In this document: piece after piece, positions 1-64,000 of the stretch
Numbering within the stretch: position 1 is the first letter of the stretch
Layout of the letters: each line of letters opens with the position of its first letter
Origin: Thraustochytrium sp. TN22
Lineage: Eukaryota > Sar > Bigyra > Thraustochytrida > Thraustochytriidae
Assembly: GCA_013306675.1 (NCBI GenBank)
Contig: JABLUY010000058.1
Span: 1-64,000, forward strand
Direction of reading: 5' to 3'
Length of the DNA stretch: 64,000 nucleotides
Program-made: the position numbers and the translations under genes
The notes under the pieces: model-generated
What the model was told of the DNA's origin: nothing
The model's input: the letters and a program-made list of their open reading frames with translations, nothing else
The model's database searches: none

Positions 1-400
1 GCGCGGGCGGCGGCGGCGGCGGCGCGGCGGCGCGGCTGCGCGGGCGGCGGCGGCGGCGCGGCCCAGCGCTGGTGGCGGCGGCGCGGAAGCGGCGGCGCGG
101 CGGAGACCGGCGCCCCCTGGCCGCTTTCTGCGACGCATCGCGGGGGTCCGAGCGAGCGAGCGAGCCAGCCAGCCAGCACACGCGCGCGCGCGGCGAGACG
201 CACAGCGGCGAGAGACGCGCGGAGGCGCGCGCGTAGCTTCGGAGGCGCTTCCCCCCCCCCGCGCGCCTGCGCTCGCGACACGCGCACGCATTCCTCTCTG
301 CGCGGGCGCCGCACGGCCCTTCTCTTGCTGCTGTGTGCGCACGTGAACAAGCTAACAACGCAGGCCGAGGCCACATACCGAGACCAGCAGGCGCAGCAGG
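1..400. promoter_or_regulatory. GC-rich upstream region of the Myb/SANT gene
   Basis: The first 120 bases are almost pure G/C triplet-like low complexity. At 150-177 there is a GAGC tetranucleotide run that passes into CCAG units, followed by alternating CG. No coding signal is seen. Its position suggests promoter and 5' UTR of the gene starting at 401; no TATA box is recognisable. Confidence 0.4.
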
Positions 401-1879
401 ATGGGCCGCGGCAAGGGATGGAGGGTAAGTAGCAGAGCGACGAAGGCGCCTGGTGGCAGGCTACTTTGCTGTTGCAGCGAATGTACTTACGGGCACACGT
501 GCTTTTGGACACGCGCAGGAGGAGGAGGATCACCTGCTGTGCCGCGCGTACTGCGTGGCGTGGAAGCAAACGAGACGCACGTCGCGCAGCACGGATCGGT
601 TCTGGGATGAGTGTCTGGCGGTGTACTCGCGGCACGCGCCGCAGGACTTTGTGCAGCGCTCGGCGGAGAGCTTGAGGAAACGGTTTGCGAAGATCCGCAC
701 ACACCTGACCAAGTACAAGGAGGCGATCACCAAGGCGCACGAGGAGGCGAGCCTGGCGGCCCCCGGCACGTACGACGTGGATAAGGCGGCGACGCAGTTC
801 TACCTGCAGAGCCTCAAGGGCGACATGCGCGGTGTGGGCAAGTTTCGGTTCCAGTGGGCGTACGAGTACTTCTTGGGCACTGGCGCGGGCGGCGGGTCCA
901 AGGAGAAGCTGCTCAAGGTGGTGATCGGGCGGCCCAAGGAGGCGCGGCGACCGGACGAGCCGGATTACGAGTCGGAGAGCGACATCGAGTTGGATGATGA
1001 CGACAAGGCCATGCTGCAGCAGCACCAACAGAACGCAGGGGTGAACGTGAGCGGTTCGGTGCTGGGCCTGGGCGAAGGGGTGCCGCCGCCGCCGCCGCCG
1101 CCTCCCATGGGCGGCACGGGCGCTCGCGCGGGGGAGGCTGCCTGGCAGACGGCGGGCATGGGCGCACGGGGCGGTCTAGACATGTCGGGCGTGACGCCGT
1201 CGGCCTCTGTGGTGGACACGATCGGGTCAACGACCGGCATCCGTGTGCGCGGCGGGCGCAGCGTGCTGGCGAGCCCGGCGGCCAAACGGCAGAAGCGCGC
1301 CGACGGGTCGGCCGTCAGTGCCGTGCAGGTCTCGCTGCAGGAGGTGATCGACTATCTGCGCACGCCGGAGCCGCCCAAGGGCGACCACCGCCACGTGACG
1401 TGGAAGGAGGCGGGCGTGCGCCTGCAAGAGGCGCTTCTGCGTGTTGACTTTGAAATCTCCGTGCAGGAGATTATCGATTTCACGAACTGGAAGAGCCTCC
1501 ATCGGCCGGCGATGCAGGCGCCAGTCCCGTCCCTGGCTGGAGGCGACCAGGTTGTCGACCAGAGTCCGCCGCCGCCGCCGCCGGAGGAGATGGATACCAC
1601 CGGTGACGGTCCGGAGGGCGCTGCGGCGGCCGCGACCTCGGCCGGCGACGATGGCGGCGTGGCGTCTGAGCCCCCCAAGCCGCTGGACGAGCAACACGAA
1701 GACGCCGCGGTGTCTTCCGCCGTCACCGACGACGGCCAGCCAGTGGAGGATCAGCAGGATATGCAGCACCAGCACGACGAGCACGCGCACGCACACGAAG
1801 TGGAGGACGCCGCGCCCAAGGAGGACGATACGAAGCAGGACGAGGTCCACGTACACGACGTCGGCGACGTCAAGGACCC

Positions 1880-1910
<31 letters not shown>

Positions 1911-2057
1911 CAACAGCAGCAGCAGCAACAGGAGGAGGAGCAACAGGAGCAGCAGCAGCAGGAGCAGCCGCAGACGGTCCGAGATGCGCACCACGAGGAC
2001 GACAACGACCAGATGGACGTCGAGGAGGAGGAGGACGAGCTGCAAACCACCGGCTGA
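401..2057 (+). CDS. Myb/SANT-like (trihelix-type) DNA-binding protein, two exons
   Basis: Spliced CDS is join(401..424, 519..2057), about 520 residues. Exon 1 encodes MGRGKGWR and exon 2 continues EEEDHLLCRAYCV, giving an uninterrupted SANT-like start. Residues about 5-120 match the plant/oomycete Myb/SANT-like pattern: an acidic ED pair, CRAY, a conserved FW in helix 2, RSAESLRKRFAKI in helix 3, and a downstream FRFQWAYEYF. The family binds DNA in the nucleus. The middle is Pro/Gly-rich. The C-terminal 150 residues are acidic with a Q tract (nt 1879-1935) followed by Glu, typical of an activation region. A second conserved-looking helical block lies near nt 1325-1510. The first in-frame triplet of the open frame (453) is not ATG and lies inside the intron. 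Target genes are unknown. Confidence 0.72.
425..518 (+). other. spliceosomal intron, 94 nt
   Basis: The donor AGG|GTAAGT at 425 and acceptor CGCAG at 514-518 are canonical. A CTTAC branch-like motif lies within the intron near 484. Removing it joins an ATG exon of eight codons to the SANT domain in frame; the unspliced frame has no ATG that would give the conserved N-terminus. Confidence 0.75.
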
Positions 2058-5000
2058 CCGTACGAGCTGTAAACCACCGTGCAAGCTCTCGAGACGAGTA
2101 TTTCACACCGTGCAAGCTCTCGAGACGAGAACTTTCTTTCTTTTAGAAAAACAAAAAACAACAACAACATCAACAACAACAACGGGCACTGGCAGAGACT
2201 ACCTGCGCCTGTGCCTCTGCCCGCCCACCTTGCCCGCTCAGAAGACTCGCTTGCTCCGACGCCGCCGCCGCGCCTTGGCGGGACCCTCCTCCTTCCAGAA
2301 GACCAACAGCAGTCCTGCTGTCCCGCATCCCCGCAACGTCGGAGCCCCTCGCCCTCCTCGTCAATCTCGCGGGGTTGGAGTGGCGGCTCAGTGGCCTCCG
2401 TGGCCCGGCTTCAGAAGTTGGCCGCCGCCGCGACGCGGCGCGACGTGGGCGTGCGCCCAATCCGCGTCGCCGAGCCTGGAGGGCCAGGAGGAGGCTCGCG
2501 CGCTGAGCGCGCTGAGCCCGCCGAAACGAAGCCGACTTCGATCGGAGCCCAGCCTCCGTCGCCACAGCTGGCCACTTGCGCTCGACTCGGCCAGGCTCGC
2601 GAGCCGAAGCCGCCTGGAACTTGCCATTGCACGGACTCGCTGAGAGCGAGCAGAATCTGCAGATCCTTGACACGGAATGGCGGACAACTGGTCGCCGTCG
2701 AGTCGCCATCGCGATGTGTTGCGTCGCGTCGCGTCGCGTTGGGACGCGTCGCGCCGCCCCGCGCCGGGACAGATCATTCGTAGGAAGCTGCTAGCCTAGA
2801 GGCTGCCGAACTGACCGCCTCGAGCGAGAGCAGCTGCGCCGGCCGGCTACTGGCCATCGCTTGCGCTCGCGCGCTCGCGCGCTCGCGCGCTCGTGGACAG
2901 CTGGAGTTGGTTGGCCATGTCGTCATTGTCCTGGTGTCGTGCCGCGGCGAAAGACCCAAGTGCGCCGGTAGGAAGGTGCCGGACAGCAGCACGTGCATCT
3001 TTAGAAGCTGGCCTGGACCGTCCGGGGCGGGCTGTGGGCGAGCCAACCTTGCTTTGGAAGCTTGGCGTTCAAGTTCAACCGGGGCCAGGAGCAGGCAACC
3101 TCGCTCGAGCCGCCTCGAGCCTGACTGTGAGGTTGGTGATCGTGGTCGCTGCACTGCCTCGCTCAGGCTCGCTGTACTGCTGCCTCAGCTCGCTCGCCAG
3201 TCATGGCAGGTAGCCCAGGCTATCTCAACGATTGGCCGCCGGGTTGGCAGGCAGCCGCCCCCTGGGCCAGCTGTATGAGCGAGGCTGGGCCTGGCTGGCG
3301 ACGGGGTGCCTTTTCAGGATTCGGCTGGCAGGTCACTCGCTCAAGCCTGCTTGCCTGCCAGTGCCGCCTTCAAGTTCAAGTTGTTGGTTGCGTTGCTTGC
3401 GCAGCGACGGGATCTGAAGGCTTGCGCGCCCGAGCGCGAGCACTCGCTGGCTGGCTTGCGTGCTTTGTGCGCGCGCTCCGCCGCTCGGAAAGGAAGCCGC
3501 CGAGGTGCTGTGCTGTGCTGTCCTGTGCTGTCCTCAGGCTGCCCTGTCCTGTCCGAGTCCTGTCCTGTCCTGAGACTCTTGTCCTGTGCGGCAGCAGCAG
3601 CCGTTGCGGCCAGACGGTGCGTCTCGTTCTTGCCGCGGCGCCGCCGGCGCGGCCACGGCTCGAGGCAGCTGTTCATGCCAGGCCAGCCAGCCTGAGCGGC
3701 CGGCCGGCCGTCACCGGCGGGTCGGCCTGCCTGCCAGTGAGCGAGCGAGCGAGCGACCCCAACTCCTCCAACTTGAGCACGGAGCGAGCGACCAGCGACC
3801 AGCGAGCGAGCCACGGCAAATGAACTGCCTCTCGAGAGTGGGGACTTGAGAGGCGGGCGGATTGGCCGTGATGCTCGTCAACGCGCGCCGCGCGGCGCCG
3901 CGCGCAGCCCAGCCGCTGCGCCGGCCCTGACCGTGAGCGGGCTGAGAGAGAGAGAGAGAGCCTTGAGCATCCCGAGCTCGCTCCGCTGCGCTCAGCTGCG
4001 CGCTCAGCTGCGCGCGCAGCGTGGCGTGGCGTGGCGTGGCGGTGGCGTGGCGTGACGAGACGTGGCTGAGGCCCGCCTCGCCGAGCGAGCCTCTGAGGCG
4101 CGAGTTCGCAGAACCTCGCACGCATCGCGACACGGCGCGCGCGGCGGGCGCGGCGGGCGCTCCAGCACTGGCGCGCGCGAAGCTGCAGCTCGCCCGCCAG
4201 CTTCGCCGCCACCTGCGACAGCAGCGGAGTCTGAGCGGACAGCTTGCCCGCCGCGCGCCGCCGCGGCGCGGCTTTGCGCGAGAATCTGGAGCAGGGCCCG
4301 GCGGGCCGCCGCTGCGGGCCGCTGCGGAGCGCGCGCACCCCGTGTGTGGGAGCGCCAGGTGCGGGCCGCCGTGGCCATGGCGGCCGCCGCGCCGGCCATT
4401 GTGCGCGTCGTGCGCGGCGCGCCCGCGCCTGTTGTTCCCTGCTGCCATCCTCGTCGGCTGGCTTCGGGCGGGCGCCACTGCATGCAGCGGCCGAGCGGCC
4501 GGCCTCGCCAGGCCAGACACGCATGCCGGCGGCGGCGGCGCGCCTGGCAGTCAGCTCAGAGGCGGCCGCGGCGCATCTCCAGCGGCGGACCACGCTCGCG
4601 CCTGCACTGCGGAAACCGACCGCGGGCGCGTGCAGCGGCGGCGGCGGGCGTGCGCCGCGCGGGCGGGCGGTGTCGCTGTGCGGGGTCAACCGCGCTCGCC
4701 CTCGCTGCCCGGCCGCCTGCGCGCAGCCGCCGGCGAGCGGCCGCCGGGCCGAGACCCGTCCCGCGCTCCCTCCCTCCATCCAGCCGCATCCATCCATCCA
4801 TCCATCCATTCCATTCCATTGCTCGCTCGCTCGCCCTCGCTCCCTCACAGGCGCGCAGACGCCTGCGCGGCGCCCTGAGCCGGGCGCGGCGGCCGGCGCG
4901 CAGAGCGGGCAGCGCGGGCAGCGCGGGCAGCGCGGCGCGGCGCGGCGCGGGCCAGGCCTGGCCAGGCCGAGGGCGAGGCGCCAAGGAGGCGGGGCGGGGC

Positions 5001-5168
5001 GGGGCGGGGCGAGCGAGGCGAGCGAGGCTGGCCGGCGCGGCCAAAAGCTGGGCAAGCGGGCGGCGAGCCGGCGCCTCGCATCGCGCGCATTCAGGTTTCG
5101 GTCGAGGCGGCCGAGGCCCGGCGGGCGGCGGGCAGCGCCGCGCGGCGGAGGCGGCGGGGCAGAGCGCG
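2058..5168. other. 3.1 kb GC-rich intergenic region with simple repeats
   Basis: No convincing gene is present; the many long frames are a consequence of very high GC. A block of about 23 bases with GCAAGCTCTCGAGACGAG is tandemly repeated after the Myb/SANT stop (about 2079-2131). Other repeats are (GCTCGCGC)n near 2860, a GAGC run at 3738-3756, a GA run near 3945-3962, TGGCG units near 4020-4060, CATC units near 4786-4812, a GCTC run at 4821-4834 and GGGGC units near 4990. The right end is probably promoter and 5' UTR of the vWA gene. Confidence 0.5.
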
Positions 5169-7220
5169 ATGGCGGCGGCGCGGCGGCGCGCGCGCGGCGC
5201 GTCGGCGCCGGCGCCCGCGGGCGGCGGGTGGGCGGATGCGGGCTCGCGCGGCGCGCTGGAGCTGGACTGCGGACTCCTGAGGCGCGGCGCGCGCGCGGCG
5301 GGGCGCGCGAGCGTGCTGGCGACGGTGCGCACGCGCAGCGAGCTGGCGAGCGAAGCGGCGCGGCGAGGGCGTAAGGCCATCGATCTGGTGGCGGTCCTGG
5401 ACACGAGCGGGTCGACCGCGGGCGCCGCGGAGGAGCTCCTGCGTGACTCGCTGCGCTTCCTCGTGCACCAGCTGTGCGCGGATGACAGCGGCGAGGCCGG
5501 CGAGGGCGACCGCCTGGCCGTGGTGACCTTTGCCAACGAGGCCGTCGTGCAGCTGCCGCTCACGCGCATGGACGCGCGCGGCAAGGCGCGCGCGCAGGCC
5601 ATGGTGGGCAGCGTGCGCGCCTCGGGCGGCACCAACCTCAGCGCCGGTGTCTTCCAGGCGCTCAGCCTGCTCGAGGGACGCGAGCACCGCCGCTCCGTGA
5701 CCAGCGTGCTGCTGCTCACGGACGGCATGGCCAACCGCGGCGTGCTGGACGCCGAGCGCCTGCGAGTCGGCGTGCGCGCCGCGCTCGCGCGCATCGCCGC
5801 GCCGACCTCGCTCTTCACCTTTGGCGTGGGCGACGCCCACGACGCCGATGGCCTGGTCGACATGGCGCGCGCCAGCGCCGGCGGCGTCTACTCCTACCTG
5901 GCCAGCGCCGAGGAGATCCCGCGCTCGCTTGAGCGCTGCCTCGGCGGCCTCTTCTCCGTCGCCGCGCAGAACATCGCCCTGCGCTACGACCCCGCCCTGC
6001 TCGTCCCGCTCGCGCCCTGGCGCCCGGTCGAGCCGGGCCTGCTCCGCATCGGCGACATGTACATGGCCGAGCAGAAGAGCGTCGTACTCGTGCAGCGCTC
6101 CCACGTCACCGACGAGAGCCTCGAGGCCACCTCGCTGCGCCTCGAGTACCTCGACGTCGCTTCCATGGAGCCGCGCTTCGCCGAGGGCGCACCGCGCGCG
6201 CCCGGCACGCCGGCCGCCACCAGCGCGCTCGCGCGCCACCTCTCCTCCCTATGCAACCTCTCGCTCGCGCTCCAGGCCATGGGCAGCGCCGTCCGGGGGG
6301 ACGGCTCGCTCCAGGCCTCCATCGCCGCCCTGCGCAGCGGCGGCGAGCCCAGCTCGCACCAGCTCGCGGACCAGCTCGAGACGCTCGCGCGCCACACGCG
6401 CGACGACGCTCGCACGCGCCGCCATGCGCTGCTCTCGCTCTCCAACCAATACGAGGCGCAGCGCGTCCTCTCCACCTCCCTCTCCTCCTTCCCTTCGCTG
6501 TCCGGCATCTCTTCCTCCCCGTCCTCGCCCGGCTCCAGCTCCGAGGCCTCCTTCTCCACCTCGGCCATCGCTGCTGCCGCCGCGGCCTCTGCGGCTGCCG
6601 CCGCCCGCGCGGCACAGGAGCTCCCGCTGCGCTCCGCGACGGCGCTTGAGCGGAGCTCGCGCACCGCATTGCCACGCATGGAAGATCTCGGCATCGAGCT
6701 GCCCAGGCCGCCGCTCGTCAATGCCGCCGCCGCGGCGTCCTCGTCCTCGTCCTTCCGCAACAGCAGTGGCTCCCTGAGCGCGTCGTCGAGCGCCTCTGGC
6801 AGTCGCCGCCGCGGCCAGTCCGAGAGCAAGCTGCAGTCCCTCGCCGAGTCTGGGCACCACGCGACCGCCCACCTCGCGGCACCAGCAGCCTATGCCACTG
6901 GCGGAAGCGGCGGCGGCGGCGGGAGTGGCAGCGGCTCGGGCAGGCGTTCCTCACTGTCAGCGGCGGTCGAGGGCCAGACCTCCGCCGCCACCCAGCCGCT
7001 GCCCTCGTCGCGCCACTCGCGCCGCGACAACGACGCCGCCGACGAGACCAACAGCCACTCCAGCAGCGCCAGTGGCCGCAGTCGCAAGAGCGAAGGAAGC
7101 GCCAAGAGGCGTAGCGGCAGCGCCAGCGCCAGCAGCAGTGGCAGCAGCAGCGGCGACGAGCAGACGCCGCGTTCCGCGCGCAGGCTCCGCGCCTTTTTCC
7201 AGCGGAGGTCCTCGCGCTAA
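5169..7220 (+). CDS. von Willebrand factor A (vWA) domain protein
   Basis: 683 residues from the first ATG that gives a compact protein. The open frame extends upstream to 4062, but that part is Arg/Ala low complexity. A vWA domain occupies about residues 68-250. It has a complete MIDAS: D78-T-S80-G-S82 at strand 1, the GGTN threonine after VRASGG, and LLLTDG aspartate, so metal-dependent ligand binding is expected. The order DLVAVLDTSGS ... GDRLAVVTFA ... GGTNL ... LLTDG resembles the vWA of plant WAV3-type ubiquitin ligases and copine-like proteins, but no RING finger is seen. Residues about 430-683 are Ser/Ala/Gly-rich and end in a basic RRLRAFFQRRSSR-like tail. No signal peptide or membrane segment is seen, so a cytosolic protein is likely. 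Confidence 0.75.
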   Translation: MAAARRRARGASAPAPAGGGWADAGSRGALELDCGLLRRGARAAGRASVLATVRTRSELASEAARRGRKAIDLVAVLDTSGSTAGAAEELLRDSLRFLVHQLCADDSGEAGEGDRLAVVTFANEAVVQLPLTRMDARGKARAQAMVGSVRASGGTNLSAGVFQALSLLEGREHRRSVTSVLLLTDGMANRGVLDAERLRVGVRAALARIAAPTSLFTFGVGDAHDADGLVDMARASAGGVYSYLASAEEIPRSLERCLGGLFSVAAQNIALRYDPALLVPLAPWRPVEPGLLRIGDMYMAEQKSVVLVQRSHVTDESLEATSLRLEYLDVASMEPRFAEGAPRAPGTPAATSALARHLSSLCNLSLALQAMGSAVRGDGSLQASIAALRSGGEPSSHQLADQLETLARHTRDDARTRRHALLSLSNQYEAQRVLSTSLSSFPSLSGISSSPSSPGSSSEASFSTSAIAAAAAASAAAAARAAQELPLRSATALERSSRTALPRMEDLGIELPRPPLVNAAAAASSSSSFRNSSGSLSASSSASGSRRRGQSESKLQSLAESGHHATAHLAAPAAYATGGSGGGGGSGSGSGRRSSLSAAVEGQTSAATQPLPSSRHSRRDNDAADETNSHSSSASGRSRKSEGSAKRRSGSASASSSGSSSGDEQTPRSARRLRAFFQRRSSR

Positions 7221-7376
7221 TTTTCCTTCGTTCACGCGCGCGCGCGTACATGACCGGAGCTGGCCTCGTCCAAGTCCTCCGTCCTTTTTGCTTGCACGCC
7301 CGCACCGACGAGTTTTTCTCCTTTTTCGGTCCGTCTCGCTCGTCTGCGGGCACCCTAATACCTCACATAACGATTG

Positions 7377-7570
7377 ATTGACAAGTACACGCACAGGTTA
7401 GCTAAGGTTAATTGGAACTGAGCTGCCAAGAGTGAGATCGAACGTGCGTTCATTCGCTCACGCCTCGATGACGCCGCTGCCGATGGCCGTCGCCTCGGAC
7501 GGCAACGCGCCCTCCTTCTTGCCAGCCACGCTCGCCTGTGGGCCGGACGCAATCAGCTGCGCCACGATGG
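7377..7570 (-). repeat. tandem duplicate of the 3' end of the Nbp35-like gene (copy A)
   Basis: 194 bases at 7377-7570 repeat the adjoining 7571-7764 (copy B) with scattered substitutions and small indels. Copy B holds the last codons, stop and 3' flank of the Nbp35-like gene on the minus strand. Copy A still encodes the same terminal peptide, with a few changes, and the same stop after GSGVIEA. It has no gene body attached, so it is a downstream partial duplicate and not a separate gene. Confidence 0.9.
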
Positions 7571-7651
7571 ATTGACAAGTACACGTACAGCTTAGCTTAA
7601 GTTAGAACTGAGCCTACAAACAGTGAAATCGAACGTGCGTTTTTCATTCGC

Positions 7652-8785
7652 TCACGCCTCGATGACGCCGCTGCCGGTGGCCGTCGCCTCGGACGACGAC
7701 GCGCCCTCCTTCTTGCCAGCCACGCTCGCCTGCGGGCCGGACGCAATCAGCTGCGCCACGATGGCACGCAGCGGCTCCAGGGCCGCGCCGTCCAGGATCG
7801 GCTGGCCCGACTCAGCCGCAGACTGCAGCTTGGGGTCCATCGGGATGGCGCCCAGGTAAGGCACGTCAAAGGCGGCCGCCATACCGCGCGGCCCGCGGCC
7901 CGCCGCCGGGAAGATGTCCAGCGCCACCTCAAGGTCCAGCAGCTCCGGGCAACGCTCGCGCAGCGCCGCAAGCGCAGCCTCCGTGCGGTCCTCGCCCGAC
8001 GCCGACACGAGCCGCAAACCGGCCAGCGGCAGCCGCGAGGCCGCCATGTTCTCCACCAGACCCAGCACCGGGATCTTGGTCTGCTTGCAAAAGTTCAGCT
8101 CCTTGCGCACGTCCATCATGGCCACCTCCTGCGGCGTCGTCACAACCACCGCGCCGTCATCCGGCCGCAGGCTGTCCTTGAGCAGCTGCACGATGGAGAT
8201 GTGCTCGTCCGAGGTGCCCGGCGGCGTGTCAATCACCAGATAGTCCAGCTCGCCCCAGTCCACCGACGTGAAGAACTGCTGGATCAGCCCGTTCTTACGC
8301 GGCCCGCGCCAGATAACCGCGCTGTCCGGGTCCGGCATCAGGAACCCGATCGACATGACGCCAAGCTCGCAATCCTCCTCGCCGTCCGTGTCCACGTCCA
8401 CGTAGACGGGCGACCACCCGGACGCGCTCTGGTGCACCTCCTTGCCCGAGAGCCCCAGCAGCAGCGGAATCGACGGCCCGCAAATGTCCAGGTCCAGCAG
8501 GCCCACGCGCTTGCCAGCGCGTGCCAGCCCGAAGGCCAGCTGCGACGAGAACGTCGACTTGCCTACGCCGCCCTTGCCCGAGAGCACCATGACGGTGCGC
8601 CCGATCATCTTCATCTTCTCCGCAATCGCTGCCGCCTCCGCGTTCGGCTTGCGCATCTCGCCGCTCGCGCACAGCGACGCGTTCGGGCACCCGGCGCAGG
8701 ACGCCGCCTTGCCGGCCTGCTCCGACGCCGGCCCCACGCACTCCTCGTTCGCGCCCGCCGGCGCCGCGTTCCCGTCCGCGCTCAT
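7652..8785 (-). CDS. Nbp35/NUBP1-like P-loop ATPase of cytosolic Fe-S assembly
   Basis: 377 residues from the ATG at 8785; upstream frame is Gly/Glu/Arg low complexity. Nbp35 is a scaffold of the cytosolic iron-sulfur assembly (CIA) machinery. The N-terminus carries the diagnostic C16-x13-C30-x2-C33-x5-C39 cluster site. The deviant Walker A (GKGGVGKS, 70-77), LLDLDICGPS and DTPPGTSDEH define the Mrp/Nbp35 family. The C-terminal CPxC motif that normally follows VENM and bridges the cluster between two subunits is not present: VENM is followed by AASRLPLAGL. The protein could therefore be a divergent or specialised paralog. Its 3' end is tandemly duplicated downstream. It is divergent from the acyl-CoA reductase fusion gene, 843 bp away. 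Confidence 0.88.
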   Translation of the reverse strand: MSADGNAAPAGANEECVGPASEQAGKAASCAGCPNASLCASGEMRKPNAEAAAIAEKMKMIGRTVMVLSGKGGVGKSTFSSQLAFGLARAGKRVGLLDLDICGPSIPLLLGLSGKEVHQSASGWSPVYVDVDTDGEEDCELGVMSIGFLMPDPDSAVIWRGPRKNGLIQQFFTSVDWGELDYLVIDTPPGTSDEHISIVQLLKDSLRPDDGAVVVTTPQEVAMMDVRKELNFCKQTKIPVLGLVENMAASRLPLAGLRLVSASGEDRTEAALAALRERCPELLDLEVALDIFPAAGRGPRGMAAAFDVPYLGAIPMDPKLQSAAESGQPILDGAALEPLRAIVAQLIASGPQASVAGKKEGASSSEATATGSGVIEA

Positions 8786-8852
8786 CGCGCCGCCGCTTTC
8801 GCCGCCGCTTTCGCCGCCGCGTTCGCCGCCGCGTTCGCCGCCCTTGCCGCTT

Positions 8853-8892
<40 letters not shown>

Positions 8893-9628
8893 GCCCTCGC
8901 GCAGCGCTCTCTGTTCGCGCTCTGCCGCAACCAGCCGCTCGCCGTCGGCAGCATCCTCGTTGTCGGCGCCTCTTGCGCGGAGCTCCGAGGCGCCGCTCGC
9001 GACACGAGCAAAAGGCCAAAAAAGGCAAGCTGACGACTTGATCATGTCTTGACGAAGGAGAGGCTTCGGACGGACGTCGACAAGCCCCGGGGGCGAGCGG
9101 TCGTCGAGCGTCGGCCGAGCGACGGTCGAGCTCGAGCCGCGGAGCTTGGCTCTTCGTGCAGCGAAAAGCCTTGCCTCGATGTCGTCCATCATCTTGCGGT
9201 CTTTCGGACTGCGCCATCGCGACCTACGGAGAGCCGCGAGCAGCGAGCGAGCGAGCGAGCGAGCGAGACCCAGCGACGAGGGTTCGTGGTGCGCCTTCGC
9301 TCGCGACGAGGACCCGGCAGCTTCGAGCTGTGCAGCTCGCCTCGCTCGCCGCGCTCGTTGTAGCTGACTGTGAGCTCGCCTTCAACTTGAAGTTGGCCGA
9401 GCGCTCGGAGCGCTCGCCGCGCCTCCGAGTTCGAGTCGTCGCACGGCTTGGGTCGCAAGCCTCGGTGACGCGACGCGGTGGGACCTGAACGGGGACCATC
9501 GAGCCCCTGCAACGACAGCAACCAGCGGGCGGCGGCCAGCGCGGCGCACCGCAAAGCGTAATCCTGGCGTGGCGTCGCGTGGCGCGGCGTGGCGCGGCGC
9601 GCGCGGCGACGAGGCCAGCGCGAGGGCG
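8786..9628. promoter_or_regulatory. divergent intergenic region between the Nbp35-like and FAR fusion genes
   Basis: Contains a GGC triplet run near 8850-8892 directly upstream of the Nbp35-like ATG, a GAGC tetranucleotide run at 9243-9267, and TGGCG pentamer-like units at about 9565-9595 just before the FAR fusion ATG. It is presumably the shared promoter region of the two genes. No separate gene is supported. Confidence 0.4.
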
Positions 9629-12600
9629 ATGAAGGGCAGCAACGCGGCGGCCGCAAGGGCTGCAGGGCCCGCGAGCCGGGCTGGCGCCGCTGGCGAGGGC
9701 GCTGACTCGGGCGTCGACGACGATGTTGAAGTGCAAGAGGTACAGGACGTGCTGCGCGGGAGGTCCGTGCTGGTGACAGGGGCGACCGGATTCGTGGGCA
9801 AGGCCATCGTGGAGAAGCTGGTGCGCGGCTTCGAGGTGCGGCGCGTCTTCTTGCTCATCAGGCCCGGCAAGGGACGGCTGGCGGCGGAGCGCCTGCAGCA
9901 CGAGGTGGTGGAGTCCGCCATCTTCCAAACGCTGGAGCGCAGCATCGGGCGCGCGGCGGTGCGAGAGCGATGCGCGCGGATCCTGACGGCGGTGGCCGGC
10001 GACGTGGCGCTGCCGCGGCTCGGAATTAGCGACGAGGACATGGCACGCATGCAGGGCGAGGTAGAGATCATCCTGCACTGCGCGGCGTCGGTGAACTTTG
10101 ACGACCCGCTGGACGCGGCGCTGGAACTCAACACGGAAGGCGCGCTGCACGCGCTCGAAGTGGCGCGCCTGCTGCGCGTGCGCTCGCACGTGCACATGTC
10201 GACGGCCTACGTGGCGGCGAACCAGCGCAGTGGCAATGTCATCCCGGAGGAGGTGCACCCTCTGAGCTTCGACCCGGACGAGGTTCTGGAGCACCACCGG
10301 CGCGGGCCGAGCCTGGGCGGCGGCGGCGGCGGCTTGAGCCGCCTGCAGCTGCGCATCCAAGGCGATTACCCCAACACGTACACGCTAACCAAGGCCATGG
10401 GCGAGACCTTGCTGGCGCGCCGCCACGGCGACATCCCGCTGGCCATCGTGCGCCCGTCCATCGTTGGCGCGGCCTGGCGCGAGCCGTGCCCGGGCTGGGT
10501 CGACGTCGTGAGCGCCGCCTCGGCCATCTTCATGGGCATGATGCTGGGCGTTGTCACTCTGCTGCCAGGTAATCCTCGCGGCGTTGCGGCCATGGTGCCG
10601 GTGGACCACGTGGTGAATCACACGCTCCGGGCCGCAGCGGAAGTTTGGGATCGTCCCGGTGCGCTCCACGTTTCGCACAGCTGCTCATCGACCTTCAATC
10701 CGTGCCGCTGGCGCGTCGTCGCGGGAACCACCGTCACCGCCATGCGTAAGCGCCGCCTGCCGTCCAAGCTCACGCCGGGGCTCTCGCACTTCCGCTTGGT
10801 GCACAACAGGGAGCAGTTCGAGCTTGAGTGGGCGCTCGGCTACGCGCTGCCCACTTGGGCCGTCTCGCAGTACGCGCGGTCCTTTGGTGGCCCGGATGCC
10901 GCGCGCCTGGCGCAAAAGATGCGCCTGCTCAAAGAGCGCTCCGAGCAAATCATCGCGCTCTTCGAGCCCTTTACCACGAACGACTTCCGTTTCGAGACCG
11001 CCGCGGCGCAGCGCTGGACGCACGCTGCCGTGGCCGCGCGGCCTGCTGGTGGCGACCTCAGCGTGGACTCGCTCGATATCGTCTGGACGCGCTACTTGGA
11101 AAACTACGTCTTTGGCCTGCAGCACTACGTGCTGCACGAGGACTTCGTCCCGGTCAGCGAGTCGGCCGTCTCGCACAACGACGTCAGCCTCACGCTCGGC
11201 CGCCTCCTCAAGTGGGACCCGGATCACCACCGCATCAGCTTCCCGGGCATCATCTCCGACATCTCTTGGGCCTACACCTCGAGCCGGCGCCCGGGCTACA
11301 CGCGGTCCGGCGTGCTGGGCCGCCTCATGGGCCTCACCGGCTGGCGCGAGGGCCTTGCGCACGAGGCCAAACACGTCTCGCGCAAAACGCACCGCTCCCC
11401 CGCCGACATGCGCGCGCTCGTCATGCGCGCCAAAGGCGTGCGTCGGGCGATCAAGGACGAGCTTAGCGCGCGGATTGACGCCGCCAAGCGCGACGCCGCC
11501 AAGCGCGACGCCGTCGGCGAGACCGCCAAGGTGTCCCGCGCGGCGGTGCGCGCCGAGGTCTCGGCGCATGCAGAGGCGCTTCTGGGTGAGATCGCCAGCA
11601 CCATGACGGACGGCCCGCCGCGTGCGATCGCCTGGGCTCTGCGTAAGATCTGGCGCCGCATGTACGACGGCGTGCGCGTCCACGAGGAGGGCCTCGAGCG
11701 TTTGCGCACTGCCGCGGCCGCGGCGCGCCACCCGATCGTCCTCGTGCCCACGCACCGCAGCTACGTCGACTTCCTCATGCTGTCCTTTCTCATGTTCGCC
11801 TTCAACCTGCCGGTGCCCTTTGTGGCTTCTACGACCGACTTTCTCTCCATGAAGGGCGTTGCCAGCATGCTGCGCTCCGCGGGCGCCTTCTTCTTGCGTC
11901 GCCAGGGCGCCTTTGACAAGGACCCGCTCTACGCCGCCGTCTTCACTGCCTACATGCAGCAGCTGCTGCAGGACCGCCAGATTGTCGAGTTCTACATTGA
12001 GGGCACGCGCAGCCGCAGCGGCAAGTGCCTTGACCCCAAGCTCGGCCTCACCTCCATCTGCATCGAGCCGGTGCGCGACGGCCGCCTGCAGGACGTTATC
12101 TTTGTGCCCATCTCCATCGACTACGAGAAGCCTGTCGAGGCCGCGCTGTACTCGCACGAGATGCTCGGGTCCGCCAAGATGCCCGAGACCACCGAAAACC
12201 TCCTGCGATCCGTGCTGCGCCTTGGCAGCAAGTTTGGCTACGTCTCGGTCCAGTTTGCGGACCACATCTCGGTGCGCGAGCACCTGCAGCGCGCCGCCCC
12301 CGCCGCCTCACCGGAGCGCGTGCTCAGCCTGCGCATTGTCGACGCCATGCAGGACGCCGCGGTCTGCATGCCCATCCACCTCGTTGCCACGCTCCTTCTC
12401 ACGTACCGCCACGGCCTCACGCTCGATCAGCTCGTGCCCTCGGTCGAGTGGCTGCGCGAGGAGGTCCTGCGCCGCGGCGGCCACGTCGCCTGCGCCGAAG
12501 GTGAGCACCGCGTCGACCTCGTCCAGCGCGCCATCCGCCTACTCGGCCCTGTCCTGCAGCAGCGCCACTCCCCGCGCCTCGTCGAGGTCGCCGTCGATAG

Positions 12601-13360
12601 CGCTTCCAAGGACTACCACAACATGGTCGTTCTCGGCTATTACCGCAACAAGATCATCCACCTCTTCGCCGATGAGGCCTTTTGGGCCTGCGCCATCTAC
12701 GCACGCGCCGACGCCACCTCCGGCCTCGCCGACCTCCGCGTCGTCCAGGAGGACGCCTGCTTTCTCGACCAGATGCTGCGCAATGAGTTTGTGCACTCGC
12801 CACGTGACGTCCGTGACAGCCTCCTGCACATGCGCGACCGCCGCGTCGTGCACATTGAAGGCGACGCGCACGTGCGTATCGCTCGCGACGACCCGCACGC
12901 GGACCGCGTCTTTAGCCTGCTCTGCTCCATGGTCTGGCCCTTTGTGGACAGTTACTATGTTGCAGTATCCGCGCTCCTCGCGCTGCTCCCAGACGCCTCG
13001 GTGCACGTTGCCACGCTTGTGCAGCGCATGCTGACCCTCGCCGAGAACCTCTACCACGACCGCATCATCCTGCACTACCAGAGCTGCGCCTCCATCACTC
13101 TCATGAACGCCCTGCGCACTCTGGCCAGCTGGGGTGTCGTCGCCATCGAGCGCCGACAGGCCCCCAAGCGCCCCGCACAGCCGTTCCAGACCGAGACGCT
13201 GGTCCGTCTGCTGCCGCCCTACGACTCGCGCGACAAGCTGCACGACCTCATCACCCGTATCGAGGCTTTGCGCGGCCCTCGCATTCAGTCCCGTACGCCT
13301 TCTTCGGCAAGCACCTCGTCGTTTTCCGTCGCAGACTTTCCCCTACTCGCCCGCATCTGA
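9629..13360 (+). CDS. bifunctional fatty acyl-CoA reductase / DHAP (glycerol-phosphate) acyltransferase
   Basis: 1243 residues from ATG 9629; the frame opens 20 codons earlier at a GTG. The N-terminal half is an alcohol-forming fatty acyl-CoA reductase: NAD(P)-binding TGATGFVGK at 50-58, catalytic Y251-x3-K255, and a FAR C-terminal-like segment (LENYVFGLQHYVLHEDF, near 495). It would reduce acyl-CoA to fatty alcohol with NADPH. The second half is a PlsB/GNPAT-type acyltransferase: HRSYVD (H709, D714), the glycine-rich EGTRSRSGK block at 791, and a GPAT C-terminal region with YYRN at about 1004. It would acylate dihydroxyacetone phosphate. Together these are the two peroxisomal inputs to ether-lipid (plasmalogen) synthesis. 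A comparable fusion is known in Dictyostelium. The protein ends ARI, which fits the loose PTS1 consensus, as human GNPAT ends AKL. No introns. Confidence 0.9.
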   Translation: MKGSNAAAARAAGPASRAGAAGEGADSGVDDDVEVQEVQDVLRGRSVLVTGATGFVGKAIVEKLVRGFEVRRVFLLIRPGKGRLAAERLQHEVVESAIFQTLERSIGRAAVRERCARILTAVAGDVALPRLGISDEDMARMQGEVEIILHCAASVNFDDPLDAALELNTEGALHALEVARLLRVRSHVHMSTAYVAANQRSGNVIPEEVHPLSFDPDEVLEHHRRGPSLGGGGGGLSRLQLRIQGDYPNTYTLTKAMGETLLARRHGDIPLAIVRPSIVGAAWREPCPGWVDVVSAASAIFMGMMLGVVTLLPGNPRGVAAMVPVDHVVNHTLRAAAEVWDRPGALHVSHSCSSTFNPCRWRVVAGTTVTAMRKRRLPSKLTPGLSHFRLVHNREQFELEWALGYALPTWAVSQYARSFGGPDAARLAQKMRLLKERSEQIIALFEPFTTNDFRFETAAAQRWTHAAVAARPAGGDLSVDSLDIVWTRYLENYVFGLQHYVLHEDFVPVSESAVSHNDVSLTLGRLLKWDPDHHRISFPGIISDISWAYTSSRRPGYTRSGVLGRLMGLTGWREGLAHEAKHVSRKTHRSPADMRALVMRAKGVRRAIKDELSARIDAAKRDAAKRDAVGETAKVSRAAVRAEVSAHAEALLGEIASTMTDGPPRAIAWALRKIWRRMYDGVRVHEEGLERLRTAAAAARHPIVLVPTHRSYVDFLMLSFLMFAFNLPVPFVASTTDFLSMKGVASMLRSAGAFFLRRQGAFDKDPLYAAVFTAYMQQLLQDRQIVEFYIEGTRSRSGKCLDPKLGLTSICIEPVRDGRLQDVIFVPISIDYEKPVEAALYSHEMLGSAKMPETTENLLRSVLRLGSKFGYVSVQFADHISVREHLQRAAPAASPERVLSLRIVDAMQDAAVCMPIHLVATLLLTYRHGLTLDQLVPSVEWLREEVLRRGGHVACAEGEHRVDLVQRAIRLLGPVLQQRHSPRLVEVAVDSASKDYHNMVVLGYYRNKIIHLFADEAFWACAIYARADATSGLADLRVVQEDACFLDQMLRNEFVHSPRDVRDSLLHMRDRRVVHIEGDAHVRIARDDPHADRVFSLLCSMVWPFVDSYYVAVSALLALLPDASVHVATLVQRMLTLAENLYHDRIILHYQSCASITLMNALRTLASWGVVAIERRQAPKRPAQPFQTETLVRLLPPYDSRDKLHDLITRIEALRGPRIQSRTPSSASTSSFSVADFPLLARI

Positions 13361-14251
13361 AGATCCCATTGACCTAGCTAGGTTGGTACTCCTTGGTTGC
13401 CTTGCTTGTCTTGGTTACTTTGCGTGCCTTGCTTATCTTGCCCGCCTTGCTTGCCATGCTCCAAGCGCAGGAGCCTCGTGTCCTCCGCGCTTGGTCCAGG
13501 TGGGCCAGATGTAGCTGGGGGAATTCGTCCCGGGTACTTGGCGAGCCACCACGGTGGGCCAGACTTAGGCACCGCCCACGCCCACTGCCAGCGGCAGACC
13601 GAGTCCACTGGCACTGCAAGTCTACTGCACTCTCAGGCTGACAGAGAGTCCGAGTTCCTCTGCGTCAGCCACTGCAGTGCCAGAGGCCTAATAGCCTAGT
13701 AGCTAGCTGTAACATAGGCCACCGTGACCCGGACTACTTTGCCTCGCACACCTTACCGTTTCGTGTCCATGCGATGAAGTAAAGGGTACGCCTCGGCCGC
13801 GCCTGCGGGTTGTGTGTCGCTGCGCGACCTGGCACCTCAGCGGCGGCGCGCCTCACGCGCGCGCGCGCGTCGGCGCCCTTGCACGTAAGTTAGCTGACCC
13901 GCTTTGAGCCGTGCGGCAGCCGTGGCGGACAATGCTTGACTGCAGCGCAGTTTACGCTGTCTGTCCTGCGCACGGGGCCGGGACTGGAGGCGCGGTGCGT
14001 GGGGCGCAGAAGCTGCGCAGAACGAAGTAACTTACTGCTAGCCAGCTAGCTTGGCTTGCTTGCTTGCTTGCTTGCTTCGCGGAGAAGCCTGCTCAGGCTC
14101 GCTGGCCGGCTGGACAAGGCTCCAGGCTGACTGACCCGCTCGGCACGAGACGCGACTGGCAGAACGCTAGTTCGCTCGCTCGCTCGCTCGCTCGCGAGCG
14201 TGTTCTAGCTCGCCGCGAGAGGCGTGGCAGCGCGCCGCGCCGAGGAGGGGA
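13361..14251. other. intergenic region with TTGC, CTAG and GCTC runs
   Basis: Holds CTAG-rich tracts just after the FAR fusion stop and near 13690-13710, a TTGC run at about 14053-14077 and a GCTC run at 14172-14195 ending in a CGAG inverted counterpart. No gene is supported. Probably the 3' UTR of the upstream gene and promoter of the downstream one. Confidence 0.4.
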
Positions 14252-15550
14252 ATGAAGCGACGATCGCGCAGCAGGGCCAAGGTCCCAGCCCCGGGGCCAA
14301 CGTCGGCGCCAGGCTGCTTCGTTCTGGCGCAGACGCTGCGGCTCGTGCTCAAGGCCGTGGAACAGCGCAGGCGGCGCGCGGCCTTTCAGTTGTGGCGCGA
14401 GGTGCTTCATGACTCGCGCGTGCAGGATGAGGAGGCTCGCCATCAGCACGTGCTGGAGGGCCTACAGCGCCAGCTCATCGTGCTCGCAGAACAGGTCCAT
14501 GAGACCCTCACCACGGACGAGGAGGCCCTGCAAGTCGACGTCGCCTCACGCGACGCCTCGGAAAGCGACGAGGATGTAAGCTCCACAGATGGGGAGTGGA
14601 GCTTCGAGCCACTTTCGGGTGAGCTTCCGCCACCACCGCTCGCGCGCGAAAAGAGCTGGCGCGCCGCCATGCCGAGCATGCTGGAGGTCGCCTTTCGTCG
14701 CCACGCCGGGCCACGGGCGCAGATGTTGGACCAACCAGGCTGGCTGCGTTTCGTCGGCGAACACGGCTGGGACAAGAAGCAAGCCGTGCTCGCTTTCCGC
14801 CACTTTTCCTTGGCGAGCCAGGGCCACCTTGGGCTTGACTACAGGCGCTTCCGCCAGGCCATCGCTTTGGTTGCATCCAGTGCTGGCCTCACACTACAGT
14901 CACTCGTAATGGGCGGCGATGCAGCAGCCACAACGCCAGCCCGGGACGCTGGACCCCTGGACGCCGTTTGCCTCAGGTCGGCCTCCTCGCCGCAAAGGCC
15001 TCCGTCTTCTCTTGGGTCGCCCAGGTCGTCCAAGTTGAAGACGCCGCTCGGGAGGTCACACATGCCGCCGCAGCCGCCGCGACTCTCGCCATCATCCTAC
15101 GTGGAGCCAGAGCCGTCGCCGCCACCACCGCCACAGACGCTAGCTACTGAGATCGAGCAGGACGCCGCTTTCCAGGCGCTCTTCGCGCGGTACTCGGTGC
15201 TACGCAACAAGGTGCTCTGCATATCGAGCGCCCGCTTCAATCGCCTGTGCCGCGACTGCGGCGTCACCGACCTGGTTCGCATCGGCTGTTTGTGCCAGCC
15301 AGACGTGGACCTTGCCTTTGCCAAGGCGACTGCGCGCGCTCGCAGCAAGCAAATGGCGGACTTTGGCGCAACCTGCGAGGCGCTCGGCATGCTCGGCCAA
15401 CGTGCCTTTTTTGCCGCCAAGACCGGCAGGCAACGCGCCGACTCGCTTCAATTCACAGATGTCGGCTTCGTCTGTATTCGCGCGCACATGGTGCAGACAT
15501 ATGAGCGCCGCTCTCGGGAGCGCCGTGAGGGCGTAGCCCTTGATGCGTGA
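14252..15550 (+). CDS. protein with two p25-alpha (TPPP)-like domains
   Basis: 432 residues from an ATG in good context. Two segments resemble the p25-alpha fold of tubulin polymerisation promoting protein. The first is residues about 146-212 (FRRHAG...GWLRFVGEHGW...FRHFSLASQGHLGLDYRRFRQAIALVA). The second, about 300-395, is the clearer match (ARFNRLCRDCGVTDL ... VDLAFAKATARARSKQMADFGATCEALGMLGQRAF). In the family this pattern is F-x2-LC-x-D-C-x-V followed by D-x2-F and F-x2-ALxxLAxxxF. Such proteins bind microtubules and are common in flagellated protists. The linker is Pro/Ser-rich and the N-terminus is basic. It converges with the SPEF2-like gene (stops 181 bp apart). The microtubule role is inferred from the family. 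Confidence 0.62.
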   Translation: MKRRSRSRAKVPAPGPTSAPGCFVLAQTLRLVLKAVEQRRRRAAFQLWREVLHDSRVQDEEARHQHVLEGLQRQLIVLAEQVHETLTTDEEALQVDVASRDASESDEDVSSTDGEWSFEPLSGELPPPPLAREKSWRAAMPSMLEVAFRRHAGPRAQMLDQPGWLRFVGEHGWDKKQAVLAFRHFSLASQGHLGLDYRRFRQAIALVASSAGLTLQSLVMGGDAAATTPARDAGPLDAVCLRSASSPQRPPSSLGSPRSSKLKTPLGRSHMPPQPPRLSPSSYVEPEPSPPPPPQTLATEIEQDAAFQALFARYSVLRNKVLCISSARFNRLCRDCGVTDLVRIGCLCQPDVDLAFAKATARARSKQMADFGATCEALGMLGQRAFFAAKTGRQRADSLQFTDVGFVCIRAHMVQTYERRSRERREGVALDA

Positions 15551-15731
15551 GGCTGCTCACGCTCATACCACCACACCACAGACACGCATCGGCGGGGGCG
15601 GCGACTGCAGGCGCTCAGCATGGGTTCACGAGCGCTAGCCCTTGACGTGGCGCGGCACGCATCAGCTCGCTCCACCCGAGAGACACCATAACTTACCACA
15701 CAAAATCGCTCGCACACCAGAATCATCTTAC

Positions 15732-18700
15732 TTATTTATCTTCCCCGTCCCCGCTGCTGCTTCGCACGGAAAAGGTCACGCCGCACAGACTCATTGCCTC
15801 CGCCACAGGCGTGCAGGCCTCGATGCACGACGCCGTGTGCAAGACGACCGCTTCCACAGCAACCTGCTCCGCTGCGAAGCGCTCGGCAATGCGGCTGCGG
15901 TGCCCGCTGCGCTGCTCCGTGGCCATGCGCTCCGCCCGGGCCGTGGTCTCCTCAAGGCGGGCTTCCAGGCGATCTACGTTCTCGTGGTACTGGGCACGAA
16001 GGTGGGCAAGCGCAGCTGCAATACCATCGTTCTTCGCTTCCTCCGCACATGCAGCCGCGTCTTCCTCGTCGTCCGTCGTGACCCCCGCGCGCGGGCCCGG
16101 TAAGAGCGCCCGCGCCGTGGCGAAAATCCCAGGAATCCGAGGCGCCGGTGCGGCGGCATCTTTGCCCTTGCCCTTGCCCGCGTCGGCCTCCTTGGCGCCA
16201 AAGAGCGGCGCGATGGCGACGATCTCTGTCGCCGCAGGCGCTGTCTCGCCCACAAGGACGAGGTCGAGCTCCACGAGCGCCGCATGCAGAGCCTGGAAGC
16301 GCACCGCCTCCAGCTGTAGGAGCTGCAGAAAGGCATCCTCCACCAGGCCCACGCTGACGGGTACGAAATCGCTGTCCTCAAGCTCCTGGACAAAAGCCTC
16401 AAGCTGGTCGCGCCTCGCCGACGAATGTTCCCAAAGCTGGGCCACCGCGTCGTCCACGCGCGCGTGCAGCTCCGCCTGGGTTTCGGGGTCGTACCGTGAG
16501 TCCTCCGGGCACGCATTGAGATCCTCGCGCAGCGCGACGACCATGTCTGCACGTGAGTTTTCGCTCGCCTCATCGCGCAGCTTGGCGTCCACCAGAGCGC
16601 GTTCTTCGAGGAAGCGCTCCATCCACGTAGCGCGAAGCTGCCGCAGGCCACTCAGGACCTGGGCCACGCCAGCGCAATAGAGGCGATCGCACCCGTCAAT
16701 CTTGGCCACCAGCGCTTGCGCAGCCCCTGGCTCGAGGTCCTCCGGCTGCTTTGGGCCTTGAACAGACTCCGCTTCAGCGACTTCGGCGCCGGCGGGCGCC
16801 TCATTGCCCTCCGCCTTGCCCTTGCCGCCCTTGCCCTTGGACTTCTTCTCCAGCTCGGCCACGGCCGCTCGGTGCGTGAGCACCTGCTCATTCAGGCTCG
16901 CCTGCAAGCAGTCCTTGACAAGGAGCAAAGGGTCCTTTGGAACCCCGGCAGCAGCTTCTGTATTGCCCGCCTCGGCCTCCTCGGCCTCCTCGGCCTCCTC
17001 GGCCTCGACGGACGAGGTCACCTTCGTCTCCTCTCCTTCGTGAGCCTCGCGCCAGGCGGCGATGCGCTGCAAGAGGTCCTCGCACGCACGTGCCTCGAGG
17101 AGCTCTGGCGCCGGCGGCGATTCTTCCGCCGCTTCGTCAGATGTGGTCTCCTCCGCGGCCACCTCGGTCTCTGCGAGAGGCAGGACAGGCTGCAAGAGGT
17201 CGCGCAGCTGCTTGTAGTCGATCTCGAGACCTTCGCTGACGAGGCTGCGCGCGAAGCTTGCCACGAGCCCGCGAACGCGGCCGTTGTCAGAGCCTCGGTA
17301 TGCACGTGCGAGATCCGCACACTCCTCGACGCTGAGTGCGAGAAGGTCAGCAAAAGTGCCAGCCTGTGCCAGGTCGATCCCGTCTGATTTGACGGTCTGC
17401 GGAAGCATGTTGGCGGCCTTGAACGAGGCGAGGTCGAGCGGTGGCACGTCGATGACCACGGGGGTTGGCGCAGACTCTTCGGCCGAGTCTGCCGCCTCGC
17501 TTGCGGCTTCACCAAGCAAGGCTCGCTGCGACGCCCCGTTGTCGCGCTCCGCCGCGGCCCATTCCTGATAGATTTCCTGCACCCGGTCGAGAAAGGTCTG
17601 GCGCTCGGCCTTGGCGCGCTCCTCAGCCTCCACCGCAAGCTTGCGCTGTAGAGTGGCGTCGACCTGGGCCTCGAGCAAGGTGAAGATGGCGTCCGGTTGC
17701 ATACCGGTCGAGGAAACGCTCGCGAAGGTGCCAAAGGCCTCGTACCACGTCTGGACGCCGATGAGGTCGCGTTCCGAGATGAAAATCTGCGGGACGATGC
17801 GAGCGCCCTCGCACGGGTCGTCGCCCGTGAGGCGCGCCGCCTGGCGGAAGGTGTCCTCGCGCTCGCACGTGAGGTGCAGCACCTTGTCCAGCGCGCCGGC
17901 ACCAAGCTCGCAAAAGGACGAACGGTCCACGGGCGCCGGTGGGTCGCATGGAAGGGAGTCAGCAGGGGCCGGTTGGTACTGCATCGCATCGGCGTCCTTG
18001 CCGCTGAGACGGAGCTCTAGGAGGCGCGCCTGCGCGTGGTTGAACGGAAATCCATCGAGTACCCATCCCTGGCACGCGTTGGCAACGCCGGAGGACTGGT
18101 ACAAGAGGTTCATGACGACCTGCAGCGTCTGATTGCCGAAGACACACTCGAAATAGCGCTGAAACTCGTCCCAAGTGATGCGGCCGTCCAGATCGAAATC
18201 CATCTGCGCGAAGGCCTCGAGCGCCTCCGCCTCAATGCTCTCGCGTGACTTGCCCTCGCAGTGGGCGCGCAGCGTGGCCTTGAGCAGCTCCTGTGCGTCA
18301 AGATCGCCGGAGCCGTCGAGGTCCCACGCGTCAAAGAGCTGACGTAGACGTTGCTGGGGCGTGACAAAGGAGACGTGCAAGTTTGACTTGCTTCCGCGCT
18401 CCGCATCTGAACGAAGGCAGTTCTGGTGCTGGTGCTGGTGCCCTTGGTCTTGTTGCAGCTGCTGGTCTTGCTCGAGCTGCTCGGTCTCCTGCTCAGAGAG
18501 TTGTGCCTGCCGGCGCTCCTCGGCGAGCTTGCGCCGCTGCGTCGCAAAGACGACCTCGTCCTGCTGCAGGCGGCGGATCGCGTGCACGCATGCCTCAACG
18601 TAGTCCTCGTCCGAGAAGGCGCCCAGGCTCGGTGCCGATGTCGACGATGTCGACGACGATGAAGAAGATGAGGCGAGTACGTCCCTGGCGTAGGTCTTGA

Positions 18701-20459
18701 GGAAGGTCTCGGGCTGAAGAATGCGCAGGCTGAAGCGCGACGCGAGGCGAACTGCGAGCGCCGTTTTGTGAGCGAAGGGCGGGCCAATCAGGGCCACCTG
18801 CAAGCGGAACCTATGATCGACCGCAAGAGGCGCAGGAAGCGGCGCAGGGAAGGCCGCAAGGCGAAGGGGGACCAGTAGGTTGCCGACCGCGCAGCGATCA
18901 CTGGCACGTTGGTCTGCGCGCAATGCCCAAAGCCGCTGGTCATGGACGTAGTCGTGCACGTCTGCGCCGGATTCCTCGTCGCCTCGAACGAAGCGGACAG
19001 TAGCATCCACGAGGACCTCGGGCACGTCCTCGGCGTCGCGGCCGAGGCTGCGGCGAATGTCAACCTGCTCGAGCGCGAGATTCACAAGTTGACCTGCGAG
19101 CTCGCTGCAGACCTCATGCGCGGTAGCGTGCGAGGCGGCAGCCACGGAGGTCTGCAGACGCAGGAGCTGGTCCTGGAACCATGCCGAGCGCGCGTCTCTG
19201 CGCTCCTGCTCCGCAGCTTCGGCTTGCAGCCGGCGGCTCTCGAAGCGCGCGGCCTCGACGGCTTCCTGCTCGGCATCCATGCGGTTGCGCAGCACGCGGT
19301 TCGCACGGATGACGTCCTCGTACTTGTCCTGATCGTCCAAGTCGCGTGCCATCGTCCGCTCTGCGTGCGAGACGCGCACCAGGCAGTCTTGTAGATACGC
19401 GATGCGGTGCTCGGAGAGCGCAGCGTCGGCCTCGAGGTGCAGGTTATCGAGGAAGCGGACGCGGCGGCTATCGCGCGCCTCCTCCTCGGCCCGGGTGGGC
19501 CGCGGGCGCTGCCGGCGCGGTTCCGATGCGGACTCCGTGTCGGCGCCCACACCTCCTTGAATGATGGCAAGGTCCCGCTCGTGATTCTCCACGCGTACGT
19601 CCATCCGGGTCATTTCCGCAAGCGCATCAGCCCGGCTCGCCTCGCGCGACCGCTCACGAGCGCCAAGGCGTGCAGCCTCGGCACGCTGGTCGTGGCGCGC
19701 GCGCACGTCCTTGACGTACTTGCGACGGCGCTGATTCTCGAGCCAGATGCCGATGCCCTTCTCATTCCAGTCGTTGAGGTAGTCGAGCTCCGCCTTCTTG
19801 TTCATCATGCGGCGGCGGCGCACCTCGGCGAAGTACATTTCGAGCGTGTCGCGGTCCTCGCGCTTGCAAAACTCCACGAAGGCGTCCTGGCGCGCGCGCT
19901 CATCGTCGAAGGGCTGCAGGTGCTTGCTCATGTCGATGGTGTTCTGGCCTTGGACGTGCTGGCGCAACGACTTGGCAAAGAGCTCGCTAGAGGCGGCCTC
20001 GTAGGCTGGCTTGCGCGTGTGCTGCGGCAAGTTGGTGAGCGCGGCGAAATTGCCAGGCATGAAGTCCTGCGCGCGGTGGCGGCCGACCTGTACCTTGATG
20101 CGCTTGAGCGCCATGCGCACCTGATAGAGGACGTCGAAGCACGTTTTGTCATCGCCATCGATCATGCGCAGCGCCACGCGTGAGTCGAAATTCTTCACGC
20201 CCAGCCTGCTGAGCGTACGCTCAACGCGGATAAAGTTCTCCACCTTCTTTTGCACGCGCTGGCTGTCGTGGAAGTACTCGAAGTCATCTTGCTGGTTGTG
20301 TCGGTACAGAAGCTCGCCCAGCAGGTACCCGTTCGAGAAGGCCGCGCCGAGGCTCCCTTCCTCGACGCCGCTCGCGCTTGCGCTCACGGCGCCCTCCTCG
20401 CCCACGCGCCGCGTCAGCTGCACCTCCTCATTCAGCCACTCTTGAAGCAGCCTACTCAT
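15732..20459 (-). CDS. SPEF2/CPC1-like axonemal central-pair protein
   Basis: 1575 residues. The N-terminus (about 1-130) is the CH-like domain of SPEF2 (WLNEEVQLTRR, a YLLGELLYRHN block, NFDSR). Long charged coiled-coil segments follow. An adenylate-kinase-like unit starts near residue 556 (LIGPPFAHKTALAVRLA) and resumes near 803 with GWVLDGFPFNHAQAR. Between these lie two canonical EF-hands (DLDGSGDLDAQE and DFDLDGRITWDE, about 709-770). The C-terminal third is acidic and coiled coil. In Chlamydomonas CPC1 and vertebrate SPEF2 this architecture belongs to the C1b projection of the central microtubule pair, controlling beat and ATP supply. The P-loop has HKT in place of GKT, so kinase activity is doubtful. 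It implies a motile flagellated stage. Confidence 0.85.
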   Translation of the reverse strand: MSRLLQEWLNEEVQLTRRVGEEGAVSASASGVEEGSLGAAFSNGYLLGELLYRHNQQDDFEYFHDSQRVQKKVENFIRVERTLSRLGVKNFDSRVALRMIDGDDKTCFDVLYQVRMALKRIKVQVGRHRAQDFMPGNFAALTNLPQHTRKPAYEAASSELFAKSLRQHVQGQNTIDMSKHLQPFDDERARQDAFVEFCKREDRDTLEMYFAEVRRRRMMNKKAELDYLNDWNEKGIGIWLENQRRRKYVKDVRARHDQRAEAARLGARERSREASRADALAEMTRMDVRVENHERDLAIIQGGVGADTESASEPRRQRPRPTRAEEEARDSRRVRFLDNLHLEADAALSEHRIAYLQDCLVRVSHAERTMARDLDDQDKYEDVIRANRVLRNRMDAEQEAVEAARFESRRLQAEAAEQERRDARSAWFQDQLLRLQTSVAAASHATAHEVCSELAGQLVNLALEQVDIRRSLGRDAEDVPEVLVDATVRFVRGDEESGADVHDYVHDQRLWALRADQRASDRCAVGNLLVPLRLAAFPAPLPAPLAVDHRFRLQVALIGPPFAHKTALAVRLASRFSLRILQPETFLKTYARDVLASSSSSSSTSSTSAPSLGAFSDEDYVEACVHAIRRLQQDEVVFATQRRKLAEERRQAQLSEQETEQLEQDQQLQQDQGHQHQHQNCLRSDAERGSKSNLHVSFVTPQQRLRQLFDAWDLDGSGDLDAQELLKATLRAHCEGKSRESIEAEALEAFAQMDFDLDGRITWDEFQRYFECVFGNQTLQVVMNLLYQSSGVANACQGWVLDGFPFNHAQARLLELRLSGKDADAMQYQPAPADSLPCDPPAPVDRSSFCELGAGALDKVLHLTCEREDTFRQAARLTGDDPCEGARIVPQIFISERDLIGVQTWYEAFGTFASVSSTGMQPDAIFTLLEAQVDATLQRKLAVEAEERAKAERQTFLDRVQEIYQEWAAAERDNGASQRALLGEAASEAADSAEESAPTPVVIDVPPLDLASFKAANMLPQTVKSDGIDLAQAGTFADLLALSVEECADLARAYRGSDNGRVRGLVASFARSLVSEGLEIDYKQLRDLLQPVLPLAETEVAAEETTSDEAAEESPPAPELLEARACEDLLQRIAAWREAHEGEETKVTSSVEAEEAEEAEEAEAGNTEAAAGVPKDPLLLVKDCLQASLNEQVLTHRAAVAELEKKSKGKGGKGKAEGNEAPAGAEVAEAESVQGPKQPEDLEPGAAQALVAKIDGCDRLYCAGVAQVLSGLRQLRATWMERFLEERALVDAKLRDEASENSRADMVVALREDLNACPEDSRYDPETQAELHARVDDAVAQLWEHSSARRDQLEAFVQELEDSDFVPVSVGLVEDAFLQLLQLEAVRFQALHAALVELDLVLVGETAPAATEIVAIAPLFGAKEADAGKGKGKDAAAPAPRIPGIFATARALLPGPRAGVTTDDEEDAAACAEEAKNDGIAAALAHLRAQYHENVDRLEARLEETTARAERMATEQRSGHRSRIAERFAAEQVAVEAVVLHTASCIEACTPVAEAMSLCGVTFSVRSSSGDGEDK

Positions 20460-21200
20460 CCTGGCGGCCGCGGTCTGCGCGCTTGTCCGCGTTGGGCGCG
20501 CTTTCTTGCCTACGCGCCTTCTTGTCCGCCTGCACGCGCGCGCTGCGCTGCGCCGCGCCGCGCTGCGCTGCGCCGCGCTGCGCTACGCAGTGTTGCTTGC
20601 CGCCTCCACTCCTCTCCTCTCCTGCTCTTGTCGTGTCGCGTCGCGTCGTGTGCGCCGTCGCCGCCATCACCCGGAAAGCGAACTTTGGAGTGCACGACGT
20701 TCTCCGGGCATGCTTATCGTCGGACCCTAAGTTTGCGCGTTGTAACAAAGAGCGTAGTACACTTAGTCCGTTGACATTAGACCGAAACGGATAGTTGCTC
20801 GTCCGAGTCGTGCCGTCCCGATAGGCTCGTCAACTCCACCAGCGGCGGGCTGCGGGGCCTTGCTCCTCGGCCGGGCTCGTGCATTGCTAACATAACAATG
20901 AGCTTGGCCAGCTCAGCTGGCGTCTCCGTGGCAAGCCGTTGTGAAGCGTTTTTTTTTTTTCAAAGCTTAGTACCCGGGTACCCCATTTCGAGTTGAATGG
21001 GCTATCACCACACAGTGTAGGCCTACCTGGAAGGCCAGCCAGGAATAGATGTCTTGCTTCCCGCCGGACCCCCGCATAATCAATCAGTACCCGGGCGAGA
21101 CGGCGCCCGAGACGGCGCCCGAGACGGCGCCCAAGACGGCGCCCGAGACGGCGCCCGAGACGGCGCCCGAGACTGCGCAGAACCGGGCAGAGCGTCATCC
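20460..21200. promoter_or_regulatory. divergent intergenic region, SPEF2-like / EGF-7TM gene
   Basis: Includes a GCGCTGC-type run near 20540-20590, a T12 tract near 20950-20961, a perfect palindrome GTACCCGGGTAC at 20971-20982, and the 12-mer array described separately. No gene is supported. Expected to hold both promoters. Confidence 0.4.
21097..21180 (+). repeat. 12-bp tandem array (GAGACGGCGCCC)
   Basis: Seven consecutive 12-bp units, the fourth and last with substitutions, end 20 bases before the ATG of the EGF/7-TM gene. The length is a multiple of three, so the frame stays open through it (DGAR-type repeat), but it lies before the first ATG and is most simply 5' UTR. Confidence 0.85.
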
Positions 21201-22352
21201 ATGTGCCCAGAGCGCAGTTGCGGCGTGCACAGCCGGTGCGAGGCGGGGCGTTGCGTGTGCGAGGCGCTCTGGACGGGCAGGACCGACTTCCTCTTGTACG
21301 ATGGGTATGGTTGCCCGAGCTATGAGCCAGTCAACTATTGTGTGTGGGCCGTTGTGCTCCTCGCCTGCATCGTACTGGAGTGGCGTATCGTGCGGGCTGC
21401 CTACGTCATGTTGCCGAGGATACGTCGGAGGCGACGCTCGGCTTCGAAGCGGGGCAAGACGACTTCGTTCTGGAGGGAGCCCTTCGTGCGGCTCGCGCTG
21501 CTGGCTCATCTTTCGCCGCTATGTATGAGCGTCGTGGCTGTCATGAAGCTGCTAGATGCTGGAAGAGAAATCATCGGGAGGGACGTGATGGTGTCGGCCT
21601 TCTTTTGGATCTCCACGACTTGCGGCTTCGTTGGCACAATTACCGCGGAGACACTGACCTTTGATGCCTTGAGCAGGAGCCTCAACGCGCAGCCAAAGGA
21701 GGTACTCGCGAGGATTCGGCGGCAACTAGTGGTGAGCACGTCAGCATCCATCGCTTTCTACGCGGTGTGCACCGGAGTTGTGCTCGTGGTGGGTTGTGCG
21801 CAGCAGGAGGACGTGGACCCTAATACTTCGAGCGTGCGGTGGCTCTTGCTGCTCAAGAACGGTGCTGTGATAGTCTACTTGCTTGCAAACCTCGTAACGG
21901 CGCGGGGCGCGGAGGCTCGCGTCGACGGCCTCCGTGGAGACCTGCGAGCGTTCAGCACGGGAACCGACTCGGACGTGCAGATGCGGGCCTTCCTGCACAC
22001 GCTGCACCAGAGCGTGCGCGACAAGCTGCGCGTGGCGCGCGTTGGAACGGTTCTTTACACGGTATTCTCGCTGCCCTGGCTCTGGCCGCATCAAACGGTG
22101 CTCGTCGCCGTCATTACCATCCGGATCTTCACCTCGAAGATGCACTTTATTCTAATCAACCAGTTCATGCAAGGGTCCAAGGTGAGACGTAAGCCAACGC
22201 TCAACAAAATCACCACCCGTGCGTCTCTGGCACTGGGCAGCGTTCAGAGCATGGAGGTGCTGTCGAGCGCCGCGGAAGAGCAATCACTTTGCTCCGCGAA
22301 CTACGACGTTCCCATAAACAGTATCAAAGACGGTGATCAGCTCAGCAGGTGA
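21201..22352 (+). CDS. EGF-like, seven-transmembrane protein (family not recognised), paralog 1
   Basis: 383 residues from ATG 21201, chosen because it aligns with the start of the convergent paralog. A short cysteine module (C-x4-CG-x4-C-x3-GRCVCEALWTG, then DGYGC) resembles an EGF-like motif and should face outside. About seven hydrophobic segments follow: VWAVVLLACIV, VRLALLAHLSPLCMSVVAV, SAFFWISTTCGFVG, IAFYAVCTGVVLVVGC, LLKNGAVIVYLLANLV, VLYTVFSLPWLWP and VLVAVITIRIF. A basic cytosolic tail ends the protein. The block TVLYTVFSLPWLWP-x-QT is shared exactly with the paralog. No cleavable signal peptide is evident. Receptor or transporter function is possible, but nothing in the sequence decides it. 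Confidence 0.72.
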   Translation: MCPERSCGVHSRCEAGRCVCEALWTGRTDFLLYDGYGCPSYEPVNYCVWAVVLLACIVLEWRIVRAAYVMLPRIRRRRRSASKRGKTTSFWREPFVRLALLAHLSPLCMSVVAVMKLLDAGREIIGRDVMVSAFFWISTTCGFVGTITAETLTFDALSRSLNAQPKEVLARIRRQLVVSTSASIAFYAVCTGVVLVVGCAQQEDVDPNTSSVRWLLLLKNGAVIVYLLANLVTARGAEARVDGLRGDLRAFSTGTDSDVQMRAFLHTLHQSVRDKLRVARVGTVLYTVFSLPWLWPHQTVLVAVITIRIFTSKMHFILINQFMQGSKVRRKPTLNKITTRASLALGSVQSMEVLSSAAEEQSLCSANYDVPINSIKDGDQLSR

Positions 22353-22751
22353 CCTATTTGGTCCAGCGCACCGGCACGCACTGGCACGCACGACTGTTAG
22401 CAGAACGATTGCAAGATCGCGGCACGATCCAGACACGCACGACAAAGTGCCAAAGTCGCTCGCCTGGCCGCGCGAATGCTGTTACACTCTATTAGCTGCT
22501 CACGGACGCACGAGCTGAGGCGTAAGCCAAATCACGGCTCGCTCAGGTTACATCCTTCACGTCAAACGGGTGTTTCTTTTTTATTGGACCCATCGTTGCA
22601 TGGACGTCCTGCCGGGCGCAGCACTGGTACCCCCCCCCACCACTCTCCCCGACGAACTTGAAGTGTAAAGAAATTATCCTTACCAAGAACCAACCTGGGC
22701 AAGACATGATGCTCTATGTCACACTCCCTGCGGCGCGCGACGGCGCGTGTG
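22353..22751. other. convergent intergenic region between the two EGF-7TM genes
   Basis: 399 bases of lower GC between the two stop codons, with a T-rich tract near 22577 and a C9 tract near 22630. Presumably both 3' UTRs; no gene seen. Confidence 0.4.
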
Positions 22752-23945
22752 TCAGGGCAAACTGGATTTTGTTCGCGTTTCACCAGCCGCCCCCGATGTG
22801 GAGGTGTCCTCGACCTGAGTCTCTGTTGCTACTGTGGAGAGCAACTGGTGAGCGACCGTCTGCACGGATAGGCCAACCACTGCGGGCGCCGTGGTAGGAG
22901 CCACGTGCGTGGCCGGCATGACGGAGGCTGGGTTGCGGTGGGAGCTGCTGTGGCCGCCAGTGTACGCCTTGCCATTGCTGGATACGGTCATGAAGTTGTG
23001 GACGAAGTGCGCCTTACCGCAGACCTTGATGATGACAAGTGCGATGGGGAAGGTCTGGTACGGCCACAGCCAAGGCAGCGAGAAGACCGTGTAGAGGACA
23101 GTGGAGACGTGCGCCAGCTTGATCTTCTCGGCGCTCGCCATCTCGAAGTGACGTAGAATTCCTTGTGCCTTGGCCGTTTCTGCGCTCTGCGACTTGCTCG
23201 AGAGTGTGCGCAAGAGCTCGGTGGCCTGGCGCGACGCAGTCCGCGCGATGAAGGCCATCGCTTGCATATAAAGGATAAGAGAGCCATTGCGCATGACGAT
23301 CATGAAGCGCATGGGAGACGCGCGCGGATCCTGGCGTGGCAGTACGCAGCCGCTGAGCACGACGACTGCGGTCATTATGCTATAAATAGCGATCGCGGCG
23401 CCCTGCCTGCGCACCAGAGAGCGCCGAAGCTTGGCCACGTCCTCGGCCTTGAGCTTGCTCATGCCCAGCACGAGCGCGTCGAAGGAATAGATTTCAGCTG
23501 CAAAGTTACCGACAAAGGCAAAGGGCACGAGGATGCTGAAGACGACACTGAGCACCCACGAGCGGCCGAGCTCGCGATCCTCGACGAGTAAGGCCTTGGG
23601 CAAGGAGAGCATCAAAATCATGGGAATTCCAAGAACACCCAGGATGATGAAGCGAACGGGGGGGAACTGCCACGCCGTGAGCTTCTTGCCGCGCTTCATG
23701 AGACGGTGGCGCTCGCGCAGGAAGCGGCTATACTGCGCCCGGATGGCGCGAATATGGTGCACGAAGAGCTGCAGTGCAGCGAGCACGGCGATGCCCCAAA
23801 AGGCCGCCTCTACGCCCTCATGGACTGTGCAGGCGTATCCGTCGAACGAGAGCAGGTCGCCCTTGCCGGTCCACCACGGGTCGCACACACACTCGCCCGC
23901 CACGCACTGGCCGTGTCTACCGCACAGCACCTCGTCGCAGCTCAT
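22752..23945 (-). CDS. EGF-like, seven-transmembrane protein (family not recognised), paralog 2
   Basis: 397 residues from ATG 23945. It has the same plan as the plus-strand neighbour: N-terminal C-x4-CG-x4-C-x3-GECVCDPWWTG and DGYAC, then about seven hydrophobic helices. Shared landmarks are the RKRGKK/KRGKT loop before helix 2, FVGNFAAEIYSFDAL versus FVGTITAETLTFDAL, a lone GC after helix 4, and VLYTVFSLPWLWP near the end. The C-terminal tail is Ser/Thr/Ala-rich and differs from paralog 1. The two genes are tail to tail, so they arose by inverted duplication or by later inversion. Function unknown. Confidence 0.75.
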   Translation of the reverse strand: MSCDEVLCGRHGQCVAGECVCDPWWTGKGDLLSFDGYACTVHEGVEAAFWGIAVLAALQLFVHHIRAIRAQYSRFLRERHRLMKRGKKLTAWQFPPVRFIILGVLGIPMILMLSLPKALLVEDRELGRSWVLSVVFSILVPFAFVGNFAAEIYSFDALVLGMSKLKAEDVAKLRRSLVRRQGAAIAIYSIMTAVVVLSGCVLPRQDPRASPMRFMIVMRNGSLILYMQAMAFIARTASRQATELLRTLSSKSQSAETAKAQGILRHFEMASAEKIKLAHVSTVLYTVFSLPWLWPYQTFPIALVIIKVCGKAHFVHNFMTVSSNGKAYTGGHSSSHRNPASVMPATHVAPTTAPAVVGLSVQTVAHQLLSTVATETQVEDTSTSGAAGETRTKSSLP

Positions 23946-25455
23946 GCTCACTGGCAGCCGGGCCAGGAGCGCCAGCCGCAGAAGAGGACTGCTGCCCCGT
24001 CAGAGCTGCGTGGTACCAGCCGTCGGTCACGTGTGGCCGTCCAGCCTCTCGGCCTCTCACAGGCTTTCTGTTCCGTTCGGAGTCCGGGAGCTGGGTCTCA
24101 GGGTTTCAGTCGCCTGTTCTCTGGCGAGCCGTTTAGACTCCAAAACCTAAAAGGCCTTCCCGGAGTGAGTCACCCCGTTTACGCTTTTGGTGGATTGGGC
24201 TGCTCCAGGACTCGGAGCCGCTGCACGGCTTCTTGCTAACCAAGTCGTTTGTCTGATGACAGTGAGCTGCAACATGCCAGGGAGGGTAAATGCAAGGCCG
24301 CCGACCACAATCCGGGAGATTCGCGGCCGCGGCCACGGTCTCGTGGGGAGTGCCGTCCGTGTCAGGCTGCCAGCAGTCGTGCCATGCGTTACTCCAAGCA
24401 GAAACGAGCCGTTTTCAGCAGACGCAAGCGCTGCCAGGGCCGGGCGGCGCGCTCGTGCAGTCAGAGTTTGATCCGCGCAACAACACACGAACGAGCCGAG
24501 GCGGCAGGGCGGGCCAGGGCGGGCAGTGCAGCCAGTGCTACTGGCGACAAGGCCGCCACTTGCGCCTCTAGGCCTAGTAGCTTGGCCAACATCGAGCAGC
24601 AACTCGCGCAGCGCACCCCAAACCGCCGGCGACTCATGGGGCCGCAGCACGCGCCTTGGTTCCCGTCCAGGTCAGCCGCCGTCTCCGCGTGCGCGCGCGA
24701 AGCCTCGTTGGCGCGCGAGATCCCAACTCTTAGGAGCAACCTTCCAGCGCGCCGGCGGCGATGCAACTCACGCAACGCACCCCAGACCGCGGCGACTCAT
24801 GGGGCCGCAGCACGCGCCTGGGTTCCCGTCCGGGTCAGCCGCCGCCTCCGCGCCGCTCGCGAAGCCCCGTTGGCGCACTAGATCCCAACTCTTAGGAATA
24901 ACATTCCAGCGCGCCTCGTGGTCGATACAAGCCTGACAGTGTCAGAGAGACAAGTAAGATAGCAGGCCCCTAGTCTCGACTTCGAAGCGAAGAACCAATC
25001 CCTTCCGAGGCGGCAGAAGCCAAGCAAAGAGCGCGGCGCAGCGCCGCAGCGGCGCGGCGCGGCGAGCCAGGCGAGCGCGCGCGCGGGCGAGGAGGAGGGC
25101 GAGCGGGCGTGGGCGCTCGCTCGGCGCGCGCAGCGCAGCGCAGCGCAGCACAGCGCAGCGCAGCGCGGCAGCAGGCGGGCACGGACCGGGGTCCGGGCGC
25201 CGGCGAGCCCATCGACCGCGACGAGCGCGCGCGAGCGCGGCGGCGGCGCGAGAGGCGGCGGCGAGCGCGGCGGCGGCGAGCGCGGCGGCGAGCGCCGCGA
25301 GCCCGCCGCCGCGGCAGCAGCCGCAGCCGCCAGAAAGGCCGGCGAGCGAGAGAGGCCGGCGAGCGCGAGAGGCACCATCGCGGAACCCGCGGCGGGGACC
25401 CTCGCGACGCGACGCCGAGCAAGCTCAACCAGAAAGGGTCGCGTCGTTGGCCCCG
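23946..25455. other. 1.5 kb intergenic region with a 164-bp tandem duplication
   Basis: Contains the duplication at 24599-24918 (separate entry). To its right there is a GCGCAGC run at about 25130-25165 and CGGCGGCGAGCG units at about 25240-25310 upstream of the orphan gene. Short frames are present but none shows family features. Confidence 0.4.
24599..24918. repeat. 164-bp tandem duplication, two diverged copies
   Basis: The segment starting GCAACTC at 24599 recurs at 24763 (period 164). Landmarks such as GACTCATGGGGCCGCAGCAC, TTCCCGTCC-x-GGTCAGCCGCC and ATCCCAACTCTTAGGA are shared, with scattered substitutions and a few indels between copies. No reading frame is preserved in both, so it is read as non-coding. 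Confidence 0.85.
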
Positions 25456-25944
25456 ATGGCGCTGGGCGGCGCGAACGGCGAGCCGGAGGCCAGGGTGAGC
25501 ACCTTGCCCGATCCCTTAGCCTCCTTTTACTACATGTTCGCCAGCTTCCCGCACCCCTCTGACAAGGATGACCGGAAGCTGCTCGCGAGCGTGGCGCAGC
25601 TTCACGCCCTGGGCTTCGCGTCGGTTCGATGGGAGGTCCTGCAGTCTGCTGTGAACGAGCGCTTGAACGAGCAGCACGACGCGGCGCTGCGGCACTTTAG
25701 TCTCAATGGTTGCGACGTGGCCACCGTTGGCATTTCCACGGGCAATGACGAGCATGCCGGCCTGGCTGTGAGTGTGGCGCAGGCTCCGGCGGACTCCCTC
25801 AACGGCGCGGACAGCTCGCCGCAAGCCGCCCGGTCCACCTTCTGCGCCAAGGAGGAGGATCCGAACTTCACCGTCCTGATCTCGGATGCCGCGATGGAAG
25901 AGTTCACCGCCTTCTTGCGCAGCATCCTGGAGAGTCGCTCCTGA
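25456..25944 (+). CDS. orphan protein of 162 residues
   Basis: Begins MALGGANGEPEAR at ATG 25456; the frame opens one short stretch earlier at a non-ATG. The body is predicted largely helical (DKDDRKLLASVAQLHALGF, RWEVLQSAVNERLNEQHDAALRHF, a final AAMEEFTAFLRSILESRS). It has no signal peptide, membrane segment or recognised motif. A degenerate partial copy lies about 560 bp downstream. An AATAAA at 26042-26047 sits about 100 bases after the stop and may be the polyadenylation signal. A GTGAGC donor-like site at 25495 was considered as an intron, but the available acceptors break the frame. Function unknown. Confidence 0.6.
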   Translation: MALGGANGEPEARVSTLPDPLASFYYMFASFPHPSDKDDRKLLASVAQLHALGFASVRWEVLQSAVNERLNEQHDAALRHFSLNGCDVATVGISTGNDEHAGLAVSVAQAPADSLNGADSSPQAARSTFCAKEEDPNFTVLISDAAMEEFTAFLRSILESRS

Positions 25945-26041
25945 AGACCATAGTGCCTTGCGAGTGCCCGTGCTCCTCGCGCTGTACATAGCCGCCGCTA
26001 GGCGCCACCGCTCTCGCCGCCCTGGGGCCGGGCAACCCGAA

Positions 26042-26047
26042 ATAAAC
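26042..26047 (+). terminator. possible polyadenylation signal AATAAA
   Basis: A canonical hexamer 98 bases past the stop of the orphan gene, followed by an A-rich tract. Such hexamers are rare in this GC-rich window, which gives it some weight. Confidence 0.4.
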
Positions 26048-26084
26048 CCACGTAAAGACCCGGAAAGAAAAGAAACTTTTCAGC

Positions 26085-26176
26085 CACCTTGACCAGCCAA
26101 CTCAGCCCACCACCTTGACCAGCCAACTCAGCCCACCACCTTGACCAGCCAACTCAGCCCACTACCTTGACCGCCT
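26085..26176. repeat. 26-bp minisatellite, three exact copies plus a partial
   Basis: Units at 26085-26110, 26111-26136 and 26137-26162 are identical (start CCACCTTGACCAGCCAACTC, end AGCCCA). A broken fourth unit leads directly into the degenerate copy of the orphan gene, so the array marks the junction of that duplication. Confidence 0.9.
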
Positions 26177-26541
26177 TGACGCAAATGCATTCCATTGGGA
26201 GGTCCTGCACTCTTCTGTGAACGAGCACGTGAACGAGCACCACAACGCGGCACTGAGGCGCGTTGATTTCGACGTGGCCTCCGTGCACTCCACCACGGAC
26301 GATGACGAGCATGGCGGCCAGACTGTGAGCGTGGCGCAAGCTCCGACGAACTCCCTCAAGCGCGTGTGGACAGCCCGCAAGCCGCTCAGTCCACCTTCTG
26401 CGCCAAGGAGGATCATGCGAGCTTCACCGTCTGATCTCGGGCGCCGCGATGAACGGGTTCACCGCCTTCTTGCGCAGCATGCTGCAGCGTCGCTCCTGAA
26501 GACCATCGTGTCCGTGCTCCTCGCGCTGTACGTAGCCGGGC
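26170..26541 (+). pseudogene. degenerate partial copy of the orphan gene
   Basis: Nucleotide similarity to about 25605-25993 of the orphan gene is clear: GGGAGGTCCTGCA, the VNE-x-VNEHHNAALR segment, DDDEHGGQTVSVAQAP, the CGCCAAGGAGGA block, the CGCTCCTGAAGACCAT stop region and CGTGCTCCTCGCGCTGTACG in the 3' flank. It lacks the first third and any start codon. The parental frame is lost after the SVAQAP-x-NSLK segment through indels. The 3' flank is included, so this was a DNA-level duplication and not retroposition. Confidence 0.85.
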
Positions 26542-28489
26542 TCCCCCCCTCGCCCTGCACAAAGACCCGCCACTCGGAGTCGCTCTGCCGCCTTGAGCCG
26601 CCTTGCAGCCGCAAATGCATCGATGCATTCTCGTTCTGCGGCCAGCGCGCGGCCAGCGCCACAGGCTCCAGACCAGCAGCCAGCACTTCGCGCCGGCCCG
26701 CGCTGGCCCGCTCGCGGCTCGTTCCTGTCGTCCCTGGCCGCCGCGTTCTCGTCCCGGACACGAGCCAGCCTGAGAGCAACCCGCAAAAGCCAGCCGGCCG
26801 GCGCGTGCGGCGCCGCGTGCCGCTACGTACCGCGCAAGTTCGTCGAGCGCACGGCGCGCGCGAAGCTCGCGCAATCATGGCATTCTTCGAGTCTCACGGC
26901 GGTGGCCGAGGCGGCCAGCGGTTTTGCAGCGAGGCGCCGACCACGAGTCTGGACGCAGGCTGGCGTGCCACGCGCCGCGAGCCTCCTGGTCAGGGTCGTC
27001 TGCGCAGACGCGAGGTCCGAGTGCTCGGCGAACCCGAGGCACTCAGGCTACGGCGATCTGCGGCGGGGCGACTCGGAGAGCGGGTGAAGCCGGAAGAGTC
27101 ACTGAGTCAGAGGCCACGCGAGGATCGGAGGACGTGCTGTTTTAGGACTGCGCCGGACTCGGAGAGCTCTCCTGCCAATCACGGTCATCAAGGTCGAACG
27201 CCTGGCGAAGCTTGCCGCCAACATTGCATAAGCCGGGATCGATCTGGGAGCGCGCCATGATCGCCATGAACGCGACGTGGTTGAACGTATGCCAAAGCAG
27301 CGGCCAGCGGACTGGCGTAAGGAACCCGTGGCCACCAGCCAGCTGTGAGGGGGGAACGGTTGACCTGGATGCAGCGCGCTGCCAGTGCAACGCGGCGCTC
27401 TTTGGCGGCTCGACTGTTGGAAAAGTGTCGCTGGTTCTTGGGCTGGCGATCTTGCGTGCTCCTTGTCTTTATGTGGCGCTCCGATGCTGTGTGGCGCTCT
27501 CCAGCATCGGAGAACGATCCGTTCCACCCTGCAATCTAATATACTGCAACAGAGCAAATCGAGCGACGCACCGAGCATTCGCGAAGATCGCGCCGCGAGC
27601 TCTAGCTGACGGACGCGGTAGAACGAGCGCCTTGCAGGCAGCTCTGATCTGGCTGGAGTGCAGGCCGCGTGACTCGCCGGCCGCTGGGCTGGGCAGCTGG
27701 TTGCTGTACAGGCAAGTTGCAGGCGTCGGAGAGCAAACGTCATTGCACGGTGTCAGCGCAAGCTCACGGCGTCGCAAGCGGCCATCTGCAACGTCACGGT
27801 CGATGAGGTTCTCTTGAAGTGGTCGTTGGAGTCGACTCGGACCGTCTCCAGACTTGTGGGTGGCCCGGAACCTCTGTTCTCCCAGAGGTTCAGGTTCTCC
27901 TGCGCGCTGCTCCGGCGACCAATCAAACCCAGAACTCCAAAACCTCGTACCTTGGCGATCTCTCCTGCGCAGACATAGAGCACCCCGGCATCGCCGTATC
28001 CGGTGCCCATCGCGCTGGCCTGCACCAAGCCGCCCACGCACGGTTTGTGTCCTTCGAGCCCATCTGCGCGGGCCTGCAGTGGCAGCTGCTTACGTACTCC
28101 AGCGCCTCGGCTCCACAACACCCGTCTGGCTATCCTCATCATCCTCGCCCGCCGCAAGCCTTGGTATCCTTCCCGCTGACCAGCTGTCCCATTCCATCGC
28201 ACGAGAGGCCAGCCAACTCGCCGAGGCCGCTCCCGCCTGGCTTCTCTTCTCGCCCGAGCTTTCCACTCCACGTCAACAAATCGGCGGCTGCTGCGGCCGG
28301 GTCAGCATGACTTCTCTCGCGCCCCACTGCACGCCGCCACGCGCATCCGAGTCGATTCGCAGCACCGCGCGACCCCGAGCGACGTCCTCTCCGGCCTGGC
28401 CTCCCAGTGCACGCGCCCGGACGGGAAAAACCGGCGGCGCGACGCAAGTGGACGCCCGCAAGTGGAGCAAAGCGGCCGCAAAGCGCGGA
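26542..28489. other. 1.9 kb region without a recognised gene
   Basis: GC is lower between about 27170 and 28100 than around it. Short frames exist on both strands. One minus-strand stretch (about 27150-27350) translates to protein-like sequence (GGHGFLTPVRWPLLWHTFNH), but it has no ATG context and no recognised family. Nothing can be supported as a functional gene. The right end probably contains the promoter of the acidic protein gene, and an upstream in-frame ATG at 28307 lies here. Confidence 0.4.
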
Positions 28490-29467
28490 ATGGCGCCCCG
28501 ACAGGGCGGAGTCGCGCTTGCGGCGCCGCGGAGCGGCACTGGCGGCGCGGCCGTTGACGAGGCGGAGCTGGAGCCCGAGGCGGAGTCGGAGCGCGAGTTC
28601 AAGGACGCGCAGACCCCGCAGAGCGCGGGCGCGCGCGCGGGCGCGATGGGCGACGAGCCGGAGGCGCGCGCGGACGGCGGCGCGGACGCGGCCGGAGCGG
28701 CGCAGGGCGGCGCCGGCGACGCGCAGGGCGCGGAGGCGGCCGGCGAGCGGGCCGGCGAGCGCGACGCGAGCGCGGGCGCCGACGAGCGCGCCGAGGAGGG
28801 CGCCGAGGAGGGCGCGCCCGAGGGCGACAAGGGCGAGGAGAAGGAACAGGAGGGCGAGGGCCAGGGCGAGGGCGACGAGGTGGACAGGGCGCACGCGCAT
28901 GAACGCAGGGAAGCGCCGGAGCGGCAGGAGCGCGTGGTGAGGAGCAGGCACATGGTGATGCTGGACTCGAAGGTTGACCAGCCGCTGAGCAACGTGCTCA
29001 TGAACGTGCTGGACCGGCGCGGGAAAAAGATTGTGCAGCAGTTCCTCATGCACCGCGACGATCAGCACGGCAAGGTGACGCTGCGAGAGCTGCCGCACCT
29101 GGACCCGGACCGCGTCTTCTGCAAGGTCTCGGCCATCCAGCACCGGGGCAACCTGGCCAAGGTGGTCTTTCTGCTGCTCAGCGAGTACGAATACCTGCAG
29201 GATGCCTACATGGTGCGCATCATCAGCGATGGCTCCTTCGTGGACTCGGAGCTCGTGCCCAGCTCGCTCCTGCCTAGCGGCGTCGCGGATACCTACCGTG
29301 CCGACGGCGTTGCGGCTCTCGGCGCACGCGGCTTCGACCCGGTTGCCTCCGCAGCAGGGTCCACGCTCATGAGCATCTCTTCGGGTGGCCAGAATAAGCG
29401 CACCGCCTCGGAGGACGGCCTGCTCCAGTCAGAGCCGTCCAAGCGCGCGTGCCCGCCGCCGTCTTGA
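28490..29467 (+). CDS. acidic protein with conserved-looking C-terminal domain
   Basis: 325 residues from ATG 28490; an in-frame ATG at 28307 would add 61 residues of basic low complexity and cannot be excluded. Residues about 15-145 are Ala/Glu/Gly/Asp low complexity, strongly acidic. From about 150 the composition becomes that of a folded domain: RSRHMVMLDSKVDQPLSNVL, NVLDRRGKKIVQQFLMHRDD, VFCKVSAIQHRGNLAKVVF, LLLSEYEYLQDAYMVRIISD. A Ser/Lys tail with KRTASEDG and PSKRACPPPS ends it. The basic patch KR near the end could be a nuclear signal. Family not recognised. Confidence 0.6.
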   Translation: MAPRQGGVALAAPRSGTGGAAVDEAELEPEAESEREFKDAQTPQSAGARAGAMGDEPEARADGGADAAGAAQGGAGDAQGAEAAGERAGERDASAGADERAEEGAEEGAPEGDKGEEKEQEGEGQGEGDEVDRAHAHERREAPERQERVVRSRHMVMLDSKVDQPLSNVLMNVLDRRGKKIVQQFLMHRDDQHGKVTLRELPHLDPDRVFCKVSAIQHRGNLAKVVFLLLSEYEYLQDAYMVRIISDGSFVDSELVPSSLLPSGVADTYRADGVAALGARGFDPVASAAGSTLMSISSGGQNKRTASEDGLLQSEPSKRACPPPS

Positions 29468-29940
29468 GCGTCGCTCGAAGAGGAACAAGGCTTTCACGTC
29501 ACGCCTGCACGGCAGCTAGTTGAAAACCTCGCTCGCTCGACCTCGGTGACGTACGCAAATGTATCCACTTGAGGCATGGCGGTGCACGCTTTTTCTCCAC
29601 CAACACGCCGACTAGCGCTGCCCGTGGCAAGCACAGGGTCCTCGGCCCAGCGAATGGGTTCTGCCTGGGCCGAGAGAGACCGCACCAGCATCGGCGCAGC
29701 GATGCGCTATGAACATGTGCGCGGAGATCGTCGCGAACCGCTTTGTTGCGGCGCGCGCGCGCGTACATGAATGATGCGTATGCATGCTTATGCATGCATG
29801 CATAACTGGCAGGTGAAGCTTGGTCGGGTGGATGCCAGTGGACGTAGGATGGACAGCACGATTCGTTCGCGCAGGACGTGCCACTTTCCTGCATCACAAC
29901 TCAAGGAGTAAGAAATTATGTCGAATCTTCACGAAACAGC
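29468..29940. other. convergent intergenic region
   Basis: Between the acidic protein gene and the P4-ATPase gene. It has an ATGCAT-rich palindromic tract at about 29765-29805, unusually AT-rich for this window. No gene supported. Confidence 0.4.
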
Positions 29941-32900
29941 CTACACGAGTTCGATGTGTAGATTGCGTTGCGAGCCACCGTCGGAGTCGACGGCGAGCGA
30001 AGCGGATGACGAGATGCGGTGGAGCTGCACGAAACGCTGCCGCGGGGTGCGCGAGTTCGTGGGCGTCGGCGGTGCGGAGCCTTGGACTTGGGCACGCGAC
30101 GGCAGGGGGAGGCCGAGGACAAGGCACTCCTGTAGCACGTGATCGAGGCGCGGCGCGAAGGCCCGGCGCCAACCCTTGGCGGCGAAGTCGCGCGCCAGAC
30201 AGGCGACAAAGGCAAGGCCACCGACCGCCCAGGAGGCTGGGTTTTGCACGACGGCAGAGAAGACGCCGAGCCAGACGAACCCCCACTCGGCGCCGACGCG
30301 CAGAAAGAACGGGCGTTGCAGCGCCATGGCGACCAGGGGCCAGAGCACGAGCGTGAGCCACCAGGCGAGGTGGTCGATGGCGCGCCAGCGGGCGAGCTCG
30401 AAGAAGATTTTGCAGTTGGCGATGAGGATGACGAGAGTGAGCACGAGGCAGCCCTGCTCCCAGAGGTCATAGTCGCGCGCGGGCCAGAGCAGCGCGACGC
30501 ACAAAAAGATGACGAGCGCGTGCCAGAGGCCATTGAGGATCCATTGCCAAAAGACGCGCGCCGTGAAAAGCTTGTTGTGCAGACCGAGCCCGTAGAGCGG
30601 CGGGTAGGCCAGCAGGACATCGGCCGGCAGGTCCTGGTCCAAAATGGCGAGCAAAAACGAGGGCGCCATGGTGAAGACCAGGTTAAAGCACTGCAGGCCG
30701 GGCTCGATGTAGTACTTTTGGCCGGACCAGCCGTTGTAGGACGCGTAAAGCGCCTGCGCGCCCGTCAGCATGATGTTCTTGTAAAACGTGAAGAGGATGA
30801 GCTTCGCCATGCGCCGGTAGTTGAGGCGGCCGTGCACGAGAAGCAAGCGTGCCAGAAAGCGGAACTGCGCAATGGAGTATTCGGCCGAGTTGGCCGCCTG
30901 CATGCCCTCGGCGGCGATGATTCCCACTCCGACGTGCGCAGCCTGGATCATGGGCACGTCGTTGGCTCCGTCGCCGATGGCCAGCGTCTGGCCGGCCAGG
31001 CCGCGCTCCTGCTTGCAGCGCTTTACGAAGGCGACGAGCGCCGCCTTTTGACTCGGCGAGCTGCGGCAGGCCACCACGGCGCGGCAGCGACGCGCGCTGA
31101 GCTCCCACAGCGCAGTCGGCGCCTCCATGAGCGCCGCATCGATGGCGCGGCCCTCCAACACGAGCGCGAGGTCGTCCTGGCCCGGTCCGTTGGCCAGCTG
31201 CGCCAGCTCGGCCGCCACCTCGTCAGCCTGCGCGCTCGCGAGGCGCATCACCTCGACCTCGTCCGGAAACAGGTTGCAAGCGTACCCGATGTTGACGGCC
31301 GTCTCCAGCTTGTCGCCAGTCAACATCCAGATGCGCATGCCAGCCTCGCCCAGCTGCTCGAGCGCCTCCGGCACGCCGTCTTGCAGGCGGTCCTCGATCG
31401 CCGCCACGCCCAGCAGGTCGAGGTCGCGCTCCAGCTCGTCCATGAGCTTGTCGATGCCATTGGCCTCGCCGCGCTTGCGGCGCGCAAGCTCGCCCACGTC
31501 AGAGCGAGCCGCGGCGAAGCGGAACTCCCAACGCTCCAGGTCCTCAAAGTCCAGCTCGCGCTGCGCAACGACCAGCGTGCGCAAGCCCTCCTCGGCATAG
31601 CGGTGCAGGTCCGCCGCGGTGGCTGCCCGGACATGCGCATGGTCGCCGCCATCGCGGCCACCACCATTGTGGTTGTCCCGGAGACGCGCGAAAATGACGT
31701 CGTCCGCGCCCTTGCACAGGAGGAGAATGCGACGCGACTCGGCATCGCGAACGATGACGGACATGCGGCGGCGCGCCGAGGTGAAGCCCAGTACGTGTAG
31801 GATCTCGAAGGTGCGTACGCGAGTGGCGTGCTCGCCGCGGTACGCAAGAGAGGCCACCTGCAGGTCGGCGTCCTGGGACCGGCCGCGGAACTCGATGCCA
31901 AATTGCGCAGCGGCGCTTACGAGCGCCTGCTCCTCGGGCGAGGCCGCCGAGAGCCGCACCTGGCCCGTCGCGCGGCCCGTTTCGTCATGCACACGCTCCA
32001 GCATGACCTCATGGCAGAGCGCCAGGGCCGAGAAGAAGGCGTACAGCGTGCCCTCCCCGAATTGCACCTCTCGCTCCATGGCTGCGGCCAGAGGCTGCGT
32101 CGGGTCATCGATGAAGTGGAAAAAGGGCGCCCGCCGCGCGGGCAGCTGCGCCATCTCTTGGCGAAGGCGCTCCGCTTCGGCGGCGCGCCCGCTGCGCTCC
32201 AGGGAGGTGAGGCCGATGGTCGTGCTACCCAGACCGAATGAGCGGCCCGCCACGCTGCATTTGCGGAATTCCATCACGTTGGTAGTCAGCGTACCGGTTT
32301 TATCCGTAAAGATATGGTCCACCTGGCCGAGCGCGTCGTTTAGGTCCATGGAGCGCACGCACAGCGGAACCACGAGGTCTTCGTCCTCATCATGCGCGCC
32401 TGGTACCAGTGGCGGCGGACTCGGACTCACGCGACGGTTCGCCTCGTGCGTGTTCTCGCTGCCGCTGCTGCTGCTGCTGCTCCCGCTGCTGCTCCCGTTC
32501 GCCTCGCCGGCCTCGGGCGGCACCATGGTCGACGAGGGAGCCGAGACGTCGAGCAGCGCGGCACGGCACCACATGTTCTGGTCGAGCATCATGAGCTGTG
32601 ACTGAAAGAAGCGCGCGAACTTCATGGCAACGTAGAGCGCAATGGGGATCATGTTGGCAATAAGCAGGAAGAAGGTGAGCGCGCGGCTGATGAACTTGGC
32701 GGCCTCGAAGCCGCCGAGCGACAGGTAGTAGGCCGCCTCCCCGTGTGCCGTGTACCAGCTGCGGCTGAGAGCCGCGAGAAGGATGCTGAGCGCGATCTCA
32801 AAGACGAGGAAGCGCCACAGGTAGCGGTTCACCTTGAGGTCCAAGTCGCTCAGCTTGGCGCGCGTGCCGGAGGAGCTCATGAGGATTTTGGTGTCGTGGC

Positions 32901-33990
32901 CGCAGTTGAGCACGAGCCCGCACACCACGTTGGTGTTGCGCACGACGCAACCGCGCAGTAGGAGGTGGTCCACAGCGATAGGGCGCTCCACAGCGACGCC
33001 ATCGGCGGTGCGCAGCGTGGCGAAGCCGTCAAAGGAGTCGATCTGCGCGTCCGGTTGCTGAAACTCAACCTCGCCGCGCAGCGCGCAGAGCTCCTCGCCG
33101 GACATGCCAATGCCGGATGCCGCGAGCGCGTGGCGCAGCTTGAGGTTGGTCTCGCCATCCAGCGACTTGGTCTCCACGAAGCACTGGCCATCTTCGCTGG
33201 AGCTGGCCAAGACGACCATGTCGGCCGGCACGGCCTCGCGGTTGCGCAGACATAGAATGTCGCCGGCGCGAACCTGCGCCCAGGCGCAGGCGCGGAAGCT
33301 GCCGCCCGACTCGAGTCGCAGTACCTGCGAGGTGTTGGCCACGCGATCATCGCGGTGTCGCTGGCGGTCCTCGAGCACAAGCGCCACCGCCTCCACAAAG
33401 AGCACGGTGGCGAGCGGCAGCGCATTGTACGGGATGCCCTGCGTGATGGAGATGGCCGGAAGCGCCTGTAGTAGACAAACCACGAGGAAGTAGGCGTTGG
33501 CGAACTTGGACAGCGCTTCCACCACGAACTTGGGCACGAACGAGTACCACGTGTACTTGGCCGTCGACACGCGGTTCGACGCATGCCTAGCGCCAGGCGC
33601 GTGCGTGCGCTCCGCGTCGTTCACCACGACGCGCCGCGGGCCCTCGCCGCGCCGCCGTCGCCTGCCGGCCCCTGCCAGCCTCCTCAGGCAGAACCACGCC
33701 GACCCGCACGGCCCGTGCGCATGCACCACCTCTTCTCGCCGCAGGTCCTGCTGCTCCTCCTGCTGCACGCGCACCGCGCTCCGGAGCCTGCCCTGCTGGC
33801 CGTGGTGCTGCTCGTGGTTCGCGCCAGGATGCTGCTGCCGGCCGCTCAGCAACGCCTCGGGGGAGCGCGGCGACGCCGGCGCGGCGCCCACCTCGAGCGC
33901 CTGCATCGCGCCGCCCCGGGGCCCCGCGCGCGGCCGCCGATCCGGCTTTGCGGGCGCCGAGCCCGAGGCGGCGGACTGCGTCATGGTCAT
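29941..33990 (-). CDS. P4-type ATPase (phospholipid flippase)
   Basis: 1349 residues. P4-ATPases flip aminophospholipids to the cytosolic leaflet of the plasma membrane, Golgi or endosomes, usually with a CDC50 partner. Motifs in order: RRVVVNDAE and NRVSTAKYTWYSFVPK before helix 1, SLDGETNLK (actuator domain, about residue 280), DKTGTLTTNVMEF with the phosphorylated D563, KGADDVIF, MLTGDKLETAVNIG, GDGANDVPMIQAAHVGVGI near 1007, then five to six C-terminal helices starting FTFYKN. An insert after helix 4 holds a Ser/Gly tract (about 490-520). The N-terminal 130 residues are basic and Gln/Arg-rich. The start is shared with a divergent gene 128 bp away. Confidence 0.95.
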   Translation of the reverse strand: MTMTQSAASGSAPAKPDRRPRAGPRGGAMQALEVGAAPASPRSPEALLSGRQQHPGANHEQHHGQQGRLRSAVRVQQEEQQDLRREEVVHAHGPCGSAWFCLRRLAGAGRRRRRGEGPRRVVVNDAERTHAPGARHASNRVSTAKYTWYSFVPKFVVEALSKFANAYFLVVCLLQALPAISITQGIPYNALPLATVLFVEAVALVLEDRQRHRDDRVANTSQVLRLESGGSFRACAWAQVRAGDILCLRNREAVPADMVVLASSSEDGQCFVETKSLDGETNLKLRHALAASGIGMSGEELCALRGEVEFQQPDAQIDSFDGFATLRTADGVAVERPIAVDHLLLRGCVVRNTNVVCGLVLNCGHDTKILMSSSGTRAKLSDLDLKVNRYLWRFLVFEIALSILLAALSRSWYTAHGEAAYYLSLGGFEAAKFISRALTFFLLIANMIPIALYVAMKFARFFQSQLMMLDQNMWCRAALLDVSAPSSTMVPPEAGEANGSSSGSSSSSSGSENTHEANRRVSPSPPPLVPGAHDEDEDLVVPLCVRSMDLNDALGQVDHIFTDKTGTLTTNVMEFRKCSVAGRSFGLGSTTIGLTSLERSGRAAEAERLRQEMAQLPARRAPFFHFIDDPTQPLAAAMEREVQFGEGTLYAFFSALALCHEVMLERVHDETGRATGQVRLSAASPEEQALVSAAAQFGIEFRGRSQDADLQVASLAYRGEHATRVRTFEILHVLGFTSARRRMSVIVRDAESRRILLLCKGADDVIFARLRDNHNGGGRDGGDHAHVRAATAADLHRYAEEGLRTLVVAQRELDFEDLERWEFRFAAARSDVGELARRKRGEANGIDKLMDELERDLDLLGVAAIEDRLQDGVPEALEQLGEAGMRIWMLTGDKLETAVNIGYACNLFPDEVEVMRLASAQADEVAAELAQLANGPGQDDLALVLEGRAIDAALMEAPTALWELSARRCRAVVACRSSPSQKAALVAFVKRCKQERGLAGQTLAIGDGANDVPMIQAAHVGVGIIAAEGMQAANSAEYSIAQFRFLARLLLVHGRLNYRRMAKLILFTFYKNIMLTGAQALYASYNGWSGQKYYIEPGLQCFNLVFTMAPSFLLAILDQDLPADVLLAYPPLYGLGLHNKLFTARVFWQWILNGLWHALVIFLCVALLWPARDYDLWEQGCLVLTLVILIANCKIFFELARWRAIDHLAWWLTLVLWPLVAMALQRPFFLRVGAEWGFVWLGVFSAVVQNPASWAVGGLAFVACLARDFAAKGWRRAFAPRLDHVLQECLVLGLPLPSRAQVQGSAPPTPTNSRTPRQRFVQLHRISSSASLAVDSDGGSQRNLHIELV

Positions 33991-34118
33991 GGCCGCGGCG
34001 CTGACTGCGAGCTGGTCAGCCTGGTGCGCCTCGCGCGTCGGGCTCGAGGCGGGCGGCTCGAGGCTGGGCAGAACCGCAGCGCGGCGCGGTCGCGCCGGCG
34101 CGACGAAAAGGCGGGAGC
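33991..34118. promoter_or_regulatory. 128-bp bidirectional promoter region
   Basis: Start codons of the P4-ATPase (minus) and the GGCT-methyltransferase fusion (plus) are only 128 bases apart, so both 5' UTRs and promoters must lie within it or overlap the genes. No core motif is recognisable; the sequence is GC-rich. Confidence 0.5.
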
Positions 34119-34652
34119 ATGGCGGAGCGGAGGGCCGGCCGCGTGTTCACGTACGGCACGCTGATGCGCGGGTACTACAACCACCAGTTCCTGTCGTCCG
34201 CGAGCCGCGCCGTGAGGCTCGGCGTGGCGCTGACGTGCGAGCGGTACCATCTCGGCGTGGGAGGGCCGTTCATGATCCCGTTTCTGCAGCACGCACCGGC
34301 GGAGGCAGGCGATGACCCAGCCGCGGCGCGCGAGATCCGCGGCGAGGTGTACGAGGTGGACGAGCCGACGCTGGCGATGCTAGACCGCCTGGAAGGCGTG
34401 CCGCATCAGTATCTGCGCGAGACGACGCAGGTGCGGCTCGAGGGCCGCGATCAGACGCTGGAGTGCTTTGTCTACGTCAAGACGGAGCCGGCGCCCAACC
34501 TGCTTGCGCAGCCCGCACTCGAGGCGTACACCTTGGCGCTTCACCACGCCTACACGCCGCCGCCGCTGAGGTCCGGGCAGAGAGAGGCGCTTGTTCCGCC
34601 GCGCGAAGAGCCCGCCGGCAGCTTCGCGCATGTCTGTAGCGGTACTCGGCCT

Positions 34653-34712
<60 letters not shown>

Positions 34713-35192
34713 GGCAGCGTTAGCATGGCTGGGCCGGCCGTCTGGCAGGCATTCGTCGCGCAGCTGAGTGATTGCGTTAAAGAGGCCGTTCTGGAGGTGG
34801 GCTGCGGCGCGGATGCACCCGTGCTCGCGGCGCTGGGCGCACGTGCGCAAGTGACTTGCGTTGACGCCGCCCAGGACGCCCTCTCTGCCGCCGAGGCGCG
34901 CTTCGGCGCCGATGCTGCGACCTACGTTTGTGCGGATGTGGCCGACCTTTACGAGCGCTTCCCACGCAGCTCCTTTCGCGGTGCGGTCTGTCTTGGCGTA
35001 CTGCACGAGGTCCCAGAGGCGCTCCATTTCCACTGCTTGCGACTTCTGACTTCGCTCGCCGACAAGGCTGTGTTGGTGAACTGGCCCACGTCTGCAGACG
35101 CTTCCTTTCGCCGCTTTTTGAGTGATCTCGACCTCAAGCCGCACCCAGATTCAAGCCCTGATGCAATTCTGCTATTGCTGCCTGACTCCTGA
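34119..35192 (+). CDS. GGCT/AIG2-like cyclotransferase fused to a SAM-dependent methyltransferase by a poly-Ser linker
   Basis: 357 residues. Residues about 8-145 are an AIG2/GGACT-like gamma-glutamylcyclotransferase fold: VFTYGTLMRGYYNHQFL is the substrate-loop signature, LDRLEGVPHQYLRE carries the likely catalytic glutamate, and EVYEVDEPTLAML is the conserved strand. Such enzymes release 5-oxoproline from gamma-glutamyl compounds. A run of about 20 serines encoded by AGC repeats (34652-34711) follows. Residues about 205-357 are a small Rossmann methyltransferase: motif I VLEVGCGADAP near 225, acidic CVDAAQ at the end of strand 2, CADVADL, and GVLHEVPEAL. The methyl acceptor is unknown. The combination is unusual. 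The gene is divergent from the P4-ATPase and intronless. Confidence 0.75.
34652..34711 (+). repeat. AGC trinucleotide repeat encoding poly-Ser
   Basis: About 20 uninterrupted AGC units inside the fusion gene. Pure codon repetition suggests recent expansion and likely length variation between strains. Confidence 0.9.
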
Positions 35193-35709
35193 ACAACCTG
35201 AAACTTTCGAGCGTGGCTATCTTGCATTCAGTTCGAAGCCAGTGCGTCAGCAGACTCAGCACACGGTGAAAGATGTGTGTGGGGTGGGGTGTACCACTGA
35301 AACGAGGCCGCGCTCCGAACTCCTTGTGTGCACGTATGCACCCGGACGAGTGGGAGCGTCGACCTGACTGACACGAACGAAGACTTGTGATGTGATGTGA
35401 CAATGAGTCGGAGGGTCAGACAGGACAGACAGAAGCACAGAGAGAAGCACAGACATACAGAATACAAACAGACGCTGCTTGCAATGTATGGCGGATTGTC
35501 AAACAAGTCTTGCTTCGGCGGTGTTGCACGTTGCAATCGCATGTCACCTTGCAACAAGTTGATGTAAGCATTTGGCGGCATGACCACAAGAATACATTGA
35601 CTTATCACAACGCGTGTCGCGAATAGGGAAAAAGGCGTATGACAGAGAGTGCTCTCGGAAAAAGAGCACGCTGGTAGGCAGGCTGGCTGGCTGGGTGCAA
35701 TGACTTGAC
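35193..35709. other. convergent intergenic region, lower GC
   Basis: 517 bases between the stop codons of the fusion gene and the ESS transporter, with ACAGACAGA-type short repeats near 35420-35470. Probably both 3' UTRs; no gene seen. Confidence 0.4.
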
Positions 35710-37422
35710 TCACTTTTCGTGCTCGAGCTTGTCGTACTTGGGGTTGAACTTGTAGCGGATCATGGGGCCAGGCTTCTGCTTGCGCAGGAAAATTGCCCAA
35801 AGGCCGAGGAAGAAGAGCATGACGCCGCAGGCAACGCCAAAGATGGCCCAGTTGCCGATGGAGACGATGAGCGGGAGCGCGAGCGAGGTCCAGACGCCGC
35901 CGCCGAGGAAGGGCTCGGTGATGAGCTGCTTGGAGGCAAAGGCCTGGGCAGCCGGGGTCTCAAAGTGCGGGTCAACAATGCGCAGGAGCATGAGGCCGAT
36001 GGAGGTGGTGCCCGTGGAGGTGCCGAACTCTGGGAGCGCGCGCTCCACCCAGTAGTCCGGGAGCATCATGGGCGCCATGACAAAGAAGCAGAAGAGCTGC
36101 CAGAGGACGAGGATGATGAGAATGAGCATGAGCGGGCCGAGCTGGTCGGCGATGACCTGGAGGTTGGTGGTGGCGACGGCGGTGAGCACGAGGACGTCGA
36201 GGGCCCAGCCGGAGATGCGCTCCATCATGCCGCGGTCGAGCGGGTTGGTGCTGCAGAAGCGGTCGAGCAGAAGCTGCACGACGAGACCCCAGATGAGGCA
36301 CATGGGGAAGAGCGGGAAGCCGGAGAAGAGGGCATACTCGGTGAGCCAGTCGTTGGTGGTCTCAATGGCAATGAGCGCGCGCTTGGTCCAGTAGGCGAGC
36401 ATGAGGACGACGCCGATGTAGGCGGTGTGCAGCGCGAGCGTCTCGATGGCGTCGTTGGACACGGTGAGGTAGCCGCCCGGAGTGCGCTCGGACATGGGAA
36501 AGACGGCGCGCGCGCGCCAGGAGCGCACCTCGTGGGCCTCGCCGCGGGGCGGGTCGGTGGAGGCGGTGGAGACGGGCGCCGCGGAGTCACGGCGGTCCAT
36601 GGCCTCCGGCTGCTCGTTGGCCTCGGACTCCTTGTCGCGGATGGCCTCCGGGCTGACGAGGCCCGGCTCGTCGCGCAGGACCTCCTCGCTGCTCTCACGG
36701 CTGCCGCTGCCGCTGCCGACCGAGTGGTGGTGCTGCGCCTCGGGGTCGGTGCTGCCCTCCTCCATCTGCTTGATGAGATAGGACATGCGCGACCAGCCCA
36801 TGAAGTTAGCAATGTTGCAGAGGATGGTGCCGATGACGACGCCGAAGAGAATGCCAAAGGTGGCGGCGGTGACGCCGAGGTCGCCGCCCTCGGGAAAGCC
36901 GAGCGTGGTGTACGAGGCGGCAACGCCGGCAGCCGTGCCGTGGCCGCCCTGGCCGCCGATCACGCCGGTGCTGGCGAAGAGCACGTTGAGGTTCCACGCC
37001 GGGATGAAGAGGATGGGGCCGAGCAGGCAAGCCCAGAACCAGTTGCCCCAAGCGATGAACCAGCCGTAGGCGATCTGCGGCGCGGCCGTGTCCCAGACCT
37101 CACGCACGCTGGGGATCTTCTTGCCCATGAAGAGCGTGGCGAAGATGATGTTGATCAGGAAGCCGGGCATGGAGGACCAGCCCGAGATGAAGTCGCTCTC
37201 GACGACGGCCGTGACCGTGTCGGAGAGCGTACACATTTGTACGAAGAAGAGGCCGATGAGGCCGCCCATGAGCGAGGCGGGGATCATGAACTTGCGCGTG
37301 CACGACACGAACTCGCGGATGACGTGGCCCATGTACATGAACACGAAGAGCGTCGAGAAGGACGACACCAGCGCCATGCTGCCGCCCAGCGCGAACGGCG
37401 GCAGCTCCTCATCGGACGACAT
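35710..37422 (-). CDS. ESS/GltS-type sodium:glutamate symporter homolog
   Basis: 570 residues, polytopic. The N-terminal half has LGGSMALVSSFSTLFVFMYMGHVIRE, a LMGGLIGLFFVQ helix, and the diagnostic glycine block GVIGGQGGHGTAAG (GGHGT in bacterial GltS), followed by GVTAATFGILFGVVIGT. The second inverted repeat has ALDVLVLTAVATTNLQ, DQLGPLMLILIILVLWQL and TGTTSIGLMLLRIVDP. In bacteria the family imports L-glutamate with sodium. About 95 residues (roughly 220-320) between the halves are a charged, Ser/Glu-rich cytosolic insert absent from bacterial GltS, which is about 400 residues long. Substrate and membrane are inferred from the family. The family is mainly bacterial, so transfer into this lineage is possible. 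Confidence 0.85.
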   Translation of the reverse strand: MSSDEELPPFALGGSMALVSSFSTLFVFMYMGHVIREFVSCTRKFMIPASLMGGLIGLFFVQMCTLSDTVTAVVESDFISGWSSMPGFLINIIFATLFMGKKIPSVREVWDTAAPQIAYGWFIAWGNWFWACLLGPILFIPAWNLNVLFASTGVIGGQGGHGTAAGVAASYTTLGFPEGGDLGVTAATFGILFGVVIGTILCNIANFMGWSRMSYLIKQMEEGSTDPEAQHHHSVGSGSGSRESSEEVLRDEPGLVSPEAIRDKESEANEQPEAMDRRDSAAPVSTASTDPPRGEAHEVRSWRARAVFPMSERTPGGYLTVSNDAIETLALHTAYIGVVLMLAYWTKRALIAIETTNDWLTEYALFSGFPLFPMCLIWGLVVQLLLDRFCSTNPLDRGMMERISGWALDVLVLTAVATTNLQVIADQLGPLMLILIILVLWQLFCFFVMAPMMLPDYWVERALPEFGTSTGTTSIGLMLLRIVDPHFETPAAQAFASKQLITEPFLGGGVWTSLALPLIVSIGNWAIFGVACGVMLFFLGLWAIFLRKQKPGPMIRYKFNPKYDKLEHEK

Positions 37423-40377
37423 CTTCTCGAGGAGAACTTACGCCCCAGCAGCACGCTCTTGCTGCAGCGGCCGCCGGTAGGCTAAGGTCTTCTCGGCTTT
37501 TGCTTGCTCCTCGAGATGTGTTGCGTTGCGGTTTTGCTGGCGCCTGGCGCTCGTGTCGGCGGCGAGGCGAGCGTGGCGTGGCGTGGCGTGGGCGGGGCCG
37601 CGAGCAGCTCGCCTCGAGCCCGACCAACGCTTGTTCTGGCGGCGCGCGCGCCCGCCTCGGCTGACCCTTGCCCGGAATTCCCAGCGGCGCTCCGCCCGGT
37701 TCCAAGTCCGCGCCGCCTCCTGGAAGGCAGAGGCTCCGCCTCAAACGCGAGAAAGGAATCAGATCAGAGGAGACGAGAGGAGACCAGAGGAGAGAGAGAC
37801 AGGGAGACGCAGGAGCCTGCAGTCTGCAGTGCTGCCTGGCTGATCAGAGCCCTGCAGCCTGCCAGCGCGCTCGAGGATCGAGTTCGAGGATCGAGGGCGA
37901 CGCCCAAAGGCTGGTTGGAAACGGAGCCGAGGCCCAACGCCGACCACGACTGGCTCAGGCTGCCGCCGCAGCGCGCAACGCGGAGCCGCCGGAGCGCTCG
38001 ACTGGCGGGAGCACGGCGCGCCGAGGCCCCATCATGATCGCTCCCTCACTGATGGCCTGCCTGTCCTGCTGTCCATCCACACTGCTAATTAGTTTTCTGA
38101 ATCGCGGTCCCAGGACTTGTGCCCTCTCGCAGCAGAGCCCTCGGAGCCAGGCCCCGGCCGGTGCCAGGCCCGTCGCCACGCGCAGCACTGCAGCGCCGGC
38201 GTGCCGTGACCGGCCTGCCTGCCTGCCTGCCTGCGTCTCTGCCGCGCGGAAGGTCGCCGCGCCTTGCCGGCCAGGCCTGGCTCGAGCCCCTGCTGAGGCG
38301 CACGGAACAGGAGGCAGAAGCAGAAGAAGGACCCGGCCGTCCTGTGGCAAAAGCTTCGCGAGAAGTTGAGCACGACGCGGCGGCTGTTGTTGTTTGCCTT
38401 CCTTTCTGGCACCAACCTCCAGGCCCACGACCGCCGCCGCGCCCGGATCGCACGACGCAGGCGTGGTCATGAAGCCAAGCTGGGTGCGGCCCAGCTTGCT
38501 TGCCACGCAGCGCAGCGCCGCGGCCAACGTGCGCGCGAGCGTGACGAGAGCCTCTCGCACGGCCCCGGCGCGCGCCGTCACCTCACCGCGCGCGGCGCGC
38601 GGGCGTCCGGGCTCAACAGCCGCCGTCTCCTGCCAGCCCGCGCCGCTGCGGTCAGCGCGCCGCGCGCGGGAGGAGCCAGGCGGCGGCCGGGCGTGCCGCG
38701 GCCTGACCGCCGGGCGCGCGCGGCGCTGAGGCCCAGGCTGCCAGTGCCGCCCGGCGGCGCGGCAGCGGTGACCGCGGCCGCCGGGTTGGTACAGGCGGTG
38801 ACGCCGCTTCGAGCTTTTCTTGTCTTGCGAGCTCGAACTTGCTAAGTCAACTTGCGCGAAAACACAATCGAGCGTTCGGCTGCGCGCCCAGAGAGCTGCT
38901 GTAGCGGCGCGGAGCAGTGCCTTGACGGATCGGCCGCACTGGCCGCACTGCAGGCGAGCTGGCAGGCGGCGTGGCGGCGTGGCTCGTGCTCGCTCGCCCG
39001 GCCCCTCGGGCGCTCCTGGGGCCTGTCCTGAGAGGCCCGTGACGGCGGCCGTTGCCAAGCTGTCTTGGTTTCTTCGAGTTCGTGGTTCATCCTTGGAGGC
39101 TTTGCCAAGGTGGTTGCCCACGCAGTGCAGGCGAACGAACTAACGACCGCGCGGGCGAGCACAGGCAGCAGGCAGCGCAGAGCGCGATCGCGGGCAGCGC
39201 GCGGCGCGGAGGCCGACCGCGCGCGCCACGCACGGCGAGTCGACGATAGATCCTGCAGCCGGGCGGGAGACGCTGGGCAGCTAGCCTAGCTGGCTGGCAG
39301 CCGCGCGGCTTCCAGGAGGCGAGCGAGCGCTGAGCAGGGCGCCGAGGACGCGGCGAGGAGGGCTCCCGAGCCGAGTGCCTGCAGTGGTTGGCGGCGCTGG
39401 CTAGCGGCGCGGCGACGGCAACTGCGCAGACATCGCACGCGGCGCGGCGAGCAGGGCTCGGCGCGGCGCGAGCAGCGACGGGTGGCTCCCGCGGCTGGCG
39501 CCGCCTCGTATCGCTTGAGTCAGCGAGCGGCCGGCGCGACGCACGACACTCGTCGCCGAGTCGTCGGGGATGAGCCCTCGTTCTGCGGGTCCTGCCCAAC
39601 AAAGGACGACAAGCGAGCGAGCGTCCCACTGGCACTGCCTTGGCACAACACGCGTGGGACGAATCCGCACGAATCCGCTGACAAAAGCCAACGCGCGAGG
39701 CGGCGAGGCGCGAGTCGCGCGACTCCTTACTACCTGCCGGGCGCGCGTCGCCGGCAAGCCGCCACCAAGAAGGCGCGTGCGGCCGGGTCGCAGCGCTCCA
39801 GCTCCTGTAGCCAGCACTGCAGGCCGATGCGGTCGCGCCATGACGCGGCCCGACCAACGGACTTCCTTGGCGTTTGCTGCGCGCTGGCTCGTGAGGTGGC
39901 GGTACTCCGTTTGCTCAAGATGACTTGACTTACGTGTCGCGAGTCCGGGCCGCCAGTGGACGGAACGCAATGCAACGCATGCGCTCAGCCTTTGAGGCTT
40001 CTTGAGTTCTGATCGCTGCAAGCAGTCTGGCAGTGATTGTACCGCACGGTGCGTGCTTCGTGTCGCATGAGCTGCACGTGCCGGCGACGAGGCGCAGGCC
40101 GCGCAGCCCTTTGATTCAGTTTCCGGGCCTTTCATATCTCAAACTTGCGTCACAGCGAAGACTCTGCATGTGCTCGCTTGGTACGTGCGGCGAAGAGAAC
40201 ATGCCTTGAGCAGGGAGAACTTGTAAATGTTCTGTGAAGCGAAGCGAAATCTGCGAATCAACCGCGGCACAAGCGCTCGGGAAGGTTGCTTTGCAGAGGA
40301 AACCTTCATTGCATGCTTCCGCAATCATGCAGGCGTCAGTCAGGCATGTAGCTCTCGAAAGCATCGGGGCGAAGACA

Positions 40378-40560
40378 AGAGAACCGTGTGTTGAGCGGAC
40401 GTCACGACGCCGAGAGAACCGTGTGTTGAGCGGACGTCACGACGCCGAGAGAACCGTGTGTTAAAAGCGAACGTCACGACGCCGAGAGAACCGTGTGTTG
40501 AGCGGACGTCACGACGCCGAGCGGACGTCACGACGCCGAGAGAACCGTGCATTTAGCGGA
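40378..40560. repeat. 35-bp minisatellite with ACGTCAC cores
   Basis: About five units of 35 bp (AGAGAACCGTGTGTTGAGCG followed by GACGTCACGACGCCG); one unit is truncated and one has a small insertion. Each carries ACGTCAC, the core bound by bZIP/CREB-type factors. It lies about 450-630 bp before the RPC6 ATG. Confidence 0.88.
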
Positions 40561-40565
40561 TCTCA

Positions 40566-40706
40566 CGCCTTCGCCTTGGTTCCCCTCGTCCAGAATGGTT
40601 CTGTTTGTCAGGCCTTGTGACTTGCTTCCGCTCGTCCGGCACGTTTCTGTCTGTGGCGCCTTTGACTTGCTTCCGCTCATCTGGCATGTTTCTATCTGGC
40701 ACGCCT
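40566..40706. repeat. about 45-bp tandem repeat, three degenerate units
   Basis: Units built on CTTGCTTCCGCTC followed by TCTGGCA/TCCGGCA and GTTTCT-x-TCTG recur with a period of about 45 bases; the first unit is the most diverged. Directly follows the 35-bp array. Since the period is divisible by three it produces a repetitive minus-strand frame, which has no other coding feature. Confidence 0.75.
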
Positions 40707-41007
40707 TGAGACTCGCCTTGGTCTTGGCTCTGCCAGTGCTCATCCTGCGTGTCTCCGAGTCGTCCGCCCGACGCCGCCGTGTCCGTCTCCTGTCTGACAC
40801 GCCCTTGTGATGACACGGGCGGTGCGGTTGCGCATGCCGCGGCGAGGGGGAAGACCCGGACGGCTGGCAGTCAGTCGGCCAGCAGCGCTGGGCAAGCGAA
40901 TCGTCAATCAATCAAAGCCGCCTCGGCCGGCGACGGGCGCGGGGCGCGCGGGGCGCACGGGCGCGGCGGCGCGGCGCAGCAAGGCCAGCCCAGGCCCAGG
41001 CCCCGCG

Positions 41008-41979
41008 ATGGCGGCAGTCGGCATGGACGGGCTGGACTTTTCCGACGTCGAAGACGAGTTCACCAAGGAGCTGCTGCTCCGCTGCTCGACCGATGCGCAA
41101 AGGAAGGTGGCCGTCTGGTTGGGCAGCCTGCCGCAGGACGCGTCGGTGTCGCTGAACAGCATCCAGAAGAACCCGGTGCCCGGCGTGTCGCCGGATGACA
41201 TCATCAACACGTGCAACTTCTTTCAGCAGGAGCACTTCCTGATCATGCTGCAGAGGGCGGACGGCAACGAGGTGTTCTGGCGCAAGCAGGCGCTCACCGT
41301 GGCGCGCGGCCTGAACGGGTCCAACCATGAGGTCATCTTGGTCTGGCAGGAGATTGTCAAGGCCGGCAACAAGGGCATCTACAAGAAGGACCTCAAGCGC
41401 ATCTCGGGTCTGGGCCAGGGCTCGCTCACGCGCGCGCTGCGCTTCCTCGACAACCGCAAGCTCATCAAGGCGGTCAAGACCATCGCCAGCAAGACCATGA
41501 ACCTTTATGTGACATACGACGTCACCCCGCTCCGGGAGCACACCGGCGGGCCCTGGTACGAGGATCAGGAGTTCGACACCGCTTTCGTGCAGGGCCTCTC
41601 GGACGCGCTCCACATGCTCATCAGCCGCAGCCAGCACAAGGGCGGCATTTGCCTGGTTGACATCCACGCCATTCTCAAGGAGAAGGACATTATGAAGCAG
41701 GACCTCGAGCTCGTCGACCTGCGCACCGTCCTGCGCACCCTCTTCTGGGACGGCGTGATCGAGATTCACCAACTCGAGCACCGCAGCCTCTCCGATCAGA
41801 CGATTGACAACATCCGCTGGCAGGTCCCGCCACCCATGCGTTCCCATCAGTACACCACCGAGACGCCTTGCGGTGGCTGCCCGGTGCGCGATAAGTGCAC
41901 CCCCCACGGCGGCGTCGTCAGCCCAACGCTTTGCAAGTACATGGACGAGTGGAACGGCTCGGATGGCGTGCTCTTTTGA
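41008..41979 (+). CDS. POLR3F: RNA polymerase III subunit RPC6 (C34/POLR3F)
   Basis: 323 residues from ATG 41008 (a second ATG lies at 41023); human POLR3F is 316. It belongs to the RPC3/6/7 subcomplex that helps open promoters in tRNA and 5S transcription in the nucleus. Two winged-helix domains are readable: NSIQKNPVPGVSPDDIINTCNFF and NEVILVWQEIV-like SNHEVILVWQEIVKAGNKGIYKKDLKRISGL. The C-terminus holds the cysteine set C288-x2-C291-x5-C297-x11-C309 (CGGCPVRDKC ... SPTLCKYMDEW), which binds a 4Fe-4S cluster in the known family. Intronless. It converges with the mitochondrial IF2 gene. Confidence 0.95.
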   Translation: MAAVGMDGLDFSDVEDEFTKELLLRCSTDAQRKVAVWLGSLPQDASVSLNSIQKNPVPGVSPDDIINTCNFFQQEHFLIMLQRADGNEVFWRKQALTVARGLNGSNHEVILVWQEIVKAGNKGIYKKDLKRISGLGQGSLTRALRFLDNRKLIKAVKTIASKTMNLYVTYDVTPLREHTGGPWYEDQEFDTAFVQGLSDALHMLISRSQHKGGICLVDIHAILKEKDIMKQDLELVDLRTVLRTLFWDGVIEIHQLEHRSLSDQTIDNIRWQVPPPMRSHQYTTETPCGGCPVRDKCTPHGGVVSPTLCKYMDEWNGSDGVLF

Positions 41980-42581
41980 AGCCTACCATTCGACGCGAGA
42001 TTGCGCATCGGGAGGTGTGTTGTGCTTGTGACCGCAGAAGAACAGCCGAGCGCGCACGCTCAGCTAGCTAGTCTCGCGCGCCTCCTTCCTTTCGTCCTGT
42101 TTTCCTCTCCGGGTCGTCATGGTGTGGCCGTGTCGGGCAAGCACATGTGTAGTAAAACTTAGAATAACGCATGCATCAAGATGAGGTGCATCAACCGCAC
42201 CATGAGACTGTCTTCTACCTTTCGTAGATGGTTTCTGAGAAATCTGACGTCTGTAAGGCTTCGCTTTTGATATTCGCGCCCACCTCGGCTTTGAAAATGC
42301 CTGCCGCGCTCGCTCCCAGCCGCTTCAAAGAAACTCCTCTTTCTTTTTGGACATGAACATGCATTACGATTTTGCTACCGAGGCCTTGGACGTGAGACCA
42401 ATGCTTCTCCTGATGAGACACATCTTCGTCGTAGGTTGGCACCATTCGTCCCCTGCGCACGGCATATCTCTCCTGGCATCGCACTTCCTTGCTTGGCTTT
42501 TTTTACGTTTGCCTTTTCGCGTTTTGCCCTGAGAGATTTGCCTTGCTAGACCATCATGGATTTCACCTCGCTACATTCGCT
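41980..42581. other. convergent intergenic region, RPC6 / mitochondrial IF2
   Basis: 602 bases of comparatively low GC. An AGCTAGCTAG tract lies at 42062-42071. Probably two 3' UTRs; no gene or structured RNA recognised. Confidence 0.4.
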
Positions 42582-45096
42582 TCAACGCCGACCCTCGGTG
42601 TAGGCCTCAATGAAGTCACCCTCCTGGAACTCCTGAAAGGCGGAAAGCGTGATGCCGCATTCCTGCCCCTGGCGGACCTTGGCGACGTCGTCCTTGAAGT
42701 GGCGCAAAGAGTCAAGACCGCCGCGGTGGATAATCTCGTCGCCGCGGCGCACGCGCAGACGGCTTGCCTTGGAGAGCTCGCCGGATTCGACGCTGCAGCC
42801 AGCGACGATCCATTCTCCCTCGCGCCTGTTGCGCGGGTTCATCTTGAAGATCTTGAGCACCTTGGCGGACCCGAGCACGGTGACCTCGTCGACCTTGATC
42901 TCCTCTTCCATGAGCTTCTTCATGTCATCAATCAGGTGATAAATGACGGACTGTGTGGACACCACGACGCCCGCGGCCTCGGCAGCGCGCATGACGCTGT
43001 TGGGCGCGCGCACGTTGAAGGCGAAGATGCGTGCGTCAAAGGTCTTGGCCATCTCGATGTCAGAGGCGTTGATAGGGCCCACGCCACGCCGGATCACCTT
43101 GAAACCGCACTCCGTCTCGTCATCGATCTCGGCGCCCGCGTCCTGCATGCGCTGCAGGAACTCCATGGAGATGCCGTCCACCGAGTAGCGCAGCGCTTCC
43201 ATAGAGCCGTCCGTGTCGGCCTTGATGATGACCGGGACCAGCTTGGCCTCCGGCACGCCCTCGAGCTTGGCCGCACCCGCAGCCTCCTCGCCGTCGGCCG
43301 CCGCCGCCGCGTCAGCGCCAACCGAACGCCGCACCTCGCGCTCACGCAGACCCGCGTCGTACCGCGCGCGCTCGGCCGCCTCGAGCTCCGTCTCGCGGCG
43401 GCGCTTCTCACGCAGGTCCGCCACCTCGCGCGCACGCTTGGCGTTCGGCACGGCCAGCACGTCGCCAGAGGGCGAGGGCGGCTCCTTGAAGCCGATGAGT
43501 CGAAGCGGCGTGGCGGGCGGCGCCTCCTTGAGCGACTTGCCCGTGACGGTGTCCAGCATCTGCCGCACGCGCGCCGACTGCTCGCCGCACACCACGTGGT
43601 CGCCGACGCGCAGCGTGCCCCAGCGCGTCACCACGTCCGCGATGCCGCCCAGGCCCTGGTCCAGGCGCGACTCCAGCACGACCGCCTCGCCGCGCGCCTT
43701 GGCGTCCGCGCGGAGCTGCATCTCGTCCGCCTGCAAGAGAATGGCCTCCGACAGCTCGTCCAAGCCGCGACGCGAGGGCGCGGCGATGGGCAGAATCTGC
43801 ACGGAGCCGCCATGAAGCTCTGTCACCACGTCCAGCGCCGTCAGCTCGCTCGAGATGCGCGCCATGGCGTCCTCAGCGTCGATGCCCGGCATGTCCACCT
43901 TGGACACCGCCACGATGAGCGGCACGCCGGCGGCGCGCGCCATCTCCACGGACTCGATCGTCTGCGGCCGCACGCCGTCCGTCGCCGCCACCACCAGCAC
44001 GACGATATCGGTGAGCAGCGTGCCGCAGCGCCGCATGCTAGAGAAGGCCTCGTGGCCGGGTGTGTCCAAGAAGACGATCGCCTGCTCGCCCAGCGAGAAC
44101 TTAAAGGCGCCCACGCTCTGGGTGATGCCGCCCGCCTCGCCGCCCGCCACGTCCGTGTTGCGCAGCGCGTCCAGCAGCGACGTCTTGCCGTGGTCCACGT
44201 GGCCCATGACCGTCACGATCGGGCTGCGCGCCTCGAGCTTTGCGCTGCCCTCCGCCATGGCCAGCTCCGGGTCCGTGCGCACCTCGTCCTTGGCGCGGCC
44301 CGCCTCGCGCACCGTATCCACGCCGAACTCCAGCATCAGCAGTTCCGCCACCTCAGCGCTGATCGTCAGCGCCTCTGCGACGGCGGAGACCTCCTGCTGC
44401 GCAATGCGCGACTTGCCGCGCGCGCCACGGCCCTGTTCAAACTTGAGCTGCCGCAGCATGAACTTGGACACATGCGTGCGCACGCGAACGCCCGAAGACT
44501 TCTCCTCCTCGCTCGTTGCGCTCCCGGCGCTGTCCAAGCCACCAATCTCCGCCAGCTTCGTGATCACGCGCCGCGTCGACAGCCCGCTCCGCAGCGACAG
44601 CTCGCGCACCGTCAGGTTGTCCGGCAGCGACACCGTCACCTTGACCGTCGGCCCGGGCGCCGGCGCCGCCTTGCCCTTGCCACGCCCGCCGCCCTGACCC
44701 TGCCCTTGCGGCTTTCTTGGGGCGCGCTTGCCCTTGCTGCTCTTGCCGCGCCCCGTGTCGTCCTCGCCATCCTCATTCTCCTCGTACTTGTTGCGACTCG
44801 TGTGCTTCTTCTTGTTGCTGGGCGAAAACTTGTTCTGAGCGCCGCGCTTCGGCTCGCTCTTGTCCGCCAGGATCTCATCCACATCCTCCTGCGGAATGTA
44901 CGTCACGTCGAAGTCCTCCAGCTCTCCATGCTGCTCCCCGTCCTGCTGCTGCAGCTGCAGCTGCTGTGCCGCTGCGGGCCTGTTGTGCTGCTGGTTCTGG
45001 TGGGACTGCTGGCTCTTGCCCTGCTTCTGGGGCACCCGCCGGTTCCCGCCCGGGCCCCGCTGGTCCTGGTTCCTGCGCTGCGGCTGCTGCGACGAG

Positions 45097-45131
<35 letters not shown>

Positions 45132-45216
45132 GGTCCAGCGCCGATTCCCCGGCTGCTGCTGCTCCTGCTGCTTCTGCTGGTCATTGTTGTTCCTGTGGTT
45201 GCTGTTTTTGCCGCCG

Positions 45217-45254
<38 letters not shown>

Positions 45255-45677
45255 CCAGCGCCTGCTGCCGCCCTGCTGGCCCCCGTTCCCGTGGCCATTG
45301 TCATTGTTGTTGTTCCAGCGCCTGTTGTTGTTCTTGTTGTTGTTGCTATTGCCGCCGCCAGTGTTCCTGTGGTTGCCGCCGCCCTGGCCCTGTTGGCGGC
45401 CGCCCTGGCCCTGGCCCTGGCCTTGGCGCGGGCCCTGGCGCGCGCCCTGGCGCGCGCCCTGGCCGCCCTGGCGCCCCGCGCCGCCGCCCTGGCCGCCTCC
45501 GCCCGCCGCGAGTTGGCGGCGCTGCGGCGACCACCAGCACGAGGTCGGCGCTCGCCATGCGTCAGGCCGCGCCGCCGGCGGCCAGGCCGCCTCGGTGCGC
45601 GCCGCGCCCGGCGCCGCGGCCGCGCGCGCCACCGTGCGCCCGGCCGCCGCCGCGCGCAACACGCCGCGCGACAGCAT
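42582..45677 (-). CDS. MTIF2: mitochondrial translation initiation factor IF-2
   Basis: 1031 residues from ATG 45677. The first 35 residues ([22 protein letters not shown]) are Arg/Ala-rich without acidic residues, a typical mitochondrial presequence. A long low-complexity N-domain follows, with Gly/Gln repeats and asparagine tracts (nt about 45096-45132 and 45216-45255), each preceded by RRW. The IF2 N-terminal helical motif ([20 protein letters not shown]) precedes the GTPase: G1 GHVDHGKT near residue 487, switch [12 protein letters not shown]3 DTPGHEAF, G4 SKVD. Domain II and the C-terminal initiator-tRNA-binding region ([20 protein letters not shown]) are complete. G4 has Ser in place of the usual Asn of NKxD. 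It recruits fMet-tRNA to the organellar ribosome. Confidence 0.95.
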
Positions 45678-46052
45678 CGCGCGCGCTCGCCCGCTCGCTC
45701 GCTCGCTCGCTCGCTCGAGAGAGCGCGGCGGAGGATGGGGGTTTGCATCCAGGCCTGATGCCGCGCGTTCAATCAATGCACGAGCGCAGCCACGAACGGA
45801 GTAGGACGTGCCTTGGCCAGCATTGGCCTAGCGCCGACGCGAGCAAGTCGCCTGAGCCACGGGCGGGCTGTGTGAGCAACGCTTGAGCGCTCTGGCCCAG
45901 AGGTGCCAAGACCAGTGGGCACGCGTGGTTCGCTCCGAGTGCATTTTCTCTGCGGAGGACATTGGCACGACTCGCCGATCTCGCTCGCAGCGCGGCGGTT
46001 CCGGCACCACCAGGAAACAAGCGCTCTCTGCGGAACACGCACATGACAACAT
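45678..46052. promoter_or_regulatory. upstream region of mitochondrial IF2 with GAGC run
   Basis: Read on the minus strand, a GAGC tetranucleotide run (plus-strand 45692-45717) ends 15 bases before the IF2 ATG, so it is probably transcribed 5' UTR. The rest is also 3' flank of the PGP-repeat gene. Confidence 0.45.
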
Positions 46053-47011
46053 TCATCGATGGCCGAGATAGGAGCGCTCGGGGTAGTATTCGCTGGGACC
46101 CGGGATCTCGCGGGCGTTGTAGATGACCTTTTCGAGCTCCGACTTGGGCTTGTGCGCCCCAAAACGCACGCCGCCGCGCCCCGGTTTGGGGGCCGCCGGC
46201 ATGTACTCGCCCGGCCCAGGCAGATCGCGCGTGCGTAGCACCTCCCAGTCAATGTGCGTCAAGCCGCGTGACATGGCGACCTTGCCGACGCCTGCAGTCT
46301 GGAGAGTGGACCGGATCTGGCCAGTTGCAGATACCGGGCCTGGCAGGTCGCGAGCGCGCATGATAGCCAGGTCCAACGCCGATGGCGTCCTTGCTGCGTT
46401 GAACTTGCCTCCCTGAGTGCATACATCCATACGATCTCGATCTGGTTAGTCCAAGTCAAGGGGACGAGCCCAACCACCCTCCTTCGCCGCAGACCTACCT
46501 TGGGCATGTGCGCCATCGGGTTGGGCATGTAGGCCGCCGGCCCTGGGATGCTGCGCGAGAGGTAGATGTTCCACTCGATCCAGCTCTTGGGCCGCGACTC
46601 GTTGAACCTGCCGCCTGGAGGCTGGTCCCACGCGCTCCTGTTCTGCAGGTACACAATTCCCTGGCGGTCCGCGTCGTCAAGACTGCGCACCTTCTTGGGC
46701 TGCGCCCTGCGCTCGACCCAGGCGTCGCTCGGGCCGTGGCGCTTGCGCGCCTGCGCCGTCTGCTGCGGCGAGTAGTCTGGCCGCGGTCCCTTGCGCGGCT
46801 CCGCCAGGCGCGCGATGCGCTTCATGTCGGCCGCCCTCTTGGCACTCTGCGGCCGTAACCTGGCCCCGCCGAGCTCGTGCGCGCCCGCGGACTGCCCAAG
46901 CCTCTTCACGGGCGCGAGCGGCGCGGTCTTGGGCGGCACGAGCGTGTCATCAAGCTCCAGCTGCGCCAGGAACGTGCGCACGTCCTGCGCCACCTCGCCA
47001 GCGGGCCGCAT
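46053..47011 (-). CDS. PGP-repeat protein (SHIPPO/STPGR-like), two exons
   Basis: Spliced on the minus strand as join(47011..46499, 46412..46053), about 290 residues. The product has repeated modules of the form GG-[RK]-FN ... R-x-[IL]-PGP-x2-Y-x-P. Examples are GGRFNESRPKS ... RSIPGPAAYMP, GGKFNAARTPS ... RDLPGPVSA, and RDLPGPGEYMP then REIPGPSEYYP. PGP-x-x-Y repeats characterise sperm-tail PG-rich (STPGR/SHIPPO) proteins, several of which are microtubule inner or axonemal proteins. The intron falls precisely between two modules (MAHMPK|GGKFN). A flagellar role is inferred and agrees with SPEF2 and p25-alpha genes in the window. The start is the first ATG; a longer open frame upstream begins at GTG. 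Confidence 0.7.
46413..46498 (-). other. spliceosomal intron, 86 nt
   Basis: On the minus strand the donor AAG|GTAGGT is at 46498, a GGACTAAC branch-point sequence lies in the 3' half, and the acceptor CACTCAG ends at 46413. Splicing is between complete codons and restores the repeat pattern. Without it the frame runs into non-repetitive sequence. Confidence 0.8.
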
Positions 47012-47469
47012 TCCGCCGTCCGTCGCGCAAGAAGCGCAGCGCAATGTGCTCTTGCGTGCTTGCGTGCTTGCGTGCTTGCGTGCTTGCTTGCTTGCGTGCC
47101 TGTCTGCCTTGCCTCCGTGCGCGAGCTCTGCCCTGGCGGGCGCCGTGCAGTGCAGTGGCACTGGCAGTGGTGATCCTGTTGTGATTGGCAGCGCGGACTT
47201 TGGGGCGCGGAGGGGGGTGTGCGAGGTCCGGGCGCGACGGGACACAAACGGTGCGTACCCGTGGCGCAGCTTGAGCCTGGCAGTGAGAGCGGTGTGGGCC
47301 CGCCTGCGAGGCTGACTTGGAGGACTTGGACGAGTCTGAGTCGGCTTGCCGGCAGGCGCCTCATGTTCTCTGTCAGTTCGCTTCCGCCACAGGCGCAGGC
47401 GTACATTATTTTGTGGATGAAGTGGACGCTCGGAAACTTTTTTCTTGCGCTCAGGCTACCATGGTACTG
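47012..47469. promoter_or_regulatory. upstream region of the PGP-repeat gene
   Basis: Contains a GCGTGCTT/TTGC run at about 47050-47100 close to the ATG at 47011 (minus strand), then unremarkable sequence up to the stop of the PAS membrane protein. No gene supported. Confidence 0.4.
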
Positions 47470-50400
47470 TCAATTGTTGTCGTTCTTGAGGATGTCGTAC
47501 ATGTTGGGGACGGCGACGAAGACCTCGAGCGGAAGGCTGAGGATTAGCGACTTGATGCCAGCCATCTCGTCGTTCATCTCGCGCAAGGCGGTGCGCGACA
47601 TGCGTCGGCCGATGAGCAGGAGCGCTGCGAGGACCACAAGCACGAAGATCTTCTCCCAGAAGATACTCGTGACGATGTCGTCCACTGCTTGCGTATAGGT
47701 CTGCAAGACTGTCTCGAGCCGGGCCCCGAGCAACAGCTGCGAGCGGAGGTCCAGCACGCCCTCGTGTGCGACTTGGAACTCTTCGAGCTGCGCGCTCGAG
47801 GCTCCGTCGCCCGCCTCGAGGAGGTCGTGCATGGCCTGCTCGATGCGCTGCGCGCGAGCAATAAGCCCGTTGAGCGCGTAGGCGAGGCCAAAGCGCAGCT
47901 CGCCCGCCGGACATTGCCACAGAAAGTCCGAGCTGGCCGCGGCATCTTCATTTGCGCTGCTCCATGTAGTAATGTACGCCTCGCAGTCGTCGTCACACGC
48001 GTCATAGAATATCAGCGTCAACAGGGCGTCGGAGGGGACCCCTAGAGGGTCAAGGCCAAGAGTCGCATTGCCGAAGTTGAGCGCGCGGTCGTACAGCGTA
48101 ACCTCCGCGATGTGCTCGCGCACCCGCGCGAGCGTTTCCACGGAGGGCTCCTGGGCGATCCAGTACATGAGTGCATGCACGTGGACATAGCGCAAACCGG
48201 CGACATGCACAGTCGTGGCCATGGCGGGCATCTCCTTGAGGTGCTGAAAGTCGCGCACGAAGATGAAGGAGAATTGCGCCAGCATGCACCAGTACGTGAA
48301 GCCGACGCGGAGCGTCGATTTGAGTCGCTTCCAGACGCGCGACAGCGTACGGCGGCCCCACAGCTCCGCACGATCGAAGATGGACTTCTCAGCACGAGCC
48401 AGCTTCACTTCGGCAGTGTCCGAGACTGCGGTCGACATGCGCCGGACCAGGTGCCGCGCCGAGAGCCCCGAGCCTTGCGAGATGGACCGCCGGCGCGCTG
48501 GCAAAGAGGCTTCCGAAACCGAACGAGGATGGCTCGAAGTAGTGGCGCAAGAGGACTTACGTACAATCTCATTCCCCGCGCCCTCCGAGCCGCTTTCGAT
48601 CTCGGGCGCAGAGGCAAGCAAAGATGGCCTGCCCGCAGAAGCCGGGCGCACGTGCGTCTCGCCATGGACAGCCGATGACTCTCCAGAAGTTCCAGGCGCA
48701 AAGCTTGACGTGCTTGCATTCGCGGCTGCCTCGCCTTCGCAGTCTTCTCCCGCGCTGTCTTCGCTCGACGACCCGCACGGAGAGGGCTGCGCGGGGGCTA
48801 CCTTCGCCGCGGAGCGCCCGTTGCGAAAGGTTGAGTTGCTGGCTGCGGCCCCGGACTGCAGGCTGCTTCGCCGCCTCTGGCGGCCGCTGAAGTGCATGGC
48901 CCAGTTGGCTTTGCTAGGTCGATTCCCTCCCATGAAAAAGTCCTCGGTCGTGGAGCGGTACTGCGGCGGGACCTCGTCGCGCGTCGCGAGGCCCTCTGCG
49001 GCCAGCTCGGACTGCTCGCTCTGCAGGAGAGCTTTGGACGGAAGTCGGCCATGTTTGATTTGGCGGAGCCGCATGATGGACTTCTCGCGAAGGTACGAAC
49101 ACATGTGAAGGGGGATGTTGAGGAAGGCGTTGCGCACTTTGGTGCGGTGCGACTCGAGACTGGTGACCACCGGAATGTAGCCCAGGACAAAGGCCAGGAG
49201 CAGCACCACGATGACGCTGATGAGATAGACCGAGTCCATGATCCAAAGTTCGTTGAGAAGCTGCGCGGTGCGCTCATTGTAGTATTGCGCAACTTGCTGC
49301 GCAGTAACGATGGGATCCATCGCCACGAGACTGTTCACAAAGCCGCAGCTATCCTCTTCGCAGGTGACTGTGTCATTCACGGCCGCATTGCGCAGGAGGT
49401 CCTCGACATGCTCGAGCGCCCCAACCACGCCCATATGGAAGCTAATTCCGTCGATCAGCACGTTTCCGACGTCCTGCGGCGAGGCATGCGACGGGGTGTG
49501 CAAGAGCGCCGTGAGTACCGGCTCGAGCGCGTCCCTGGCAAGCGCCACGATCTCGAGATGCAGGTTGGACAGTGCGGCAGCCGCCTCCTGAAGGCCCGTG
49601 ACCACGTCCGGGAACGGGTTCTCCGATGCGTGGAAAAGGTAGAGGGGGACCAAAGAGAGAAGGTGGCCCTCCTCCAGGACCGCGGCCATGCTCTCCACGA
49701 CAGTCTGAAAGCCGCGGTAGCTCTTCACAACCAAGAAAGTATTGAAGAATGCGAGCAGGACGCAGAGCAGAATGAGTCGGCCAGAGAAGAGGCTGAAGGC
49801 GGCAATTTTGGGATCCTGGGCGCGTAGACTGTGCGCCAGCCTGCGCCGCAAGATCTCAATGTGCTTGTCCAGGGGGATGCTGCCCTCTGCCCTCCCCGAG
49901 CTGCAGCTCTCCTGGTCAATGACGCTGCCTGCTCCGAGTGCAATGCCGCCTCCGACTGCAACGCTTCGCCCGCCCCGCCTTGACGCGGCGCCAAATTTAG
50001 ACTTGGGGCTCTTAAATTGGAGCTCGCTCTCCGCGCGGCTCTCCAGCGCTGACTGCATAATGCTGGCGTTGCCCTGCATCTTGTAGCGACTGCCGCCGCC
50101 CTTGGGCCTGCCCATGCTTTGGTGCTGCCGCGAGAAGGCCGGCGAGAGCGCCTTTCCGCCCATGACGTGCAGATCCTGCTGCGAGCCCTGGCTTGCCTGC
50201 GCCTCCAGCTGGCCACTGCGAAGCTTGAAGCTGACCATATACATGGCCACGGCGTACTGCACGGCCGCCTCGGGGCGCGACTTGAACTCCATGCGCCGGG
50301 CACGAACGGCAAAGGGCCGCCCCGCGCGCGTGATGTCGCGCTCCGTCATGTAGCGCACGTCGCCATTGCGTAGGTAGAAGTTGGGCAGGATGTCCGTGAT

Positions 50401-52572
50401 GCGCACATTGCCGGCGTGGAGCTCCTCGCGTTTGATGCGGAGTGCGTCCACGGCGTGCTCGCTGAAGCTCGTGACGATAGAATTAGCTGCATTCACGAGA
50501 AGCAGGTGGGCGCCGTCGGCGAGGGGGCGCTCAATGAAGGTGCCAATGAGGACGATGCCCCCCGACGGAGATGTGCTGGGCGAGATGACAAAGTCGAGCG
50601 GCGTGATGTGGCCCTCATGGTGCATACCGTAAATGCGGCGCGTCTTGGTGCCAAAGTCGCTGTCCTCCGTCAAAAAGTGGCGCAAGAAGTTGTCGTGCAC
50701 CGCGTCGAGCGGCTCCGGGCACAGCACGCGGATGTTGCGACCGAGCAGCTCGGCGCGCTCATAGCCGAAGAGCTGGCACGCCGCCTCGGTGACCTCCACG
50801 ATCTTGCCCAGTGTGGCGAGGTCGCCGCTGATGATGCAGACGGCGTAGCCGTTCTGCGCCTTGCTGAGCGAGTCCGCGGAGCAGCGGTCAAGGATGTTGA
50901 TGGCCGCTGGAAGGTCGTGGCTGACGTAGGCTGTGAAGGTAGCGTTCCAGCGCAGCGCCGCAGACGAGGACTCTGAGATCTTCATGAGCGTCCGAATATG
51001 GCCACGACACAACGCTGAAGTGCGACTGATGGCCTGCGCTGACTGGATGAGCTCTTCCATGCTGGCGGCGTTGCCAACACGTTGCCAGAACTTGCTGGTC
51101 AGCAGCATCACGCGCTGCAGAAGGTCTTTGCTCTTGTGCAGATGCCTGTCAAACTCCATGTAGGACATGGCCCCATCCTGCGCCTGGGTCTCGCGCAGGT
51201 CCGTGCTCATGCAAAAGAGGGCAAAGTCCAGGTCCATGTACTTGGGCATCTCTTTGGCGTCCTTGATGCAGTTGAGCCCGAAGACCATCTTTTTGCCAGA
51301 CTGCAGTGACCAGGACGCCACCACCAGATGCAAAAAGGCGCTCTCGTCGAATTCCTCAAGCCGGGCCCGGTACGCGTCGAAGACCGACCCGGTCCAGGTG
51401 AACTCCTCGATTCGGGGCAATTTACCAGCGAGGGTCGCAGGCTTCATGACCTGCTGCAGGCGGAGCTGGACCTCCGCCACAAAGGCGCTGCGGTGCGGGT
51501 ATTTGGGCTTGAGGCGTGCCAGCCCGACGGCCCGGCTACGAACCCGCGTGCTCGCTGTGTGCAGGGCGAAAGGGAGGCCGAGGACCCAGCACAGAAGCGA
51601 GCTGGAGTCGCCCGTGTCGCGTACAGCGTGCGCGCAAACCAGTGAGACAGCGGTCCAAAGAAAGGCCGCGTAGGCCACCGCCGCGAACATGTTCCATCGC
51701 AGGTCAAAGAATGGAAGGTACCAGACGTAGGCGCCCACGGCGCCCAGGCCCGCCGCCATAAGCGTCGATAGCACGGCCACCTCGGCGATCGTCCCGAGCG
51801 GGCCGCCAATAATGTCCACCACGACCACCGTGAAGTTGGCAAGGCTACGCAGTCCCGTGACGAAGTACTCTACGCGCCCGTGCGCAGCACGGAAGCCGCT
51901 GCGGCGCAGGCGTCCTGTCATCGGGTTCCGCTCATACGGGGTGACGCGGACGATGAAGAGCGCGTGCAGCATGGTCACCGCATAGAGCATGGTCAGTGTG
52001 AGCGCCAGGACGATGTGCTTGGTGACCTCGAGGAGCGAGCCGCACGGAAAGATGTCCGCGGCCCCACTGCTGCACGGCCATGCTCGCAAGAGTATACTCT
52101 GCACAGGTTGGAACAGCACGGTCTGCTGAAGCCGCAGGATCATAGCCCAGATCGCGTGCCAGCGCGTCTTGCTCACCTTGCTCTTGCCTCTGCGAACGCG
52201 CGCAAACGCCACGAGGGCCCCGAAGCAGCCCCATACGAGCGCGAGCGCAAGAATCAGGCTGACCAGATATCCCGCCGTGGACTGCGACACACGCGGGCCC
52301 TCCGCGAGCGGGCGCAGTAGTCGCGTCACGACGCTGGCCACGCCCGCGGTCCAATATCCCCGTTCGCTCAGCAGGAACGCGAGGTAGGTGAGTTGCAGCG
52401 CCTGCACAAGCACGGAGATCTGAAAGAAGCTGCGGTCGCCGAAATCTTGCCTCCATATCTCGTAAAAGCCCGAGAAGATCCACGCCTTCCCCACACTGAT
52501 GATGTCGCCCGAGGTGCTTGAGTCGTGCTGCCCGGCCTCGCCCGTCCCTCCGGCGAGCTGGAGGCCGCCCAT
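47470..52572 (-). CDS. large multi-pass membrane protein with a PAS domain (TmcB/TmcC-like)
   Basis: 1700 residues from ATG 52572, which sits in a perfect GCCACCATGG context; the frame opens three codons earlier at GTG. The N-terminal 330 residues carry about seven hydrophobic helices (SVLVQALQLTYLAFLL, YLVSLILALALVWGCFGAL, IVLALTLTMLYAVTML and others). A cytosolic helical region follows (AFLHLVVASWSLQSGKKMVFGLNCIKDA ... SMEELIQSAQAI), matching the tiny-macrocyst-like proteins of ciliates. A PAS domain lies near 565-700 (ITLGKIVEVTEAACQLFGYERAELLGRNI-type). Further helices occur at about 930-960, 1120 and 1430-1690, with extracellular loops bearing Cys. The middle is a Ser-rich linker. Related proteins act in sensing, but the ligand and output are unknown. 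Confidence 0.7.
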   Translation of the reverse strand: MGGLQLAGGTGEAGQHDSSTSGDIISVGKAWIFSGFYEIWRQDFGDRSFFQISVLVQALQLTYLAFLLSERGYWTAGVASVVTRLLRPLAEGPRVSQSTAGYLVSLILALALVWGCFGALVAFARVRRGKSKVSKTRWHAIWAMILRLQQTVLFQPVQSILLRAWPCSSGAADIFPCGSLLEVTKHIVLALTLTMLYAVTMLHALFIVRVTPYERNPMTGRLRRSGFRAAHGRVEYFVTGLRSLANFTVVVVDIIGGPLGTIAEVAVLSTLMAAGLGAVGAYVWYLPFFDLRWNMFAAVAYAAFLWTAVSLVCAHAVRDTGDSSSLLCWVLGLPFALHTASTRVRSRAVGLARLKPKYPHRSAFVAEVQLRLQQVMKPATLAGKLPRIEEFTWTGSVFDAYRARLEEFDESAFLHLVVASWSLQSGKKMVFGLNCIKDAKEMPKYMDLDFALFCMSTDLRETQAQDGAMSYMEFDRHLHKSKDLLQRVMLLTSKFWQRVGNAASMEELIQSAQAISRTSALCRGHIRTLMKISESSSAALRWNATFTAYVSHDLPAAINILDRCSADSLSKAQNGYAVCIISGDLATLGKIVEVTEAACQLFGYERAELLGRNIRVLCPEPLDAVHDNFLRHFLTEDSDFGTKTRRIYGMHHEGHITPLDFVISPSTSPSGGIVLIGTFIERPLADGAHLLLVNAANSIVTSFSEHAVDALRIKREELHAGNVRITDILPNFYLRNGDVRYMTERDITRAGRPFAVRARRMEFKSRPEAAVQYAVAMYMVSFKLRSGQLEAQASQGSQQDLHVMGGKALSPAFSRQHQSMGRPKGGGSRYKMQGNASIMQSALESRAESELQFKSPKSKFGAASRRGGRSVAVGGGIALGAGSVIDQESCSSGRAEGSIPLDKHIEILRRRLAHSLRAQDPKIAAFSLFSGRLILLCVLLAFFNTFLVVKSYRGFQTVVESMAAVLEEGHLLSLVPLYLFHASENPFPDVVTGLQEAAAALSNLHLEIVALARDALEPVLTALLHTPSHASPQDVGNVLIDGISFHMGVVGALEHVEDLLRNAAVNDTVTCEEDSCGFVNSLVAMDPIVTAQQVAQYYNERTAQLLNELWIMDSVYLISVIVVLLLAFVLGYIPVVTSLESHRTKVRNAFLNIPLHMCSYLREKSIMRLRQIKHGRLPSKALLQSEQSELAAEGLATRDEVPPQYRSTTEDFFMGGNRPSKANWAMHFSGRQRRRSSLQSGAAASNSTFRNGRSAAKVAPAQPSPCGSSSEDSAGEDCEGEAAANASTSSFAPGTSGESSAVHGETHVRPASAGRPSLLASAPEIESGSEGAGNEIVRKSSCATTSSHPRSVSEASLPARRRSISQGSGLSARHLVRRMSTAVSDTAEVKLARAEKSIFDRAELWGRRTLSRVWKRLKSTLRVGFTYWCMLAQFSFIFVRDFQHLKEMPAMATTVHVAGLRYVHVHALMYWIAQEPSVETLARVREHIAEVTLYDRALNFGNATLGLDPLGVPSDALLTLIFYDACDDDCEAYITTWSSANEDAAASSDFLWQCPAGELRFGLAYALNGLIARAQRIEQAMHDLLEAGDGASSAQLEEFQVAHEGVLDLRSQLLLGARLETVLQTYTQAVDDIVTSIFWEKIFVLVVLAALLLIGRRMSRTALREMNDEMAGIKSLILSLPLEVFVAVPNMYDILKNDNN

Positions 52573-53288
52573 GGTGGCCACGGCGAGCCACCCGGCCGCG
52601 AGCCGAAGCTAGCTTGCCAAGCTAGCACAAGCTCGCGGCGCGGCCTGGCGCCCCACCGGCGCCGCGGCCTGCCGGCCGCGCGCACAAAGGGCGGCACCTC
52701 CGCGCGCTCGTGACTGCCCGTTCGCAGCCACGGGCGGCCGTCCGAGCGCGGCGACGCGGGCAGAAGACCGCAGAGGCCCTGCCTGTGCAGTGCGCGCAGG
52801 AACTCAGTAACGTTGTCCTTTGGTGCAACTAATGTAAGTGACCACAGCTCAAGCCTCAGCCTGCCAGTGAGGCGATGACTCGACTGGCTAGCTAGCTAGT
52901 TAAAAAAATCGATGCTGAGGAAAGGACCCCTCGACGCTTGTTGGTTGACTCAGGTTGCTTGCCCAGGCTGTGTCTGTCGTCAGGGTCGGGACGCCCGGCA
53001 CCGCGCACGAATCCCCGCGTACCCAACGGCACTCGCCGACTCGGGTCGAGGCGAGCGGGACGCCAGCCATGTGTCCTTTTCCTTTCGTCGCTTGGCTGCT
53101 TGGACGAGCGACCGAGCTCAGCGAGCTGGGGTGACTTGATTCTGCTTGCTGCCGTGGGCGTCTGGACCAGGCGGACGTCTCAAGCGCGGTATTGTGGTAC
53201 CCGCTGGTGCGGTTGGCATGATTTTAAAAAACATCGTCTTACGCGATCGAGTTCTGTACAGAGGATGTGCATTGTGCCTACCAACGTG
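52573..53288. promoter_or_regulatory. upstream region of the PAS membrane protein gene
   Basis: Includes TAGCTTGCCAAGCTAGC near 52609-52626 (inverted CTAGC units) and a CTAG run with an A7 tract at 52889-52910. No gene supported. Also contains the 3' flank of the F-box gene. Confidence 0.4.
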
Positions 53289-56200
53289 TTAGTTGGCGCA
53301 GGCAGCCTGTAGGGCCACCTCGAGGATGACGTCGGCGTCGAGGTCGATCTGCTGCGTGAGCGGCTGCTCGAGGTCGAGCAGGTGCACGTCGGAACCGAAG
53401 AGGGCCTGGAGATCCTGCCGCGAGCACGTAAATGGAGACGACTCGAGCCCCTGAGCACATTGCAGCACGTACGCCGCCGCGCTGGCAGGGTCCTGCGGGC
53501 GAGCCGCTGCCTCCGTGGCCGCCTTGTGCACGGCCTGGGTGGCAATGTTGCGCATGCGATTATCCACGTCAGTGTTGTTGTGAGAGCGCGCGAAAGCAGA
53601 CGTCTCATACAGGCGCGAGGTGCATTCGAGATGGCTAAAGAGGCTCGGTTCGAGCTCTGTGTACTTCTGCCATTCGGCTTGAATCTGAGTCCATGCCGTG
53701 CTGGCAACTCCCGGAATGCTTTTGTCCAAAGGCGCGCCGAAAATGCACGCCTGGAAGTACTTGGCGGACAGCGAAGCAGATGGGGTCTGGCGTCGAGGCA
53801 CATGCGCAACGGTGACGCGCGAGAGCGAGGCTCGCAGTGACGCCCCGCCATTAAAGGCCGTGCACATGCGCAGATACTCCTCCACCACGATACGAAGCGG
53901 CTGGTGGCGGTCCGTGACAAAGTTGATGAGGGGATGGCCCAGTGCGTAGAGCTTGACCACGAGGGGCTGCTCGTCGAGGTAGAAGAGGCCAGCTGCCATG
54001 TGGTCCCCGTTAGGCAGCGACCGGCTACCGTGCGCTGCGGACGGCGCAAGCACGAAGGCGGCGTTGTGCAGACTCTCGATGGCCGTTCGGCGCTGGCGCT
54101 TGTTCTTTCGCAGGAGAACGGATCGTGTCAGCGCCTCAGGCGTCCCGCAGCGCACCGGGCCGCCATAGGACTTGTCACCTGCCCGCGTCCAGCTGCGGAA
54201 CGGGGCAAGGCACTCGAGCGCCCGCTCATGCGAGGGAATGACCTCGTTCCAGCGCTTGGAGTAACCGTCAAACGAGATGGCCCAGCGCGCTGTGTTCCCG
54301 CCAACCTCGGCGTGGTTGCGTAAAAGCCGTCCGGCGCACCAGTTGCCCTGGGAGTCCTTCATGTCCACGCGCGACCCGTGCACCAGCGCGTCCACAAAGC
54401 TCGCGTGCAGCTTGTTGCGCACCAGGTCGCTTAGCACCAGCTCCTCCAAAGGTGTCGCGGTACCCACCAGGTAGCGACACATGAGGCGTAAATGCAACGC
54501 CAGCTTTTTAGTAGCCAGCGTCAGTACGAAGCTCGTTGCCGGGTCCCGGCTGTGATAGACGCGACCGAGCACCTCGTCCAGCATACTCCGAATCGCAGGC
54601 AGCGACGTCTCCCGGACAGGGATCCAAGGGTTGCCTTGGGCACCCCCGGTAAGGACGGCTTCCACACGCGCGGCCAAGTCGAGCTGCTGTTGTTGTTGGT
54701 CGTGGTGCAATGCCGGCATCGCGCCTGGCAATGCTGGCGCCGCGGCTGTCAATGCCGGCGCCGTGCCTGGCAGTGCCGGTGCCGCGGCTGTCAATGCCGG
54801 CGCCGTGCCTGGCAGCGCCGGTGCCGTGCCTGGCGGTTGGTCTTGTGTGCGCTGCATCTGGGCTGTCCCGGGCGCCCCCATATGCGGCGCAACAAAGGTC
54901 TCGTCCCATTCCATGGCGACATCAAAGACGGCCTGCAGATGGCCGCGGGCTGTCTCCAAATTCACGCGCTGAGCTTCAGGTGCAGCTTCAGCACCATGTG
55001 TCGCGTCTTGTTGAACAATGCCCACAGCATCAAGCGCTGCACGCAAGTGGCCTTGGGCCGCCCCTGCCTGGCCTTCCATGCGAAGCCGAACAGCATGCAC
55101 AGAAGTGGGGCCATCGCGGGCAGCCACGGCGTTTGCGCCAGCACCAGCCTGGACGTCAGGGGGTTGTGCCAGCGCTGCACCGGCGGTGCCGCCGCCGCCC
55201 CGGCCAGCAGTACCGGTGTGCACCGTCCCTGGTTGCGCCCCTGGCTGCGCCCCTGGCTGAACGGGAACGCCAGGGGAGTGGCGTCCACCTCCGTGCATGC
55301 GCTTTTGGAGCAGGCTGCCTCGGAGGAGACGGGCATCCTTGCGGCTAGCCTGCACGCGTGGGCGCACGCGCGCGTAAACCTGGCGAGTCTGTGCTCCCAC
55401 GATTGGGAGATTTACGGGGCCCGCGTCCATCTTGAGAATCTCAAAGAGTCGAAAGAGCTCCTCGGGAGTAGGGTCGGCGACCAGAGTCGGGTCATCATCT
55501 TCAGGGCCGGAGGCCATGACGGCTGACCTTGCCTTGTCGCGCAGGAGGCGCATGAGCTGCGAGAGCCCTGCGACACAGAGGGAATGCGACCTTGAGGTGA
55601 GGATCTCGCGTGCACAAGCGCGCAGGTCTTCGAACCTGTGCCCGAGGCATTGCTTGAGCACACGAGCGCCCGCGTCGCGCAGAAACGGGCTTCCAGAAAG
55701 AGCTGCACGCATATTGAAGTGCAGCGGCGAGTGCACGGAGGTGGCGCCTGGGCGTGGCTCGCAAAGTACGCAGAGCCTGGCGAGCGCCAAGGAAGCGTCG
55801 GAGGCGTCCTTCTCGAGACGCTCGTAGGAAGACATGAGCATGTCAACGTGCGTGAGCGAAGCGGCGAGCTCGAGGCCGTTGCGGTAAGCGGCGCGTGCGC
55901 CGTCCCATTCCCATTTGTTGGGGCCGACCCAGACCCGGGACGGGCCGATGCCGGCGCCGCAAGCCGCAAGCGAATCGGAGATGGGAGGCTGCAGAAAGAA
56001 GAAGCGTGCCCAAAGCGACTCCGACTCACAGACCTCGGCAAAGATCTGCGAGGTGGCGGCGAGCCGGCCCACGTCGCGAACGGGCAGAAAGGTGAGAACC
56101 TCGGTGAGCACCTCCGCGGAGAGGTAGCGCGAGAGGCTGGCCCCGGCGACGTCGTGCTCCGTGTGACTGTGAACGCGAGGCGGGTCGCGCACGACGCGGA

Positions 56201-56591
56201 GCACTTGGCTGATGATGTTCTCCACGGAAACGATCGGGGTCCAGTTGTCGAGCGCGAAGGCGCGCACGAGGACCTCCTGCAACTGGCGGGGCTGCGCAGT
56301 CTGCGCCCAGGCTAGGTCAAAGTGTGGGCGCACGCAGGAGCCCTTCCACGGCACGAAGACGCGCGGCGGCTCGTGCGGGTGACGGCGGCTAAATCGTAGC
56401 AGCAGATCGGACTCCACCGAGGCGCCAGCAGCGGCGGCGCCCTTGACCCCGTCTTCCTCATCATCCTCACGCAGCGCGATACGCACGCGCCAGCACAGGC
56501 TGGCTGTGCCAGGGACCTCGTCCACGCGCACGCCCTCCGGCAGCTCTAGCACGCGCATGTCGCGCAAGATGTGCTGCCGCGCCGCCTCCAT
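53289..56591 (-). CDS. E2-variant-like / F-box protein with a Tudor-knot-like domain
   Basis: 1100 residues from ATG 56591. Residues about 1-130 look like a ubiquitin-conjugating-enzyme fold: SDLLLRFSRRHPHEPPRVFVP, then FALDNWTPIVSVENIISQVLRVV. The HPN and active-site cysteine segment is not seen, so a catalytically inactive variant is likely. Residues about 148-195 are an F-box (LSAEVLTEVLTFLPVRDVGRLAATSQ ... SESLWARFF), which should bind Skp1. A Pro/Ala linker contains tandem GTAPAL/AAAPAL units (nt about 54715-54840) and a Q tract. Near 733-790 a small beta-barrel pattern (RVDMKDSQGNWCAGRLL ... WAISFDGYSKRWNEVI) resembles Tudor-knot/chromo-barrel domains. The C-terminal 300 residues are unrecognised. 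Expected role: substrate receptor of an SCF-type ligase. Confidence 0.68.
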   Translation of the reverse strand: MEAARQHILRDMRVLELPEGVRVDEVPGTASLCWRVRIALREDDEEDGVKGAAAAGASVESDLLLRFSRRHPHEPPRVFVPWKGSCVRPHFDLAWAQTAQPRQLQEVLVRAFALDNWTPIVSVENIISQVLRVVRDPPRVHSHTEHDVAGASLSRYLSAEVLTEVLTFLPVRDVGRLAATSQIFAEVCESESLWARFFFLQPPISDSLAACGAGIGPSRVWVGPNKWEWDGARAAYRNGLELAASLTHVDMLMSSYERLEKDASDASLALARLCVLCEPRPGATSVHSPLHFNMRAALSGSPFLRDAGARVLKQCLGHRFEDLRACAREILTSRSHSLCVAGLSQLMRLLRDKARSAVMASGPEDDDPTLVADPTPEELFRLFEILKMDAGPVNLPIVGAQTRQVYARVRPRVQASRKDARLLRGSLLQKRMHGGGRHSPGVPVQPGAQPGAQPGTVHTGTAGRGGGGTAGAALAQPPDVQAGAGANAVAARDGPTSVHAVRLRMEGQAGAAQGHLRAALDAVGIVQQDATHGAEAAPEAQRVNLETARGHLQAVFDVAMEWDETFVAPHMGAPGTAQMQRTQDQPPGTAPALPGTAPALTAAAPALPGTAPALTAAAPALPGAMPALHHDQQQQQLDLAARVEAVLTGGAQGNPWIPVRETSLPAIRSMLDEVLGRVYHSRDPATSFVLTLATKKLALHLRLMCRYLVGTATPLEELVLSDLVRNKLHASFVDALVHGSRVDMKDSQGNWCAGRLLRNHAEVGGNTARWAISFDGYSKRWNEVIPSHERALECLAPFRSWTRAGDKSYGGPVRCGTPEALTRSVLLRKNKRQRRTAIESLHNAAFVLAPSAAHGSRSLPNGDHMAAGLFYLDEQPLVVKLYALGHPLINFVTDRHQPLRIVVEEYLRMCTAFNGGASLRASLSRVTVAHVPRRQTPSASLSAKYFQACIFGAPLDKSIPGVASTAWTQIQAEWQKYTELEPSLFSHLECTSRLYETSAFARSHNNTDVDNRMRNIATQAVHKAATEAAARPQDPASAAAYVLQCAQGLESSPFTCSRQDLQALFGSDVHLLDLEQPLTQQIDLDADVILEVALQAACAN
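54700..54840. repeat. in-frame minisatellite in the F-box gene
   Basis: Alternating GCCGGTGCCGTGCCTGGCA and GCCGCGGCTGTCAATGCCG units (about 21 bp each, six to seven in all) encode the repeated GTAPALP/AAAPALT linker. Units are nearly identical, which suggests recent expansion. Confidence 0.8.
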
Positions 56592-57124
56592 GATGAACTC
56601 CCCGGCGCAGCGTGGTGTGGCGTCGCGCGGCCCGACGCCCCGCCAGCGCTCGACCTGTCCGCTCGCCCGCTCGCCCGCTCGCCCGCTCGCTCGCCGCACG
56701 TGCTGCCGCTCGCGCCGCGCCGCGCCACGCCGCGCCGCGCCGCGCCACGCGCCGCCGCAGCGCGCCGCCGCTGCGCGCGGGCGGAGTTCCGGGTCTGCCG
56801 CCGCGTCGAACGTGGCCTTGGACTCGGACACCGAGGCGAGGCCCTTGGCACTGCACGCTACAGAGCAGGCGCGCGGCACGGCGCAGGAGCGCAGGCCGAG
56901 CGCTCGAGGCTCCCGCTCGCTTCTCTTGCTGCCCGTGGCGCTGGCGAGAATACCAGGCGGGCTGGCGAAGAGCCTCTGAGAAGGCGATCAAAGTGGGACG
57001 AAAAGGCGCGTGCAGAGTCGAGTATGAAGATGATTTGAAGTCGAGGTCAGAGTCAATCAAGGCCAGGGGGGAACTACATGGGCGGGACAGTAACACAGCA
57101 AGCGAGGAGGCCCCGTGGGAGAAG
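56592..57124. promoter_or_regulatory. upstream region of the F-box gene
   Basis: A GCTCGCCC/GCTC run at about 56660-56697 reads GAGC-rich on the sense (minus) strand, 70-105 bases before the ATG. A CGCCGCGC run lies at about 56715-56760. Beyond it is the 3' flank of the AP2 gene. No gene supported. Confidence 0.4.
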
Positions 57125-58184
57125 TCAGGTCTTGGCACGCTTGTCGGCCTGGTCGGCCAGGGCAGCGGAGTTGTCGTCGTCGTTGTCGCGAGCACGCTTC
57201 TTCTTGACGTCGACAGCGAGAGCCTCGGCGGATGCGGGGAGCGCAGATGAGGAGGCAGCGGCGGCAGTGGTGGCGAGGTGCTTGATCGGAGACGGCAGCT
57301 TGGCCGCCGTCTTGGACCCGTCGCGGGCGTCATTGCCGGAGTTGACCTCGTCTTCGTCGTCCTCGGGCGTCTTGCGCGCAGAATTCTTGCCTGGTGAGCT
57401 ATTGGTGGCACTCAGATTCCCAGCAGAGTCATTAGGGGACAAATCGTCATTGGAAGCGTCAGCGCGGACGATTCCCGCCTTGGCGTCACTTGCCGTGGTC
57501 GGCTTGGATTTGACCGGGGGCGCCGGAGCATGCTGCTGCGGCTGCTGCTGCTGCGGCTGCTGCTGCTGCGCCGAGGCAGGCTGCACCGTCGTGGCGGTGC
57601 CTAGCATCGAGTGCTCACTCACAGTGAGGCGCGTCGACGAGGCCGCGAAGGAGGAGGAGGAGGAGGAGGAGGAGCCCCCACCAGAGCCAGCAGAGCCCGA
57701 GGAACCCACGTTTGGCCGGCTGCGCCGCGCGCCGCGCGACGCGGAGTTGCGACGGCCGTCCTCGGCCGGGTCTTGCGAGAGAGTGTCCTTGTCGGTGGAG
57801 CCAGTGCTGGAGTTTTTGTCGGAGGAGTTCGATTCGGAGCCGCTGGCCGGGTCACCAGCGCGATTCGCGCGGCGCGTCTTCTTGTACGACTCGGAAAGCT
57901 GCTTGCGCAGTTCGGGGTCCGGGAAATTGAGTGCGTGACCGCTCTCGCCGAGCTGCACAAGGCGCTCGTCGACGGTGAGAGCCGCCTGGATTTCAGACGA
58001 GTAGACTCCGAGATGCTCGCTGCGCCCATTGATCCAGATGCGAGCGATCCACTTCTTGCCGCGCTTGTGCCAGGAGACGCCGCGGTACTTGGAACTGTTA
58101 TTGCGCTGCCTGCGCGCCGCGAGGTCGTCCTCGGACTGCACGTGGCCTTGCATCTGCATCTGCTGTTGTTGCTGCAACATGATG

Positions 58185-58222
<38 letters not shown>

Positions 58223-59590
58223 GGGCTGCTGCTGCGAGCCCTGATACGGCAGGAAGATGCTGCCAGACTGCATGCCACCTTGGCCCATGAACATAGGGTA
58301 GCCAGTGGTAAATGCCGGGATGGCGCCCTGCGGGGTAAAGAAAAAGCCGCTGGCGCTCGAGCCCACTTGCTGGCCATCGGCCGAGAAGAAGCTGGGGGCT
58401 GCCATGACAAAGGGGAAGCCCGGCGGCGGCGGCTGGCCGCCAATTTGCAGAACTTGCGGTGCCTGTTGCTGCTGGTATTGCGGCTGCGGAAGCTGTCGCG
58501 AAGACTCTTCGTCTCTTGCCGCCGCCGCATTGTTGCTCGTCTGGGTGCGACTCCTACGGTGCTCAGAAGTTTCGGACCTGGCGCCGGCCGTTGTGTTCAT
58601 CCCGGCCGTCGAGTCGCGAGAGCCGTCGGAGAAGCCATTGTTGCCTGACCCGGACGACTCATTGCGCGAGCCGTCGTCGCTGTTCTCGCTGGACCCGGAG
58701 AAGCTCCCATCGCTCCCCGTGCTGCCTTGCGAGTTTTGCGCCTGCTTTTCCTGCTCCTCGTATTGCCGCAGGAGCTCCTGCTGCTCCTGCTGCTGCTGCG
58801 CCGTGCGGCTGCCTTGAGAAGTCTGCGGCATGCCGGAGATGATGCGCTGCAGTTGGTCCGAGGCCGATAGCAGCTGCTGCTGGTGGCCGTTCATCCCGCC
58901 GGACGCCTGCGCAAAGGTCTGCAAGCCGTTTCCCTTGGACTGCATCATTTTCGACTGAAGCGTGGCGAGCGGGATAGACATTTGCATCTGCTGCTCTTGT
59001 GGCTGCTGTTGTGGAGGTTGCTGCTGCGAAAGCTGCGTCTGTTGCTGCTGTTGCATGCCCATCGGCCATGTCCCGTAGTAGACGATGGGCTGCGCGGTTT
59101 GCTGCTGTTGCTGCTGCTGCTGTTGTTGCTGCTGCAGTTGCTGCTGCTGATTTGAGGCGGCCCCGGAGGAACTGGACGACGACGCGTTCATCATGCCGTA
59201 GAGGCCGTATGCAGGGTAGTAGCCACCCATGTGCGGCATCATCGAGCCTTGCTGAAGCTGGAGCTGCGGTTGGTCAGAGGGCTGCTGCTGCTGCTGCTGC
59301 TGCTGCTGCACCTGTGACTGTTGCGGCTGCTGCATGACACTGAAGGTGTTGGAGGCCCCTGCTGGTGCTGGCGCTGTTGCGGAGGTACCAGAAGTCGTTC
59401 GCTGCACGTGTCCCAGGCCGCGCGAGTACTCGTCCCGTTGCCTCTGCTGTTCTTCGTGCAGGCGCCGGAGCTGCTTCTGCTGCTCTTCGCGCTGCTGCTG
59501 CTGCTGCTGCTCCTGCTGCTGCTGCAGCGCCTGGAGCTGCTGGAGGTGCTGCGCTTCGAGGTTACACTTGAACTGCTCGTCTTGGTCCAT
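57125..59590 (-). CDS. AP2-domain transcription factor, Gln-rich
   Basis: 821 residues from ATG 59590. One AP2/ERF DNA-binding domain lies at about 497-560: NSSKYRGVSWHKRGKKWIARIWINGRSEHLGVY, then EIQAALTVDERLVQLGESGHALNFPD. The YRGV, W-x-ARI and LG motifs of the three-strand sheet and the following helix are intact. The N-terminal 480 residues are dominated by Gln tracts, typical of activation domains; Ser/Asn-rich segments surround the AP2 domain. The C-terminus contains KKKRARDNDDD, a likely nuclear localisation signal. AP2 proteins of stramenopiles and alveolates act as sequence-specific regulators; the targets are unknown here. Confidence 0.88.
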
Positions 59591-61859
59591 GGGAGGACGA
59601 CGGCGACGACGCAGACCCCGCCCAGAGACGTGGGCTGAGAGGCAGCCCAGCCCCGGGCAGGCGGCCTCGCGGAGCCCTTGTTTTTGGAGCCCTGTCCTTT
59701 GGCCTTAGCTCGTCTCGTCTTGGTCGTTGGACCTGTGCAGGTCCTCCTTGTGCTCGCTGGGCGGGCAAAGGAGGGCAAGCCCGGCCCGCCCCTGGCGCGG
59801 CCAGGCACAGGCAGGCAGGCAGGCAGGCTGCGCGCGCCCGCGCGGGACGGGCGCGCGCGCGCGCGCCGCGGGGGGGAGAAGCGGCCGGGAGAAGGGAGGG
59901 CGCACGCGGGCGCGCGCGGCGGCAGTCCGGCGCGGGGTCGCGCTGATTCGCGCTGATGTGGATTGACGGCGGCGACGCGCTGCTCCCTGATGAGCCTGCT
60001 CGAGGCCGTGGGCAGGGCTCGCGCGCGCGGAGGCTGTCTGCTGGACGGCGCAGCACGCGGTAGCGCCTGCGCACGCGCGGCGCGGCAGGCAGGCACGCGG
60101 GCGCGGCGCGCGGGCGCGGGCGCGGGCGCGGGCGGCGGCGGCTGGGCGGCGGCGGCCTCTTCGGGCGCTCGCTCGACTCGGGTCTGGCTGCGAAGAGCGC
60201 CTCGGCCGCGCCACCACTGCCCACAGCCCCCCCAATATAGGGCGCTTTGCGGGAGCTGCGGGGCGATTCCACTTTTGAGCAGTACCCCAAGGCCCGCACT
60301 GCGGTGAGGCGTTTGATACGGCGTCCCGCATGGATCAACCGTTGCGGTTTTTGATGTGGGTTCCTTGCGTGCACTGTGGGCTGCCTTGGCTCCTGCTGTG
60401 TGGCGGTGCGGCACTGCTTCGCGAGGCGCTGTGTGAATTTGCGGTGGAGCACCTGCGTTGCCATGAGTACCTCGGCCACACAAATTACCTCAGCTGTGTG
60501 GAGGGACGGAGCCTTTCTCACCGCCTCCTAGCGCGAATGCACCCGACCAGGCGTCAAGCACCTCTTTAGCCCCCAGCCCGGCGCTCTGCGTCTTGTACGT
60601 GTTCCCTTCTTCGTGCAGTCTGCTCCCCGGTGGCCAGCCGAGCGCGGCGCTGCTGGGGAGGTGCAGGCGGAGGCACAGCCATTTGGCCGGGGAGTACTGT
60701 GGAAGACTCAGGCCGATGCAGCGACACGGCCTCCGCGTCGGGCCCAGCGCCTCCCCTTGCGCCCCTTGCGCGCGGGCCGCCACCAGCCTCGGACGCGGTG
60801 CCGCGCGCGGGCCGTCCTGCCGCAGTGCGGGGTCGCTGGCGCGCTGCGCGCTCGCGCGTCTCGGAGCCGCGATTGGCGCGGCCGCGCGGCCTGCCCGCCA
60901 CCGCACCCCGCAGCGCACCGCTGCGGCGGGCTGCGGCGCGACCCACTGCGGGGCCCGCCGCGGCATCCCTCTCGCAGCAGCCACCCGCGCCGCGCGCCCG
61001 CCCGCTGCCATGCCTGCCAGGCGGGACCCTGCCACGCGGCTGCAGGCGCCGCGGTATAGCGCGCAGGCTGGCGCCCCGCGCGCGTGGGCCGGCCGCCGGC
61101 CGCCCCTCGTTCGCCGTGCTGGGGGCGGTCGGGGCGGTCGACCCTGCCTTGCTAGTAGCTGGGGTACCAGGGTACTAGCTCGTAGCTCCGAGACATGACA
61201 AGTAGACAACGGACGGCGTGGGAGGCCTGCGCCCGCCGCCGCTCGCCTCTAGGCCTACCTCGTGCGTTCGTCTCGGGCTCGCTCGACTCTCCCTGCGCCA
61301 CGGTGTACAGTTCTGCGCGGCTCAGATCTGGCAGCCTGGCTTGGCCACGGAGGATTATTCGCCGGCCGAGTGCCTCGACCTGCCTGCCAGTATCAGTGCC
61401 TGGCTCACGGCGCCGCCGAGCCAGGCCGGGCTGGGCCAGCAAGGCGTGCCGTCGCAGCAGGCAGCGCCGTGCGGCGCCTGCGTGACGCAAGGCGCCGCAA
61501 GGCTTCATGCCGAGCGTACCACCTAGTACATGACGCTTTGCGTGCAGCCGCCGGCACCTGACCTAGCTCACTCACCGTGGGCGACTGAGCGACCTCCCTC
61601 GCCGTCGGCTGCCTGACTGCCAGTGACAGCCTCGAGCTGACGCTGTGGCGGCGACAGGCTCATGCACTTCGCAAAGCAGCGCGGCACAGCAGCGGCGAGG
61701 GCGGCAGGGCGGCGCGGCGGCCTTGATCCGTGGCCGCCGCCGCCCGCCGGGGGCCGCGGATCAAGGCAGGATCAGGAGGCGCGGCGCAGCTGCTGCAACC
61801 TTCAACGAGCACAGGTTCTGGCGGTTCTGGTTCAGTTATAAGCTCTAGCTACTAGCTAG
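59591..61859. other. 2.3 kb intergenic region, GC-rich
   Basis: Between the AP2 gene and the C2 protein gene, both on the minus strand, so it is upstream of AP2 and downstream of the C2 gene. Contains (GGCA)n near 59805-59830, GCGC runs near 59845-59870 and 60110-60140, and a CTAG run at 61847-61868 that overlaps the C2 gene stop. Numerous frames are Arg/Ala/Pro-biased and unsupported. Confidence 0.45.
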
Positions 61860-62618
61860 CTAGCTAGCGCTAGGAGGCTCGTCGCTGGCGATTGGCCCTG
61901 GCGAGAGCGCGCGCAGCCAAAAGTCCTTCTTGAGCGTCGAATTGGCGAGCAAGAGCGCCTTGTCCAGGTCCGGACCGGCGAGGGCGGCGGCGCCTGCGAG
62001 AGGCGTCCGCCGCGAGGAGCTGCGGCGAGGGGACCAGGCGGCTGTGGGCGAGGTGGGGGCGGCGGAGGGCGGCCGCCGCGGCGCGCTCAGGCTGGCGCCG
62101 CCTGCCGCTGGAGCGCCCAGGTCCAGGGCGCGGTCCCGGTCGCGGACGAGGGCGAAGGCGAGCTCGGGCCGCAGGCAGCCCGCGAGCTCGTGCGAGGGGA
62201 GGTGGCGCAGCGCGGCGAGGACGGGCCCGAAAGCGCCCAGGGGCGGCGCGAGAGACTCGAAGGCGTCGCGGCTCGCCCACCACAGCAGGAAGCAGGCGCT
62301 GTCGTCGCGGCGGCGGGACACGAAGCAGTAGTACGAGACCCAGCGCGGCGCGGCGCGGCGCCGTGGCAGGCTCGCGGCGCCTGGGTCCAGCATGATGCGC
62401 AGGCTCCCGGCAAAGCCCTCGTCGATTTCCGCTGCCGTGAGCTGCACGCCGGCCGGCGGCCGCACGTCGCGCCCCTGCACGGCGAGCGGCGCGGCCAGCG
62501 CTGCCGCCTCGCTCACGACTTGAACCCGCGTGCGCCGGGCCTCTCCCTCGCCAAGCTCGCCAAGCTCGCCAGGCTCGCCAGGCTCGCCCTCAGGCTTGCC
62601 CTCGCCCGCAGCAGCAAC

Positions 62619-62659
<41 letters not shown>

Positions 62660-64000
62660 CAGACACCTGCCCCGCTGGCGCGGTTGGTGGGAGCGCTGGG
62701 GCTGGGGGGAGCGCGAAATCCTCGCCCTCCGAATGCTGGTTCTGGTTCGCGAGCGGCCCGTCACGCATCAGCACAGTGTCATCCTCACCGGTGGCAGGAT
62801 CAGGCTGGTCCAACGAGGTCCCCGGGAAGCGGCGCTTCGCCGTCACAAGGACGCCGGCGCAGGCCTCCCGGCGATCGTCGTCTGTCGGCATGAGCGAGAG
62901 CAGGTGGTTCACACGCAGGGCCATGGTGCCCATGCGCCGGAAGTGCTCCGTGAACATGAAGAGCGCCACGAAGAGCACCAGGTACCGGCTCGGGACGAGC
63001 GTGAAGAGCACGCAGAGGATGACCAACAGCTTGAGCACGCGGCGCGTCCGCCGCGGATGCGTCCAGTTGAAGAGGTTCTTGGCGTGCTCCAGCTTGTTGT
63101 TGATGCGGTACAGCTTGTTCTGAAAGTCCGCCAACGCGCGATTCACCATGCGCAACCGCGTTAGCAAGCGCGCCTTGTCGGCGCGCTTGGCCTCCTCGAC
63201 CTCGATCAGCCGCGCGCGAGCCGCTGGGTCCGGCAGCTGCACCTCGATGCGCACCAGCACGCGCCCCAGCGAGCTCACGCACGCCTGCCCGGCCGCCTCC
63301 ACCAGCTTCGCGTCCGCTCGGCTCCCATTCATGAGCGGGCTCAGGGGCAGCCACCGCTCGAACACGGGCTGCGCGAGCACGTCTTCGTCATGGATCAGGG
63401 CGGCCATCGGGATGCGCGCGCATCCAAGGAAGGCGCCCGGCGACCCGGCCTCGCTGCCGCCGTCAGCTACCTCCACCACGATCTCCGAGCTCGCCCGGAA
63501 CCACGAGTCCGGCGACAGCAAGATGTCGTCTCTCTCCGCGACTGCGTCGTTGCCTTCCGCCACCGCATCCAGGACGCCGTCCTCTGGCCCGGCGTGCTGC
63601 ATGCTTGCCAGTGCACCCGCCTGGACCGCCTCGTGCAGCGGGCTCGTGTTGAGCTCGCGCAGCAGGTGGTGGCCGGCAGACGCGCGGCTCATGTCCACCA
63701 CGCACATGTGCACCAGGATGCGGCCCCAGCCGCCCCCGGCCGAGGCGCCCCCTGGCGGCGGGCGTATCACCATCCACTGCGGCTCGCCATCGCCTGCAAC
63801 CCCGCCGAAGATCGACGGGATCATGCCCACTTGCACTCGGACAGACCCGAGTGCCTCGCTACGGAGCGGGCCGTCCGCGTCGCGCACCTGCAGCTCCACG
63901 TAGTCCGCAGCGTGCACGGCGGGTGCACCGCCCAGGACGAACTCCTGGTTCCATACCGGGTCGAGCGTGGCCGGTGACACGCGCGACTGGACACGGTTCC
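61860..64000 (-). CDS. C2-domain membrane protein, MCTP-like (5' end outside window)
   Basis: The frame is open to the window end, so the start and further C2 domains lie beyond it; at least 713 residues are present. The visible part starts inside a C2 domain (NRVQSRVSPATLDPVWNQEF, then YVELQVRDAD and ALGSVRVQV). A second C2-like region follows (WFRASSEIVVEVAD ... GCARIPMAAL). Near residues 310-350 a coil precedes LFNWTHPRRTRRVLKLLVILCVLF and VLFVALFMFTEHFR, a hydrophobic hairpin resembling the PRT_C region of MCTP proteins, which tether ER to plasma membrane. The C-terminal part has no recognised domain and ends in low complexity. Its stop overlaps a CTAG repeat. Confidence 0.72.

Follow-up and report, generated by a model that had tools for sequence, protein, structure and literature searches.

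A Thraustochytrium gene family joining one EGF-like module to seven predicted membrane helices encodes possible receptors

Two genes lying tail to tail in the 64,000-nucleotide stretch that we analysed, here called the window (bases 1-64000 of contig C407, in an assembly of 37.9 Mb and 453 contigs), encode proteins that combine a short EGF-like module, predicted to lie outside the cell, with seven predicted membrane helices and that have relatives at 18 other places in the same genome. Our tentative interpretation, to which we give a little short of an even chance, is a lineage-expanded receptor-like family with an EGF knob outside the cell, seven helices and a cytosolic tail, possibly coupled to G proteins. 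Judged from sequence, a receptor role for the family is plausible.

Results

A convergent pair of paralogous genes

Gene A (P0001; 21201..22352, forward strand) and gene B (P0002; 22752..23945, reverse strand) are both single-exon open frames, encoding 383 and 397 amino acids with the stop codon included in the coordinates. As the original prediction had described, the two are convergent and tail to tail, with stop codons at 22350-22352 and 22752-22754 and 399 bases between them. Their paralogy was confirmed in one pairwise comparison, in which the proteins shared 37% identity over 325 amino acids (E 5e-66), distributed across the helices as well as the EGF-like module. Of the identical stretches the longest, VLYTVFSLPWLWP, aligned at the end of TM6 in gene A (22050..22088, forward) and in gene B (23061..23099, reverse). 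This run had been proposed as a signature preceding the last helix, and it is indeed identical in A and B, but the full motif is restricted to the pair. The C-terminal tails, also correctly described as different, gave no clear alignment between the two proteins.

Codon statistics trained on the Pfam-supported genes of the window, whose G+C content is 67%, gave the annotated frame the best score among six for both gene A (0.08 bits per codon) and gene B (0.24 bits per codon), and indicated no clear coding signal upstream of either ATG, the stretch available for gene B being 54 bases. We considered whether gene B has an additional exon upstream that encodes a signal peptide (LLRLALLARLPVS directly before the ATG) and rejected the idea, the frame having no start codon. 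The annotated ATGs were kept because no start codon lies upstream in that frame, because the 54 bases carry no clear coding signal and because several family members begin with a methionine just before the first cysteine. The sequence adjoining gene A upstream (21096-21178) is made of a 12-base unit repeated about seven times, which is open in the gene A frame and has no coding signal.

Neighbouring genes in the window include a CPC1/SPEF2-type flagellar protein and a phospholipid-transporting ATPase. Elsewhere in the window, one open frame (9374-13357, forward) carries both fatty-acyl reductase-type (Male sterility) and glycerol-3-phosphate acyltransferase (GPAT) regions, a TmcB-type protein with TPR and PAS regions lies at 47473-52608 (reverse), and a 194-base unit is present in two tandem copies with an 89% match (7370-7764), overlapping the low end of a frame with a NUBPL/ParA-type domain (7655-9223). 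Two genes elsewhere in the genome exceeded the cut-off for PfaD, a polyunsaturated fatty acid synthase family. Taken with the neighbouring genes, they point to a probable thraustochytrid.

The pair belongs to a family of 20 loci

With gene B as query, 12 other places in the genome matched at E<=10, and genome searches with seven members brought the family to 20 loci, 12 in a core branch and eight in a distant branch. They lie on C407, C222 and C310 (two each), C217 (three), C110 (four) and C73, C74, C181, C246, C404, C414 and C440 (one each). The inverted arrangement had been taken as a sign of receptor diversification; the two genes are paralogs, but they turned out, once copies were counted, to be merely two of these 20 loci. 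A and B are best regarded as local duplicates inside a family of about 20 genes, and chance is excluded as the source of the pair because 18 further loci in the same genome match. A DNA-level pattern search matched two places and its backward control also two, and is therefore no evidence.

Matches at the 18 further loci run in open frames with two exceptions, the match at C217:1875, which runs over a TGA, and one C110 copy, which changes frame. C110 carries four EGF-7TM copies in tandem (197730-204856, forward), and the copy at 203898 appears to be broken, or to reflect an assembly error, because its match goes on in another open frame at 204731. Protein sequences were read for 18 of the 20 loci, the other two being C110 copies. 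A maximum-likelihood tree of these 18 split 12 core members from the other six at 100/100, and midpoint rooting made the window pair the first branch of the core. Clustered copies paired together on C407, C222, C310 and C110 (two C110 copies being in the tree), as did two of the three copies on C217 (93/90).

Profile comparisons with hhalign were run with the EGF part removed, so that they rest on the remainder of the proteins. The 12-member core matched the six-member distant branch at 94.2% over 183 columns. Among smaller groups, the window pair matched an eight-member group at 95.6%; that group in turn matched the C414/C440 pair at 99.8% and the C217/C404 group at 86.4%, and C217/C404 matched C110 at 95.6%. 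Other links gave low values, from the window pair to C414/C440 (23.6%), C217/C404 (4.5%) and C110 (8.4%), between C414/C440 and C217/C404 (0.7%) and between the eight-member group and C110 (1.0%). Because several of the direct links are lost once the EGF part is removed, the eight distant loci belong to the family through chains of intermediates.

Two further candidates were rejected. The match at C414:17199 was taken as chance (E 0.23, internal stops). The protein at C429:12343 has an EGF-like part and several helices; its helix region showed 0.2-1.3% similarity to five groups, and it has no proline where the others end TM6. This C429 protein (L044:337-1683, reverse), with an EGF-like start, several hydrophobic stretches and helices unlike those of the family, is possibly an independent EGF-membrane fusion.

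One EGF-like module forms the predicted ectodomain

The six-cysteine EGF-like module of the original prediction was evident from the cysteine positions in both proteins: 2-7-13-18-20-38 in protein A (residues 2-38; 21204..21314, forward) and 3-8-14-19-21-39 in protein B (residues 3-39; 23829..23939, reverse). Pfam matches fell below the cut-off in both, with EGF_Teneurin at E 0.014 and EGF_2 at E 0.12 for protein A, and EGF_Teneurin at E 0.00013 (22.4 bits against a cut-off of 24.3) and EGF_2 at E 0.0023 for protein B. All 13 members of alignment A2 gave matches at E<=10 to EGF_2 (best 9.3e-7) and to EGF_Teneurin (best 2.4e-7), and four of five further members matched EGF_2, C217c alone among these exceeding the cut-off (24.0 versus 22.1); the C404 protein had no EGF family row in the Pfam search.

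Six cysteines, the fourth and fifth arranged as C-x-C, were present in all 18 members read. Counted by eye, Cys5 and Cys6 lie 18 positions apart in 16 members and 16 positions apart in two, a spacing that exceeds that of most EGF domains, and the resulting loop of about 17 residues is placed directly on TM1. In the window pair the module is everything that precedes TM1, giving a predicted ectodomain of about 40 residues, and from the library matches this EGF part is the sole known domain of the family. The starts of C222a, C222b and C246 resemble signal peptides by eye.

Seven helices are predicted, with the N-terminus outside

AlphaFold models built from the two window proteins alone placed an EGF-like hairpin before seven membrane helices, the seventh in two pieces, at about residues 42-324 of protein A (21324..22172, forward; pLDDT 49.6, pTM 0.42) and 43-323 of protein B (22977..23819, reverse; pLDDT 56.8, pTM 0.51). 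Both models are of low confidence; that of protein A has an extra short helix in the tail. Hydropathy averaged over the 12 core members indicated six segments and no seventh above threshold; taken individually, each window protein peaks at residues 301-319. Once helix boundaries had been placed manually in the 12 core members, mean net charge was -5.6 for the N-terminus, +5.9, +4.0 and +3.8 for the odd loops, and +0.1, -0.3 and -0.6 for the even loops, the last of these being one column. This alternation fits an N-terminus outside the cell and three cytosolic loops, which are 30-31, 25-31 and 43-47 residues long in order. The seven helices claimed at the outset therefore hold as a prediction, drawn from loop charge and the two low-confidence models.

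Two positions were invariant in the 12 core members, a glycine before TM3 and a proline closing TM6. The cytosolic end of TM3 has a conserved stretch that is branch-specific: Gln, Pro and Leu were each present in 10 of 12, and the window pair has Phe-Asp-Ala-Leu. Many receptors contact their G protein at this end of TM3.

Four of the 18 members read (L006, L007, L010 and L011) end in an acidic run followed by Tyr-Val (DDDDYV, EDDYV, DDDGYV and DDDGYV), which is possibly a PDZ ligand or a sorting signal. Such PDZ-ligand-like ends, the 16 PDZ rows in the genome and the common use of EGF modules in adhesion proteins would suit adhesion or anchoring proteins, for example of the ectoplasmic net or cell covering; there the helices would serve only to support the EGF knob, with the tail attached to a scaffold. 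Neither A nor B ends this way, an anchor would need fewer than seven helices, and the PDZ argument is weak because PDZ was also found in 12 of 14 control prokaryotes; we regard an anchoring function as unlikely.

The helix region has no significant match in the libraries searched

The family had been called unrecognised, which held for the helix region, where Pfam, NCBIfam and PDB sequences gave no significant match, but not for the EGF module, a known domain to which the significant PDB sequence matches were confined. The best PDB hits in the helix region, SLX4 (E 0.04) and a GABA receptor subunit (E 1.1), were taken as chance, as was the best NCBIfam hit (FliH, E 0.005, in one of 13 members). 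No 7tm row appeared in Pfam at E<=10 for the window pair and six more proteins in full tables, nor for the 13 members of A2 among the best 25 of 28 families. Pattern scans built from four or two sequences, which reach close relatives only, gave 60 and 54 matches in viral contigs and 67 in bacterial and archaeal genomes, none of which was confirmed. In the open-licence literature, no paper on this family was found among the matches listed.

Fold comparison of the low-confidence models with GPCRs and transporters gave no significant match either way. Channels and pumps were among the insignificant matches, and one C110 copy matched Choline_transpo at E 0.03, its 14 bits falling short of the 26.9 cut-off. 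These hints would favour transporters or channels capped by an EGF-like module, but no transporter family exceeded its Pfam cut-off among the matches listed, and we consider transport decidedly improbable.

Comparison with known EGF and seven-helix proteins

The TMEM8 family also goes by PGAP6. Its layout is parallel, with a six-cysteine EGF-like domain followed by a seven-helix domain (excerpted text of PMC3146951), the helices here being predicted; a difference lies in the cytosolic loops, which measure 25-47 residues in our family. The proteins could accordingly be diverged TMEM8/CREST members, in which an EGF-like domain precedes a seven-helix lipid hydrolase that is here non-catalytic or uses other residues. 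Loss of motif residues has a precedent within that family, since TMEM8c itself lacks the conserved Ser and Asp (same excerpt). In the 12 core members, though, neither SxxxH near the end of TM2 nor HxxxH near TM7 occurred even once, the Asp at the start of TM3 was present in three, and no CREST family row appeared among the Pfam matches listed, which leaves this origin very unlikely.

EGF-TM7 adhesion GPCRs such as CD97/ADGRE5 likewise have EGF outside the membrane and seven helices, which are predicted in our proteins, but they carry three to five EGF modules in the portion of PMC8191316 consulted, against one here. The Pfam matches listed included no GAIN, GPS or 7tm_2 row. Because the window pair has no room for a GAIN domain and the GPS-like string HL[ST]xF is absent from 19 proteins, the sequences do not support an adhesion GPCR identity.

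Among class C receptors, mGlyR/GPR179 has a Cache-EGF ectodomain and joins an EGF-like domain to the 7TM region (partial text of PMC12716839), whereas here the EGF module alone precedes TM1 and there is no 7tm_3 row. Comparison by hhalign with six class C regions, drawn from the 38 rows of the same genome, gave 0.1, 0.6 and 0.2%. A class C identity is not supported by these profiles, because the values stayed at 0.1-0.6% while a positive control, a split class C set, reached 98.7%.

The Latrophilin-like receptor A of the thraustochytrid Hondaea is also a short-ectodomain 7TM protein, as described in a section of PMC10445921. It is grouped there with family 2 (secretin-like/adhesion) receptors; our family has no such Pfam row.

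That the family branched off a known GPCR class (C, adhesion or cAMP-receptor-like) and diverged until similarity fell below detection seems improbable to us; this reading overlaps the receptor-like explanation, differing in descent and sharing the function. A more specific proposal, tentative and with the balance against it, is a separate eukaryotic class of seven-helix receptors that has a minimal ectodomain of one EGF module, its own signatures, a labyrinthulomycete expansion and coupling to an enlarged G-protein set. The signatures belonging to that proposal would be a Trp in TM1, the Gly before TM3, the Pro at the end of TM6 and, at the cytosolic end of TM3, either Gln-Pro-x-Leu or Phe-Asp-Ala-Leu.

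Discussion

Under the receptor-like interpretation, the EGF knob, held on TM1 outside the cell, would bind a surface, the matrix or a partner protein, and the helix bundle would relay the binding event to the cytosol through its basic loops and tail. Output would most likely pass to heterotrimeric G proteins, which are abundant in this genome, and the fast-changing tails would provide individual copies with partners or locations of their own. For G-alpha, 15 of 24 rows exceeded the cut-off, corresponding by our own count to about 12 near-complete genes, and for class C receptors 37 of 38 rows did so. Some of these genes are clustered: three G-alpha genes lie inside 8 kb (C205:8293-15946), and class C 7TM rows group on C437 (five, 8-27 kb) and C222 (four, 440-454 kb). 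Thraustochytrids are enriched in G-protein and GPCR domains, according to an extract of PMC6050695.

If the family members are receptors, they would form a second sizeable receptor set beside the many class C receptors and the dozen or so G-alpha proteins of this organism, one missed by the domain libraries that we searched, and annotation would give them an EGF-like domain alone, or nothing. With an ectodomain of only some 40 residues, they would also offer an unusually small system for how an EGF knob drives a seven-helix bundle.
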